A stretch of DNA of 64,000 nt from Kalmanozyma brasiliensis GHG001 (taxonomy: Eukaryota > Basidiomycota > Ustilaginomycetes > Ustilaginales): contig NW_015961955.1 of NCBI RefSeq assembly GCF_000497045.1, forward strand, positions 310,001 to 374,000, read 5' to 3'. The position numbers and the translations under genes were made by a program. Positions 1-64,000 of this stretch are shown here, piece after piece. Within the stretch, counting starts at the first letter, position 1, and each line of letters starts with the position of its first letter. The notes beneath the pieces are model-generated. The model was not told where the DNA came from and did not search any database. It saw nothing but the letters and a program-made list of their open reading frames with translations.

Positions 1-1197
1 ACGTATCTTCCGACAAAGGCAACCAGCAAGCAATAGCATAGCAACAACAGCAGCATCAGCAGAATCGATAGTGGCCTACCGACAAAGCGACGGCCGTGCA
101 GAACAAGCAGGTCAGCAGCTCGACGAGGAGGATAGCGATGTGATTGAAGCGGAGGTTGTCGATCAGACAAGGGATTGCCAGGATCGTTCTCAGATCAGTG
201 GAGTTCTGCTTCGATATGACGAGATGGTATGCATGGACGCACAGCATACGACGTTTCGGACGGATCTTCGTGCATCTCGAGCACACCGAGCGAGCATCAT
301 GCACTCAGCCGCATCTCCGACATCGCCTTCTGTGTGAGGCAATTTCAGCATCCTTCCGACACAATTCACAGAACCCAGACTCAGACACAATCGTCCCGCA
401 CCTGCAAAGCGCCTATGTCGTCCCATCTTCGGCTTAGCATTCGTGGTCTGCACATCAGCATGCACCACCGATCAGCGCGCCAGACCGACAGATGGACATC
501 TCTGGCTTCGCTCTGCACTGGCAATCGGAACGACACCATTGTGTGTTTCGTTGCGACGGCTGGTAGCTCATCTGCGATCATATGGCGTACCCTCCAATCC
601 CTGTTCAGCCTCGACAGTCCCACGTTCAACATCCAACCTCAGGCAGCAGCAGCGATATTAGATCTTCAGCAATCGCTCAAGGCCACGCGCTACAGGTCTC
701 ACGGTGGCCTCGAGGGTGCGTCAGAGTCGTGCACCCCTGCCTGGATCGTGTGACAGACGTCTCTCCTCGAATCCATGCAAGCTTGCAACTGGCGCCAAGC
801 AACGTTGTGGCGACTTCCGCAGACCCTGTCTCGGTCCGATCAGGACTCTTGCACACCTTCGCCGTCGACTCATCCGCGCGACTCTACCCAGTCACGATGT
901 TCTGAGGCAGCTTGTCACCTCCAACAGACCGCTCGACCTCGCATCATCCTGCGCAGACGTGCATTTCCGACCGACGGCTTGTCGTGCTTCCATCCTCTGT
1001 CATCGCATGGCGACTGCGCTCGACCTACTTCTCTGCTCGACAACCGCCTCGCCATCCGCCTCGACATCCGCCTTCTCTTCGCTATTGCTGCTGTTGTTGC
1101 TATCTTGCTATCGCAGCTCGTTTTTGCCTCTCTTCTCTTCGCACAACGAAAGCTCATACTGACCCGTCTCCCCTCCTCCGCATCTTGATCGCAACAG
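1..1197. other. No complete gene recognised; probable upstream intron/leader of eL39
   Basis: No open frame here resembles a known protein. Because the terminal exon of eL39 begins at 1198 with an acceptor, this stretch probably holds an intron and 5' region of that gene. I looked for the expected short N-terminal exon (Met-Pro-Ser-His/Gln-Lys-type start) and did not find a convincing one. It may lie before base 1. I saw no box C/D snoRNA signature. Confidence 0.4.
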
Positions 1198-1291
1198 ACC
1201 CATTCCTAACTGGTTCCGCATGAAGGCCGACAACAAGATCCAGTACAACGCCAAGCGCCGTCACTGGCGCCGAACCAAGCTCGGCATCTAA
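1198..1291 (+). CDS. RPL39: 60S ribosomal protein eL39, 3' terminal exon (partial)
   Basis: This exon encodes the C-terminal 31 residues of eL39, a very small and basic protein lining the exit tunnel of the large ribosomal subunit. The translated end, [16 protein letters not shown], is the near-invariant eL39 C-terminus, and the preceding [13 protein letters not shown] fits the family. The exon is preceded by a plausible acceptor (gcaacag, AG at 1196-1197) that splits an Arg codon, with candidate branch sequences (actgac, cttgat) upstream. Whole eL39 is about 51 residues, so some 20 N-terminal residues lie in upstream exon(s) that I could not place. Intron-rich architecture is usual for fungal ribosomal protein genes. 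Confidence 0.85.
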
Positions 1292-1798
1292 GCATCTTCT
1301 CCACATGCTTTGCGGGCTTACACACACTTTCTCGGCATTCACTCTCCTACCCCTTTCCAAAAAAGGGATGGATGAACCTGTACCATGATCACACCACATA
1401 CATCACACACCCAAAATACATAGCTTCGAGGCAATAATGCCCGGAGTTTTGACTCAGATTCTTTGTCTTGCGATTTGGTTTGCGTGCTTGAGGATGAGAG
1501 AGTCTGAATGCTTGGTGGTGACGAAGGATGTTCTTGTCGATGGATGGTCGGAAGCGGACACGAGATGAGGTCCTGCCCGCCCGAGGCTGTGTCGAGTTCC
1601 GTCACACGTCGATACTGCACGGCCGCGAACAATGCATCCTGGAGAGACCTCGACAAGCCCCGCACACACACCATCTCTGACTCGTTCATCGCTTCTCGCA
1701 ACTGACATCGAACAAATGATAAGATTAAACCAAACTAATAGATGCGAAACAAAGATGTCCAAAAGTCCATTCTCTTCCTCATCCTTCCATCCATCCTC
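1292..1798. other. Convergent 3' flank between eL39 and the acetyltransferase gene
   Basis: This is the shared 3' region of the two convergent genes. It holds scattered short open frames with no recognisable protein character. Nothing else is supported. Confidence 0.5.
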
Positions 1799-4700
1799 TC
1801 ACGTCTCCAACGCACCATCGAATCGCTGCAGAACCCAAGCGTCGGTTCCGCCGCGCTTGGTCCTTTCGCTCGAGGCAATCCTTACATCGCCTCTGTAAAA
1901 GCCTCTCTTGACGGCCTTGGCGTCGTCGTGGGGGGCTGCGAAGCCGTGTGCTCTGTACAGCTGCAGAGCGTGCACGTTGGAGGGGTGAACTTCGAGGAAG
2001 GTTCGTGCGAGGAACTTGCCGCGCGCTGGGTGAGGGTTGCGGAGGGAAGCGAGGGATGTGCCTGCTACCAGTGTTGGCAGGGCAGGATCGGGGAGGGGGA
2101 GGTCGACGAACCGTGGGCTCATGCCCCTCACACTGGGCAGGGGACCAGCAGTAGCGATGGATCGCTTGGCACGCATTTTGAGCGCCATCAATCGGGCGCG
2201 CACCATGCATTCGCCATGCAGACTCGCAAGCAACTTGGCACCCAACCCCTGCCCACGCTCCTCCGGCGCCGTCGCCAACGTCAACAGGTGCACATCGACC
2301 AACGAAACCGCTTCCTCCTCCTTCCTCACCGGTGGTGTGGAGAAAAGACTGTCTTCGCTAGCAGCAACCACCATCGACAACTGCGCACTGACGACGCCCA
2401 AAATCGTCTCGCTCTCCACCACCCTCTGCTCCCCACCGAGCGGTCGCGCCGGCGGAATGGAAAGCACCTTCTTGACGGGCGCCACCTCGGTCGGTCCAGG
2501 CAAGTCGTCCAGTGTAAACCGCTTCACCGCGCCTCTTTCCGCAAAGATGTCGGAGAACACGGAAGTGGCAGGCGTATTGTTGATCCGACCCAGTTTGTCA
2601 CGTGGGCTGATCATGGTGGTGTGTGGTGCAACGGGGGCAGTGTGTTTCTCGGTAGGGGTGGTTGAGAACACGCTCAGGGCGCGAGGGGAAGAGGCGCTCG
2701 ACCCGGCGGTCGAGTCGTCGTCATCCGAGGAGGGGCCAATGTGCAGCGATGCCAGACCGGAGGCATCAGGGGTGGACGCAGCGTGGGTGAACGTCGTGGT
2801 GCCGGGTAGAGGCGTGGCTGGTTCCGGAATTGGTTTGGCTACTGCCACTAGGCATACGTGGCGGTCGTCGACGAGGAGGCGGAGGAGGAACGAGGCGGTG
2901 GAGGCGTACGTCTCGCCGTGATCGGGGGCCTGTTAGGGTGGGAAGGGTGAGTTGGTCAGCGGGTGATTTGAGGACGACAGGGATATCGGACACTGGATCG
3001 GGTCACATCGACACAACGAGGAGCCGTCAGATAGCGCAAATGGATAGCGAAGCATCAGCTGCTGCTGCGAGAGGAGGGGCAAGAGAATCCCGAACAGGGA
3101 CCACAAGATTGCCGGATCGAGGACAAGGTTGCACGTGGCACATGTCGACCATGTTGCAACGATCTCCGTGGCCGGCCATCACCACGACGTGCGGGGTAGG
3201 CAAGGTGGGGTGAAGCGTCCTCGGTCATCTTCCAATGGTCAACAGTGTACAAAGCAAGACCGGGCGTGAGCAACGGCGACGTGGAACGACCGGCAACCTC
3301 TTTTGCGCACAGCACAAAAGAGATTGCCGAACACCTTCCCATGCTTCTACACCGGTGACAAAAGTGCGGGGTGTGGCCCAGACACGAATCGAGCTCGCCG
3401 TGATCCACGTCGGCCCATCCCGATGCGCGAAGCCAATCACGCCGGCGAGGACCAAGGAGGACCACGGAGGACCACCAGAGGTGACCTGTCAAAAGCTCGG
3501 CAGGCAGCGAAGGGTCGGACCGCGCTCTCCGATCCTGTGCCAAAAAAATCGCGCAAAATCAAAAACGTGACAGCTGCGGCGGCGAGATCTGGAACCGATA
3601 AGACTTTTTCTTTTCTGCAAAGGCGGGGTCGAAAGACGCCGATGAAGATGGGAAAAAGTCTCGCCGAGAATACGACGAGGTTCTGGCGGGCCGACGTATT
3701 GCGGTCTTTGCTCGGTCAACCTCTCCCCCCCCTCGTGGGCCTGATGAAAAACGTTGGCTCGAGCTGGTCCAGGAGAGCACGAGTCAACGTGCAAAGACAA
3801 AGCTTCGAGTTCGGCTTTAGCGAGCCTGCACGCCAACCTTGTTCGCGGCCTCTGCTCGTCACGTTGACCGATACCGCTTCTATTCTCCTCGTGACTTTGT
3901 CCACCGTTTGTAATGCGCTGTGATGGGCGTATACAAAGATGCGCCGGCGAGAACGGACGGTCCGATGGACTCTGCCTGCACTGGGACGGTGTTCGGTGAT
4001 CTACCTCTCTCTTGCTGATGCATCGAGAGCGGTAGAACCCAACACCGTGCAGCCACATGCCGGTAGATCTTCCCTCCGCCACCTCTTTCTTTTCACTTCT
4101 GTTTTTTCACTTGCCCTTGATTGATAGATGCTTTTTCATGCAGGAGGGGAGCGAGGCGACTGTGCAAGATGGGAGCGGGATCAAGTCATGCCAGTGGCGA
4201 AGCCGCCGAAGAGCGGCCTGGGCACCGGCAGCGCAGGCGAGCAGCCACAAGATACCGTCGACCAGCAGCAGTCTAACTTCCGCCTATCCTGAGGATACGG
4301 GCTGCCCTGCGTCGCCGTCTCGACGGGCGAAGCGTACGACGAAACAGCTAAGGCGGCCAATTGGGTACTTACTCTGTCTGAATCGCCGTGGAAGGCGTGC
4401 AAATCGCGCACCTGTTCGAGATCGCCTCGTCGGAGCGGGCGGATGTCGATGCGTGCGTCCAGGGCCGCAGCTCGCGCGGCTGGGTCAATCGTTTTTGCGC
4501 TCGAGAGATCCGAGATGGGTGGCATCGAGACCTCACTGGCATCGTGCACCTTGACGTCCGCGTAGGACGCCGGTTCGAATTGAAGACCAAAGTCGAGATC
4601 GTGCGGTGTTTCGCCCTCGACGAGGCTGACGGAGGAGGCGTTGGAGACGGGTCGGTGCGCCAAAGGGGGTGCCACGCCGGCGTTGTTGTCCGCAGGCTGG

Positions 4701-5497
4701 AATGGGTATAGTTGTCGCACCACTTCGGAAGCTTCGGGTGCCAGGGCTGCCTCGACTTCCTCGTCGGTGAGCATGTCCTCGTCGTAGGGGACGTAGCTCG
4801 GTCTTCGCTCTTCGATTTCGAGGTTGCGTCGAACGCCCTCAAGACGCGAGGCGAGGTAGGCTGCGTCCGGCGCATGACTCATGAGACGCTCGTCTCGCAG
4901 CGCTTCGAGTTCCTGTTCGACAGCGTGGACTGTCTTGCCCTTCCATCGCCGACCGCCGAACGAGAGGCCATCTGCTTCTTCGTCGCTGCTGCTGTCCATG
5001 ACCGTGTTGGCCGCCGGTGCTCGCGGGCCAGCAGCTCCTGCTTGATGTGTGAATGCCGCGCTGCTCTGATCGCCGACGCCTCGATAGGTGGAGAGCTGCG
5101 CTGCTGGCTTCTTGCCGTACACCGGCATGGGCGCGAACGAGGCGCGAACGTCAAAGTCTGGTGTGTCCGAGCTTGCACGAGAGGAGCTGCCGGCATCGTC
5201 TTCAGACAGACCCGGCGAGCCTACTTGGAATGTAGCACGACGCTTCTTGCGCTGTGGCAGCTTGGCTTGCTGTCCGAGGTAGCCAAAGCCATGCGTGGAC
5301 GCAGCAGGTTGTGCATCGAATCGGATCGGTGAGGGTGGATCCGAAGAGGCGCTTGGCTGGCTCTGCGGTGGAGCAGCTGCTGCCGCTGGGAGCGGGTCGC
5401 TGGAAGGGCGAGGCGGATCAACTTCGGGTGCCATGGTGAGCCATCCTGTGAAGCGAGGACGTGATGGCCCTGCCATCTGCTCCTGAAGCGTCGCCAT
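1799..5497 (-). CDS. NAA50/NAA60-like N-terminal acetyltransferase (GNAT), two exons (5497-4373, 2929-1799)
   Basis: Predicted GNAT-fold acetyltransferase moving acetyl from acetyl-CoA to protein N-termini or lysines. Exon 1 (375 codons) ends with IRPLRRGDLEQVRDLHA, the opening strand and helix of an NAA50-type domain, then a canonical GTAAGT donor. Exon 2 starts after a CTAACAG acceptor and continues with YASTASFLLRLLVDDRHVCL, the acetyl-CoA loop APEERGQGLGAKLL, FLEVHPSNVHALQLYRAHGF and a final KRGFYRG...AWVLQ that parallels the NAA50 end. Both boundaries are phase 0, giving 751 residues. The first 350 residues are low-complexity and the domain carries long Ser/Asp-rich insertions, so the protein is several times longer than ordinary NAA50 (about 170 residues). 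Exon 2 alone has no ATG near its start, which supports the joined model. A small internal exon inside the 1.44 kb intron cannot be excluded. Confidence 0.7.
2930..4372 (-). other. 1.44 kb intron of the NAA50-like gene
   Basis: The stretch is bounded by GTAAGT (on the minus strand, from 4372) and CTAACAG (ending at 2930). Open frames inside on both strands have no recognisable protein features. It is far longer than the other introns in this window (about 70-220 bases). It may hide a small exon, because the first helix region of NAA50 proteins usually carries an LPVxY-type motif that I do not see at the junction. Confidence 0.55.
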
Positions 5498-7110
5498 TTT
5501 GGTAGAAAGCTTGTGAGATGGTTTGCGATGGTCTCGACGGAGTCACTAGCTGGTGGAAGATTGGGACGTCCTTGTATGAGCGAGTGCACTCGTTGGGGTA
5601 GCGGAGAGGAGAGGCTGTGGCGATCTTCACAATGACAACATGGCGGCTATGTTGGAGATCAGTAGCTTCGCTTGCGAGTCTTGGTCGGTAGAGACCAAAG
5701 AATCGATTGAATCCGACGTTGGAACAGCTGCAATCGAGAGATCGTCCGGCGAAGGCGATGGCAGAGGTGCTGATTGGCATGGGAGTATCGCGATCGTCTT
5801 GTGTGAGTCTCTTGCCTGCTCAGCAATCGGTTGTCGTCCGATTGGGTTGCTGCTGGCCAGTTGCAATTGGGAGCCGATGGGATCTTCGACTTGACGTGAT
5901 GCTCCAAGAACTGGAATCGAATGTTGAGCAGGTGTATCTGGAAGGCGCAGTAAGCGTTGTTGAGGATGCAAGTGGTGAAGGATGATGGTGTGGTGGGACA
6001 GTCGGGGATGATGCAGAGGTCCAGTCGAAGGGGAACGCTTATCATCGGTACAACACGAAGCGGTTGACAAAATGCAAGTGAAAGCAAGCGAGCGTGCAAG
6101 TCGCAGCCTTTGCGGCAGCTGCAGCTGCTGGTTTGTGTTTTTCTCAGACGGGACCGGAGAGGGCGGCCCACCAGCCCGGCCGGACGTCGGCAATATTATT
6201 TTTCAGACCAAAATGTGGGAGGGTGGTTGGGCCCTTGATTGCCCCTCGCCTCGGCGTATGGTCGCCTGCATTTTCTCGAAAACGTGTGTGTGTGTGCTTC
6301 TCTGCCGCATTTCTCTGCTTTCACCGCCGAAAAGGATTGCCGAATCCGAAGAAAAATCGACAGGGCTTGTTTGTGGAGTCAGCGCCAGCGTGAAGATCGC
6401 CCTGCAACCGAGCCAGGGCCGCGCGTGTCAGCCTCTTTCTCGCTCAAGGATCGACGAGGCTGACAGATTTCCGACCGAAAGATGCTCCCGTCCCCGTCTG
6501 TCAACATCGCATGTCGGTGTCAATGGTAGGTCAAATCTGTGACAATGCTTGCCCACCATCCTTGTGGGCGGTGAGGTAGTGATTGCGACGGCTGATCCGA
6601 CTATCAGTGACTCGCACTAGCGAAGATGGCGTGCTAAAGTGAAAGCGGACGTGGCGGTCAAAGCTTCGCTCAGGGGTCATCGGACACAGCGGCTTGCTTT
6701 GGTCTTTCAACACCCTTTCAAATTCGTATCTCCAAGCTCGCTATCCCTCGGGTCTAACATCCCGCTTTTCAGCTCCACGAAAAAAAGAGACAAAAGAACT
6801 GCAGCACCTAGGATTCCCGCGTGGTCCCCAACCGCAGTACTGACTAGGCGATACCTTGCTTAACTTCGCAGATCGGACGGGATGCGGTGCTTTCAAGGTT
6901 CTATGGCCGCAGATGTTCAGCACTCGCGGTGGGTGCACTATATACACTTGCAAATTGTTCTGTTGTCAATGTGTTCGGCTGAATGACGACGGCACTGAAA
7001 CACATCGGTCTCGAAATGAAGAGGTATCATGCCCGTGGGGGACCGTGTCATGAAGAGACGAAGCTAAGAATACATCGACGCCGAACGCTGGATGGCACTG
7101 CAAAGAACAG
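5498..7110. other. Intergenic: promoter of NAA50-like gene and 3' flank of the C2H2 gene
   Basis: This is 1.6 kb with no credible coding sequence. It contains the upstream region of the minus-strand acetyltransferase and the 3' flank of the C2H2 factor. Open frames on both strands are short and compositionally biased. No RNA gene recognised. Confidence 0.5.
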
Positions 7111-10100
7111 CTACAACACATGTCCTCCGAAAGCCTTGCCAGGCTGCTGAGAGCCTGCATTGCCTGCGCCAGCTTCCACCGTCCCTTCTCCCCAACTCTG
7201 CCCGCCTTGATCGGATCCGGTCCTCGACCCTGCTTGACTCGACCCAGCATCGGTCGAATTCGACTGGCTCTCGCTGTTGCATCCGCCTGTATCGCTCTTG
7301 TGGTGCCGGTTCAACGCATCGAGACGAGCAAACGTCTTGCCGCACTGCTCGCACGTGTGCGGCTTGATGTTGAGATGCAGGTTCTGATGGCGCTTGCAGT
7401 CGTGCGAGCGTGCGAAACTCTTGTCGCACCCAGGCCAATCGCACTTGTAAGGTCGCTCGTCCGCGTGTGAGCGCAAGTGGCCGCGCAGGTTGTACTGCCG
7501 CGTGAACGTGGATCCACAGCCAGGTATGGGGCAAGCAAAGAGCGCTTCCGACTTTCGCCGCGATGCAGATGCTGCTTGGGTCGCCTGACTCGTCACTACG
7601 GGGACGGGCGGCGCCAGTTGAGAGCTCGTCCCTGAAGCTACGCTCGAGGCCGATGGCGAGTGGACCGCGTTGCTGCTGTCCATGCCCATTCCGCCCATCG
7701 CAGCAAATGCGTCGGTGGAAACGAGGTTGCCTCCTGCATCCAGCAAGAATCCACCTGGCATCTGAGGTAGCGGCGAGGCCGATCCGGTGCTGCTGCTGGA
7801 CGCGTTCGAGCCGAACGAGTAGTGACGGTCGTGGCCGCTGCGATAGGGGTGCACCCTGGCTGATCCCGACATGGTGTGATGGTGAACGCTGACGGCCGAG
7901 TTGTTACTGCTGGAAGAGACCGAGCGACCGGACTGCGGCGGAGCGAGTCCTCCATTGGGAGCAGTGATCTGGGCCAGGAACTGCTCGTCGGGACCTTGAT
8001 ACATTCGGCTCCTCGAAAGATCCTCCGATTGTGCCAGACGGCGATGCCCGCCCGGAGAGCTCTGACGTGCGCTGTTGGATCTTCGCAGCCTTGTCGCGCC
8101 TGTCGCGCCGCTGCTTGGTGCGTTCTGAGCACTGTCCCCAGGGAAGCGCCACTGTGCGTTGAACTCGCCTGGCGCTGGACCAGCAGCTGCGAGCTGCGAC
8201 GAGAAGTCGATGCCTCCCATTGTGTTGCCCTGCCCGTTCAGCTGGAACACAGGTGGCATCATCATCAACTGTTGCTGCTGTGGTTGCTGCTGCTGCAGCT
8301 GCTGTTGCTGCGCGCTCGCGAGAAGCGCGTCGTTGCCGGCATACCCTTGTGACGTGTCGAGACTCAACTGAGCATTGTTGAGAAGCGAAGGATCCATGGT
8401 CGCAAACTGAGGCGGATCCATGTTCAGGCCAGCACCAGCAAAGAGGTTCGGATCGCCCTTGAAGGTGGACCAGTCGAAGTCTGCGCCGTTTGCTTGCGCC
8501 TTTATGGCAGGCTGGCTGGGCACAGCGAAGGACCAATCGAAGGCGGTTCCGGCACCTGCACCGGCATCCTCGGTGTTACCGGCCACCACAGGAGAGCGTG
8601 GGCCAATATCCGAGTTGGCGCGTTTGCGGAACATGGCGAGCGTCGGAGACTCGGTCTTGCCCGTCGACTGGAATCCCATATCTACGTCCAGGCGGAGGAA
8701 TTGACGAATCTTGTCGTAAGAATCCTGACGTTTGGCCTGACTCGACCATTGACCGGCAGCGTGGCTAGGCGACGTGCGTTGCGATTGACCTGCGAGCGTC
8801 GACATCATCTGCGTCGGTTCTGCATTGTAGCCATGCGGAATGATCCGAGCGCCGGCAGATTGCGGACGGAATGCATCCTGGCCCAAAGAGGCCTGCATGG
8901 ATGCAGAGTCCATCGGCGAAGGAGCTGATGAACTGTCAGCAGCTGCATAACTGCTCGGCTCGGTCTTGAATGAGGTCGTCGGAGCAGCAGAAAACCAGTT
9001 GGCGGAGGGATCGAGCTGGCTGGAGGGCGCATCGCCATCGATGGGGATCGTTTGATCCCGGTCGAGCAGTTGCGCGAGAACATCCTGGAAGCCTTGTGCA
9101 CCCGCTGCTCTCGGCGTCGACGGCGAAGGCGCCATCACGTTGATGCTGGGCATGTTGGCATCGGCACTGGAGCCAATCTGAGGGGCGACTGGAGTGAAAT
9201 CCATCGAGGTGTCCGAGACCGAGACGCTGGGAATGCCCAAGGACAGCTTCGGCGCGTTGGCCATTGCCTGCTGGCCCGCCGAGTGGTTGGGTATTGACGA
9301 GTAAGCCGGAGGGGCAAAGCCGTCACTCTGCTGGCCGGAATTGGACCGATCGAAGGCCGGTGAAGATGCATTGTCGGAGCCGTCGTCAAAAGTAGGCGGA
9401 TACGGCGAGTCCTCATCCAGCTTGATCTGACCGATCTGACCTAGGGTCTGCGCAAGGGCAGGGTCCGACGCAAAACCCTGGCCGTACTGTGGCGGACTTG
9501 TGGCGCCTGAGCTTTGGGATCCGACTCGATGATGTGATGGAGCCGGAGACACGCTACCAAGGTTGGGACTCGATTGTGGGCTTGGCTGGATGCTATTGTC
9601 GCGGAATGCGTTGGGCGCGGGAGAGGGCGACGGCGACAGATGGGAGAAGCTGGACGAGGCAAACGAAGTGGAAGCGTTCAGCAAGCCGCTTTGCAAGGGA
9701 GCACTGTAGCCATCAGCCGAAGATGGATCGTAGAACGCTCCGTTTTGCGTCCCGTCTGGTCGGAACTGGGCGCCGGATTGACTATTCGAAGTGGAGTATT
9801 GCATGTCGACGCGGGTGTCGAGCGCCGCGTCGACACCAAGAGCGCCGGCGACGAAGGATTTGGTCTCGTTTCTTCCGTCCGGACCTTGCTTTGAATCGGA
9901 GCGAGTCAAGAGATCGAAAGGGCTGAGCTCGGTGGACAAGACCTTTTCGATTCGCTGCAGGTAGCCAAGGCGACGAGAGAAGAGGCTGGCTTCGTCGTGC
10001 GACTCGATTGCAGCGTATTCGGCGAGAGTCTCGGTGGGAGAGACGAAAGCAGCGGCTTTGCTGTACTCGGGCGGCGAGTCAGCGGTATCGACGACGAAGT

Positions 10101-10197
10101 CGAAGAGAGTCTCCGTATCAGAGCCAGGGGTGAGCGGACTAGGTGGCTGGAACTGAAGGTCCAAGAAGTGACGAGATTGTCGTGTAGAGGAAGACAT
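7111..10197 (-). CDS. C2H2 zinc-finger transcription factor, Crz1/Prz1-like
   Basis: A 1028-residue nuclear DNA-binding protein, taking the ATG at 10197. The open frame extends further upstream but without ATG. Three C2H2 fingers lie near the C-terminus (about residues 885-975): CPIPGCGSTFTRQYNLRGHL, then CDWPGCDKSFARSHDCKRHQ, then CEQCGKTFARLDALNRH. The finger order and the DALNRH third finger resemble calcineurin-responsive Crz1/Prz1 factors, which enter the nucleus when Ca2+/calcineurin dephosphorylates their Ser-rich region. The remaining protein is Ser/Pro/Gln-rich, with poly-Gln around residue 640, as in Crz1 activators. IPSVSVSD is a weak candidate for the calcineurin-docking PxIxIT motif. 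Upstream splice signals (see findings) suggest extra 5' exons. Other C2H2 subfamilies are possible, so no symbol is given. Confidence 0.75.
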   Translation of the reverse strand: MSSSTRQSRHFLDLQFQPPSPLTPGSDTETLFDFVVDTADSPPEYSKAAAFVSPTETLAEYAAIESHDEASLFSRRLGYLQRIEKVLSTELSPFDLLTRSDSKQGPDGRNETKSFVAGALGVDAALDTRVDMQYSTSNSQSGAQFRPDGTQNGAFYDPSSADGYSAPLQSGLLNASTSFASSSFSHLSPSPSPAPNAFRDNSIQPSPQSSPNLGSVSPAPSHHRVGSQSSGATSPPQYGQGFASDPALAQTLGQIGQIKLDEDSPYPPTFDDGSDNASSPAFDRSNSGQQSDGFAPPAYSSIPNHSAGQQAMANAPKLSLGIPSVSVSDTSMDFTPVAPQIGSSADANMPSINVMAPSPSTPRAAGAQGFQDVLAQLLDRDQTIPIDGDAPSSQLDPSANWFSAAPTTSFKTEPSSYAAADSSSAPSPMDSASMQASLGQDAFRPQSAGARIIPHGYNAEPTQMMSTLAGQSQRTSPSHAAGQWSSQAKRQDSYDKIRQFLRLDVDMGFQSTGKTESPTLAMFRKRANSDIGPRSPVVAGNTEDAGAGAGTAFDWSFAVPSQPAIKAQANGADFDWSTFKGDPNLFAGAGLNMDPPQFATMDPSLLNNAQLSLDTSQGYAGNDALLASAQQQQLQQQQPQQQQLMMMPPVFQLNGQGNTMGGIDFSSQLAAAGPAPGEFNAQWRFPGDSAQNAPSSGATGATRLRRSNSARQSSPGGHRRLAQSEDLSRSRMYQGPDEQFLAQITAPNGGLAPPQSGRSVSSSSNNSAVSVHHHTMSGSARVHPYRSGHDRHYSFGSNASSSSTGSASPLPQMPGGFLLDAGGNLVSTDAFAAMGGMGMDSSNAVHSPSASSVASGTSSQLAPPVPVVTSQATQAASASRRKSEALFACPIPGCGSTFTRQYNLRGHLRSHADERPYKCDWPGCDKSFARSHDCKRHQNLHLNIKPHTCEQCGKTFARLDALNRHHKSDTGGCNSESQSNSTDAGSSQAGSRTGSDQGGQSWGEGTVEAGAGNAGSQQPGKAFGGHVL

Positions 10198-12984
10198 GAA
10201 GGTCAGCTTTCTGTGGCTATTGTCCGACCACTTGTATTCGAGCGAAGAAGACGAGGAAGGTGAAGACAAAGGTGGAAAGTAGTGGTGGTAGTGTTGCGAA
10301 GGAATAGCGTTGGATGTTGGCTAGGTGAAGTTAAGTCGCTGGCAGACGCAGTGAGTATGTGCTCTGCGTCCGAGGCAAAGGTCGAGGCAAGTTGGAGTCC
10401 GAGAATCGCTCGCCGAGAGAAGCTGCAAGGTGCACTGATACGCCGATAAAGTGGATGGGGGAGCGAGTTGAAGACTGTGTGCGGGGTATCTCAGCTGAGC
10501 AATGGAAGGGGGCTATGCTGATCAACGGAAGGAGGATGATGAAGATCGGACTGAGGCGGATGTTATGGCGGAAGGCTGCAAGATTGCGAGCTTTGCTGTA
10601 GCTCGGTGGTGACAGCTCGCAGGTCGAGGGCGCGATAGTAGCGAGTCACGCCCGCTAGCGTGGGAGCAGGGCGATGCTCGGTGTAGATCCTAGATGAGAG
10701 ACCACGAAACGGGGTCGGGAGGGATGCCAGATGCGGCGGATGGCATCCCGGTCGGCGCGAAGGTGGAGGCGACGAGAGCAATCACAAAACGTGGGAAGGA
10801 GGACACTTACAATGTGTAGGGGGCTTGGTGGAGAGGCGGCCGAAGGCGATGCAGGAGCGGCGATAGGCGAGGGACTCGACAGACAGAGACAATCCGGAAT
10901 CGAGGGCGCAGGATGGATGGCTAGCTGTCAAAAAGAGGGTTCTCGGTAACACGATGCAATGAGGCTGTGTTGAGCCATGTGGTGATCTGAGGTTGAATTG
11001 GATTGCAGCTCGGATCGACCGTGTTGCAGGTGCCAGCTGGGTTGTTCCGAGGCTTATTCGTGTCCTTCGAGCTGCTGCAGGTGTTTTGCTGCTCGAGGTT
11101 GTTTGTGCGATGTCCTGTCGACGAGATGAGAGATGGTGGAAGGGGTTCAAGTGTCGTGCGCATGGACGGATGGAGACCAAGGCCAAGCAAAACTCCACAC
11201 AAATCACCAAAATCCCACAGGCACGACGCAGCACGCCGGCTATCTGGCGAATTTAAAGCGTGGTGGATGCGTGGTTTATTATACGAGCCAGACTTTGAAA
11301 TTGAGCTGGATTTGTGCCTATCCTGTCTGCTCGACGTTCAAGATGTGATTGCTTTGACCTCTCTTCTCTTCTGTCACAGTGACACGTCTGCTGGTTCATA
11401 TGCGGGGTCCGTTCCCGACTTGCTCATCTGTTGTGAGCGTGTTCCGTCTGAAGATGGCTGCTGGCGTGACCGAGATAGGCGAATCGAAACGTTGACCTTG
11501 TGCCTGCGTGCCCATCGACCGCGTTGAGCCATTGCCACACCTTGGTCTCAGCCCGAGCTCGTCTGCTGTACTGCTTCGACACAGAGACGGATGAATATCC
11601 ATCCTGCTAGAGGATCGTGGTCGGCTTCGAAATTTTGCCGCCGGTCAAGGGTCACAGCAGCGCGTCATCTTACGCTCTCTGCCTCTGCTGTGGTGAGCTT
11701 TGCCTCTAGCAAAGCCGCGGCAAGCGAGGGCGGCAAACTCGGTGAAATTGTGAGCCGAAAGCCAAAAAACACTGCTCTTGGGAGCCTCTCGTCTGACCGG
11801 GATCGCCACGGTGCATGGCGGAAAAACAGCACCGCCACATCACAATAGAAGAATCGCGACAATGTGAACGAAGAGGTCCTTCGTGGTATAGTTTCAAGAC
11901 CCTGCATCTGAGCACATCAGCCTAGACCTTGATGGTCCAGAAACGCCGCGCCAAGCCTCGCGACCTGCCGATGCGGTGTCAGAGCGACCGAGGAGTTCCG
12001 TGGCTGCTATCTTCGCTCCGCACCGAGACAACCCTGGACCCGATACGAGGTCAGAACAGTGAAATCGTTTTCGATTCCCTACGATTTTGTCTTCTGTTGT
12101 GTGCCATTCAAATGCTAACATGGATCACATTTTCTATCAGCGAGACCGTGCATTGTTCCACGATGCCTCTTTTTTTGGGGACGCGATACAGCCCACTTGA
12201 CAGCTGAGATAGCCAAGAGAGAGAGATACCAGTTTCGTGTCTTTTGACAGCTCGCGCAATGCTGTTTCAATGCGCACGGACGCAAGCAAGGGCATCAGCA
12301 GGTGGTCCATTGAGCTTTGCCTTTGTTCTCCAGCAGCCAGCTTCTGCAGATCAATGGGCGTCGAGAGAACGCGTCTGGCGTATAGCAACCAAGTTACAGG
12401 CTCAGAGTCCATCTCGGAGCCAAGCTTGAAGATGAGGCGACGCCAACAAACTCGAATCGATTCAAACGTTGACTCAGTCAGCCCACGGCTGGATACAAAT
12501 CACAAAATTTCAGTCAAGTGACCAGCAAGAAAGAGCAACACGAACAGCTGTGGCGCCGGCTTGGGCCCAAAGCCCTGACTGAAATCGACTTGACGCGATT
12601 TTGGCTGCTGCTGCTGCTGCGCTTTGGCTTTGGCTCAGCCCAAATTCCACCTTTTCGCGCTCTGTTTCTGGCTGGGTCGCGGTGGTGGCTTGACCATCCA
12701 GCAGCTCCTCAGCCTAGACTGACTGGGCGGCCTGGCTGGGATTTTGAGCTTTTTTTGGCGCTGGTCGTCGACGCTACCGACTTGAACACTCATTCCCTTC
12801 CATCGCTCTCGCCTCCACCCACCCTTCATCCACCAACTCGTCCTCTTTCCGTCTCCATCATCTACGCTTGCAGAGACCGCATAGCTTCGTCGCCCACCGT
12901 CTCTGTTCTCGAGGTCACTCTACGACCACTCCCTGGCCCTTTCGCAACCCTCTCTTTCCACCTCCACCCACTCTACTTGTCACC
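10198..12984. other. Long divergent intergenic region (C2H2 factor / NAP1)
   Basis: This is 2.8 kb between two divergently transcribed genes. On the minus strand it holds good splice signals: a pyrimidine-rich acceptor ending at 10925, a GTAAGT donor at 10810 and a CACCTAG acceptor at 10321. These could delimit leader or N-terminal coding exons of the C2H2 gene. The NAP1-proximal half (12.6-12.98 kb) is C/T-rich, typical of a highly expressed fungal leader. I recognised no independent gene. Confidence 0.5.
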
Positions 12985-14241
12985 ATGTCGGGCGCTCAGG
13001 AGATTGGCAGGAGCAAGAACTCCGACGCCATCGCGCCTACTCCTCAGAACACCCCTCTCAGCAACCAGCCCCTCACCCGCGAGGCTCTTTCCCGACCCAC
13101 CGTCGGCACCATCGGTGAGGAGGATGAGAACGCCGTCGATGTCGCCGCTGCTCTTCAGGGCAACCCCGCTCTTGCCGCCATGGTCCAGGACAAGCTCTCC
13201 AGCCTCGTCGGTCGCTCGTCTGGCTACGTCGAGTCGCTTCCCAATCACGTCCGTCGTCGCGTAGAGGGCCTCAAGGGTGTCCAGGTGGAGCACCACAAGA
13301 TCGAGGCCGACTTCCAGAAGGAGATCCTCGAGCTCGAGAAGAAGTACGCCCAGCGATACAAGCCCCTCTACGAGCGACGTGCCGCCATCATCCAGGGCAA
13401 GCAGGAGCCCACCTCGGAAGAGGTCAAGGCCGGTGAGGCTGTCGACGCCGACGAGGACGACGAGGACGAGCAGCCCGAGTCGCTCGCCGATGCCAAGGCC
13501 CCCGCCGACGGTGCTAGCGGTATCCCCGAGTTCTGGCTTACCGCACTCAAGAACCACATTGCCCTCTCCGAGCTCATCACCGAGCGTGACGAGGAGGCCC
13601 TTCGCGCCCTTGTCGACGTTCGCATGAGCTACCTCGTCGACCAGGCCGGCTTCAAGCTCGAGTTCGAGTTTGACAGCGCCAAGAACGAATTCTTCTCCAA
13701 TCAGATCCTCACCAAGTCGTACTACTACCAGGACGAGGTTGGATTCTCGGGCGACCTCGTCTACGACCACGCTGAGGGCTGCAAGATTGACTGGAAGGAG
13801 GACAAGGACCTCACCCACAAGATCGAGACCAAGAAGCAGCGCAACAAGAACACCAACCAGACGCGAACCGTTAAGCGCTCGGTGCCCGTCGAGTCGTTCT
13901 TCAACTTTTTCAACCCACCCAAGCCGCCCAAGAACGGCGAGCTGGAGGACGACGATGCCGACCTCGACGAGCTGGACGAGCGACTGGAGCTCGACTACCA
14001 GATCGGCGAGGACCTCAAGGACCGCATCATCCCGCACGCCGTCGACTTTTTCACCGGCAAGGCGCTCCAGTACGAGGACCTCGACGATCTCGACGACGCC
14101 GACTTTGACGATGAGGATGACGAGGACGAGGACGAGGATGATGACGACGAGGACCAGCCACGCCGTCAGTCGCAGCTCGGCGCATCTGCCGGCTCCCAGA
14201 TGGCCGGCTCGCAAGACCCCCAGGAGTGCAAGCAACAGTAA
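12985..14241 (+). CDS. NAP1: Nucleosome assembly protein 1 (histone chaperone)
   Basis: A 418-residue NAP-family chaperone that binds H2A-H2B, shuttles histones to the nucleus and also acts in mitotic/cyclin-B signalling in yeast. The start chosen is the ATG in the context caccATGtcg; 39 upstream in-frame residues are low-complexity leader. Visible features are an N-terminal helix entering the long dimerisation helix (LEKKYAQRYKPLYERR), the NAP core signatures GIPEFWLTALKNH and LTKSYYY, the KKQRNKNTNQTRTVKR basic loop followed by SFFNFFNPP, and a very acidic C-terminal tail. The last residues (PQECKQQ) match the conserved NAP1 end, which carries a CAAX-like Cys. Length is as expected and the gene is intronless. 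Confidence 0.95.
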   Translation: MSGAQEIGRSKNSDAIAPTPQNTPLSNQPLTREALSRPTVGTIGEEDENAVDVAAALQGNPALAAMVQDKLSSLVGRSSGYVESLPNHVRRRVEGLKGVQVEHHKIEADFQKEILELEKKYAQRYKPLYERRAAIIQGKQEPTSEEVKAGEAVDADEDDEDEQPESLADAKAPADGASGIPEFWLTALKNHIALSELITERDEEALRALVDVRMSYLVDQAGFKLEFEFDSAKNEFFSNQILTKSYYYQDEVGFSGDLVYDHAEGCKIDWKEDKDLTHKIETKKQRNKNTNQTRTVKRSVPVESFFNFFNPPKPPKNGELEDDDADLDELDERLELDYQIGEDLKDRIIPHAVDFFTGKALQYEDLDDLDDADFDDEDDEDEDEDDDDEDQPRRQSQLGASAGSQMAGSQDPQECKQQ

Positions 14242-14492
14242 ATGTCTCTCTCGGTTCTCGCATCACAAGTAGTCTCATCAGCCAAACCTCCCCAGTATCG
14301 ATTCCAGAATCTGCTTTATGCTTTCCCAATTGATCTTGTCATCTTGTTTGCTCTCCTCAGATGTGTGATACAGAGCGCGCGATGAAGACGACTCAGCTGA
14401 CATGGCACACGCACATGAAGCAGACAAGTGTCTGAGAAGGGGTATCTTGAGTCATCAGGAACGGGCTGCCTTCACAACCAGTGTGAAGGGTG

Positions 14493-17400
14493 CTAGAAAT
14501 CATCGTGGCTGGTGTCTAAGTTGAGGTCGGTCTGCCTGCTCTGCGTCGCTTCTGCTCGGGATGCAGCTGGAACAGGAGGCACGGAAGGCGGCGACCTGGA
14601 CTGCGATCTGCGTCTCGGCAACGACAGGGGCGTATGCGCTGCGGTGAGTCCGAAGTAGCTCCCTTCTTCGGCGGGACGCGTCGTTGAAAGTGGTGTCTCG
14701 TTGACCGGTGTGTCGAGGCTGAGGCTGACCAAGTCACCGTCGCTGACGATGGAGATTGGTGACAGCGGATTCTCCTCGACAGCCTCGGTCGCATGAGAAG
14801 GTACGGCGCCAGGGTCGCCTCCAGCTGCGGTGGAAGACAGACGGGTGTCTATCGCTCGCGGTGGGGAGGCAGAGCGCAGCACGCCGCGGCGTGCAGAGGA
14901 AGATGGTGCGATGGTGCCACCGTCCGAAACTTCTTCCCATGCAGAACCAATTTCCGTATCCGACAGATGCACGGTGGAGAAGCTCTCGTCGGCGCCAGCC
15001 TCGTTCGGACTGCGCGATGGCGAAATTCGCTGCGGGCGAGGAGCAGCAAAGTTTTGTGATGCCGTGAGATCTCGACCCTTCGTCCGATCCGCCGGGCTGG
15101 CGTCATCCTTGCCGCGTCGAACAGGCCGTGTCGTCGCAGCTGAAGAAGTTGACACCTGACGAGCGTCCAGCCGCGAAGGTCTCTGCAGCGCCTGCCCTTC
15201 CTGTTGCAAGGACAGCAGATCGAGGGACGGGAATGCGATACCAGGGTTAGCGGGAGCGTCAGGTCTCCTCGAGGTGCTCGGCATTGCTCGGCCTTTTCCG
15301 AGCCATTCCGCGGTCCTCTGCTGGCTTTCCCTCAGCGCTGCATCGCTTAGATTGACACTTGACACGGAGACACTCTTGCCGTCTGCGAAAAGCGCTGAAC
15401 TCTGCTTTTGCTCGTTTTGGCTGCCGGTGGCTCGCAAATCACGCTCAACAGCCTCCCTGTCCTTCCTCTCGTCGGCGTCATCATCGTCAGACTCTCCGCC
15501 AACCGAAGACTCCGAGAAGCTCTCCATGCTCGGGTCAAAGTCGTCATCGTCGACCCACTTGGGCGCCGACTCGGCAAAGGAAAAGATGGTCTTGGGCAGA
15601 GCCTTGATGCGAGCGCACAGATCTGCGAGGTCTGCTTCGTCCTTGACCAGAAAGCCCAAGAGCATGCTCGGGTCCAACGACTTGATAGGCATCCGGCGCA
15701 CTTTCTCGCAGTGGAATGTGGACGTCTGAGCCTCTGAATACGCGTGCGACCACCACTCGTCCTCGTCATCTCTGTCCTCGAGCACAAAGCGATGAGCCAT
15801 GTCGTGTTGCCGTGAAACAGCCGGCGGAAACTCGCTTGGAGGATAGCGAAGAGGGACTGCGGGACGTACGTTGTGTGGATCCAGATAGAAGAGCGAGTTG
15901 CCTTGATGACCGGTAAAGTAATAGGACGAAGAGGGTCGACCTCCTGCGATGCCGACGCTGTGCGGGAAAGAGAAGGTAGCTTTGACGGACTCGTAGTAGA
16001 TCGGATTGACGCTGTCAAGACCAAGTCGGATGCCGATCAGAATCAGCACAGGTCTTTGCCAGGTGACGCCATCTGCCTTGATACCAGGACCGTCGGAGCT
16101 TGAGGCTCGAGCCTTGCCGAAATGCTGCGACGCCTTAATGGGAGCCTTCGCTCCAGCAGCGACTCGCACCTCGTCAAGGTAAAAGACACCGTCGTGCGCG
16201 AGCTCGACAGCGATGCCTGCGGAAGGAAATTCGGAGGCCAGCTGCTTGATGGCGCCTGCAGCTGTGGAAGGACCAAACCACTCGCCCACCTCTTTGCCAA
16301 GCCGCTTGCCCTCTCTTGCCATGCGATGCACCCCAAACGGACAGGCTGGGCTGGGGTCGTCGAGGAACCAACTGAGGATCCTGATATAAGTCGAATGGCG
16401 CGCTCGCTCTTCTCGCCATTCCGAGAGATTCTGTTTCTCCGCAGAAGGCTCGAGCGAAGCGCCGGCGAGCTCTTGCAGGTAATCCACCTGCCGCATCGGT
16501 GGCGCCTCTCGCAGCCAGGAACGATCCAGATGAACGTTGACGAGCGCATTGGCAAGAAGGCTTTGGCCCGTACGTAGCATGCATCCCCACCCAGAATCCG
16601 TGGTCAGTCCAGCGCGACTAAACCCGGCAGCCTGCGCCGCTGCTGTAGCTCTGCTCCAGAGGTTGGTGATGCCCATCTTTTCACCCAGTGTCGAAGAGGC
16701 GTTGGCATACCCTGTTCCTAGTGCTGCGCCGAGTCCGGCCATTTGCATGGCAGCCTCCTGGCCGGCGCTACTCTCGGTCACTTTGCGGCCGAGCCAGCCG
16801 CGGCCAGCCGAAGTCGGAGGACTGCTCCATCGGCCTGCTTCCGTGAAGGATGACTGGCCGGACGGTGTTGACGGAACGGCGACGTCATGAGATGCCTCGA
16901 GCAGAGCTGTTGCAGACACCTCAGCCGCCGAAGCAGCTTGATCTGAGATGGTCCCATCACGCGAGATGGGTGCAAAACTATTGCGATAGGTGCACCAGAT
17001 CCTTGAAGCGAAGTCACGCTGAAACGCAGAGTTCGAGTCGGCATGAAGTGAGGAAGGAGTGCGCGGGACCACGTTGAAGCTGGTAGCCGATGACTTGGTA
17101 CGGAGACTGTCGGAAGTGGATTCGGTAGCCGCCGTGGAGATGGAGCTGCCGACGCGGCTTTCCTCTCTGATCGACGGGGAGGACGCGCGATCGAATGCAG
17201 GCGACGAAGAGATCCGAGAGGAGCGGATCAAATCGAGTGGACTCGGACGTGGAGACGATGTGGACACGAGAGAGGAAGGAGAAGATGCTCTGGCTTCCAT
17301 GCTCTTCTCGTCGCCTCCTGCTTCCTGGGCGATCAACGCTGTCGCTGTTGCAGGAGCCTGCGGCGCTGACACTTCCGTCGCAACACCTCTGCCCACCTGT

Positions 17401-19001
17401 CGAGGTCCGTGGTAGACGCCGAGCAGCCAGCATCCCTCGTCCTCTTTGCTGCTAGCGTCGCTGTCCATGAAAAACTTGAAGGCGCGATCAAAGCCGACAC
17501 CAGCTGGGACCCAGCTGGCATTGTTCCCGCCACCTCCGCTACCGGCGTTGTTGACTGACGTTCTGCTGCTGCCCCCGGAGCCTGCATTCCCGCCGCCACT
17601 AGACGAGACGGAAGTAGATGGGGGATTGCCACCTGACGATGCGCTTGTCATCTTGATTGCCTTATTTGATCCAGCAGGGGTCAGAGACTGCAGTATGGCG
17701 CCGGCCTTCAGGCTGAAAGGTGCGTTGGGCTGCGGAGACATGGACTGGGCATCATCATCGTTGTTTCCGCCCGGGTCCTGACGCACAGGCGTCGGGCTAG
17801 CGTGTCCGAAGTCGAGATTCTCCGCCTCGCGTACGGGCGAAAGAGGTGCACCACCCTCTCGAGATGCGGACATGTTGTCGCTGCCGACCATGTTGTAGAG
17901 CCATCCCGTGAGTCGTTTTGGCACGCTCGTTTGCTGTTCGTGAGCACGAGGAATAGACTGCCCATGTTGATTCGAAGAGCTAGATTCGGACGAGCGCGGA
18001 TGTGGCTCGGCTGACGTGACCGATAAACCAGAGCGGACGCTTTCGATGCTCTTTCGAGAGGAGGCTCCGTGACCCGTCGGGGCCTCTCCTTGCACCAGGC
18101 CAGCAGGGTGTGCTTCCGAGCTGGAGCGTGAATTGCTGGTCTCTCGGGAGTTGGTCTTTCCACGCCGTCGACCCATGCCTTTGAGTGAGTCTGAAAAGCG
18201 TTTTGGCGTGTGCGACTCTGCCGATGCGGTGGACACGAGGTCATCGGAAGATGCGTTGCTGGTGGCGCCGGCCTTGGCTTGGGTTACGTTGAGGAGGCTC
18301 TTGCTGCCCATGCGCCGCAAGAGTCCGGGAGCAGGAGTTGCCTCGGATGAACTTGGTATTGACGCGCCCGAGATTGTGTCACTTACGAACGAGGACCCAG
18401 CACTGAGAGGGTTGCTACCTGCTGAGCTAGCGTTGCTGCCTCCGAGTAGACTTCGGATGCTGTTGCTCCTGCCAAAGAACTTGCGACGATTCAGGCCATT
18501 GCCGGAACCGGCCGACGTCGAGGATTCCGGCTCCTTGCGAGATTGAGAGCGGAAGGAAAAGATGCGACTGACGGAGGCGGAAGAGCTGGTTGTGGGTCCG
18601 AGCGGCGGGCGAGAGGCGTGCATCGGCATGGACAAATTCGAGGCTGTATGGCTGCTGACTTGGGCGAAAGTGGACTGCGCAAAGACAGGTGGTGTTCCCG
18701 CATCCGTGACAGTGGCTGACCGGGGTCTTGACTTGGACTTGAAGCTGTCTGGCTGTTGAGACGAAGGTGTCGCCGAGGAAGCGGAGGAGGCAGAGCTGCT
18801 TTTGAACATAGCAGCCGCACTCAGCGAGTTGACGCGAACACGAACCCCCTTCTTGGGCTGCACTTCCTTCAGCGCAGGATCGGAAGGCGGAGCCGGCAAT
18901 GGCAGAGGTGTGGTGGGCGACTGCGGTATTGCAATTCTACGCATGGGCAAACCTATCTTGCCCTCGCCGCGCGGATCGACACGGTTTGACGCCTCCGTCA
19001 T
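14493..19001 (-). CDS. ATG4: Autophagy cysteine protease Atg4, greatly extended
   Basis: Atg4 cleaves the C-terminus of Atg8 so it can be lipidated, and later removes Atg8 from membranes. The peptidase C54 core is clear: RIWCTYRNSFAPIS; then DSGWGCMLRTGQSLLANAL with the catalytic Cys near residue 807; PVLILIGIRLGLDSVNPIYY; and YYFTGHQGNSLFYLDPHNVR with the catalytic Asp and His near 1040. TFHCEKVRRMPIKSLDPSMLLGF and a WVDDDDFD segment follow. The ORF is 1502 residues, compared with about 400-500 for yeast or human Atg4. The extra length is a roughly 500-residue Ser-rich N-terminus, Ser/Thr-rich inserts within the core and a 350-residue disordered tail. It is divergent from the polymerase kappa gene with 724 bases between starts. 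Confidence 0.93.
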   Translation of the reverse strand: MTEASNRVDPRGEGKIGLPMRRIAIPQSPTTPLPLPAPPSDPALKEVQPKKGVRVRVNSLSAAAMFKSSSASSASSATPSSQQPDSFKSKSRPRSATVTDAGTPPVFAQSTFAQVSSHTASNLSMPMHASRPPLGPTTSSSASVSRIFSFRSQSRKEPESSTSAGSGNGLNRRKFFGRSNSIRSLLGGSNASSAGSNPLSAGSSFVSDTISGASIPSSSEATPAPGLLRRMGSKSLLNVTQAKAGATSNASSDDLVSTASAESHTPKRFSDSLKGMGRRRGKTNSRETSNSRSSSEAHPAGLVQGEAPTGHGASSRKSIESVRSGLSVTSAEPHPRSSESSSSNQHGQSIPRAHEQQTSVPKRLTGWLYNMVGSDNMSASREGGAPLSPVREAENLDFGHASPTPVRQDPGGNNDDDAQSMSPQPNAPFSLKAGAILQSLTPAGSNKAIKMTSASSGGNPPSTSVSSSGGGNAGSGGSSRTSVNNAGSGGGGNNASWVPAGVGFDRAFKFFMDSDASSKEDEGCWLLGVYHGPRQVGRGVATEVSAPQAPATATALIAQEAGGDEKSMEARASSPSSLVSTSSPRPSPLDLIRSSRISSSPAFDRASSPSIREESRVGSSISTAATESTSDSLRTKSSATSFNVVPRTPSSLHADSNSAFQRDFASRIWCTYRNSFAPISRDGTISDQAASAAEVSATALLEASHDVAVPSTPSGQSSFTEAGRWSSPPTSAGRGWLGRKVTESSAGQEAAMQMAGLGAALGTGYANASSTLGEKMGITNLWSRATAAAQAAGFSRAGLTTDSGWGCMLRTGQSLLANALVNVHLDRSWLREAPPMRQVDYLQELAGASLEPSAEKQNLSEWREERARHSTYIRILSWFLDDPSPACPFGVHRMAREGKRLGKEVGEWFGPSTAAGAIKQLASEFPSAGIAVELAHDGVFYLDEVRVAAGAKAPIKASQHFGKARASSSDGPGIKADGVTWQRPVLILIGIRLGLDSVNPIYYESVKATFSFPHSVGIAGGRPSSSYYFTGHQGNSLFYLDPHNVRPAVPLRYPPSEFPPAVSRQHDMAHRFVLEDRDDEDEWWSHAYSEAQTSTFHCEKVRRMPIKSLDPSMLLGFLVKDEADLADLCARIKALPKTIFSFAESAPKWVDDDDFDPSMESFSESSVGGESDDDDADERKDREAVERDLRATGSQNEQKQSSALFADGKSVSVSSVNLSDAALRESQQRTAEWLGKGRAMPSTSRRPDAPANPGIAFPSLDLLSLQQEGQALQRPSRLDARQVSTSSAATTRPVRRGKDDASPADRTKGRDLTASQNFAAPRPQRISPSRSPNEAGADESFSTVHLSDTEIGSAWEEVSDGGTIAPSSSARRGVLRSASPPRAIDTRLSSTAAGGDPGAVPSHATEAVEENPLSPISIVSDGDLVSLSLDTPVNETPLSTTRPAEEGSYFGLTAAHTPLSLPRRRSQSRSPPSVPPVPAASRAEATQSRQTDLNLDTSHDDF

Positions 19002-19725
19002 TGCAGCGATCGCTAGGATCCTCGAGATGACATTCGCTGGCGCACGCGATCAGATAAATGAAAGGACCATCGAGAGTTCTCCCGCCGAGAGAGGGGTCTC
19101 GATCTACGTCAGACTCAATCAAAGATGAGTAAAGTTCCGCCGGGTCGATCGGTGAGATTGCGCAGCTGGCGTGTTGAGTTGACGTAGAGAAGTGTACTGT
19201 GCGCGAAGGGTCCAGAGATCGGCAGGCCGGTGGGTCAAGCTTGGAATGAGATGAGCGAGAGTGGGCAGATCGTCGTCTGTCTGCGGCGACTGCGTGTTGC
19301 AGCTGCGATGCGAAGTTAGAGAAGGACGAGCCGGTATAAGATGGAAGCGAAGCTTGGTGTGGTGATTGAGTGAAGCTGAGTTGTGAAAGTGACCCGTTCG
19401 CCTGAATGCTCTTGTCTTGGGCGTGCAGCCAGCGTTGGACCCTGATGCTTTGATCTTACGCCCCCTCTCTGCAGTCGCACAGCGCGCCTGGAAATTTGGG
19501 CGTGACAGATTCAGGGTCTCGCTAAATCCACGCTTCGTTGCGCAGTCACTCGACTCAGCTCAGCTCCACCCAGCTTCCTCATCTTCGCCCACAACATACA
19601 AAACCCATAGACAGACCATGGACGATCTCATCGGTGTCACCTCGTACACCAGGTAGTGGGGCTGGTGCGGCTCGCCATGACGCGCTTCTCGCTTCACAGC
19701 CGCCACCCCTTCCCATCATGCAGTC
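19002..19725. other. Divergent promoter ATG4 / DNA polymerase kappa, with upstream ORFs
   Basis: This is the 724-base space between divergent starts. The polymerase side contains three upstream ATGs: 19618 (12 codons, good context accATGg), 19677 (21 codons, out of frame, overlapping the main start) and 19718 (ATG CAG TCA TGA, overlapping the main ATG). These could repress translation. Alternatively the first could be a true first exon. No RNA gene seen. Confidence 0.55.
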
Positions 19726-21726
19726 ATGAACTTCTTCCGTGATAGAGACGCCAACAGCGATGTCTTTGACGATCCAAAGAACGATCCCACCGCTGCATCA
19801 CCTTCCACCTCGCCCCGCAAGAAGCAAAAGTTTGACATTGGACCGCCCGGCAACTCCACGCTAGACACAGCCGACGATGATGCTGCGCTTGCAAGTCTAC
19901 GCAAACGTATGGCCGGCCCTTCCTCAGCCAAAGCAGGCTTAGCAAAAGACCAGGACGAGATCAACAAGATCATCTACGAGGTCTCCAAAGGCAGCAAGTT
20001 CTTCGAAAACGAGCGCAAGAAGGATGCTCAGACTACCGAGCGCATCAACGCTCTGCTGGCACGCAGGGACCAAAAGCTCCTGCAGGTCCCACCTGGAAGC
20101 AACGAATGGCTCTCCATCGAGCGCAAGATCGAAGACTTGGCCACGCGTCTCGAGAACAGCCGCGACCTTTCCCGCACCATCCTGCATACCGACATCGACA
20201 TGTTTTACGCCGCTGTAGAGCTGGCCAGAGATCCTTCGCTCAAGGGCAAGTGCTTCGGCGTCGGTTCCGGCGTACTTGTCACCGCCTCCTACGAAGCTCG
20301 CAAGTACGGCGCTCGCAGTGGCATGGCTACCTTTGTTGCAAAGGCGCTCTGTCCGCACCTCATCGTAGTCAAGAACGACATGCAAAGCTACGTCGAGGCC
20401 AGTCAGAAAGTCATGGCTGTCTTTGAACAGTACGACGAGAACTTGGCCAAGGCTTCGCTCGACGAGGCGTATCTCGACATCACAGAATACATCGAGCAGC
20501 ACGGTGGCACCATCGACCAGATTGTTCAGCAACTGCGTGACCAGGTCCGAAGCGAAACACAACTTACCGTGAGTGTCGGTATTGCTCCCAATACCATGCT
20601 GGCTAAGATCTCGTCGGACAGAAACAAGCCAGACGGTCAATTTCGAGTACAGCCGGACCGCAAGGCTATCGTCGACTTTATGCGGGACCTCCCTTGCCGC
20701 AAGATTCCGGGCATTGGCCGAGTCAACGAGCGTATCCTCGAAAGCCTCGGCGTCAGCACCTGCGGAGAGATCTGGAACAAGCGCGTCGAGCTTTGGCTCG
20801 CCCTCGATGGCAAGATTGAATGGCTCATCAAGGCTCATCTCGGTATTGGCAATACTGTTGTCGAGCCCAGCAAGCGCGAAGAACGAAAAAGCGTCGGTCG
20901 TGAACACACTTTCAACCCCACCGCTGATACACAGGCGTTGCTCGATCTACTCAAGGAGTCGGCTCAGCGCGTGGAACAAGACCTCGAACGACTCGACTTC
21001 AAAGGCAAGACCATCACCCTCGTTGCTAAGAAGGACAATTACCAGCGCTTCTCTCGCGCTCGTACCTCGACACGACTGGTGCACCGCGCTGAAGAGCTGT
21101 ACGACATTACGAGCTCGTTGCTGCTTCAGGAGATCGAGCGTGAGGGCGCCCTTTCGCTGCGGTTGATTGGCGTCCGCGTGACCCATCTTGTGGACCTGCG
21201 TGGCGCAGCAGCGGGCGAGGAGAGACTGCGAAAGCTCTTTCAGACGCGCCAGTCGAATGGCGAGGCGCAAGGCGAAGAGGCGGCCCAAGTACGACCGCGA
21301 AAGACGGCGCACGAGTGGCAGCAAGAGGAAGAGCGCCAACTCGCCCTCGCCATCAAGCAGTCGCTCGAGGGTAACGGGGATCCCTTTCAAGAGGTGCACG
21401 ACCTCAGTCAGGACGACGCAACCACACAGGTTCGCGAAGCATCTCCTACGATAGCTCTCGCGCTGTCGAAGAGCGACGAGGCCGGGCCGAGCGCACCCTT
21501 ACCGTCCTCAAACGCAGCGGCGCAGTGCCCAATCTGCATCAAACCAATTCAAGGCTCAAACGATCAGCTCAACGCACACATCGACGCCTGTCTCAATCAG
21601 TCGCAGCTCGATCCTCCCTCACGTGCATCTCCACAACCACCGCCGTCCCATCGCGCCGACTCCGCGAGCGCACCGAAGAAGAAACGTGGTCCGCTCGACT
21701 CGTTCGTGCGGCGATCCAACAAGTGA
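19726..21726 (+). CDS. DNA polymerase kappa (Y-family translesion polymerase)
   Basis: A 666-residue DinB/Pol kappa orthologue that bypasses minor-groove DNA damage. The N-clasp region (KIIYEVSKGSKFFENE, about 81-96) is specific to kappa. Catalytic motifs follow: LHTDIDMFYAAVE with D156/D158, YEARKYGARSGM, and SLDEAYLD with D246/E247 as the second metal-binding site. The helix-hairpin part (RKIPGIGRVNERILESLG) and the little-finger domain (KSVGREHTF) come next. The C-terminus bears a UBZ4-type ubiquitin-binding finger, CPICIKP...HIDAC (C601, C604, H618, C622), which would recruit it to ubiquitinated PCNA, then a basic KKKRGP near the end. The start at 19726 is the first in-frame ATG of the long frame. 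An alternative spliced start at 19618 (donor at 19653, acceptor ending at 19745) is also frame-compatible and would give 671 residues. Confidence 0.93.
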   Translation: MNFFRDRDANSDVFDDPKNDPTAASPSTSPRKKQKFDIGPPGNSTLDTADDDAALASLRKRMAGPSSAKAGLAKDQDEINKIIYEVSKGSKFFENERKKDAQTTERINALLARRDQKLLQVPPGSNEWLSIERKIEDLATRLENSRDLSRTILHTDIDMFYAAVELARDPSLKGKCFGVGSGVLVTASYEARKYGARSGMATFVAKALCPHLIVVKNDMQSYVEASQKVMAVFEQYDENLAKASLDEAYLDITEYIEQHGGTIDQIVQQLRDQVRSETQLTVSVGIAPNTMLAKISSDRNKPDGQFRVQPDRKAIVDFMRDLPCRKIPGIGRVNERILESLGVSTCGEIWNKRVELWLALDGKIEWLIKAHLGIGNTVVEPSKREERKSVGREHTFNPTADTQALLDLLKESAQRVEQDLERLDFKGKTITLVAKKDNYQRFSRARTSTRLVHRAEELYDITSSLLLQEIEREGALSLRLIGVRVTHLVDLRGAAAGEERLRKLFQTRQSNGEAQGEEAAQVRPRKTAHEWQQEEERQLALAIKQSLEGNGDPFQEVHDLSQDDATTQVREASPTIALALSKSDEAGPSAPLPSSNAAAQCPICIKPIQGSNDQLNAHIDACLNQSQLDPPSRASPQPPPSHRADSASAPKKKRGPLDSFVRRSNK

Positions 21727-21969
21727 TCCCTGGTCCATCGTCGTCGTTCCTCCTTCCCCAAGATCTCGCATGCTTTGTCTCTTGCCACCGTGCCCATGTG
21801 TATTTGTACCGTCACAAACAGCCAAAGGAATCGGTTCTCTCGTCACTTAAACCCGTGGTCGAAAGTGTGCAAACGGGATTCTGGTCTTGATAATCAATCT
21901 TGATTCATCCGACGAAACGACTACAGCTGATCGTGGTGAGTGCTGGACGTGTCTGTTCGACGGAGGTGT

Positions 21970-22507
21970 CTAGTGGTGGTTGTTCTTGTGGTGACCTGTT
22001 TGTTGTCAAGAGCAGAAGTTTAGAGATGTCAGTGATACGTTCGCATGATGTGGCGCGGCACTCTCGTTCCATTGTGGTAGACGAGATGTGAATGGAGCAT
22101 TGGGGTTTGGCTGAGGGAGCTGCGTTCCCATCGAGCAAGCCGATCCATCTCGAATCCCTCCAATGGGCGACGATGCTGGCGGGGCGATACTTACGCAAGT
22201 GGGTAGCGTAGTCGATGCTGTACCCGATCAAGAACAGGGTGAAGAGGGTAGCGACGATGGGTTTGCCGGAGGCGTTTTTGCCGTCGAAGTAACGGGCCTT
22301 GATGCCGCCGCCGCGTTTCTGGGGGGCAGCACCCTTAGGCAGCGACTTGTAGAACTCGACGACGCTGTCCATGCGAGCGGAGCCGGCGGGGCCCGAGGCC
22401 GACTTGGGCGTCGCAATCTTGGGTGGGATGGGAAGCGTCGAGTTGGCGCGAACACCACCCATACGGAAGGACGGGCCGGCCTGACGTGCGATCGTGCGAG
22501 CAAACAT
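21970..22507 (-). CDS. ATP17: Mitochondrial F1Fo ATP synthase subunit f (Atp17), two exons (22507-22195, 21995-21970)
   Basis: A 112-residue subunit f of the membrane Fo sector, needed for assembly and dimerisation of ATP synthase in the inner mitochondrial membrane. The N-terminus MFARTIARQAGPSFRMGG has the Arg-rich, acid-free look of a mitochondrial presequence. The family signature VVEFYKSLPKG, then KARYFDGKNASGKP, precedes a single membrane span (VATLFTLFLIGYSIDY). Exon 1 ends in THL plus one base before a GTAAGT donor. Exon 2, after AACAAACAG, supplies RHHKNNHH and stop, completing the HLRHHKN ending typical of Atp17. The intron is 199 bases. Without splicing the frame runs into unrelated sequence, so the spliced model is preferred. 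Confidence 0.9.
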
Positions 22508-23066
22508 GACGAATAAATATGAGAGAGGTGGTGATGGTGACGAGAGTGATGGAGAAGAAAGGCCTCTGCGTAGAGTGCTGCGAGTGTGCGCCTGCGAGAC
22601 CATCTCCAATTTTGGCCGAGAGACGGTTCCGAAATTCGCCCTCTTCTTGGACGCTCCCGATCCAAACCTTACACCGATCGCGCACGCACCCCTCCGCATT
22701 TGTTTCGCACCGAAATTGTGTTGCGCTTCACCCTAACAGCCTCTACTCATTTTCCACTGCGCCCAACCTTCAACATTCGCTCGTACTCCCATCATGTCCT
22801 TCGGATCACAGAGCCTTTCTCACACTCTCAAGACAGACAAGACACGCAAACCCGAGACGTCAATGGACTAAGTCGCACATGAGAGTGCTTCGCATTTTTG
22901 GGTGTGTATGAGTGTGTGTGAATACAGAATCGCCATCCCGTATACGGAGGCGAAGCAAAGAGTAGCAAAGGGGGAAAAGAGGGGAAGCGGGGGATGGAGA
23001 GAGAGGGCGAGGTGGGTCGGGTCGCTTAAAGTCGAAGGGGTGCGACCCTCAAAGGAGTCGCTACGC
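22508..23066. other. Intergenic: ATP17 promoter and RPS2 3' flank
   Basis: This is 560 bases between two minus-strand genes. It holds T/C-rich sequence upstream of ATP17 (read on its strand) and a TG-rich tract near 22890-22920. No coding or RNA gene is supported. Confidence 0.5.
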
Positions 23067-23843
23067 TTAGTAGAGCGACTTCTTCTGGGTGCGGGCGAGG
23101 TGCGAGGCAAACTCGACATAAGGAGTCTGAGGGGGGGCAATCTCGCGCCACAGGTTGGGCGTCAGGAAGGCGTAGGTCTTGGAGACGGCCTCGAAGGTGG
23201 CCTTCAAGAAGTTGCCCATGGTGGCGGTCTGACCGGACGACTGGGTGTAGCAGTCCTCGATACCAGCGAGCTGGAGCATGCGCTTGGAAGCAGGGGCGGC
23301 AACGATACCGGTACCACGGGGAGCGGGCACCAGACGGCACATGACCGAGGCGGTCTTACCGGACACCTTCATGGGCACAGTGTGGGGCTCACCGAGAGCG
23401 TTACCCCAGTATCCACGGCGGACGGGGATGGTCGAGAGCTTGGCAACAATGATGGCACCACGGATGGCAGTGGCAACCTCCTTGGCGCACTTGACACCGA
23501 GACCAAGGTGGCCGTCCGAGTCACCGACGGCAACGAAAGCCTTGAAACGGGTACGCTGACCGGCACGGGTCTGCTTCTGAACGGGCATGATCTTCATGAC
23601 CTCGTCCTTGAGCTTGGGGAGCAGCAGGTCGATGATCTGGTACTCCTTGATGGGGAGCGAGAAGAGGTAGATCTCCTCGATCGACTTGATCTTGCCGTCC
23701 TTGACGAGTCGGCCGACCGAGGTGACGGGGACCCACTCCTCCTTCTCGCCGTCACGACGACCACCACGACGGGGGCCACGTCGGCCTCGTCCACCGCGGT
23801 CTCGTCCGAAACCGCCACGTCCACGGGGAGCAGCGTCAGCCAT
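23067..23843 (-). CDS. RPS2: 40S ribosomal protein uS5 (Rps2)
   Basis: A 258-residue cytosolic uS5, a small-subunit protein at the mRNA entry and decoding-fidelity region. It has an N-terminal RGG-rich stretch ([17 protein letters not shown]) that is usually arginine-methylated in this family. The S5 double-stranded RNA-binding fold begins at [20 protein letters not shown] and contains [20 protein letters not shown] and [20 protein letters not shown]. The C-terminal S5 domain carries [13 protein letters not shown] and [19 protein letters not shown]. The length equals other fungal Rps2 proteins and the coding region is intact and uninterrupted. Confidence 0.97.
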
Positions 23844-25114
23844 CTTGATTCTGATGAGCGTAGAGGGTACAACGAAAAGTAGATGAAAGAGGCAAAGTCA
23901 GTCAAGCTGCGTCTGAATGGTGTGTCGAGGCAACCGTAACCAGAACGCGGTATCTCCTGTATCACTCCGTCTCGCCAATGCAATTTGATGACCAGAGGCA
24001 GAAGCTTCCCAAGACTGCGGTTAAAGGGGTTGGTCGGCGCAAGTGTTGGACGACTGGTGCAAAGACGGCAATGCGGGTTGCAAATGTCGGAATTGGAGCA
24101 GCTTTGAAAGGCGTTTGCGGACCAGGAATGCGGTGATGGCGAGCAGCAATGATGGCCAATTGGAACATGGCTATCAAGGTCGGGCGGAAAGCTCCTTGGG
24201 TCGAGATGTGTCGAGTTACTCCTGAAGTGTGTCCAAGACGGCGACACAAGAGCGCATGTCTATCCCGCTTTGCCGACAACTGCTCGGCGAGTGTATGCTG
24301 TTCGTACGTGCCATCGCAGTCCATTATGAAGGGGTATGGTCGCGCTGGCTGCTGCATGCTTTGGTCGGTGTGCGCTGGGTCGTCTGCGCCTGCTGCTGGG
24401 TTGTGTCATGCCATGCTCCCACCGTGAGGTTGTGTTTGCTGCTGGATCGTCAATATGTCTAATCTCTGCTGTCGATGATGCCTTTTGGTTGCTTCGCTGC
24501 CGATGCTGTTGTCGATGCTCATTGCCAGCATTTGATTCACTGCTTCCCTATCCGCTCTTTGCGTCCTGCTTCCAACATCCTGATCCTCCGCAAGTCTTTC
24601 CTTGCTATCGCGTTCTGGCACGGTCCTCCATGTTGACTCGAATACTAACCTTGATGTGTATAAAGGTTGATGAAAAAAGGGGGATGGTTGATGGATGGTA
24701 GAAGTGTCGACGATGACGAGCAAGCTGATTCGCAGCGACCGACCCTGAGCGCTGCAGCGTGCTGCCTCGTCTGCCTGGAAGCTCTCCAGCTGCCGGGGCC
24801 AGACCTTCCAACCCGTGAGCCTGGCTGATGTGCGCCGGGCTGAGGTCGAAATGCGAAATTGCTAGCTCTGCTGCCGCTTTGTTCAAAGGCGGCGCAAGTC
24901 ACGTGTCTCGATAACAGAACTGTAAAAAGCTAGCGCTCTTTTTGGATTTGGTTTTTTAGATGCCCTAACACTCGGAGCTAATTTACTCGCCTCGCTTCAG
25001 AGCCTTCGAATCGGCCAGCATCGCCATGCGGAGAAGAGGATGTACTCTCTGATGTGTCGTCGTTACTCGAGTTCGCGCGCTGTAGAAAGTACACCGTCTA
25101 TGCTATGATACAAG
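23844..25114. other. Intergenic: RPS2 promoter / 3' flank of the DUF1766 gene
   Basis: This is 1.27 kb without a credible gene. The RPS2-proximal part is its promoter/leader (minus strand). Several 80-130 residue open frames exist but lack recognisable features. A more AT-rich patch lies at about 24920-24985. No tRNA cloverleaf or snoRNA boxes recognised. Confidence 0.5.
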
Positions 25115-27013
25115 TCATGGCCGTATTGGCCCTGGCTTTGTCGAGCTGGAAGTAGGTGAAGCCAGCATCTCGACGAACCGCATCCACTTGAGAATCACCT
25201 GGATGGCCGAATCGTAGCCATCGAGCTGCTCCCGTTGCGATCCGCTTGGAGACTCCAGCCGTCTAGGTATCATGAAGATCTCGCGGTGTTGTCGACGACA
25301 ATCAACGCACGTGTCCTTGACGCGTTTGCCCAATGCGTCCAGCTCGAGGTGGATCAGTGCTTCCCACTGGTGACTGAGATAGACACCCTCCATGGTCGGC
25401 GCGTCCATGCCTGGGATCAGACCCTGTCCTTCCTCGGAAGGGAACAGGGCCCTCAAAAGAGGCTGCTTCGACTTGCACTGCGCCGTCCATTCGCTGAGTC
25501 GGCGGAACACCTTGATGGATCGCCCGACTTTCAGACAGATGTGGGTTTCGTTGGAGAGGGCGAGGAGCTCGTAGACGTAGATGTGGCCTCGTTCTCTTCG
25601 ATCCGTGTCGGTGAGCTGCTGCGACATGCGACGTCGAAGCAGTCCTTCAGCATGGTCTGTCAAGTGGGTTGTGCCCAGCCAGTCGCTGTATTTGACGAAC
25701 ACGGAGGATCTTTGGTCGAGGCTAGTACCTGAAGGATACGAGTGGTAGAAGCCAGGAAGCTTGTTGACGCCTGTGATGTGTTGGTGGCAGTAGACTTCCT
25801 CTACGTCTACTTCGCCCTCCTCGGAGTCTTCAATGACCACAGGATCAGCTGCGCTGGCTCCATGCAAGAGCGCAGGCGGTGCCGACGCTGCCCGTGCTGA
25901 GCGAGAAGGACTTCGGTGTTGGTCTTGCGCGCCGGCCACTGCTCTGACCTTCCTCGTGCAGCGAGTGTTGTTCTGCTTGATGCCCCAGCATTGGCCCTTC
26001 GATGGCGCAAAGTTCACGTCTGTTTGTGACCCGCTTGGAGTCATCGATCCCGTTGCTTGTGTCTTATCCACGCTTGCGCTTGGTCCCCTGCGCGGCGGAG
26101 TCTGGACGTCCCATGTAGAGGTTCGTTGTCCAATCGCATGCGAGGGTGGTGTCGGGCTGACGCTGGCACTTGTACGTCTGCGTGGAGGGCCTCTGGTAGG
26201 CCCGGGGGAGACATGCTCGGACGCGATGTTTTCCTTCCCACTCGACGTAGCGCTCTTAGGACGAGGCTGTACGAGGACAGAGTCTTGCTGTCGTCGCTTC
26301 TCTTGTGGCACCAGCTCCCATGGATACGACGGCGTTGCCGAAGAAGCACCAGGCTGCAGGCTGTGCGGGAGGTCATGACGGTTGCTGTCTGCCGACTCGG
26401 AAAGCACAATGAATGCTGGCGGTCTAGGCGGCAGTCTGGTCGACTCAACGTGAGTGACGCCATCAGAGCCCGCGTGCTTGAGTCCCGATGAGTAGGAGTG
26501 CGAGGATTGCTGGGCGGAGGGCCTGTGAGTTGAGGGCTGTGTAGTCGATGGCTCCGCATGGTTTAGTTTACCACTTGAAGAGTACGGATGAGCATCGTAT
26601 GGTCTCGGAGGCCTCAAATGCGGAGGTCGTGAGGTTAAGGGCTGCGGGTCGTCTCCATTAGAGGAGGTGGATAGCGAAGGACCCGGCCTGTACTCGGCCG
26701 CTGCGGGCCGCGAGGGTGCATGCAGCTGAACAACTGGCGTCGAGCTGGACGAGCCATCGACTGATGGCTGCGGAAAGGCTGGACACGATGGTAGCCTTGG
26801 TAGTGTAGACGGCTCTGCTAGGTGAGCCAAGTACGACGGAAGCGGTGTAGCTTGGCTGCTCTGTCCGGCCGCATGGCTTGAAGGCGGTCGAGGCAGCGGC
26901 TTAGCAAGCCGTCCGGTTGATGACGGCGACCATGACCCAATGCGAAGCTTCTTCAGCCTCCTGATTAGCGAGTTGCTGGAGTCATCTCCTCGACCACTGG
27001 CGGACGACGTCAT
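25115..27013 (-). CDS. DUF1766 / T5orf172 (GIY-YIG-like) domain protein
   Basis: A 632-residue fungal protein of uncertain function. The first 330 residues are Pro/Ser-rich and probably disordered. A small Cys/His cluster follows (QCWGIKQNNTRCTRKV around residue 340, with YCHQHI about 70 residues later), which may bind zinc. The C-terminal domain, from about residue 475, reads GHIYVYELL...ICLKVGRSIKVFRRLSEW, the pattern of the T5orf172/DUF1766 branch of the GIY-YIG nuclease superfamily, also found in fission yeast meiotically up-regulated proteins. It ends with CVDCRRQHREIFMIP. Whether it retains nuclease activity cannot be judged here. The ATG at 27013 is the first in the frame. It is divergent from uS2. 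Confidence 0.7.
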   Translation of the reverse strand: MTSSASGRGDDSSNSLIRRLKKLRIGSWSPSSTGRLAKPLPRPPSSHAAGQSSQATPLPSYLAHLAEPSTLPRLPSCPAFPQPSVDGSSSSTPVVQLHAPSRPAAAEYRPGPSLSTSSNGDDPQPLTSRPPHLRPPRPYDAHPYSSSGKLNHAEPSTTQPSTHRPSAQQSSHSYSSGLKHAGSDGVTHVESTRLPPRPPAFIVLSESADSNRHDLPHSLQPGASSATPSYPWELVPQEKRRQQDSVLVQPRPKSATSSGKENIASEHVSPGPTRGPPRRRTSASVSPTPPSHAIGQRTSTWDVQTPPRRGPSASVDKTQATGSMTPSGSQTDVNFAPSKGQCWGIKQNNTRCTRKVRAVAGAQDQHRSPSRSARAASAPPALLHGASAADPVVIEDSEEGEVDVEEVYCHQHITGVNKLPGFYHSYPSGTSLDQRSSVFVKYSDWLGTTHLTDHAEGLLRRRMSQQLTDTDRRERGHIYVYELLALSNETHICLKVGRSIKVFRRLSEWTAQCKSKQPLLRALFPSEEGQGLIPGMDAPTMEGVYLSHQWEALIHLELDALGKRVKDTCVDCRRQHREIFMIPRRLESPSGSQREQLDGYDSAIQVILKWMRFVEMLASPTSSSTKPGPIRP

Positions 27014-27609
27014 GGGTATATGTGCCTATGCTGACCGCTCAGCTGGCTTGGTGTGAGGTCATGACAAGCGTCTTCGAGGTGGCTTTCTGCCCGCAACCTT
27101 CGCGCAACGTCGTGGAGATCGGCTGCGCACGTCGGATACCTGGAGGCAAGAAGTCGAGTTGAGGCGCCGTAGCGAGGTTGATGGAGCGATGAAGGAGGTC
27201 GGATGGAGGTACAAGAAGTGTTGGTCTGGCCCGCACGTCGGAGAAGTTGCGCTGCATGCAAGCTTGGCCTTCCGCAGGGTCTCTTGCATGTGTTGATCTT
27301 TTGAGCCACGCGTGAAGGTGGAGGCGCGACTAAATCTCCCGATGAGTCTGAACTTAGATTGATCCCGATCGACTGCGGCAAGTACGGCCGAGCTTTGGAT
27401 TATGGCAGAGGAAATTCGCAGCTGCCAAATTCAGGCTTGCAGCTCCAGTCTCCTGTCCAAGAAGACTCTGGCTCGACTGTGAGCCAGCCAGCCAGCCAGA
27501 GAAGCTGACCCGCAGCGCCGGACGCTATCCACAAATCTGGCAACACCATCTCTTCCCTCCCTTCTCCTCACACGCAAAAGTTTCGAGGTTCCGTTTCTTC
27601 TTCATCATC
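27014..27609. other. Divergent promoter DUF1766 gene / uS2
   Basis: About 600 bases between divergent starts. It holds a short tandem agcc repeat near 27481-27500 and a C/T-rich leader just before the uS2 ATG, typical of fungal ribosomal protein genes. No other feature recognised. Confidence 0.5.
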
Positions 27610-28446
27610 ATGTCCAAGGTCCCTGCTGCTCTCAACCCCACTGAGGAGGACATCTCGCTCCTCCTCGCCGCCCAGACGCACATCGGCACCAAGAACGCCG
27701 ACAAGCAGATGGCCCCTTACATCTACAAGCGTCGCGCTGACGGCATCCACCTGCTCAACATCGGCAAGACGTGGGAGAAGATTGTCTTCGCCGCCCGCAT
27801 CCTTGCTGCCATCGAGAACCCTGCCGACATCTGTGTGATCAGCGGACGTCAGTACGGCCACCGAGCTGTGCTCAAGTTCGCTGCGCAGACCGGTGCCACT
27901 GCCATTGCTGGCCGCTTCACCCCTGGTTCGTTCACCAACTACATCACCCGCTCTTTCAAGGAGCCCCGCGTCATTGTGGTTACCGACCCCCGTGTCGACC
28001 ACCAGGCCATCCGCGAGGCTTCCTACGTCAACATCCCCTGCATCTCGTTTGTCGACTCGGACTCGCCGCTCAAGTTTGTCGATGTTGCCATCCCCGGTAA
28101 CGTGCGCGGTCGTCACTCGGTCGGTCTGCTCTGGTGGTTGCTCTGCCGCACCGTCCTTCGTCTCAAGGGTGGTGACCTGAGCGTCATGCCCGACATGTTC
28201 TTCTACCGTGACCCTGAGGAGGTTGAGCGCGAGGCCCAGGAGGCCGCCGCCGCCGCCCAGGCCGCTAAGGAGACCGCCGAGCCCACCGCCGCCGAGGGCG
28301 CCGCCGACGTTCAGGCTGACGTGCCCCTCGCCGTCGCCGCCAACCTCGCCACCGAGACCGGCAACGTCGACTGGTCCGCCGAGGGCGCCCAGGATTGGGC
28401 CGCCGACGGTGCCGCCGACCAGCAGGCCACCAGCTCTTGGGAGTAA
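27610..28446 (+). CDS. RPS0: 40S ribosomal protein uS2 (Rps0)
   Basis: A 278-residue cytosolic uS2 (laminin-receptor/SA family), required for late small-subunit maturation. Landmarks are [77 protein letters not shown], and [19 protein letters not shown]. The C-terminal tail is Ala/Glu/Asp-rich with tryptophan-containing acidic ends ([14 protein letters not shown] ... SSWE), as in other Rps0/RPSA proteins. The gene has strong codon bias and no intron. The start context atcatcATGtcc fits. Confidence 0.97.
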
Positions 28447-29381
28447 ATTGTGCCGCTAACCTCTCCGACCAGGTTCGCACACTCACCCGTGGATGCTTCT
28501 TCGTTCATAAACACTTCTTCCTCTCTTCGTCTATTTTTCTCCGATGATGTAGAGGTGCGACGCAAAGAAGCGATCCACACTCCATCAAAAAAAGCCTCGA
28601 AAGGTGGGCCGCCGTCCCCACACTTTTCGTACCCAGCGTTGTCTTGCCTCTGATGTGTCGGCTCCTGCAAAGGGAGAATGTCTTGTAAAGATATGCACCA
28701 GAGATCCAATAGTCCGCGAATTTATCCCCCCCTTACACCATATCTTTGCGTATGCCGTCTGTGTTTTGTGAAGAAGAAAGGACTCGTGAAACCTGTCGAG
28801 GTTTCGAGAGTTGCAAGTGCTTTCCCCCCGATTTGGACCTGGCTGAACGTCGAACGATTGAAGCGGCTGCGTGGCATGGTCACAGATCTTTCGGCGGGGG
28901 TTGCTGCATGTGGTGGCTAGGAGGCAGCGTGGTGCGTCGGGCGATGCTGGCTCCCGTGGCGGTGCCGAAGCAGAGATAGAACCATTACACTACGACGACG
29001 ACTAGCGAGCTGGGAGATGAATTTGTGCTCCACGACGACGATGGGCGCGCCCATGCCTCACGCACGGCGTATGGCGATCCGAAGGCCTCGTCGTGGACCT
29101 CCCCGTCGCTCGTCAGACGCGCATGGCCACGATCAAGACTCTCAGCCACTCATCCGTCCTTCTTCCCACGCTGCCACGCGGTCCAAAACGTCACCTTGAA
29201 GACAGGCTCGGCTTGTCGACATCAAGAACGCACTTGGTGCCGGAAACTTGCTCACCACTCGCACGCACAACATCCCCAACACACACTCGTCCCCTCATTC
29301 ACTCGTCCAACACACGCATTTTCAAACCCGGCACCTTCACACACAATCTCGAATGCCTTGTGCAACTTTTGTCAAATTCCT
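28447..29381. other. Convergent 3' region between uS2 and the Zn2Cys6 factor
   Basis: This is 935 bases between convergent genes. It includes the uS2 3' UTR. Open frames are short and unrecognisable. No RNA gene or repeat family identified. Confidence 0.5.
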
Positions 29382-32300
29382 CTAGACCGAATAGTTGCTC
29401 TGTCCTGTAGGCGCGTTGATGGGCACCTCACCGAACAGCCCATCCAGACCATCCAACGGTAGTCCTAAATCGCTGAGTACACTATCGAAGTTTGTCCCTC
29501 CGAAACCCTGCATCCCTCCCGCTGGCCCGCCCTGCGCTGTCCCCCCTTGTGCCTGTTGTGGGGGCTGGTGCTGCAACGGACTCGGTGGCACGCCTAGCGA
29601 GTTGCTATGCCTATGATGGGGTGGCATGAGGGGTTGTTGCATCGGATAGTTCGGACTTGCATACTGACCAGGCGGGTGCGGCAGGGGGGACTTATACTGA
29701 TCCTGTTGACCCCAGCTGCGCGGAGCTGGTGACGGCTTTTCATCAAAACTGGCCATGTCGGCACCTCCCGTGCTCTCCTGCATCCACAGCGGCAGTTGGA
29801 TGGGTTGGTGCGAGGTGGGGTTCGAGCCGTCGTAGGGCGTGTGCGCACCGAGGAAGGAGGACCATTGAAAGTTGTCCCCCGGTCCGGAGGTGATGTTGCT
29901 GTAGTCGATACCGGCGATGCTGCCGCGATGCGAGGGCATGCCGGGACCGGCTTTGTTCGGGGAGAATGTGCCAGATGCGGAAGCGAGCGTGCCTGTGTTG
30001 CCGACAGAGGGCGACGAGATGCCCGCTGTCAACCACTTGCCGCTGTTGATCAGGTCGCTGAAGCCGGGAGTGCGCGAGCCCGAGCCAGTACCGCCGAAAG
30101 CATCGCCAGCCCCGCCATTGGCTCCCTCGTTGTTCGAAGCGTTCTGCGCACCGCCCTCGCCGCCGGCTCCTTCACCTTCACCCTGACCGTTCTGGTAGTC
30201 CTGCAACAGCTTATACAGCAGGCTAATACCCGAGTCGCTCGGTCCACCGGTCTTGATCTCGGCCGGCGTGATAGCGCCCGGTCGCGTGGCTTCAGCTCCC
30301 AGCGCGGCGTAGAGACCAATGGCTGGACTCAGGTCCGCGATCTTCTTCCACGCCTGAGCGAGCAAGATACGAATGACTCGGGCGTACTTGCTCGCGGGCA
30401 CCTCCGCCAAGCGACTCGCCAGACGTTCGGCATTGCTGAAGATGCCATAGGTGTCCACCTGACGCGGGAAGAGGCGGGCGATCTTGATGAGAAAGACGCA
30501 AGCAAAGGCAGCTGTGACGTGCGTATAGTGTGGTGCCCATCCGAGCATCTCGCGGTATTCCTTGGAGTTGACCGAGATGCTCAGACAGGTGTCGGCTGCT
30601 CGCGTGGCCTGGATGATGAGCTCCTTCTGCTCGGGACCCATCTGGTCAGCGTCATTGGCGTCCCGAATGCCACGCAGCGCTGTACAGGATAGATAGAGCT
30701 CGGCACTGGCGCACTGCAGGACCAGGGACTGCTGGAAGAACGAGTCTTGGCCGTAGCCTCGGCTCTCGAAGTCCGACGACCAGTACTGGTGCCATTCGTT
30801 GAGCTCTTCGGTGACTTTGCGCATCTTGGACAGCATGCGCGCATCGACCGGCTGGTCGTAGGGCGCCATGGCATCGTAGTGCGTCTCGCGGATGATGAGC
30901 AGCTCCAGCGTGCTGATGAAACGCGCGTCCGTCTTGACCGTCAGCGGATAGTTGAGCTTGAGGAAGGCTCTGCAGTTGCGCACATAATGCTTGGAGAGCA
31001 TCGCCGGTCGACCGGCCCCGTACGAGGCTTGGTGATCAAAGAGGAAAAGGAAGAACCACAGCCTCGATCCTCGGGCCAGATCCTTGAGCTCGTCGAGCTC
31101 GCGTCTGGCAGCAGCATCAGCATCACCACTCGCAGCAGCGTTGGCAGCTACCGCATTAGCGCCAGTGGCACTGGCCGGACCACCAATCTTGCCATCGACC
31201 GAGTCGCCACCCACAGAGTTGACATCGCCAGGCGATCCGGTGTAGTGAGACGAGGGCGAGTTGTGGTAGAAGGTCAAGTGCTTGGGAGGCGGGGGCGGCT
31301 GAGGGTGACGTACGTAGCCAGACGCCGGAAGAGCCGACATGAGCTTCTGGAAGGATCGGTCGAGGCCAAGCTCCTGCGCCATCCTGATGGACAGTCCGAG
31401 GGGCAGCCAGCCGTTTTCGCTGTAAGCAGCCAGCAGAACCATAGCTTGCACCGCTGCTTTGCCAGCCACGGGGCTGAACATGGTGTCTTTCGCATTCCGC
31501 TTCGCCTGCGCCATGCACGTCTGATACAGACGACTGGGACTCTTACCACCGCATTCGACCTTGGCGCCGATCGCTAGCATGACGTTGAAGAGGAAGTACG
31601 AGGTGGTTCGTACGTAATGGTACGCCTCTTCCGTGGTCATCGATTCGTCCTCTAGATGGAAGATGGAGATGAACTTGGGCACGCCCTTCTGGAACGTCTC
31701 GAAGAGACGGATCGCATCGGACTCATTGACGAGGCCCAAAGTGACGAGATCGCCAGGTGCGCCCGACACGAGGCCGGGTGCGTCCATCCTGCCGGATCGG
31801 CTTCCACCGGAGGGCGATGCGGCATTGGCACCAGCATTGCCTGCAGCCGATGCTGAAGCATTTGAACCAACGGTACCACCCTGGCCGTCGAGACCTGCGC
31901 CAGACAGAGCTGCCGAGTTAGGCGATTCGCCGTTCGTGTCGCGACGTCTCTTCTTGCGTGGAGTCTTGGAACTGGTTTCGGAGGAGTCGTCCAGTTGCTG
32001 TGCAAATTTGGTGCGCTTTCCACCTTCGTCGACCAGTTGCAGCGAAGGCGCTGAAGATGATTCGCCGCCCTGTTTGGATCGAGCGATGGTGTTGTCCGCC
32101 TCTGTCTTTTCATCACTGGAGTCATTGGAAGTGTGTCCCTCCGACTCGGCAGCAGCAGCGGCAGCGTCGGCGAGGCCTCGAAGTGCTTCGATGGGTGCAC
32201 TAAGCTGATCGTTGCTAATATCGGTCTCGCGCATTTCGCCGTCATCGCCACCAGCCGTGGGACCATCTGACGGGGTCAGGTTCTGATCCATGCTGTGACT

Positions 32301-33455
32301 GTGACTGCCGGCACGATCGGAAGAGGTCCAACGATGGCGACTCGAGTGGCGTTGCGGTTGACTGGTTCCCGACGAGGTAGGAGTCCAACCAGATGAAGTG
32401 CCAGCGGGCGGTGCTGAACCTGCTGCAGGAGACGTGGTCGAGCCGACAAGATTGCGCCCTTGCCAAGACTGGGATTGCCGTCCTCTGTCATCCTGGTCGA
32501 AGGCGACTCGCGACCCACTTCGTCGCCTCGAATGTGCATCGAACGATTGAGATGAAGAGGACGGGTTGAGGCCGGTGTTCCACATGCTGTTGGAAGCATT
32601 GTCGAACGACTCGAGCTCGGGCTGCTGCTGGAGAAGGTTCTGATCGGGCCTTGAAGAGGGCTGGCCGTATGGTGCTTGGAAGGAGGGATGTTGCTGCAGA
32701 GGATACGCCTGTGCAGCCTGGACGGGCATGGATTGCATAGAATTGGGACCGATGCTGGCTATGCTGTTGCTGCTTCCGAAGGAACGGGAAGCGGATGGAA
32801 AGGGTGGGCGCTGCGGATGCGAGGTCGGGCCCGCATCTGGTGGGTATCTTTGCATGCCTTCGGCGGCGGAAGGGGAGATGCCGTGCTGCGGATTGCGATG
32901 ATGCGGAGGAGGAGCGTACGGATTCTGCTGGAGTGGGGTGCCCTGCTGGCGATGCTGGGAATGATACGGGTCCTGCCTGGAGGCTCGCGATGAGTGAGGC
33001 GAAGCGGACGAGGCGGATGAGGCGCGGGGTGATTGCGATGGTGGTGCAGTAATGGCGTTGGTGTTGGCTTTGATGGAAGCGACGAGCTCCGAGATCATGC
33101 TCTGCATTCCTGTCATTTGCGATTCCAAGACGCGGATCCTGTCGGCACTTGCGCTCGTATCCGGAGCGGCCGAAGAGGAAGGGGCAGCCTCCTTGGGTGG
33201 CTTTTCAAAGATGCACTCGATGCCGACCTGTCTGCATCTGCGACAAGGCGGGTTTTCGGGACCGTCGCAGCGCGCTTTCTGTTTGCGACAGGCATTGCAG
33301 GCACGATGCACCCTGGAGATGGTCTTGTAGATCTTGACTTCTTCTCTGCCGGCGCTGTTATCGATCTCCTTGTCGCCATTGTCCGCGCGGGATGCAGAGG
33401 GATCGAAGGAATCCGAGGATGAGTCCCTATTGGAGGATGCAGTAGGATTTACCAT
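29382..33455 (-). CDS. Zn2Cys6 fungal transcription factor with middle homology region
   Basis: A 1357-residue fungal binuclear-cluster regulator. The DNA-binding domain is complete: C53, C56, C63, C71, C74 and C81 in the spacing C-x2-C-x6-C-x7-C-x2-C-x6-C (ACNACRKQKARCDG ... CRRCRQVGIEC). A short coiled-coil-like stretch (RIRVLESQMTGMQSMISELV) follows and may mediate dimerisation. About 450 Ser/Gln/Pro-rich residues precede the fungal-specific factor domain, which starts near LFETFQKGVPKFISIFHL and includes AAYSENGWLPLGLSIRMAQE and LARGSRLWFFLFLFDHQASY. The C-terminus is again low-complexity. Target genes cannot be inferred. It is divergent from MPC1 across 1.4 kb. Confidence 0.9.
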   Translation of the reverse strand: MVNPTASSNRDSSSDSFDPSASRADNGDKEIDNSAGREEVKIYKTISRVHRACNACRKQKARCDGPENPPCRRCRQVGIECIFEKPPKEAAPSSSAAPDTSASADRIRVLESQMTGMQSMISELVASIKANTNAITAPPSQSPRASSASSASPHSSRASRQDPYHSQHRQQGTPLQQNPYAPPPHHRNPQHGISPSAAEGMQRYPPDAGPTSHPQRPPFPSASRSFGSSNSIASIGPNSMQSMPVQAAQAYPLQQHPSFQAPYGQPSSRPDQNLLQQQPELESFDNASNSMWNTGLNPSSSSQSFDAHSRRRSGSRVAFDQDDRGRQSQSWQGRNLVGSTTSPAAGSAPPAGTSSGWTPTSSGTSQPQRHSSRHRWTSSDRAGSHSHSMDQNLTPSDGPTAGGDDGEMRETDISNDQLSAPIEALRGLADAAAAAAESEGHTSNDSSDEKTEADNTIARSKQGGESSSAPSLQLVDEGGKRTKFAQQLDDSSETSSKTPRKKRRRDTNGESPNSAALSGAGLDGQGGTVGSNASASAAGNAGANAASPSGGSRSGRMDAPGLVSGAPGDLVTLGLVNESDAIRLFETFQKGVPKFISIFHLEDESMTTEEAYHYVRTTSYFLFNVMLAIGAKVECGGKSPSRLYQTCMAQAKRNAKDTMFSPVAGKAAVQAMVLLAAYSENGWLPLGLSIRMAQELGLDRSFQKLMSALPASGYVRHPQPPPPPKHLTFYHNSPSSHYTGSPGDVNSVGGDSVDGKIGGPASATGANAVAANAAASGDADAAARRELDELKDLARGSRLWFFLFLFDHQASYGAGRPAMLSKHYVRNCRAFLKLNYPLTVKTDARFISTLELLIIRETHYDAMAPYDQPVDARMLSKMRKVTEELNEWHQYWSSDFESRGYGQDSFFQQSLVLQCASAELYLSCTALRGIRDANDADQMGPEQKELIIQATRAADTCLSISVNSKEYREMLGWAPHYTHVTAAFACVFLIKIARLFPRQVDTYGIFSNAERLASRLAEVPASKYARVIRILLAQAWKKIADLSPAIGLYAALGAEATRPGAITPAEIKTGGPSDSGISLLYKLLQDYQNGQGEGEGAGGEGGAQNASNNEGANGGAGDAFGGTGSGSRTPGFSDLINSGKWLTAGISSPSVGNTGTLASASGTFSPNKAGPGMPSHRGSIAGIDYSNITSGPGDNFQWSSFLGAHTPYDGSNPTSHQPIQLPLWMQESTGGADMASFDEKPSPAPRSWGQQDQYKSPLPHPPGQYASPNYPMQQPLMPPHHRHSNSLGVPPSPLQHQPPQQAQGGTAQGGPAGGMQGFGGTNFDSVLSDLGLPLDGLDGLFGEVPINAPTGQSNYSV

Positions 33456-34865
33456 GGCTGCGGATGAGAAGCGAAACGGACGGTGTTGGTGGCTGGTGTC
33501 GGACGATCCGAGCCGGATTCAATCCGAGAATGCTCGCTACAGGGGGACGTGGCTGACTGGATGTGACCTAGAGGGAGGTAGAGATGGAGCCCGCGAGCAT
33601 GCTGTGCTATGAAACACAGGATCTGTCTGCAAAGGCTTGCTCTGGAACCGACGAGATGGGCGGCGGTCGGTGTTCGGCAACGAAAGTAGCCAGAGAGGGT
33701 TGATGAAATGGAGCTTCCGACGGAACGCTGCAATGAAGAAGGTCAATATGAAGCCGGTGTTGAAGCTCGATGATATGTATCCACCGGACGGATGTACGCG
33801 TGCGGTCTTGTGGTGGGGAAGGTTGTCTCACGACGCGGCGGCTGTAAGCGCTGTTAAGATCACGCGAAGGACGATGCGTGGTAGGGGATGCCACTGTGTT
33901 GAAGCCTTTGAAAAGAGTCTCTGAGGAAAGGATGGTGATGGCGATGACGGTGGATGAGGGCGATGGTGGAAGATGGATGGAAGGAGAGGACGCCAAGTCG
34001 GGAGGACACAAGCCGAATAGGAAAAGACACCTTGGAAACTGTCACACTCGCATCCCGTTCGGCTAGGCGGGTTTGGCGCCGAATCTCGGCTTGTCATGCT
34101 CATCGCTGACTCTCTACTTTGGCATTTTCATTCAGGCATGCTCGCTGCCATTTGTCTGGCCACAAACATTCTGATCTCACTGACAAGCTGTGTGCATGAG
34201 CATAAGCAAACGATGGGCCGATCGGACGGAGCTAGCCGCGAAGGATGCTGGAAAATGATGGTTCACGCGACACTCTTTGCCGACACAATGACGCCGGCGT
34301 ACCAAACCCATCATGGCCAGTTTCATGGCCTCTTCCCGGTCATTTGCGCCACATGTGCACTTGAGACGACGAGAATCGAGAAGAGGATCAGCCACAAGGA
34401 AACGCAGACGGATGCACAAGATACGAGCGGAGAACGAGTCAGGGAGACTGGTTAGCGGGGCATCCAATTTTAGCAGGACCGGCTCGTGAGAGTTGTCTCC
34501 GCCCGCGGGGTGCTCAGGGTTCAGGCGGAATGCGGTCCGGTCCATCCGCTTTTGAGAGACCACGCGAGCTTGGCAGCGATCTCACAGACAGCTGTTTAGA
34601 AAGGGTGGATCGCAATCTGCCGATTCAGGCAAAGATCAAATCACGTCCCGATATTCATTCCACTGGAAGGACGCGCGAAAGGCTGCAACGATGTGACTCT
34701 TTTTCCCACCAAACCACGGCGGGAAGGGAAAGCGCACTGAGCAACGACCAACTTTTTGTGGTCTCGAACCCGACTTTCGACCCTGAATGGACGATTCTCC
34801 TTCATCGCAATCAACCTGTCCACTCATACGATCACCGTCCCCGTTCGCATACGACACCATACACC
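33456..34865. other. Divergent promoter region, Zn2Cys6 factor / MPC1
   Basis: This is 1.4 kb with no recognisable gene on either strand. Open frames up to about 134 residues have biased, non-protein-like composition. It presumably contains the long leader of the regulator gene and the MPC1 promoter. Confidence 0.5.
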
Positions 34866-35291
34866 ATGGCGTCTCAATTCATCAACTGGATCAAGTCGCC
34901 AGCTGGCCGACAGTACTTCTTCGTATGTTGACCGTCACTCCGAAGCCACGACCCTCGTTCGTACACTGACATCGTTCTTCCCTCCCCTCAACAGTCGACA
35001 CATTTCTGGGGTCCCGTGGCCAACTGGGGTCTGCCCCTTGCAGCCATTGCCGATCTGTCCAAGGATGAAGAGATGATCTCGGGCACCATGAGCGGCGCTC
35101 TCTGCGCCTACTCGACCGTCTTCATGCGTTTCGCCTGGAGAGTCCAACCGAGGAACTACCTGCTCTTTGCTTGTCACGCTACCAATGCCACCGCACAGGC
35201 TGGCCAGCTGCTCAGGTTCGCCAACTACCACCACTTTGGCGGAAAGGAGAAGCGCGCCAAGCTCCCAACACCTCAGGTCGCATCGGCATAG
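34866..35291 (+). CDS. MPC1: Mitochondrial pyruvate carrier subunit 1, two exons (34866-34922, 34995-35291)
   Basis: A 117-residue subunit of the inner-membrane pyruvate carrier, working as a heterodimer with MPC2 or MPC3. Exon 1 encodes [19 protein letters not shown], the amphipathic N-terminal helix, and ends at a GTATGT donor. Exon 2 after ctcaacag gives [20 protein letters not shown], then the helix [40 protein letters not shown], and [17 protein letters not shown]. These are the MPC1 signatures in order ([26 protein letters not shown]). The intron is 72 bases with a tacactgac branch-like sequence. The two-exon frame is phase 0 and length matches the family. Confidence 0.95.
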
Positions 35292-35497
35292 GCTCGATAT
35301 CCTCTCCCCTTATAGCTCGTTCAGCTACAGTAGATCGACCCACCGGCGATGCCACCTTCAAGACCTCCTCCCCCTTGTACATTATCCATCTCATACTTGC
35401 AGGCACAAACATGCAGAGTCAGTATCAACACAACGCCGACCGAAGAGTCTAGCAATGGCTTTTCGTTACAGTCCATCAACAGTCGTACACGCTATGA

Positions 35498-38400
35498 CTA
35501 CGCCCGACTCCCCGCACCACCCTCCGCCCGCGCAATATACTCGACCAGCGACACAATATACTTTTCCGCAATCGCGCTAAAGTACCATTCGTGCTCCGCG
35601 TTGTGCGCTGCCACCACGTTGTGCGCGATCTCGTGCGCAACACTGAAATACGTCGACACGAGCGGATCCGCCAACTTGCCCTGCTTGACCATCTCGTCGT
35701 GCCACGCCAGGTAGTACCGGAAGTTGAGGTAGATGGCTCCGCCGCGATTGAATGCAATCGCTGGGCCAGCCGTATCGCAAAACACGTACATGCTTCGCGG
35801 GTCAAGGCCAAAGATGCTTCCCACGGGCTTATAGACGCGGTTGATCAGGCGTTCCAGCGCAGCTGCATTGGCTTGCAGCATCGAGGCAGCATCGAGCGAC
35901 GTGTGCAGGTATACCTTCATTCCTGCCACCTCGCCCGCCAGCTTGAGATCCGTCTCGACGCCTTGATCGCAGTACGAGTTGGCCGCTTCCTTGATCTGCG
36001 TCTGTCGTGCTTCGCTCTTGATCGTCGAAGACGCGTCCGGGCGAGAGGCACGGATCGCCTTGAGCACGTTGTTCTGAATCGAAGAGAGAGGCGTCACTTC
36101 GCTGGTCGGAGCTGTCGCGGCCCGAGTCATGCCTGTCGAGGACGAAGACGGTGACAATGCGCCCAACGATCGATCCTCATCGGATCGTCCAGCAGCTGCA
36201 ATGCCCTCTGGACCTGCTGGCCATCCTGAACCTGCGCCAGGACGCTCGATCGAACTGGTCCCGTCGGCGAGCGAGCTGCGTGGCTTGCCTCCAGCCTGCA
36301 TGAACTTGTTCTTGAAGCCAGAGAAGAAGCCCGTTCCAGCATTCATGTTGCCGCCGCCTGCTCGGAGATCGGAAGGTGCACCAAAGTCGTTTGTGAGCTG
36401 ATTGCTGGTCGATGGAAGCTCCTTGCTTCTGCGCGGATAGTTGCTGCTGAGCATGTCGTTCGTGGTGCGCTCGACGTGAGCATCGCTGTGGCTTCGAAGC
36501 GCCTGATCCACGTAGCTGGGATCTGCGTCGGGAAAGACGCTCAGCACCTGCTTTCGCCAGTCGGCCAGCTTGGCATCTGTCGCCTTCTCCTCGGCAGCTC
36601 GCTCTTCCGCTTTCAGGCGATCTTCCCGCATCTTGGCCTCGGCAGCTTCTCGTTCCGCCTTGCGCTGCGACAGAATCTTGTCCACGTGGAAGCCTCGGCG
36701 CTTGAGGTTGCGCAGCGAGGTCGAAAGCAGCGTCATGTAGAGAAGAACCTCCTGCAATCTTTGCTTGGTGAGCAGATACTTGCTCAGCGACGTGGCCACC
36801 TCGAAGAAGTCGACTTCCATCGAGGACGACAGATGCAGGATCAGCTTGGAGCCACGCATCGACGCAGTAGCGGTGCACTTTTGCACGTTTTGTTCGTGCA
36901 CTCGGTCGTAGCGCAGCGTTCGTACCAGACGAAGTCCCGCTCCGTCGATCTCCTCGACTTCCAGCGCCCCCTTGAGCCACTCTGCATCCTTGCGAATCTC
37001 GGAACGAGAAGACTGTCGCTTCTCGAAGAGGAAGAGAGGCGTACGTTCGAGGACGAGCGCTTTGATCTCGCGAGCGCGCTGGGTGTCCTTGAGGACGCGT
37101 CCTTCGATCGAATAGCGCTCCTCGACCAATGCGCTCAAGCGAGGCGAGCCGAGCTTCCCGTACAGCCCTTCTTGCAACAGATCCTCGTGTGGCGCATAGA
37201 AAAGCGACGAAGCGAAGAGCATGTGCGAGTTGGCGTCATCGACAATGATGACGTCCGATGGCTTCTTGAGCGCGTAGACCAGCGTGCCAGTGTCGTCTGC
37301 CTCTTCGTCCTGCTCGTCGTCATCATCGTCCAGCAGATGACCTGTTCTTTGACCGCTTGCTTTTGCTTTACTCTCGTTGACACGCTTCGAGCCAAGCAAG
37401 AAGGCAGAGCGTGCCATTTGATTGCGAAGGGGAGTGCGGATGCGGCTCCAGTTCGTGGCAATTTGGCGAAGAATGCCAAGGTAGGCGTCCGCGCTGCCGG
37501 CGAGCTGGTAGAAGCGTTGCGGCTCACTGACCAAACGCTCGGCGACCTCTTCGATGCTGGGCTCGTTTCGAACACCGCAGTTCTTGAGGAAGGCTCCTGC
37601 GACTGAGCCAAAGTCGCAATAGAAGAAGACATCTTTGAACTGCGTGTCCGAGGCCGAGCCGCCAAAGTAGCAGTTCATGGGTGCCACCAATACCACCTCG
37701 CCCGTGGCAGACGATGATGACGACTCCTTCGCAGCGGCAGCATCCACTGCAGCGCTGGGCTTGTTGCGACGCACAGGAATAAATTCGGCGCCTCGCAGTT
37801 GGGCAAAGTCGTTCAGACTGAATTCGGGCACCGTAGCCAGGTATTCGAAGATCTTGCGTGCCAGTGCTTCGTCCTTGGTCGGCGCGTTGACGAGTTTGTA
37901 GATCAATTGCGCTGATGTCGGATTCGAGCGCAGGCCAAGCTTCGGCAGATCTGCGAGATTGACTTCGGGTCCAGCAACCGCGAAGCCCATGACGGCAGCT
38001 TCGGCGTTCGTGAAGACCTCGGTGGGCTTGCGAAGCACTAGCTTGTTCTCGTTGGGCAGTCTTGCTGGTACGAAAGCGTACTTTTCGGCGCGGTAGAGCG
38101 TGTACTGGTTGGCATAGTGCGCGTGGAACTTGTCGAAGAAGAAAGCCATGGCTTTTGATCGCAGAACCTCATTTGACGAGGTGGACGCCAGCTCGAGCAC
38201 GGTCTCCATGGGCGGGTAGCGTCGCAAGCCTAGATCAAAGACAAAGCGAGCCTCGTCGGAGTTAGGCTTCCACGGCTTGTCGGCCCAGTCCAGTACCGGC
38301 AACTGGAGAGCCTTGAGCGCCTCGGTAGGCTCGTACAGTTCGGATGCGCGATAACGAACGATGCGAGGCTTGCCGTCTTCCTTGAGAGAGCCCACCTCGC

Positions 38401-41116
38401 CGTGCTTGGGGAAGATGGCGGTCTTTTTGAGCCTTTCCCTCTCCAGATCTGAAAGCGTGTCCTTATTGGAAGCGAGATAGGCGACTAGATCGACGTGCGA
38501 CCATCCTCCGCCCGCCACGAGGCGGTTGAAGATCATCTGCAGCTCGACATGGCGACGCACACCGAGCGCAATGAGCATCTTTTCCAGATTGCCTTTGACT
38601 TGTGCTGTAGGGAGCTCGACAATGGGCAGATCGGAGAACAGCGAGACGTTGGAAAAGTAAGCATCGTTGGGCTTTTGCATCTGTAGGCGAGTGGGGATGC
38701 AGGTGACGTCGGCCAAGATCTGCTGAATCTCGTCGTGCTGGGAGGAAGGCAGCGCGAACCAAGCTCGAGACAAAGTCAGAAGCACCTTTTCGGCAAAGGC
38801 GGGCGTCGTCTGCAAGTTTGTCTCAGCCATGGCAGTCGATCCAGAACGCTGAGCTTGGACACTGATCTGGACGAGGTTCTTGAGCCACGCCGACACCGTC
38901 AGCTCGGACCAGCCAAAGACGCGCGAGAGCTCGTTGGTGGTGAACGACTTGGAGACCTCGTACGAAAGACAAGTGTCTGGGAGAGGCACGTCGGTGGGCA
39001 GACGAGATGTGTTGAGATAGAAGCGCACCGAGCTCAGAGGCTGAATCTTTTCGGGAACAGCAGCGTCTTTGGGATCCGCAATGGTGAGCATAGCATTGTT
39101 GAGCAGCTTGGAGCGCAAGCTGATGTCGTAGGAAGGATGCGCGGCGACGCTGACCCACCACTTGAGACAGGCGACCATCTCGAGTGGCGTGAGAGCGCGC
39201 GAGGAGAGCTCTGAGAAGACATCGTCCATGGTGATATCCTGGACGAGGTTGCGGGAGCGGACTTCTCGCACAAAATCGGCAGCTTCGTCGACGTGATCCG
39301 GGGGAATGACAGCAAGGTCCTTGATGAAGTCCGAAAGGAGCGCGTTGGGAATGCGGACCGCAGCTGAATGCTTGACACCGCGCGTCGACATGAGCGAGAT
39401 GGTGTTCTGGCGTGCTGCACCGAAGAAGGAGGTGAGGAAGAGGGAAGAGACGCGCGACGATGGCGACGAGGCGCGGAAGGTGAAGAAGCGCATGAGATGG
39501 AGCGCACGATCTTTGAGTGCTGTTGCCAGAGGATCGTCAGGCTTGGCCGGTCGCTTGTCCGAGAAGGTGTTGGTCCATAGACGACCAATGTCGGTCAGCT
39601 CGTTCTCGTAGACTGCGCGTGCGACGTAACCGCCCATGGAAAGCAGCTCCGAGTTCCACTGGGCACAGTATTTGTCGACAAAGTCAAGCGATTCTCGTTC
39701 GACAGTTGGGATGAAGCGGGCAGCAATGTGGCCGCTGAAACCAGTGGTCTGATGAGTGCGGAAGCCGATGAAGGCGTGACCTTGGTCTTCGAGACGAGGC
39801 ATGAGTCCAGAGAAGATCTGACGAACGCCTTTGTCGAGTGCAACAGCTGAGGACGTGATCGATATCGAGGCGTCGGCTTCGTCGTTCTCGTCGGGGAAGC
39901 TGGCGTCGTATTCCTCTTTGCCGGTGAAAATGAGGTGGAAGGCGGTAACTTTGGGAGGTGGTTTCTTTGTGCTGCGTTCGATCTCTCTTTCGAAGGCTTT
40001 ATCTGAAGAGACACTGACGTTGGCGGTGGCAATGCGCAGATGTATCGAGGCCGAGACGGACGTGAGCGCGGCGGCCGTGGCATCGAGACGGCGTTTCTCT
40101 TGTTCCTTGGCAGCGTCCGCTTCTCTTCGTCGTTGCAGCTCGCGTTCTCGTTCCCTTTCCTTTTCCTTTGCGGATGAAGATCCAAAGCCAAAAGCGCTCT
40201 GTAGCATCGAAGTCAAGCCACCGCCGGCTGTCTTGCCAAGCGCGGACGCAAGCGATTGCTTGGATCTGGGCTTTTCCTTCTCTGCTGCATCGATGACCAG
40301 TTGCAGGGCTTGCACGTCGATTTGAACAGCGGTGGATTCGAGGTCACGCACTTTCATGATACGATTAGGGCTGTATGCGTTCAAATGGCCGGGCATGGAC
40401 ATGGACTTGGGGAGAGCGAGCTTCTTATCGAGCTTGCAGAGAAGGTGATCGTCCCAGTAGAGGCCGACGGAGCGAATCTTGGTGGTGAAGGTGAGCGAGG
40501 TGGCAAGGAACTTGGCGAGGGCCATGGGCGAGTCTGGGAAGGGCGAGGGTTCACGGAGAGCCATGAAGAAGGTGGTCCATGGATTCCCGGAAGGTGAGTT
40601 TTGGCGATCGGCGTTATTGGCTCGCTTTGTGAAGAGGGCATCGCCTTTCCAGAAGAAGCCCATGAGCTCGTCGCCTGAGGAGACGATGGGCTCTTCGCAG
40701 ATGCTGAAGAGCGAGTAGAAGCCGACACCAAAGGCACCGATGCGGTCCGGATCAGGATTACCCTCTGCGATCCTTCGAAGTCTCGACCAGTCGTCCTTGC
40801 CGAAAGGTTTGCCATCGTTGCGAAAGACCCAGTTGCTGAGCGTAGCTTTGAAGTCGGGTAAGAGGGTTGAGGTGGACGCACCCGCTTCAGTGGAAGCAGC
40901 CGCTTTGGCACGTTGTGACTCGAAGCGAAGCTCGCAGTGAGTAGCACCAGCATCATCTGCGTTCTGGAGGAGTTCTCTGAAGACGGTGAATTCAGCGGCG
41001 TACCTGGCGAGGATTTTGTCGATGAGGGCGCGCTGATTGACGGTGATGGCTTCCTCTTGGCGAGCGTCGTTGAGAAGAGCTTTGCGAGCGAGCTCGCTGG
41101 CAGCCGAGGCGGCCAT
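35498..41116 (-). CDS. Sacsin/Hsp90-type ATPase protein with CUE-like segment and C-terminal HEIAH metallopeptidase-like end
   Basis: An 1872-residue intronless protein. The N-terminus (residues 30-200) is a GHKL/Hsp90-like ATPase module as in sacsin and DUF3684 proteins: FRELLQNADDAGATHCEL (E48, N52, D55), then NDGKPFGKDDWSRLRRIAEG and RIGAFGVGFYSLF, the nucleotide-lid glycines. A large all-fungal region follows. At about 1480-1560 a charged coiled coil (RKAEREAAEAKMREDRLKAEERAAEEK) leads into a CUE-like ubiquitin-binding helix set (VLSVFPDADPSYVDQALR). The last 150 residues form an apparent metallopeptidase-like domain with HEIAHN at about 1828 and a downstream WYFSAIAEKY. The combination suggests a chaperone-like factor linked to ubiquitin or proteolysis. 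That role is inference, and zinc binding is untested. Confidence 0.8.
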   Translation of the reverse strand: MAASAASELARKALLNDARQEEAITVNQRALIDKILARYAAEFTVFRELLQNADDAGATHCELRFESQRAKAAASTEAGASTSTLLPDFKATLSNWVFRNDGKPFGKDDWSRLRRIAEGNPDPDRIGAFGVGFYSLFSICEEPIVSSGDELMGFFWKGDALFTKRANNADRQNSPSGNPWTTFFMALREPSPFPDSPMALAKFLATSLTFTTKIRSVGLYWDDHLLCKLDKKLALPKSMSMPGHLNAYSPNRIMKVRDLESTAVQIDVQALQLVIDAAEKEKPRSKQSLASALGKTAGGGLTSMLQSAFGFGSSSAKEKERERERELQRRREADAAKEQEKRRLDATAAALTSVSASIHLRIATANVSVSSDKAFEREIERSTKKPPPKVTAFHLIFTGKEEYDASFPDENDEADASISITSSAVALDKGVRQIFSGLMPRLEDQGHAFIGFRTHQTTGFSGHIAARFIPTVERESLDFVDKYCAQWNSELLSMGGYVARAVYENELTDIGRLWTNTFSDKRPAKPDDPLATALKDRALHLMRFFTFRASSPSSRVSSLFLTSFFGAARQNTISLMSTRGVKHSAAVRIPNALLSDFIKDLAVIPPDHVDEAADFVREVRSRNLVQDITMDDVFSELSSRALTPLEMVACLKWWVSVAAHPSYDISLRSKLLNNAMLTIADPKDAAVPEKIQPLSSVRFYLNTSRLPTDVPLPDTCLSYEVSKSFTTNELSRVFGWSELTVSAWLKNLVQISVQAQRSGSTAMAETNLQTTPAFAEKVLLTLSRAWFALPSSQHDEIQQILADVTCIPTRLQMQKPNDAYFSNVSLFSDLPIVELPTAQVKGNLEKMLIALGVRRHVELQMIFNRLVAGGGWSHVDLVAYLASNKDTLSDLERERLKKTAIFPKHGEVGSLKEDGKPRIVRYRASELYEPTEALKALQLPVLDWADKPWKPNSDEARFVFDLGLRRYPPMETVLELASTSSNEVLRSKAMAFFFDKFHAHYANQYTLYRAEKYAFVPARLPNENKLVLRKPTEVFTNAEAAVMGFAVAGPEVNLADLPKLGLRSNPTSAQLIYKLVNAPTKDEALARKIFEYLATVPEFSLNDFAQLRGAEFIPVRRNKPSAAVDAAAAKESSSSSATGEVVLVAPMNCYFGGSASDTQFKDVFFYCDFGSVAGAFLKNCGVRNEPSIEEVAERLVSEPQRFYQLAGSADAYLGILRQIATNWSRIRTPLRNQMARSAFLLGSKRVNESKAKASGQRTGHLLDDDDDEQDEEADDTGTLVYALKKPSDVIIVDDANSHMLFASSLFYAPHEDLLQEGLYGKLGSPRLSALVEERYSIEGRVLKDTQRAREIKALVLERTPLFLFEKRQSSRSEIRKDAEWLKGALEVEEIDGAGLRLVRTLRYDRVHEQNVQKCTATASMRGSKLILHLSSSMEVDFFEVATSLSKYLLTKQRLQEVLLYMTLLSTSLRNLKRRGFHVDKILSQRKAEREAAEAKMREDRLKAEERAAEEKATDAKLADWRKQVLSVFPDADPSYVDQALRSHSDAHVERTTNDMLSSNYPRRSKELPSTSNQLTNDFGAPSDLRAGGGNMNAGTGFFSGFKNKFMQAGGKPRSSLADGTSSIERPGAGSGWPAGPEGIAAAGRSDEDRSLGALSPSSSSTGMTRAATAPTSEVTPLSSIQNNVLKAIRASRPDASSTIKSEARQTQIKEAANSYCDQGVETDLKLAGEVAGMKVYLHTSLDAASMLQANAAALERLINRVYKPVGSIFGLDPRSMYVFCDTAGPAIAFNRGGAIYLNFRYYLAWHDEMVKQGKLADPLVSTYFSVAHEIAHNVVAAHNAEHEWYFSAIAEKYIVSLVEYIARAEGGAGSRA

Positions 41117-42085
41117 GTTGGGCGAGCTGTTTAAGATGGAGGACGTGGTCAGTCAAGGAGGCGACAACCTTGACGAGGGAGCGTCTGTTCGAGGAGGACC
41201 CTGCATTGAAAGGCGTACGCACGCAACCAACACTTTTGGGCGGCCGACTCAGCCATCTTTGAGCCGTGGCTTGGCAGCGCTGAGCTCAGCCCGAGCCCAA
41301 TTTTGTCAACTGTCGAGAATCGGCAACTAACATTCTGCCCAAAAAAGGGGCTGTTGAATTGGAAATCGACTCGCGCGCCCGCTCAACCGCCGTGTCTCTT
41401 ATGCTGCCACTCGCTCAACCGCCGCCTTTGCCCGTCGGAGACGGCGGTCGAGGCAGAGAGCGGGCGAGTGTCAACGTCATTCTTGAAAACAGACTGCTCT
41501 CTCAGCATAGCACCAAGCATCGACCGAGCTCATCTTACCACCACTGCACTCGACAGCTGGCTCTATTTTGGATCACGTAGCTTCATCGGACTGCCACTCG
41601 TCATCAGCGTGCTTTGCATTGTCAACCCACTCTCGTCATTTCACAATGCGGTGGGCGCTACAAGATGGAGATGCGTGCGGGTGTTGTTTCTTGTGGAAAT
41701 TGACGAGCGTGTGCTGTGCTGCAGGTGGGCTGCAGCTGTTGTTGATCTGAGTTTAGCACATCGCCTTGGCTCTTGGCTGTGCACGCGAGAGAGTGTGACG
41801 CAAAGCCAACAAGGCGGTGCGAGATGGAGTGAACCACCCGACTCGGAATGAGAGCAAAGACGGAACCCTCTCCCGTGGTCCAAGGCACACACACACACAC
41901 AGCACGTTTGACACTTCTTGGCAGGGACACCGCAAGTACGTTTTTGACTCAAGCTCATCTGCAACCTTCGCTTTCGACCACCGTCTTTCCTGGTCAACCC
42001 ACACCACACGCATCCCCTTTGACCCGTCTCGACTCGATCACATTCATAGGACCTGCAGCTACATCCAACACGATACCTGCACACC
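41117..42085. other. Divergent promoter, sacsin-like gene / VCX1-like exchanger
   Basis: This is 970 bases between divergent starts. It contains a short CA microsatellite (about 41883-41902) and a C-rich leader before the exchanger ATG. No other coding sequence recognised. Confidence 0.5.
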
Positions 42086-43720
42086 ATGTCGGCCTCGACA
42101 CCATCTCATACAGCAGAGGCCTCGTCGGCGGCCACTCCTGCCATCAACGCAGCCTCGACAGCAGAGCAAACCTCGAACGCTTCCACCTCCGACGCACCCT
42201 ACACCTCCAACATCAAGCCTGCCCTCGTCAATTCCACACCCAGAGCCTCCAACGCCAGCAGCACCAACCACGTCACCCAGCGTCCCAAGCGCGCCACCAT
42301 CGCCGACTCGGAACCCGACATGCTCGAAAAGGGTCAAGCCAGCTCCACAAACGATGACGGCTCTTATGGTTCCTCCTCTGATCCTGCCTTCTCATCCGGC
42401 ACCAGGAAGCGCACCGTCGACCGGGATCAATCTTCCATCGGCGAAGGTCTCGGCGGTCCCTTTGCCGGTCCCCCTCGTCGAGCCACCATGGACTCCAAAG
42501 CCACAATGCGACGCTCCTTCAACGAGCTCTTCACTCCCGAACATCGTCTCGGCAAACCTCCTGGCACTCTCGCCAGTCTCAAGAACATCCTCTTTGGCTC
42601 CTTCCTCAACATCCTCCTCGTCTTCATCCCCGTCTCGTGGGCACTCCACTTCGCCCTAGACCAGAACGTCACCAAGAACGGCATCGCCGTCTTTGTCACT
42701 TCCTTCCTCGCCATCATGCCTCTCGCCACCATCCTCTCCCAGGCCACCGAAGAACTCTCGCTCAGAGTCGGCGAGACCATCGGCGGTCTCATCAACGCTT
42801 CCCTCGGCAACGCCGTCGAACTCATCGTCGCCATCGTCTCGCTCTTCAACTGCGAGCTCATCGTCACCCAGACCTCGCTCCTCGGCTCCATCCTCTCGAA
42901 CCTCTTGCTGGTGCTCGGCACGTGTTTCTTTGTCGGTGGTCTTCGCGTCAAGGAGCAGGTGTTTCTGGAAGCGCCCGCTCAGCTCAACACGTCGCTCCTC
43001 ATGATGGCCGTCATCTCGCTCGTCATCCCTTCGGCCTTCCATGCCGTCCTCGGCAACCTCGATAACACCGTCGAGCGTGCCGACATTCTCAAGTTCAGCC
43101 GTGGCGTCTCCGTCTTGCTGCTGCTCATCTACATCGGTTTTCTGTATTTCTCCCTCTCGTCGCACAAGGAGTTTTTCCAGGACGACAACGAAGATGAGGA
43201 GGAGCAGCCCAACATGAACATGACCGGCGTCATCATCTCGCTCGTCGTTGTCACCTGTCTCATCGGTGTTACGTCCGAATGGCTCGTTACGGCGATCAAC
43301 TCGGTCACCTCGACGGGCGCCATCACTCGCACCTGGATCGGTTTGATCTTGTTGCCGATTGCCAGCAACGCCACTGAGCATCTGGCAGCCGTCATCTTTG
43401 CGTGGAAGAACAAGATCCAGATGGCCAGCTCCATCGCCATCGGCTCGTCCATCCAGATCGCCCTTTTCGTCATCCCCTTGCTCGTCCTCATCGCTTGGAT
43501 GGGAGGCAAACCTTTGACCCTCCTCTTCGACCCTTTCGCTACCATCCTGCTGTTTTTGACCGTGCTCATCGTCAACTTTGCCATCGCCGACAACAGGTCG
43601 AATTACCTCGAGGGGTTCGTGCTCATCATGGTGTATCTCATTGTCGCACTCACCGTCTGGTTCGTCCCCGACGACCTCGCCGACACGCTCTTTTCCGATG
43701 AGTACTGCAAGACCGGTTGA
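42086..43720 (+). CDS. VCX1: Vacuolar Ca2+/H+ exchanger (CaCA/CAX family)
   Basis: A 544-residue antiporter that uses the vacuolar proton gradient to load Ca2+. The first 150 residues are Ser/Thr-rich and cytosolic, with a Ser/Arg-rich segment near MRRSFNELF that may be regulatory. About 11 hydrophobic segments follow. The two alpha repeats carry the ion-coordinating motifs GNAVELIVAI (about residue 240) and SNATEHLAAV (about 425). Between the halves lies the acidic loop DDNEDEEEQ (about 367-376), typical of CAX proteins. The gene is intronless and the ATG follows a CACC context. In yeast, VCX1 activity is tied to calcineurin, and this window also holds a Crz1-like gene, but at 32 kb distance nothing suggests linkage. 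Confidence 0.92.
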   Translation: MSASTPSHTAEASSAATPAINAASTAEQTSNASTSDAPYTSNIKPALVNSTPRASNASSTNHVTQRPKRATIADSEPDMLEKGQASSTNDDGSYGSSSDPAFSSGTRKRTVDRDQSSIGEGLGGPFAGPPRRATMDSKATMRRSFNELFTPEHRLGKPPGTLASLKNILFGSFLNILLVFIPVSWALHFALDQNVTKNGIAVFVTSFLAIMPLATILSQATEELSLRVGETIGGLINASLGNAVELIVAIVSLFNCELIVTQTSLLGSILSNLLLVLGTCFFVGGLRVKEQVFLEAPAQLNTSLLMMAVISLVIPSAFHAVLGNLDNTVERADILKFSRGVSVLLLLIYIGFLYFSLSSHKEFFQDDNEDEEEQPNMNMTGVIISLVVVTCLIGVTSEWLVTAINSVTSTGAITRTWIGLILLPIASNATEHLAAVIFAWKNKIQMASSIAIGSSIQIALFVIPLLVLIAWMGGKPLTLLFDPFATILLFLTVLIVNFAIADNRSNYLEGFVLIMVYLIVALTVWFVPDDLADTLFSDEYCKTG

Positions 43721-43981
43721 TTGGTCGAAAGGGTTTTGTTAATAGGATTCGTTCTCTCATCGCACGCTCGTTTGTCGTTGTTTTCCGTTGCACGCTTTAA
43801 TCTATGCTGATTCTATGCCGAGACCAGAACGGTGACTGCGTGTTTGGGGTGTGTGTGTTGCCATCCATTCCTCATTCGGAGCGACGCTGCTCTAACTTGG
43901 CCACCGTGGCGGTTCTTGCAGCCTGATCGCAGAATGATGCAGCACCGCCGCTGCCCCACGTGCCCTTGTGGATTAGGCTCT

Positions 43982-46063
43982 CTACAGCTGGCCCCTCAAT
44001 CGCTCCCCCAATCCCACATACTCGTCCAGACTCCCCGGGTTCCCCAACGTAGCCCTGTTGATCTCCCCGACACTTGCACCGTTGATAATCTTCTTGACGG
44101 GCACCTCGACCTTTTTCCCATTCAACGTCTTCGGCACCTCCTCGACCCTCTCTATGAACCTCGGTACGTGTCTTGCGCTTCTCTTGGTCCGAATGAGACT
44201 CGAAATTGTCTTTTTGAAGCCCTCCCAATCGATCCGCGCTACCGGGCTGAGGACGAGGAAGAGGCATACGACTTCATCGTCTCCCGCTTTCGTCTTGAGG
44301 GCGACTACGAGGGAGTCGGTGATGGTGGATGCCAGGGGGTTTTCGGGGCTTTCGAGGAGCTCATAGATCTCGCTGCTGCCAAATCGAATTCCGCCAGGGT
44401 TGAGAATCCCATCGCTTCTCCCCATCATCACCAGCCCACCGTGGGGGGAGAGACAGACAAAGTCGCCGTGATACCAAACCCCCGGCACCTGGGCGTAGTA
44501 GGAGTCGAAGTACTTGGACTCGGGTTGACGCCAGAAGCCCAGTGGTTGGGCTGGGAAGGGACGACGACAGATGAGATCCCCGACGGTGTTGGGCGTGGTG
44601 ACGAGACTGCTAGAAGTGGAGTCGTAGACGCCGATGGCCATTCCTAGGTTTCGCGCCTGAATTTCGCCGGCTCGGACGGGAAGGGCCACGTTGTGTCCCG
44701 CAAAGAGACTGCACAGGTCCGTACCACCTGTAATGGATCCGATGAGCACATCACCGATGTTTTCCAGGATGTACGGGTAGAGCTCTGCACGAAGCGGCGA
44801 ACCCGTACTGAGAATCTGCCGGACCTTGAGATCCGGGTGCGCCTCGATAGGCTTGTAGTCGGTCTTGGAGAGAGCCCCAAGGTACGCAGCGGACGTACCG
44901 AACGTCGTCACGCCCCACTTGGCCGCCAGATCCCATAGCACAGAGACGGGTTTCAACGGCGATCCGTCATACAGGACGATGGGACATCCAACGACGAGTC
45001 CGGCGATGAGGAAGTTCCACATCATCCAACCCGTCGTGGTGTGCTGGAAGAAGACGTCATCCGTGGTAAGCCCGCCATGGATGATGTGCTCCTTGGAGAG
45101 CTGGAGAAGCATCCCACCGGCGCGGTGAGTGATGGCTTTCGGCTTGCCCGTGGTTCCCGAGCTGAACAGGATCCATAAGGGATGGTTGAAGTCGAGCTGC
45201 TCGAACTGCATCTCTCCCTCGTCGCCTTCGGACAGCAGTGCGTCCCAGCTACACCACTCGGTCCCTGCATTGGAGGTTTCTGGGACCGGGTGTGATTTGA
45301 CGTAGGAGACAACTACAACGCTCTCCAACGCCTGCTCGTTTACCCCGCGATCGGCTTCCAGTCCCTCCACCACCCCCCTCACTTTCGCTAGATGATCATG
45401 CACCCTCCCATTATACCGAACCGCATTGACACTGACCAGCATCTTGGGCCTCACCGTCCTCAACCTCTCCAACACGCCTTCCGGTCCAAAGTCCGCTGCG
45501 GCGCTCGTCCAGACCGCGCCGATGGACGATGCAGCCAGGAAGGCGACCAGATTCTCGATGTTGTTGGCGGAATAGCTCGCGACACAATCATCTTTCTTGA
45601 TCCCTCTCTTGCGCATGGCACCGGCGACCTTGGCGGTCAACTCGTACAACTGGGCAAAGGTGATGCTCGTTTCATCTAGCTCCCCTGTGCTCGTGTCGAC
45701 CTCCGTGGACTGAATGACGGCAACCCGCTCGCGCAGGGGGGAGGAAGGTAGGCCATGACGCAGGAGGTTCTCGGCAAAGTTCAACCTCGCACCCTCAAAC
45801 CATCGGGGAGGCGGGTAGATCTCCGCGTTGTCATCGATCGCTTTCACCGCCTTGGTCGACGAGATGACGTTGGTCTCGTCCCACACGGTCGACCAGAACT
45901 CATCGAGGTGTTCGCAGGACCATTCCCACAGCTCGTTGTAGTCTTGCAAGTTGAGCGAGAAACGAGAGTTGATGGTTCGCCGAAAACGGTCCATCGAGGT
46001 GGCCGAGGGGTCGGTCGGCGACCACACCAGCTTGCCCTGAATCGATGCGTCGACGCTGTCCAT
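43982..46063 (-). CDS. Acetoacetyl-CoA synthetase
   Basis: A 693-residue ANL-superfamily enzyme converting acetoacetate, ATP and CoA to acetoacetyl-CoA. The N-terminal ACS cap (MDRFRRTINSRFSLNLQDY, LWEWSCEHLDEFWSTVWD) and WFEGARLNFAENLLR are AACS-like. The AMP-binding P-loop LFSSGTTGKPKAITH is near residue 300, TTTGWMMWNFLIAGL and GTSAAYLGALSK follow, then YHGDF and GRSDGILNPGGIRFGSSEIY (A8 hinge), and the catalytic Lys in TLNGKKVEVPVKK. The frame opens at 46156 on TTG. The ATG at 46063 (context gacATGg) gives an N-terminus like other AACS proteins; the ATG at 46138 would add 25 residues. It lies about 400 bases downstream of PEPCK, on the same strand. Confidence 0.9.
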   Translation of the reverse strand: MDSVDASIQGKLVWSPTDPSATSMDRFRRTINSRFSLNLQDYNELWEWSCEHLDEFWSTVWDETNVISSTKAVKAIDDNAEIYPPPRWFEGARLNFAENLLRHGLPSSPLRERVAVIQSTEVDTSTGELDETSITFAQLYELTAKVAGAMRKRGIKKDDCVASYSANNIENLVAFLAASSIGAVWTSAAADFGPEGVLERLRTVRPKMLVSVNAVRYNGRVHDHLAKVRGVVEGLEADRGVNEQALESVVVVSYVKSHPVPETSNAGTEWCSWDALLSEGDEGEMQFEQLDFNHPLWILFSSGTTGKPKAITHRAGGMLLQLSKEHIIHGGLTTDDVFFQHTTTGWMMWNFLIAGLVVGCPIVLYDGSPLKPVSVLWDLAAKWGVTTFGTSAAYLGALSKTDYKPIEAHPDLKVRQILSTGSPLRAELYPYILENIGDVLIGSITGGTDLCSLFAGHNVALPVRAGEIQARNLGMAIGVYDSTSSSLVTTPNTVGDLICRRPFPAQPLGFWRQPESKYFDSYYAQVPGVWYHGDFVCLSPHGGLVMMGRSDGILNPGGIRFGSSEIYELLESPENPLASTITDSLVVALKTKAGDDEVVCLFLVLSPVARIDWEGFKKTISSLIRTKRSARHVPRFIERVEEVPKTLNGKKVEVPVKKIINGASVGEINRATLGNPGSLDEYVGLGERLRGQL

Positions 46064-46461
46064 GTCTGCGGTAACCGATGTGTATGTGATGGAGGGGGAA
46101 AGGATGAAGGAGAGCTGGTCCGGGGAAGAAGGTTGCATCCCGGTCAAACGGGTCAATGCGTCGGTCGGCTGCCAAGAATGCCCCAGAATTTGCGGGGTTA
46201 CCGATTGTCGGCCCCTTCAAGTCCGGGATAGCCGAGCCTCAGTGTCGACTCGCGTGTCCCCTCCTCCCTCACCCCGACCATGCTGAGACTCAGCAATCAA
46301 CTCGCAAAGCATCCCACATATGCGCTACTTCGCGATGAGGTACACAGCCCATCCACCATCCGCAACATCGCATCCATCGGCTCAAGACACACACACACCA
46401 GGCTCACACCAAAGCTTAGGATCAAACATGTATATTTTTCAAACGGCGAAACTACCATCCC
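46064..46461. other. Short intergenic, AACS promoter / PEPCK 3' flank
   Basis: About 400 bases separating two minus-strand metabolic genes. It contains a short CA run near 46388-46400. No independent gene seen. Confidence 0.5.
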
Positions 46462-48120
46462 TTAGAGCTTAGGTCCAGCAGCGGAGACCTCGGCGCTGAC
46501 GTCGTTGGCGTACTTCTCGAAGTTGGTGTTGAACATCTCGGCCAACTTGTGAAGCTCGGTCTTGAAGGCGTCCTTGTCGGGCCAGCTGGTGGCGGGGTTG
46601 AGCAGGTTCTCGGGAACGCCCTCGATCTGGCTGGGAATCTGGAGGTTGAAGACGCCGAAGTTCTTGAACTTGGCCTTGGCGAGGGAGCCGTCGTGGATCG
46701 AGTCGATGATCTTCCTCGTGTACTTGAGAGGGCAACGTTGACCGACACCGAACTTGCCGCCGGCCCAACCGGTGTTGACGAGCCAGACATCGGCCTTGTG
46801 CTTCTCCATGCGCTCGGCGAGCATCTTGGCGTACACACGGGGGTGAAGGACGATGAAAGGCTGACCGTAGCAGGTGGAGAAGGTTGGCGACGGCTCCTGG
46901 ATACCATCCTCCGTACCGGGCGTCTTGGAGGTGTAACCCGCAATGAAGTGGTACTGCGCCTGGTTGGCGTCGAGCTTCGACACAGGGGGCAACACACCGT
47001 ACGCATCGCACGTGAGGAAGATGATGTTCTTGGGCGGCGAGTTGGCCATGCAAGGAATCTTGGCGTTGGGAATGAACTCGATCGGGTACGAGCAACGCGT
47101 GTTCTCGGTGATGACGACATCGTCGTAGTCGACCTCACGCGTGTTCTTGTCGTACACAACATTCTCCAAAACGGCACCGAAGCGGATGGCGTTGTAGATC
47201 TCGGGCTCCTTGGCAGCCGAAAGACCGATGCACTTGGCGTAGCAACCACCCTCGATGTTGAAGACACCCTCGTCGGACCAGACGTGCTCGTCGTCACCGA
47301 TAAGCGCACGCTTGGGATCAGCCGAGAGCGTCGTCTTGCCCGTACCCGAGAGACCGAAGAAGAGCGAGACGTCGCCGTCGGGACCCTCGTTGGCCGACGA
47401 GTGGAGCGAAAGCTGGTTGAACTTGACGGGCATGAGGTAGTGCATGACCGAGAAGATGCCCTTCTTCATCTCACCGGCGTACTCGGTGCCGAGGATGACC
47501 ATCTCGTGACGCTTGAAGTTGACCTCGACCGAGGTGGAGGAAGTCATACCGGCGGTGAATCGGTTGGCAGGGAACTGGCCGGCGTTGTAGATGATAAAGT
47601 CGGGCTCACCGAAGTGCTCGAGCTCCTCGGGGGTGGGACGGATCAACATGTTGTTCATGAAGAGGGCGTGGTAGGCACGCGAGCAGATGATGCGGACCTT
47701 GATGCGGTACTTGGGGTCCCAGCCTGCGAAACCGTCGAAGACATAGATGTCCTCGCGCGTGTTGAGGTAGTCGATGGCACGCTCACGGTTGATCTCGAAG
47801 GTGTGCTCGTCCATCTTGATGTTGACGGGACCCCACCAGACGTGGTCCTTGGAGGTCTCCTCGAAGACGATACGCTTGTCCTTGGGCGAACGACCGGTCT
47901 TCTTGCCCGAGTAGTTGATCAAGGCACCGGCGGACGAGATGACGGCGCCCTCCTTCTTGATGGCGTCCTCGTAGAGCTGTGCGACGGAAGCGTTGCGCTT
48001 GAGGTGGACACGGTCCATGTCGAAGCCGGCATCGGAGAAGAGCTTGAGTTCGGCACCGAGGAGGGTGTAGTGAGGGTTGTTGGTGGGCAACTCGTCGTGG
48101 TGGTTTCCTGGCGACGTCAT
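46462..48120 (-). CDS. PCK1: Phosphoenolpyruvate carboxykinase (ATP)
   Basis: A 552-residue ATP-dependent PEPCK, the committed step of gluconeogenesis (oxaloacetate + ATP to PEP + CO2 + ADP), cytosolic. Motifs are [12 protein letters not shown] (about 72-83), the substrate Arg/Tyr region [12 protein letters not shown], the kinase-1a P-loop [13 protein letters not shown] (256-268), kinase-2 [15 protein letters not shown], and the PEPCK-specific [20 protein letters not shown]. Length is normal for fungal enzymes and no residue of these motifs is missing. The ATG at 48120 has an AAAATGA context. It is preceded by a long non-coding stretch, as expected for a strongly carbon-regulated gene. Confidence 0.97.
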
Positions 48121-50998
48121 TTTGGGCGAGGGTTTCTAGAGGGTGATGATGCTGGGTGTAGATATGTGTGCTGTGGTGAGAAGCGGTAAGGAGGAGAAGG
48201 ACGAGGTTGGATGTGGTGAGAGGATGAGAAGAAAGGAAGTGATGAAGAGCACGAGGCAGTGATGCGACGAGCAAGGGAAGAGGAGGTGGTGGGCAGAGCA
48301 GTGTGGGACAGGTCGGCGAGCCACACGGAAACACCCGTGGGAGCGAGGGCGAGGGCGAGAGAGGGGACAGAGGGAGGGTGGAGGCGGAGCGGGCGAGAAG
48401 GAAAAGGCGGGGCAAAGGTGAGGCAAATAGTCAGTCTCGATGTGTGAAATGAAACGAGGCCAGGCCAGGCCAGCAAGCGAAAGTGACACTCAAGCAGACA
48501 GGCAGAGGCGGCGGTGATGCATGTGCCATGTTGAAGCATCGGAGAAAAGAAAGGTTTGAACCCGTGACACCGGCAGCAGCAGCAGCAGCAAGACTGCCTT
48601 GACCGCATTGGCCAGATGCACGAATGTACATTCGCTCGTTTGTCATTGGCTGCCGACATTGCATCGACGTCGCTGTTGATTCGTTGACACAACCCAGCGT
48701 TGATCATCGACATGGACAACGACGACGACGAGCAAGTGTCAAGCGGAAGTCGACAACGACAACGACAACGGGCAGGGGAGAACATCGAGCAACAGCAGCG
48801 GCCGTGAAAGGCAGCAGTCGATGACGGTGCATGCATGGCAGCCAGGCACTGAGCGGGCAAGCGCGGCAAACAATGGCGGCCATTGAGAACCGGCACAACG
48901 GCAACAGCTCCATCCCGATCTTGGGACTGCACACAGGCAGTCCCAGCTCGGCTTCTCGCCTGTGCCAGCTTCCGATCGACATTCGCCTCAAGGCAAGGCC
49001 AAGAGAGCGATGATGACCACGACGCTTGGCGAGGGGCCGAGGGCGAGGGCGAGCAAGAGGCGGCGGCGGCTAGGCACAAGGGAGAGCAATCACGGCTGAG
49101 ACAGTGCCGTTGGCCTGTGAAATGTGAAATGGCTCTTTGTGCGACAGGGCGGGGCAGATCGGAAATGGGCGCTCTGCTGATCTGCTGCCGCTTTTTTGGT
49201 TTCAGGCGAAAGCGGAAAATAAAACAATTTTGGTCCATTTGGAATCGAGCCAAAATGATTCATCGTCCGCTTCAAACCGAGAAGCAGGCAGGCCAACAGC
49301 AGATCGGCATCCGTCATGGCTGTGCCTCGACGATCCAAGCCTACGCATCACCTGTCAAGGCGGCCGTCGCCATCATCGAGCTGACTACCAGTTTCCTGAC
49401 AGTATGCCAAGATGGATACGACGAGTGACCATGCGAGAGCAGAGCAGACAGAGAGCGAGGATCCAGCCAAAGTAGCCGGTCGACCCGAAAAAGTGGAGAG
49501 AAAAGAGCGACGGCTGACTGAGACGCACGCTTCTTCCCCACATTTTTCTGAACGGATCTTTCCGTCGACTCTTCCGCTTGGCTGCACGACGCATGCACCA
49601 TCGATGTTGCACAAGCCATCAATGCCCTGGCATCAAGCAGCGTGGCAGCAGCAGCGACGACGACAACGATGGCATGACCACGACGACAAGCTGATGACAA
49701 GAGTGCAGAGCCTTGCCATGCCACTGATGCTCCAGCTCTGCCAAGTGGGGGAGATACCAACGAGCTCGGGAGCCCACGAAGCGAGAACGACGACCAGGTG
49801 TGCAGCAAAACTTACCAAACGACAAATGCGCTGATGTCCTGATGACCGAGGAGTGGTGGTGGCAATGAAACAAATGCGAGAAGGACCAGGCAACGGAAGC
49901 AAGGATGAAAGGGGGATGATGAGGGAAGAAGAGTTGGAAGAACCGAACCAGAGGTCTTGCTCGTATATATGTCTTCTCAACACTTGCGTCTCGAGGCAGG
50001 CGAGCTAGGCTCTCTGGCTAGGATCGGAATCCAAGCAACAGAATCGGAACATCACGGACAGGCAGCGCTCGCTCTCTGACGTCGATATCAAGCGTCGCTC
50101 ACTAACTTAGTGTGGGTCCAGGGGTGGGACTGGCGGGCGGGCTTTGCAGCGACCCACCTCACAATCTCTCGCATGCGGGCGGCACCCAATCGGGCGGCCC
50201 TCGACAGGGGTGCTGTGCTCACATGCTGCGATTCGGCATGCAGGTCCCCAGACAGACGGCAACTGTCGATCCCAGCGCCAGTCTCAGAGGCTCTCGATCG
50301 GCTCTTACAGTAGTCTGCCAGCGTTGTTGCGAGTACAGAGCATGGATCCAGGGTTTGCATTTCCAATGCGCGCTACGCCGAGTCGCTTTCGGAGAGTTGC
50401 GGGTCCCGGAGACACCCGATATTTCTTCTTCGCTGTCTTCTCCCCTCGTCGAGCTTGATGCAGTTGACCATCGCTGCGATCGCACGAAAATGTTCGAGCT
50501 TGACCCTGCAGGGTGCATCGACGCAAGAACGGCTTCCTTTGCGTGACTGTTCGACAGGCAGCTGTGCAAGTCAAAGCACCTTTCGAGACGAAAAAGCATT
50601 CTGACTTGCGTCCAAGCAGCGTAATATCACCAATGGAAGCCGTCCCATGCTGGGTCGGGAAGCTATGAGGTCGAGCCGACATCGCACATGCAAATGGAAC
50701 AAAGCTACAGTAGTACGCCGCGAGTGACTACTGGCAGCTTTGTCGCTTGGACGAACAAACAGATCCCGGCCCACAGCCCGAGTCTTCCGATATCGCTTGG
50801 ACCAAATTCAAAAATGTAACAACTCTGGAAAAATGTGGGTACAGTAACTGCATTACTTACACATGACTAATCTCACTCCACGTCTGCGCGCCCGCTTTGG
50901 CCAGCTCAGAAGATTCAAGCATGCACAAGCTGCTTCACTAGCATCTCCTTGTCGGCGTCCACATCTCTGCTGTACACGCGCGAACTCATCCGTCGACC
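48121..50998. other. Long divergent intergenic region (PCK1 / OST5)
   Basis: This is 2.9 kb with no recognisable protein gene. It holds Pu/Py-biased sequence just upstream of PCK1, short trinucleotide runs (CAG/CTG at about 48576-48592, GACAAC-like at about 48715-48775), and GCGGGG elements at 48407-48412 and 49149-49154 of the form bound by Mig1/CreA repressors. A 378-codon open frame on the minus strand (49253-48120) is Cys/Ser/Pro-rich and looks like compositional noise. No tRNA seen. Confidence 0.45.
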
Positions 50999-51556
50999 AT
51001 GAGCGAGGCAACAAGACCAAGGCCACTGGCGGTACGTATCAGCGTCCCTGCGCTTGACTCTGGCTCTCTGCGCCCGCCGCATAGATATGAGCACCTGACA
51101 GCGACTGACGAGCGTCTCATCCTGCTTACCACCCTCCCGACTCCAAATCCTCCTCAACGCTGCGCTCTCTCACCTCGTTTTGATCTCGATAGTCGCTACA
51201 CGCAAACGCGCCGCCCTTCAAGCCGCTAATCCCGACCGCACTTCTCCCTTATCTCGCCTTTGTCCTCCTCTCATCCGTCTTCCTGGCCGCGTTCTACTTC
51301 ACAACGTGAGTATCGCATGCATCTGGATGCGGGGACCGCTCGGATATCTCGTCATCAGCACGTATACTGACCCCATTGACCTCTGCGGACGTCGATCCCA
51401 TCCTAATACGGCCCAACTGCCCACTCGCTCGAAACGCTCCACAGACTACCAAAGCGAAGCGTCACATCGAAAGAGATCATCGTCGGCGTCGTCGCCAGTC
51501 TGCAGGCAGGCTTTGGCGTCGTTGCTCTGTTCAATGCTGTTGGCGTCTATGTATGA
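50999..51556 (+). CDS. OST5: Oligosaccharyltransferase subunit Ost5/TMEM258, three exons (50999-51031, 51193-51305, 51445-51556)
   Basis: An 85-residue, two-span membrane subunit of the ER oligosaccharyltransferase, in the Stt3-adjacent Ost1-Ost5 subcomplex. Exon 1 encodes MSEATRPRPLA before a GTACGT donor. Exon 2 (acceptor cgatag) encodes SLHANAPPFKPLIP and the first span PYLAFVLLSSVFLAAFYF, ending in an ACGTGAGT donor. Exon 3 (acceptor ctccacag) gives LPKRSVTSKEII and the second span VGVVASLQAGFGVVALF, with the terminal VGVYV that is the family hallmark (TMEM258 and yeast Ost5 end in GIYV/GVYV). Phases agree (0, then 2) and the total is 258 bases including stop. Exon 2 and 3 assignments are firm; the 11-codon first exon is the most likely choice. 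Confidence 0.85.
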
Positions 51557-52170
51557 TCGCAAAACGCCGGTCTTAATCACCGCGGTGGACAATATAGCCT
51601 TCTTCTCGTGTCGCTTTTGCTTTCTTGCAAGGTGCTGTCTGTGAGAGCAAATCGAACGGCTGAGCACTGCGTAGCGTTCTGGACGGTACTTGCTAGCCTA
51701 TAGCGACGTCTTGGGCGGCTTGAGACTGCACAAGGTTGACAAGAAGCGTTACGGGCTATGCGTGAAGTCCTTGCAGCCGCTCGGATTTGGTGCACGTTTT
51801 TTGCTGCCCCAATTTACGCCGCACATTTCTGGCGTGGTAGGTATCTTATGGCCGTACCATGGCGGACGAGGTGCTTGCCATTGTGTGCAAGGCCAATCAT
51901 GCCCATCTTTGCTTTTCTCTCTCCTGTGTCTGAGCTAGCGGCTCGCACCATGCAGACCGGCACCCGCTAGGCTGACAAAGCAACGGCTCGAATGCGGAGA
52001 AAGCGAGCGTCGACGCTTGGGAGAACGCCGAAATCGGGCGGTCGAAGGAGCACGATCGGTGGACCCTGGCTCACAACCCACGCGTCTCGTCATAACCTTC
52101 ATTTCGACGCCCACCACACGCCCATCTCCGCGCCGTCGCACTCCCACCCCACCCCATTCTTTCAGGAACA
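51557..52170. other. Intergenic between OST5 and a hypothetical gene
   Basis: This is 614 bases holding the 3' flank of OST5 and the leader of the next plus-strand gene. A sequence resembling a splice acceptor (ttctttcag) lies just before the next ATG, so a leader intron is possible. Nothing else seen. Confidence 0.45.
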
Positions 52171-52833
52171 ATGCCGGCGACACGCACGACGCCGAAGGAT
52201 GTGCTCATCCGAGTGCCCAAAGTGGAGCCGTATTCGAATCGATACGTCCCCCCATCGGCGCGTGCGCGGGAGGAGGCCAAGCGGTTGGCTGCAGCAGCCG
52301 TACCCGAAGGATCGACATCGACGCTCGATGTGGGTGTCATAGCAACCTCGACCACTGATGCAACCGCCACAATGCCACCGCCGGGAACAAGAGAGGTAAT
52401 CGAACCCATCGAACAGGGATCGAAGGAACGCGGCAACTCGCCAACCTTACCCTTCCTCTCGATCGACCGCGAGGAGGAACGAACCGTCGAACTGTCCAAA
52501 GCGGCCACCTCGTCGGCGGGATGGAACAGCCTCCTTGTGTGGGCGAGACGACAACGCGGTGCACAGTGGGACGAATCCACCGCCCTCTGGCAGGTCGATC
52601 GCGGTTCCAAGGAGTATTACAGCTTCGGAGAGAATCCCGCTACCACCCGACGCGGCGATAAGCAAAAGGAAACAACAACAACAACAGCAACAACAGCAAC
52701 AGCACCGGTAGTGGTCGAGGAGGACGAGGATAAGGGACCAACACGCGTGTCTGCGAGGAAGATCGAGGAAGCCTCGGGAGCCAGCCCACCACCCGTCTCC
52801 AGCGGAAGAACAATACGTCTGCTCCGCAGATGA
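52171..52833 (+). CDS. Hypothetical protein
   Basis: A 220-residue protein that I do not recognise. The N-terminus (MPATRTTPKDVLIRVPKVEP, then YSNRYVPPSARAREEAKRLA) is basic and looks conserved. The middle contains TSSAGWNSLLVWARRQRGAQ followed by ALWQVDRGSKEYYSFGENP, which has the balanced, hydrophobic composition of a folded segment. The C-terminal third is low-complexity (a Thr run, acidic EEDEDK, then SARKIEEASGA) and ends RTIRLLRR. No signal peptide or membrane span. It is convergent with CDC73, with 205 bases between stops. It is probably a real gene because of its ATG context, composition and placement, but the function is unknown. Confidence 0.6.
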   Translation: MPATRTTPKDVLIRVPKVEPYSNRYVPPSARAREEAKRLAAAAVPEGSTSTLDVGVIATSTTDATATMPPPGTREVIEPIEQGSKERGNSPTLPFLSIDREEERTVELSKAATSSAGWNSLLVWARRQRGAQWDESTALWQVDRGSKEYYSFGENPATTRRGDKQKETTTTTATTATAPVVVEEDEDKGPTRVSARKIEEASGASPPPVSSGRTIRLLRR

Positions 52834-53038
52834 ACGACGATCCTTTCGTTTTACTCCCACGGAAGTCCATATGCCATGTAAACTTATTCTCCGCACACGA
52901 TATCCAAACTGATCATTTCATACGCAGGTGCCGCACAGGCGAACACGCATCTGACTCAGACCAAGGTGAAGCACGCGGACGATGCCGATTTAGAAGGACA
53001 TTCGGTTGCAGGGTCCACCAAGTGATAGAGCATCTTCA

Positions 53039-54439
53039 TTATGCAATGAGGTTCGGCTTCCTGCGCTGCGTCCAGCTCTCGAGCTGCCTCCAAAAGTGGC
53101 TCACCGCCTGCTTGTCGGTGTGCCTCTTGTTCCGATCCACCTGCACCTCGACCACATTCCAATCCCTGACATTGGGGTTCTGCGGCTCGTTGTGCCATCT
53201 GACGTAGACGCCCATGACGTTCTTGAACAGCTCCCTCGGCTCGGTCCATCGGTAGGTCTTGAACTGCCATGCTTGGCCGGTGGTGAAGACGGCAATGACG
53301 CGATTCCACGGATCCGATCCGGGGGCGGAGGCGCTGGACCCGCCCAACCTCGTCACGGCCTCAGCACTGTCCACCACCAAGATCCTCCTCCCGATTCCTA
53401 CGCCCGCCGCGCCACCCTGAGCGCCCGTGCCGCCGCGGCTGGTGATGGAGACGACGAGGTCTGCGACCCCGCGCGCTCGCTGCCTCGCCTCTTCCGGCGC
53501 CACAAACACGCCTTCTTCCAAAAACTGCTTGATGTTGAACATGTTCAACAGACTCGTGGGCGAACTCGACAGCACAACGATGGGATCCTGTGCTCGCTGC
53601 TTCCTCACCTGGCCACTAGCAGACACACCTGGTCTCGACGCCGATGGAGCACTTCCGGGGGGTGGCGCCTTGCCCGCTGCCCGCCGCGCCGCTTCCACTT
53701 TCGCCGAAAATGATCGTCGGAAAGATTCAAAGTCGGCCACCTTGCTCGAGACGCGCGAGACGGCCGCACCGCCCGTCAGACCGGCCAGATTGCCCCGCAG
53801 CGCATCGTTGCGCGTTCGCAGCACGATCTCGTACGTCCCCTTGACGCGTTTGACATACTCGACATCGCGCGCGTTGACCTGGTACGCACGCTTGACGCCT
53901 CCGACCTCGGCGGCGGAAGAAGCATCCGCGCTGGTGGTAGCGATGGAGGCGGTGCCGGTCGATGCTGTTGCTGCGGAGGAAAGGTCAGCGAGTTGGAGCA
54001 CACCCGCCCAGTCGTCTCGTCGGCCCAGCAGGTAGTCGAGGATCGCCGCCCTGTCGAGCGTCGGAAACGATGCCACTTTGGCGGTGGCCGCTTGGGCGAG
54101 ATAGGCACCTGGACGCTCATCGCGCGCTTGCAGGGCGAGGATCACGGCTTCGACATCGTAGAAGAACGAAGGCTCTGCGTCCGGGTGCGGAAGGTTGCCA
54201 GAGGAACGACGAGAGGCGAGGTCGTCTCTGGATCTTGCGAGGCGTGTGGTGGTAGACTTGTTCAATGTGGCTCCACCAACCTTGATGGAAGATGCTTGAA
54301 GAATGGATGTAACTGGTGCGGACTGACTGTCGAGAAGCTGTATCGATGCCAGCGGGTCCACCGGGTTGGGTGTGGATCTGATCGCCTCTCGAATCAAGTC
54401 GAGGGCATCTTTTGCGCTGGAAGAAGCCGTGGCAGCCAT
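53039..54439 (-). CDS. CDC73: Paf1 complex subunit Cdc73 (parafibromin homologue)
   Basis: A 466-residue nuclear component of the Paf1 complex, which travels with RNA polymerase II and promotes H2B ubiquitination and H3K4/K36 methylation. The N-terminal part includes DPLASIQLLDSQSAPVTS and FYDVEAVILALQARDERPG, matching the Cdc73 N-domain (PAYLAQAA-like helix). The C-terminal Ras-like domain is very clear: DPIVVLSSSPTSLLNMFNIK, then FLEEGVFVAPEEAR, DPWNRVIAVFTTGQAWQFKT, RELFKNVMGVYVRWHNE, and VQVDRNKRHTDKQAVSHFW. Length suits the fungal family. It is divergent from the NCL1-type gene with 387 bases between starts. Confidence 0.93.
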   Translation of the reverse strand: MAATASSSAKDALDLIREAIRSTPNPVDPLASIQLLDSQSAPVTSILQASSIKVGGATLNKSTTTRLARSRDDLASRRSSGNLPHPDAEPSFFYDVEAVILALQARDERPGAYLAQAATAKVASFPTLDRAAILDYLLGRRDDWAGVLQLADLSSAATASTGTASIATTSADASSAAEVGGVKRAYQVNARDVEYVKRVKGTYEIVLRTRNDALRGNLAGLTGGAAVSRVSSKVADFESFRRSFSAKVEAARRAAGKAPPPGSAPSASRPGVSASGQVRKQRAQDPIVVLSSSPTSLLNMFNIKQFLEEGVFVAPEEARQRARGVADLVVSITSRGGTGAQGGAAGVGIGRRILVVDSAEAVTRLGGSSASAPGSDPWNRVIAVFTTGQAWQFKTYRWTEPRELFKNVMGVYVRWHNEPQNPNVRDWNVVEVQVDRNKRHTDKQAVSHFWRQLESWTQRRKPNLIA

Positions 54440-54826
54440 TGCTCTAAAAAGCGTTTACCGCGCTGCGAGTGTATGGCAATGGTCTGTAAATGCAAGCGCG
54501 AGGTTGGAGCAGAGGAAAGGAAAGATCGTGGGTCGAGGTGCGTAGTGCGGAAGAAGTCGATGATAGAGTGTTGGTGTTGGCGCGAGCTGCGACGGCGAGG
54601 TCTCTGAAATCCGAGTCCCGATTTATGGCCGATTTGAGAAGAAATTTCGCTCAAACAGCGCAGCGCAACAAGAAAAGTCCTAAAAAAGTTGATACCGAAT
54701 GGAATGAGTACATGCTACATTACCCTTCGCCACCACCAACTGCATACTGATCGACGCCATCGACAGCTGTGCATCCCCGATCCCAATCACCTACAAGTCC
54801 CTCAACCCGACTTGTAGCTTTCTACA
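54440..54826. promoter_or_regulatory. Compact divergent promoter, CDC73 / NCL1-like
   Basis: This 387-base interval separates divergent start codons and must carry both promoters. It has short A-rich patches (about 54640-54690, with aaaaaag) and a pyrimidine-rich end before the NCL1 ATG. I see no clear TATA box. Confidence 0.5.
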
Positions 54827-57800
54827 ATGGCTCGTGGAGGTAACCGTGGCGGAGGAAGAGGAGGCGGTCGCGGTCGTGGCCGTGGCGGTGGAGGAGGTCG
54901 TGGTCGTGGAGGAGGCGGCGGTCGAGGCGGAGGACGTGGGGCTCACAATGGAGGTCAGCGAGCCTCCTACTTCCCAAGCGACCAGACGAACGCTCGTCTC
55001 GAGGCCTACTACATCGACCAGGGCATCCTCGACCCCTCCGAATGGGCCACCTTCATGGACTACCTTCGCACCCCCCTGCCCACCACCTTTCGACTCACCG
55101 CCGGCAAGGAGACAACACCGCAGCTCCTCAAGGCGCTCCAGGACATCTATATTCCATTCCTGTCCAATGTCACGTTCGATGGCGAGAAGGTCGACCCGCC
55201 GAAGAACCTGCCTTGGTACCCAGATGGTCTCGGATGGCACCTCAACACCAAGAAGAACGTCATCCGCAAGTCGCCCGAGTTCAAGCGTTTCCACCAATTC
55301 CTCGTCCACGAGACCGATGTCGGCTCCATCAGCCGTCAAGAGGCCGTCTCGATGCTGCCGCCTCTCTTCCTCGACGTGCAGCCTCACCATCTCGTTCTCG
55401 ACATGTGCGCCGCCCCCGGCTCCAAGACGGCTCAGCTGATCGAATCGCTCCACTCGCCCTTCACCTCCGCTCCCAGCGCTTACAACCCCATGCCCACCGG
55501 TCTTGTCATCGCCAACGACTCGGACACCAAGCGCGCCCACATGCTCGTCCACCAATCGCAACGCCTCCCCTCGCCCAATCTGCTCGTCACCAACCTCGAC
55601 GCTTCCAACTACCAGTCGATCACGGTACCCTACAAGGCCGCCGACGAAGGCGCCGAAGTCGTCCAGACCGCTATGAAGTACGACCGCATCCTCGCCGACG
55701 TGCCCTGCTCTGGCGACGGCACCATTCGCAAGAACGTGCCCATCTGGAAGGAGTGGACGCCCAACAACGCCGTCGGTCTGCACGCGCTTCAGCTCAAGAT
55801 CCTCATGCGCGGTCTCAACCAGCTGCGCGAGGGCGGTCGTCTCGTCTACTCGACTTGTTCCATGAACCCCATCGAGAACGAGGCTGTCGTCGCCGAGGCG
55901 CTGCGTCGCTTCGAGGGCAAGGTGCGTATCGTCGACTGCAGCTCGCGATTGCCCGAACTCGTGCGCCGACCGGGTCTCACCACCTGGCGTGCGGCTCCCG
56001 GTCGAGGCGCTCATCTGTTCGGCAAGTCCAAGTACGCTCAGGAGAAGGCTGCCAAGGCTGCTGCTGTCGATGCGGTCGACGCCGCCGCTGCGGACGGAGA
56101 GGGCGAGCTGGTCGATGCCGACATGAAGGATGCCGAGGGTGAAGTTGACGAGACTGCCGACGCTGTCATCGAGGACGGCACCAACGCAGAGGCTTCGACA
56201 AACGAGGCGGCTCAACCAGAGATCGGCTCAGCCGAGTACCGCAACCGTCTCCCTGAGATCGCATGGATCAACGACTGGGAGCAGCTCAACGAGCTGGATG
56301 CCGACCTCGCCTCGCGCACGCCCAAGTCGCTCTGGCCCCAAGGCGACGAGGAGTCGCTCGGTACGCAGCACTGCATGCGTCTCTACCCTCACCTGCAGGA
56401 CACGGGTGGCTTCTTTGTCGCGCTGCTCGAGAAGGTGGGCAACCCGGACGACGAGGGCATGGCCGCCGGTATGATCCGCGCCATGGACCACCTCGATGCA
56501 CTTCAACCCGCTGAGGAGTCGATCACCACCACGGCCAAGCGCGAGCTGTCGCCCGAGGCAGCCGCGGACGGTGCCGAGCCCGCAGCCAAGAAGCTCAAGG
56601 AGGATGTCACCACCGAAGCTGAGCCCATCGAGGTCGACGCATCGACCAACGTCAAGGAGGACAAGCACGCCGCCGACCGAGCACGCAAGGCCGCGCAGCA
56701 GAAATTCGTCTCCGAAGGCCACGGCATTCCCGGCGGTCTCCCCTACAAAGAGGACCCCTTCGCCTACATCCCTCCCTCCAACGACCAGGTCCAGGCATGC
56801 AAAAAGTTCTTCGACCTCAAAGACACCTTCCCCCTTCGCAACCTTCTCGTTCGTAACGAGGACCACCAACCTCTGCGTTCCGTCTACCTCACCTCGACCA
56901 CTGCGCGCGCCGTCATCACCTCCGGCGGGCCCGGTCGCGGCAACCACCCGCACATGAACCCCATCTCGCTCCGCCTCATCAACTGCGGCATCAAGAGTCT
57001 CGGTCGCCAGGACGCCGGTCGTGACGGAACGCTCGAGTGCAAGTGGCGCATCATCTCGGATGGTCTGCTGAGTATCCGACCGCACATCGAGGAGAGGACT
57101 GTGTTGAAGGCCGAGCTCAAGGATCTGGCGTTTTTGATTGCGAACCACTACCCGGTATTGGACCACGTGCCCGGCGAATTCGGGGAGCTGCTCAAGGGCA
57201 AGAAGATGGGCAGCTACATCGTCGATGTTCTGCCGAGCGAGCACGAGGGTAAGAAGCTCGAGTACAAACTCAGCTTCCCCATCTGGAGGGCGGTCAACAG
57301 TGTCAACCTTATGCTGGACAAGCAGGAGAAGAGGTGAGTTTCGCTTCCCCCACAGCAAAGCGCCATGTCCGCAACCCGAATTTTCTGACCGTGACAACTA
57401 ACCTTCTAAAATTTTGCCCACCGCCATCTTATCGCCAGCGCACTGTCCTTCCGAATCTTCGACACGGACCTTTCGTCTGCCGACGGCGGGCGTCAATTCT
57501 CCTCGCAACCGTCCAAGAAGAAGAAGCCTGCCGACGCCGAGATGCTCTCCGACGCTGAAGACGCCGCGCGGGCTGCGCTCACCACCACCACCGCCGCCGC
57601 TGCGGCGCCAGTGAAGGTCGAGCTCGCCCCCTACCAATCGTCGTACATCCAACTCGCACTCGACAGCGCCATCCTCAAATTTGACGGGCCGTACACGCTC
57701 AAGTCCGGTCGACTTTCGCCGTACTTCTTCAACGCCGGGTTGTTCAATACGGGGGCGAAGGTGGCCAAGGTTGCGTCGTGCTATGCGCAACGCATCATCG

Positions 57801-58327
57801 AATCGGCTGTTGAATTCGATGTGCTATTCGGTCCCGCATACAAGGGCATCCCTTTGGCGGCGGCGACAGCCATGGCGTTGCAGTTGCAGCACGGACGGGA
57901 TGTTGGGTTCTGCTTCAACCGTAAGGAGGCCAAGACGCACGGTGAAGGCGGGTCGCTTGTTGGTGCAGAGTTGAAAGGTCGCGTGCTGATCCTCGACGAC
58001 GTAATCACAGCGGGAACAGCGATCAACGAGGCAATGGACATCCTCGCCTCCCAACCTGCGGCGGTACTCGCCGGCGTCGTCATCGCTCTCGATCGTCAAG
58101 AGAAGAGCCAGAAGGACGGCATCCCCGGCGAAACTTCCGCCATCACCGAGGTCGAAAAGCGCTTCAACACAAAGGTCTACTCCGTCGTGACCCTCGATCA
58201 GATCATCGAGTTCATGAAGCGCGACGAAACGACCTACGGCGAAAAGATCGGAAAGATGAACGACTACCGCATCACCTACGGCACTAGCGAGGTGGCCAAG
58301 GCCGAGGCGGCCAAGGCTGCCAAGTAG
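54827..58327 (+). CDS. tRNA (cytosine-5) methyltransferase Ncl1/NSUN2 fused in frame to orotate phosphoribosyltransferase (54827-57333, 57439-58327)
   Basis: Exon 1 encodes an Ncl1/Trm4/NSUN2 enzyme: an RGG-rich N-terminus, SAM-binding motif [14 protein letters not shown] (about 191-204), motif [14 protein letters not shown] (about 291) and motif [17 protein letters not shown] (about 344), with two conserved Cys. It ends [11 protein letters not shown] before an AGGTGAGT donor. The 105-base intron has a CTAAC branch site and atcgccag acceptor. Exon 2 continues [14 protein letters not shown], a plausible NSUN2 end, and without any stop runs into orotate phosphoribosyltransferase (uridylate synthesis): [42 protein letters not shown] loop and PRPP motif [14 protein letters not shown]. 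The joined frame is 1132 codons including stop. A separate OPRT could start at the in-frame ATG at 57542. Confidence 0.75.
57334..57438 (+). other. Junction intron of the NCL1-OPRT transcript
   Basis: The intron has a GTGAGT donor, a CTAAC branch motif at about 57400 and a CAG acceptor ending at 57438; it is 105 bases long. The codon split is AG|C. If it is retained, the reading frame meets TGA at 57335-57337 and yields an 836-residue methyltransferase without the OPRT domain. The interval also lies where an independent OPRT promoter would have to be. Confidence 0.75.
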
Positions 58328-58426
58328 ATGGCACAGTCAAAATGTATAGGTTTTCTCGTTTTCAATGCTGCATACACACATTGCCAGACTGTGATGCGAC
58401 GTTCAAATTGCAGCATACAGTGGGCT

Positions 58427-61217
58427 TCACTTGCCCTTCTTGACGGGCGCGTTCGTCTTCTTGTCATCCTTCTTGGCGTCCTCCTTGAGACTGACGATCC
58501 TGTTGAGGACGATCTTGCCACCCTGCTTCTTGTCCCCGAACAGACCAAGGTCGCCGCTGAGCCTGTCGAGTGCGAAGTAGGCCGTGCGCATGCCCTGGAA
58601 CCTCACCAGCTCCTTGCCAACCAGCTGGTCTGCTGTTCGCTCTGGAGCGCCGGCGCCTGCACCCTCCGTCGCTGCGGTCTGCGTCTCGCTCTGAGCCTTA
58701 GCGGCGTCGACCTCGGCCTTCTTGGTCCTGTCCGCTGCATCGCGGCGAGCCTGCTCCATCGACTGGCGCGCAACGTCCCAGAAACCAACCTCGACCATGG
58801 CGCCTTCCACAATCTCGAGCGAATCCGGGTTGACGTGGTCCAAGAAGTTCTCCTCCGCCGCCGGGTCGTCGGACGTAAACAGCTGATGGAAGATGCGCGT
58901 CTCGTCCACGCGCACTGGGCTCTTCGACGGTGCATGCTCGGCAACCCACTGGATGTACGTCTTGGGCTTGGGCGTGCTGGCATCGCCGTAGGTGGCGATC
59001 ACCTCGATCGGCTCGCCCTGGTCGTTGGTCTTGAACGACGTGCACGTGATAGGGTAGGGCACTTGGAGCAGGCCAACGGTCTTGCCCGGTGCGAGGCGGA
59101 AGTAGTCCTTGCTGTCCACGGCGCGGAAGTCAGAGGCGTCGATGTAGACGGTGCACGTGAAGGGCATCTTGTTCGTGCCCATCTCGGGCGCTTTGGGATG
59201 GAGCGGCTTTTCGAGCTCCTGGAAGTGGTCAGCGGGCAGGTTCTCGATGGTCACCTTGAGCGGGTTGAGCACCATCATCAGTCGCGGGGTGGAGAATTCG
59301 AGGTACTGGCGCACCGCCTGGTCGAATCGGCTGATCATGATCGTCGACTTGGCCGTGGTAACGCCGAGTGAGCTGACAAACGACAAAATCGCTCCGGGAG
59401 GAACACCGCGTCGTCGAAGCGCAATGAGCGTGAACATGCGCGGATCGTCCCAGTCCTCAATGTATCGCTCCTTGACCAACTTGAGGATCTTGCGCTTCGA
59501 CATGACTGTTCCCTGCAACGCCAAGCGGCCGTACTCCGACTGACGCGGCTTGTACACCTCGAGCGCATCGCACAGCCACTCGTACGACTCGCGCGAGAGG
59601 ATGAACTCGGTGGTGCACAGCGAGTGACTGATGTTCTCGAAGCTATCGACCAGACAGTGAGTGAAGTCGTAGGTCGGGTAAATGCACCAGTCCTTGCCCG
59701 TGCGGTGGTGCGACGCCTCGAGGACTCGGTAGGCGATGAGGTCCCACATCTGCGGGTTGCCGTTCTCGAGGTTCTGCTTCATGCGGAGTGTGACCTTGCC
59801 GGGTGGGTATTTGCCGTTCTTCATCGCCTCAAAGTCGTCGAGCGACTCGTGGATGGGGCGGTCGCGGTAGCGCGAGGGTTTGCGCGGACCACGCTCGGGC
59901 CCACCTCGCTGCTCCTTGATCTCGTCGGGGGTCGAATGGTCGACGTAGGCCTTGCCGCGCTTGATGAGCTCGACGGCGAGCTCGTAGAGCTGCTGGAAGT
60001 AATCGCTCGAGTAAGTGACCTTGAACGGCTCGAATCCGAGCCAGCGCACCGTCTCAAGAATGCTGGTAAAGTACTGCTCCTCTTCTGCTTCCGGGTTGGT
60101 GTCGTCGTATCGCAGATAGCAAAGACCGTTGTTGAAGCGAGCGTAGCCAAAGTTGACTGCGATGGCCTTGCTGTGTCCGATGTGAAGGAAACCGTTGGGC
60201 TCTGGTGGGAAACGCGTCATGACCATGCCCTTGGTTGCAGCAAGGTGCTGTTCTCGAAGCTCTGGCTTAATCTGCGGGTTCTCGCCCGGCTTGTGAAGGT
60301 TGGCGAGGAAGCCCTCTTTGAACATGGCGTCCGGATCGACGGGACCTGCTGGCGCTGCATCTTTCTTTGCATCGGCAGAGGTGGAAGCAGCTGCCGGCTT
60401 CTTCTTTTCCTTAGGCGGTGGTGCCTTCTTGGGACCATATGTGGCAAGAAGGGATGCGTCCACGGCACTCTTGACGTCGACTGCGCTGGCCCATCGCATC
60501 TCTGGTGTGGCCTTGACACCGGCGAGGATGGAGCCGAGCTTGGGCCAGCCCTCGACGGGATCCAAATCGGATCTGTGAGACGCGATGTAGTCGTCTACTG
60601 CCGAGCGGCATTGCTCTGGGGTAACGACGACGCCTGTGGATCATTCACATCGGAGAAGAAGCATTGTCAGTGGTCTGCAACACTGCCAAGATGAAGTTTG
60701 AGCAGCAGCGAAGTAAGTCAGATCGGATAGAAACTGCATGCCATGGGGGAGACGAGTCTCCCTTTCGGCTCTAATACATGCGTTTTGGTTTTCTGTATCT
60801 CATCCCTCGAGGTTGCTGCTGCTGCTGCTGACTGCTGGATGTGCACTTACCAACACCACATTCCTTATCAAAGGAAGCCTTGTCTGGCTCGCCATCTGTT
60901 GTAGCGAGGAACTTATATGCCGCGTTGACTTGATCGGAAGAAGCGAGGCTACCGTCGACGATGCGTGATACGACATAGTCTCTCTTAGGCTTATTGGAGG
61001 CCTCTTTGGCTGTTGAGGCGGAGATGATGAGTGCTGATGCTTTCGGGTCGAGGGACTTGCTGGTGAGGTTGTTGTCGGCAATGACGCTCTCGAGCGCAGC
61101 AACGTGTTTTGGGTTGGTGAGGGTCTCGACAGCCCTGTTCCCGCTCAGGTTGAGCGACTCGAAGAGCTTGAGAAGCCTCGCATTTTCTGGATGGTTGACG
61201 TCGACCTTGGGGGGCAT
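58427..61217 (-). CDS. GLN4: Glutaminyl-tRNA synthetase, two exons (61217-60851, 60633-58427)
   Basis: An 857-residue cytosolic GlnRS. Exon 1 encodes the eukaryote-specific N-terminal tRNA-binding domain (LLKLFESLNLSGNRAVETL ... DKASFDKECGVG) and ends at a GTTG/GTAAGT donor. Exon 2, after cacag, resumes VVVTPEQCRSAVDDYIASHR in frame and continues through a Lys-rich linker into the class I catalytic core: FPPEPNGFLHIGHSKA (HIGH at 273-276), RYDDTNPEAEEEQYF, MWDLIAYRV, YPTYDFTHCLVD, and VMSKRKILKLV (KMSKS-type motif, near 510). The C-terminal beta-barrel anticodon domain follows, then a Lys-rich tail. The intron is 217 bases and contains a CAG/CTG run. Exon 1 alone could be mistaken for a separate 148-residue gene. 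Confidence 0.95.
60815..60834. repeat. Short trinucleotide repeat (CTG/CAG) in the GLN4 intron
   Basis: About six imperfect gct/ctg units lie just inside the GLN4 intron, near the donor on the minus strand. The run is short and presumably a neutral microsatellite. Confidence 0.6.
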
Positions 61218-61755
61218 GCTGAGTGTCCTTTGTTCGATGGGGTGTGAATGCGATTCGGGTATTGAGCGGTGGTGCTGCTTGCTGTGATGAAGAGTCAGCA
61301 GATGTGCTGACGTGCAGTCAAGGGGAGGGCGCGAATGACAGATTGTAGGATGGTGTGGTTGAACGTCAAGGAGATAACGAAGTGTTGCTCAGCGAAATCG
61401 ATTCGGGCTGAGCTTGAAGCGCAGAAAGTGTCGATCTTTCTTCTTCTCGGTCCAGCTCAACGAAAAAGTGACTTTTTGGACACACCAGGGTCGAGCGAGG
61501 CGAGTCAGGTTGGCTCGAGCTTTGGCAGTAAGGCGCAGCCCGATCGTGTCCTGATTCACTCACCCACTTTGTTTCAGCCTCAGAGCAACCATTTCAAACC
61601 TAAAATGAATTCGATTCAACACGTCGAGGCGTGCTACCAACTTGTACTGGGACGTGTCAACTACCGCAACGTTCTTGACCATCTGGAACGTCGAATCGCC
61701 CTTCTCGACCTCCCGTTGGCACCACACTGACGGCCAAAACAATGCTGTCCGCCGT
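61218..61755. other. Intergenic: GLN4 promoter / 3' flank of the Cys-rich gene
   Basis: This is 538 bases between two minus-strand genes. An open frame of 131 codons (plus, 61335-61730) and overlapping minus-strand frames show no family features. I regard the stretch as promoter and 3' flank. Confidence 0.45.
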
Positions 61756-62916
61756 TCAATTGTTGCATCCGACAAGCGCCGAAATGCCCTGACCCATAGC
61801 TCCACCGCCTGGAAGTTCGCCAAGGAACGAGAGTAGCGTACTGCATATAAAGCTGAACTCGTTGTTTCGCTCGAACTGCAGGTCGACGGTGACTAGCATA
61901 TTACTCTCCTGTCCCGAGGGGAGTATGTGCCTGACATTTGCGCTAGGAACCGTCTTCCAAACGGTGGATTTCCAGCGCGCATTGTCGTAGCAGACGTCTC
62001 TGATCTCTCCAGTCTGTTCGCGCTCCAAGAGGGCCTTCATAGTCTCCTTCACGTGGACTAGAGAGATGCTATCCACGACCTCACCTAATATCTGGATTCG
62101 TGCGGTGGCTCGACGGCTTTGGCACACGTACTGGTTCTTGTAGCTGATCTGAACGAGTCTGCCCATGTCTGTGGTGCCTGTGAGGCCTCCATTGCCTTGA
62201 CCCGAACAGTAGAGTTGGTTGCAGTCATCGCCAGAGCTGACGCCGAAATCGTATGGTATGCTGCGAGTACCTGTCTCGACCCGATCGTGAGATGTATCAA
62301 TCAACGTTTTTGCTTCACCGTCTCGTCTAACCACGCTGCGTCGAGCGTTGGCGTCCGCCGTGTGATTGGTCACCAAATACATGGTGTTAGCGAAGGTTAC
62401 GCGGATGTTGTCGTCGTCGTCGTAAGGCTCGAATTTCTTGCCGAATACTTCCGCCCAGTGATCTAGGTTATCAAAGGCGTCTTGGTCAACGGTGCCTCTT
62501 TCGATGATCTGCACCACGTCTCCTCGCTTGTGCAGTCGTTCGACGTGGCGGAGGCCACAGCCGGATGCCAGTCCCTGCTTATCAGTGATGTCACAGATGG
62601 AATTGATGAGGGCGTAGATGTCCGAAGGGCTGTCAGCCACATCTTGTGCAGTAGTGGCACCTGCTACGGCAAGGAGGAAGAACAACGCGACCATATACCA
62701 CTTGACGGCACTGCTCTTGGCGCTTCCATTGCTTGGCTTGACTGGGGAGCAGTACGCGGCCGGAGGGCGATTTCTGGTCTGATCAATCAGGCAAGTCTCG
62801 AAGGCACCTTGATTGTTGGTTGTGCAGTACGCAGTCTGGTTGATGGCCCAAAGTGATCCGGTGCCGGTACAGCACGAGGCTGTGAGCGTATCGTTGCTGG
62901 TCTCGCAGATGGTCAT
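61756..62916 (-). CDS. Cys-rich membrane or secreted protein, smut-type, function unknown
   Basis: A 386-residue protein (ATG at 62916; the longer open frame above it lacks ATG). Residues 1-70 form a Cys-rich head with Cys at 4, 15, 16, 31, 42 and 56 and possible N-glycosylation sites (NDT, NQT). One hydrophobic segment follows (YMVALFFLLAVAGATTA, about 74-90), either a type II anchor or, from its Met, a cleavable signal peptide for the rest. The C-terminal 290 residues carry dibasic sites of Kex2 type (HKRG, ARRS, VRRD), several Cys and a Gly-rich end (GELPGGGAMGQG). A TATA-like sequence lies about 130 bases upstream. A related copy starts at the window edge. Candidate secreted or cell-surface protein; no function assigned. 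Confidence 0.6.
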   Translation of the reverse strand: MTICETSNDTLTASCCTGTGSLWAINQTAYCTTNNQGAFETCLIDQTRNRPPAAYCSPVKPSNGSAKSSAVKWYMVALFFLLAVAGATTAQDVADSPSDIYALINSICDITDKQGLASGCGLRHVERLHKRGDVVQIIERGTVDQDAFDNLDHWAEVFGKKFEPYDDDDNIRVTFANTMYLVTNHTADANARRSVVRRDGEAKTLIDTSHDRVETGTRSIPYDFGVSSGDDCNQLYCSGQGNGGLTGTTDMGRLVQISYKNQYVCQSRRATARIQILGEVVDSISLVHVKETMKALLEREQTGEIRDVCYDNARWKSTVWKTVPSANVRHILPSGQESNMLVTVDLQFERNNEFSFICSTLLSFLGELPGGGAMGQGISALVGCNN

Positions 62917-63043
62917 AGCTGCTTGCGCGATGTAGGACTGGAGCAGCACGGCTCTTGCTGCGTTTATGCGATCTTGTTGTAGGGAGAACCGAGTGAGTAA
63001 GGATGGGTGAGGGATGCTGTCGACAAGGCAGCTAGATACAAGC

Positions 63044-63052
63044 CTTTATATA
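63044..63052 (-). promoter_or_regulatory. TATA box-like element for the Cys-rich gene
   Basis: Read on the minus strand it is TATATAAAG, about 130 bases upstream of the ATG at 62916. It is the clearest TATA-like element I noticed next to a start, and it supports that ATG as the first one in the transcript. Confidence 0.5.
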
Positions 63053-63094
63053 AGCAGACAGTGCGCCTTTGGCAAGCTTGGCGGCGCGGCATTC

Positions 63095-63450
63095 GCCGTT
63101 GAGGAAAGACTCAAACATCGCTGTGCTGGTTTTCAGGAAAGACTCGAACGTCGCTTTGCAGACCCTTGGGAGAGAGTCGGGCATCGCTTTGCTTGTCGAC
63201 AATGCGGATCTCGCCGTTGCGAAAGACTCGACCGCCGTCTTGGCCAGATGCATGTTGCATCCCCAATTCCTCTACGTACAGACACGCGTTCCATTTTGAC
63301 TCAGGTGAAAGCAAGATCTCAAATTGGCTTCACGTCGTGAACCCTGAGGATGCGCCCCGACCTCCGAATCATAGAAGGCGCCGTGTGCAAGCCTGATAAC
63401 GCGGGACTTGCCGCCAGGAGAGACTCGAGCATCGCTTTGGTGGGCGAAAA
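63095..63450. repeat. Degenerate short tandem repeat (core like gaaagactcgaacatcgctt)
   Basis: Imperfect copies of a motif of about 22-33 bases recur at about 63102, 63137, 63169, 63220 and 63417, each containing a GA-GACTCGA/AGAGTCGGG core followed by CATCGCTTTG-like sequence. Spacing is irregular and copies are diverged. On the plus strand one frame reads as repeated RKDSNIAVL-like units, which may be a relic of a repetitive coding sequence. Confidence 0.5.
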
Positions 63451-63760
63451 ACGTTTGCACAGGAGTGGGCGACAAAAGCAAAGTGGGCACGAACGTTCTG
63501 CGTCCCACAGCGATGCAGCAGCGGACACGCGTTCTGTTCTGACGCTAGATGGCGTCCATGTCCTGATTCACTTTGCCACCCCTTTTCGGACTTCAACACT
63601 CCTGCGCAGAAACAACAGATGGCTTCCGTGGGACGCTGTGAGTGCTTGTCTCAAGGCTCGGAAACACGACGACTTCAATGAGCAGGTGTATGGAGAGTTG
63701 CAGAGACTCGGCCCGCACCTTGGCGACGTGCTGATCGTTCGACCCGAAGGAACAAGATGA
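63350..63760 (+). CDS. Possible small ORF or gene remnant
   Basis: A 136-codon open frame whose second half (LTLDGVHVLIHFATPF ... WLPWDAVSACLKARKHDDF, then VYGELQRLGPHLGDVLIVRP) has a balanced, protein-like composition, whereas the first half overlaps the degenerate repeat. I do not recognise it. It may be the 3' end of a decayed gene or an exon of something spliced. It is opposite in strand to the flanking Cys-rich genes. Confidence 0.3.
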   Translation: MRPDLRIIEGAVCKPDNAGLAARRDSSIALVGEKRLHRSGRQKQSGHERSASHSDAAADTRSVLTLDGVHVLIHFATPFRTSTLLRRNNRWLPWDAVSACLKARKHDDFNEQVYGELQRLGPHLGDVLIVRPEGTR

Positions 63761-63808
63761 ACAAGACAGCCCGTTTGGCCTACAAACGAAATGGCGGCGG
63801 GTGAGCCT

Positions 63809-64000
63809 TTATGCATTAGTTACACCTGCTACCGCAAGGAGACAGAACGAGACGACCATATACCACGCGACAGTTTTGCTCTTGGTGCTTCCATTCGGCT
63901 TGACTGAGGAGGCCTGAGCCGCCAGACAATTCTGCCAAGCACGTTGGTCGTCGACCGCACCGGTCATACAGTACACAGTCCCGTTGATCCCGTAGATTCC
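63809..64000 (-). CDS. Second Cys-rich single-span protein, C-terminal part (cut by window end)
   Basis: The last 63 codons of a protein paralogous to the gene at 61756-62916. The visible part has GINGTVYCMTGAVDDQRAWQ, then NCL, SSVKPNGSTKS and the hydrophobic segment WYMVVSFCLLAVAGVTNA, followed directly by TAA. The first copy has WAINQTAYC, ETCL, SPVKPSNGSAKSS and WYMVALFFLLAVAGATTA in the same order, then continues for about 290 residues. So this copy ends right after the hydrophobic segment, like a tail-anchored or GPI-signal-type end. The N-terminus lies beyond the window. Confidence 0.65.
   Translation of the reverse strand, partial: GIYGINGTVYCMTGAVDDQRAWQNCLAAQASSVKPNGSTKSKTVAWYMVVSFCLLAVAGVTNA

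Follow-up and report, generated by a model that had tools for sequence, protein, structure and literature searches.

The analyzed window, a 64,000-nucleotide stretch of the Kalmanozyma brasiliensis GHG001 genome, contains on its forward strand a two-exon gene whose predicted product combines two enzymes (Table 1). Splicing of the 105-nt intron joins the exons into a single frame of 1131 residues with zero internal stops, and the intron and exon coordinates of the original prediction, which had proposed this arrangement, proved correct. The frame reads from an Ncl1/NSUN2 methyltransferase through a disordered linker into a complete orotate phosphoribosyltransferase (OPRT). In Pfam, Methyltr_RsmB-F covers residues 181–363, Pre-PUA_NSUN2 650–754, PUA_NSUN2 759–843, and Pribosyltran 947–1064. 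Twelve AG acceptors between 57345 and 57640 were tried with the same donor; that at 57438 is the sole one that keeps the OPRT frame, and the other 11 lead to products of 844–954 residues. The acceptor at 57360 looked like a second, stand-alone ending of the methyltransferase, its product ending in SAMSATRIF, which resembles the SALSFRIF at the opening of exon 2. This reading was dropped as a probable chance resemblance: it needs an intron of 27 nt, and an equally good alignment is obtained with 100 of 2000 shuffled introns. No second intron is apparent at the start of exon 2, because donor-like GTRNG and GTRAG sequences are absent from 57439–57700. Retention of the intron leads to a TGA stop directly after KQEKR, supplied by the donor itself.

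Table 1. Features of the fusion locus and its neighbors, numbered from the first base of the window.
Feature	Position	Strand	Residues	Remarks
Cdc73 (Paf1 complex) gene	53039–54439	−		Pfam CDC73_C; divergent from the fusion gene
Exon 1	54827–57333	+	1–835 and two bases of codon 836	Ncl1/NSUN2-type tRNA (cytosine-C5)-methyltransferase
Catalytic motif DVPCSGDGT	55697–55723	+	291–299	Cys aligns with Cys in 9z2p and with Ala in the 9z2n chain
Second catalytic-Cys motif STCSMNP	55850–55870	+	342–348	STCS common to the NSUN2 alignment
Pre-PUA_NSUN2 domain	56774–57088	+	650–754	PF25376, E = 1.8e-17
PUA_NSUN2 domain	57101–57460	+	759–843	PF25378, E = 8.4e-11; interrupted by the intron
Intron	57334–57438	+		105 nt; GTGAGT...CTAAC (57398)...CAG, GT-AG type
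Exon 2	57439–58327	+		End of the methyltransferase, linker and whole OPRT with its stop codon
Conserved block	57542–57577	+	871–882	Begins with the sole in-frame ATG between intron and OPRT domain
Variable linker	57578–57622	+		Presumed site of the ancestral OPRT start; no Met in K. brasiliensis
OPRT domain	57623–58324	+	898–1131	
OPRT catalytic loop	57920–57952	+	from 997	Aligned to 1lh0
PRPP-binding motif	57983–58021	+	from 1018	Aligned to 1lh0
Glutaminyl-tRNA synthetase gene	58427–60565	−		Convergent with the fusion gene

The gene is flanked on both sides, with 387 bases between its ORF start and that of the Cdc73 gene, and 99 bases between its ORF end and that of the glutaminyl-tRNA synthetase gene. 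A search of the 64-kb window for tRNA genes, run in the bacterial setting, found none.

The methyltransferase and OPRT modules

The 835-residue product of exon 1 matches the NSUN2 structures 9z2p (E = 4.6e-132) and 9z2n (E = 8.3e-131). Its RsmB/F methyltransferase domain (PF01189, E = 1e-36) carries both cysteine motifs aligned to NSUN2, and the NSUN2-specific Pre-PUA and PUA domains score above their cut-offs. The gene is predicted to encode a tRNA m5C methyltransferase activity. This architecture, together with a SALSF-type tail, is that of Ncl1, which is Trm4 in yeast, and of NSUN2.

The module does not end with exon 1. The last eight residues of PUA_NSUN2 lie at or past the exon junction at residue 836. 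BLAST matches to the Pre-PUA/PUA part were seen in 52 retrieved proteins, four of which (P0001, P0002, P0003, and P0005) also match OPRT. In 22 of the remaining 48 NCL1-type proteins, Malassezia and Exobasidium included, a SALSF-type motif begins 39–100 residues from the end of the protein, whereas OPRT follows it here. The motif is not shown in the other 26, comprising four smut-like ORFs (P0006–P0009) ending where exon 1 ends or shortly beyond and 22 proteins without the pattern, several of them from distant fungi. Since the motif occurs in stand-alone relatives and the PUA model reaches residue 843, exon 2 starts inside the methyltransferase. By this comparison SALSFRIF is methyltransferase sequence, as had been proposed, and the frame running on from it is the OPRT frame. 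The ORFs of P0007–P0009 also end at KQEKR, while P0006 diverges there and reads 12 residues further; the intron position thus seems to be common to these four relatives. P0221, a methyltransferase ORF outside the fused set, ends in LDKQEKT, and an intron at this position may occur beyond the fused group.

The OPRT module scores 187.8 bits against the equivalog model TIGR00336 (pyrE), with a cut-off of 106.8, and matches the bacterial structure 1lh0 (E = 1.5e-69) as well as 2pry (E = 6e-55). Within the 261-residue ORF that begins at 57542, residues 29–247 align with 1lh0. The catalytic loop and the PRPP-binding motif were both located, in agreement with the original prediction that the frame runs without a stop through a complete OPRT. 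An OMP decarboxylase (OMPDC) domain, as in UMP synthase, is lacking from the same polypeptide: Pfam reports no PF00215 in P0001, the database model of this gene. Yeast has the stand-alone OPRT genes Ura5 and Ura10. The module shares the whole domain, the TIGR00336 score and the structural matches with stand-alone fungal OPRTs, but differs from them in that its N-terminus is fused to the methyltransferase and no Met stands at the ancestral start.

A single-chain AlphaFold2 model, computed from a 40-row alignment, has a mean pLDDT of 74.9 and a pTM of 0.65. The methyltransferase/PUA and OPRT modules are mostly confident. Linker residues 853–891, with a helix at 873–882, have pLDDT values below 50, as do shorter stretches such as the OPRT loop 999–1006. 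A further helix, residues 832–843, crosses the exon junction; in this model, an intron-retained product would therefore cut it.

Relatives, copy number, and phylogeny

Three full-length fusion models, P0001–P0003, were found in both lists of relatives (82 and 81 matches), and all three contain both domains by Pfam in one open frame. P0001, from K. brasiliensis GHG001, is identical over all 1131 residues. P0002 (1153 residues, 83% identity in the searched part) represents a cluster of 12 member sequences, and its record, "related to NCL1 ... / probable Orotate phosphoribosyl transf", cites both enzymes. P0003 (1144 residues, 70% identity) comes from Violaceomyces palustris, of the order Violaceomycetales, while Kalmanozyma belongs to the Ustilaginales. 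As far as the records tell, the fused entries are predicted gene models. The search of related smuts that the original prediction had called for thus returned the same in-frame arrangement in P0002 and P0003, and a single Ncl1/NSUN2–OPRT frame, as it had proposed, is the best reading of the locus. The original prediction knew of no described fusion of this kind. No paper describing an NCL1–OPRT fusion was found among the titles and abstract openings listed, in a literature collection with few subscription journals, but the architecture is already present in databases, in P0001 and P0002.

Two further records resemble the smut gene. P0005, filed under the plant Cichorium endivia, has the same junction but drops out of the OPRT frame further into the domain, and PUA is the only domain that Pfam detects there. 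P0004, filed under the mildew Golovinomyces magnicellulatus, starts within the linker. Because of their 82–90% identity, both are probably smut contamination of those assemblies. By eye, the antisense of the glutaminyl-tRNA synthetase neighbor also follows OPRT in both, and this gene order looks conserved. In metagenomes, the methyltransferase ORFs P0006, P0007, and P0009 lie on contigs of the same listed size as the OPRT ORFs P0083, P0086, and P0084, respectively, which suggests that each pair lies on one contig; the listed size is in every case, outgroups included, that of the longest contig per cluster, and the evidence on adjacency is indirect. For P0008, no OPRT partner of equal listed contig size occurs among the best 120 of 7999 matches. 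In viral contigs searched for smut DNA, four stretches matched a pattern, none of them encoding a relative.

The 17.27-Mb genome (26 contigs) was covered by a six-frame exon search, which could miss a gene broken by many introns. The fusion locus gives the one pyrE match over the cut-off and the one Pre-PUA_NSUN2 match. Another pyrE match, considered as a second OPRT, reaches 31.8 bits, below the cut-off, and is adenine phosphoribosyltransferase. OMP decarboxylase is a separate gene, whose sole match lies on contig C5, with the fusion locus on C8. If this yeast makes its own pyrimidines, the fusion locus should supply its OPRT. In K. brasiliensis and its relatives, the sole copies of the two enzymes that a cell has seem to be produced as a single tethered polypeptide.

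Stand-alone OPRT models occur, among the matches listed, in Malassezia, Exobasidium, Acaromyces, Tilletia, Jaminaea, Tilletiaria, and Thecaphora, the last of the order Urocystidales. For Malassezia yamatoensis, M. brasiliensis, and M. vespertilionis, NCL1 and OPRT are listed on contigs of different size; for M. cuniculi and Exobasidium rhododendri the listed size is the same, and in the latter the record numbers are far apart (002192 and 000444). In the OPRT tree of 27 rows, drawn with a midpoint root for display only and without P0005, Thecaphora lies outside a 16-row group with a support of 91/80, below the star level of the tool. This group consists of the fused and block-bearing rows plus P0088, P0092, and P0093. 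The stand-alone OPRT annotations P0088 (Melanopsichium) and P0093 (Pseudozyma flocculosa) therefore fall inside the fused-type clade, P0093 beside Violaceomyces, and no NCL1 record is named for either fungus among the matches in the two lists of relatives. The simplest history is that the genes fused once, in the common ancestor of Ustilaginales and Violaceomycetales; given this, P0088 and P0093 are either split gene models or true reversals. One Tilletia horrida OPRT of 239 residues (P0126) bears the name "tRNA (cytosine-5-)-methyltransferase ncl1", probably carried over from a fused smut relative.

The linker and the ancestral OPRT start

The openness of the linker is unremarkable, as 2190 of 5000 dinucleotide shuffles likewise contain no stop, and by itself it is weak evidence for a fusion. 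Its in-frame coding score is reached by none of 2000 shuffles; the codon usage is of the coding type and not due to chance. The conserved block is present in 13 of 17 aligned rows, as EDAARAA in 12 and as a variant in P0003. Most of these rows are metagenome ORFs assigned to smuts from their tree position. Of the other four rows, P0092 is divergent at the block, and P0088, P0093, and P0094 start downstream of it. After the block, the linker continues in frame with a length that varies between rows. No Met occurs between block and OPRT domain in nine of the 13 block-bearing rows, K. brasiliensis included, and one is kept in P0003, P0083, P0085, and P0090. In P0083 the sequence there is MASST, with which the stand-alone OPRT from Thecaphora frezii (P0094) also begins. 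Of the fused rows in which upstream sequence is visible, the three besides K. brasiliensis (P0002, P0003, and P0005) likewise have a Met at the position of that at 57542; rows that open with M were cut by gene callers, and their M is no independent evidence of a shared start.

Products of the locus and their possible role

Taken as a whole, these data look like a real and conserved fusion gene, probably formed once. The locus is likely one gene, whose spliced mRNA would give a single protein consisting of a tRNA m5C methyltransferase, a flexible linker and OPRT. In the proposed history, the NCL1 and OPRT genes would have become same-strand neighbors in the ancestor of the two orders, the methyltransferase stop codon would have been lost, and the acidic tail would have continued into the beginning of OPRT. 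In many lineages the former initiation codon of OPRT would then have decayed, leaving OPRT dependent on the upstream gene. One polypeptide would thereby supply both activities, with the domains independent on a flexible tether. Against this reading speak the status of the fused records as, so far as the entries tell, predicted gene models; the stand-alone annotations P0088 and P0093 within the same clade; the Met at 57542, which appears conserved as an OPRT start codon would be; and the lack of any known pathway step common to the two enzymes.

The Met at 57542 is found in all four rows with visible upstream sequence, K. brasiliensis itself being the fourth, and favors an unlikely alternative in which the locus has two products. 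The spliced mRNA would then serve for the fusion, or mainly for the methyltransferase, and most OPRT would be translated from the ATG at 57542 on a shorter mRNA, transcribed from an internal promoter in the intron or close to it. Pyrimidine synthesis may also need more protein than tRNA methylation. However, the methyltransferase stop is still absent, so that the full mRNA would encode the fusion in any case. Scanning to 57542 on the spliced mRNA is unlikely, because 34 ATGs, the NCL1 start included, come first. The Met sits in a conserved block that may be read as methyltransferase tail, such tails having acidic ends (e.g., LDEDALQELENAAA in Exobasidium), and, as a weak argument, TATAA and TATATA are absent from 57100–57700.

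A merging of two adjacent genes by wrong prediction in every species is very improbable. The methyltransferase mRNA would then be cleaved and polyadenylated within the intron or linker, or the intron would be retained, which gives the immediate stop after KQEKR, and P0088, P0093, and P0094 are indeed annotated as stand-alone OPRTs. However, the retained or truncated form would lose the last eight PUA residues and cut the predicted helix, and the retention stop is not universal, given the read-through in P0006. AATAAA is absent from 57100–57700, a weak point since it is also absent from 58327–58600. Such a merging explains neither the conservation of an in-frame block nor the lack of an OPRT start. 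A fusion under regulated splicing, in which retention would switch off OPRT and trim the methyltransferase so that splicing sets the amount of OPRT, is scarcely credible: the donor-encoded stop and the ends of P0007–P0009 at the same residue agree with it, but P0006 has no stop there and many introns create stops when retained.

To our knowledge, the methyltransferase and OPRT share no pathway step. Since nothing was found to link tRNA methylation with the OPRT reaction, the fusion is by default read as one that became fixed by chance and was locked in when OPRT lost its start codon. Yeast and bacterial OPRTs act as dimers, and Ncl1 acts in the nucleus. An OPRT dimer would accordingly also pair two methyltransferase units. 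Such forced pairing is plausible but not certain, because the OPRT domain of human UMPS appears to be active as a monomer, according to PMC9978035. It is rather doubtful that, in a single group of smuts drawn from the two orders, de novo pyrimidine synthesis has become tied to tRNA cytosine methylation, with the sole OPRT riding on the tRNA methyltransferase, pairing its units through the OPRT dimer, possibly entering the nucleus with it, and mutually coupling tRNA modification and UMP supply. In practical terms, uracil synthesis may also be affected when NCL1 is disrupted or tagged in these yeasts, and the lesions of strains selected on 5-fluoroorotate may fall in a gene whose product is a tRNA methyltransferase as well.

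OPRT is usually found by itself or joined to the enzyme of the next pathway step. OPRT–OMPDC fusions with either domain order are described in PMC2705460. As in those proteins, OPRT is here part of a bifunctional polypeptide born of gene fusion; unlike there, where the partner is the next pathway enzyme, it is joined to an RNA-modifying enzyme, and the OMPDC gene is separate. A conserved fusion of this kind departs from the common same-pathway pattern of fused enzymes. It raises two testable questions: whether conserved fusions of unrelated enzymes can be neutral accidents locked by start-codon loss, and whether a coupling exists between tRNA modification and nucleotide supply. The predicted OPRT–threonine synthase models of Wallemia (P0024 and P0028) likewise link OPRT, in a basidiomycete, to an enzyme from a different pathway, but in P0024, whose domains were checked by Pfam, OPRT is N-terminal and the partner different. 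A 696-residue metagenome ORF (P0014) contains a class-I glutamine amidotransferase domain and an OPRT similar by eye to the Jaminaea enzyme; the ORF may represent two genes that the caller read as one.
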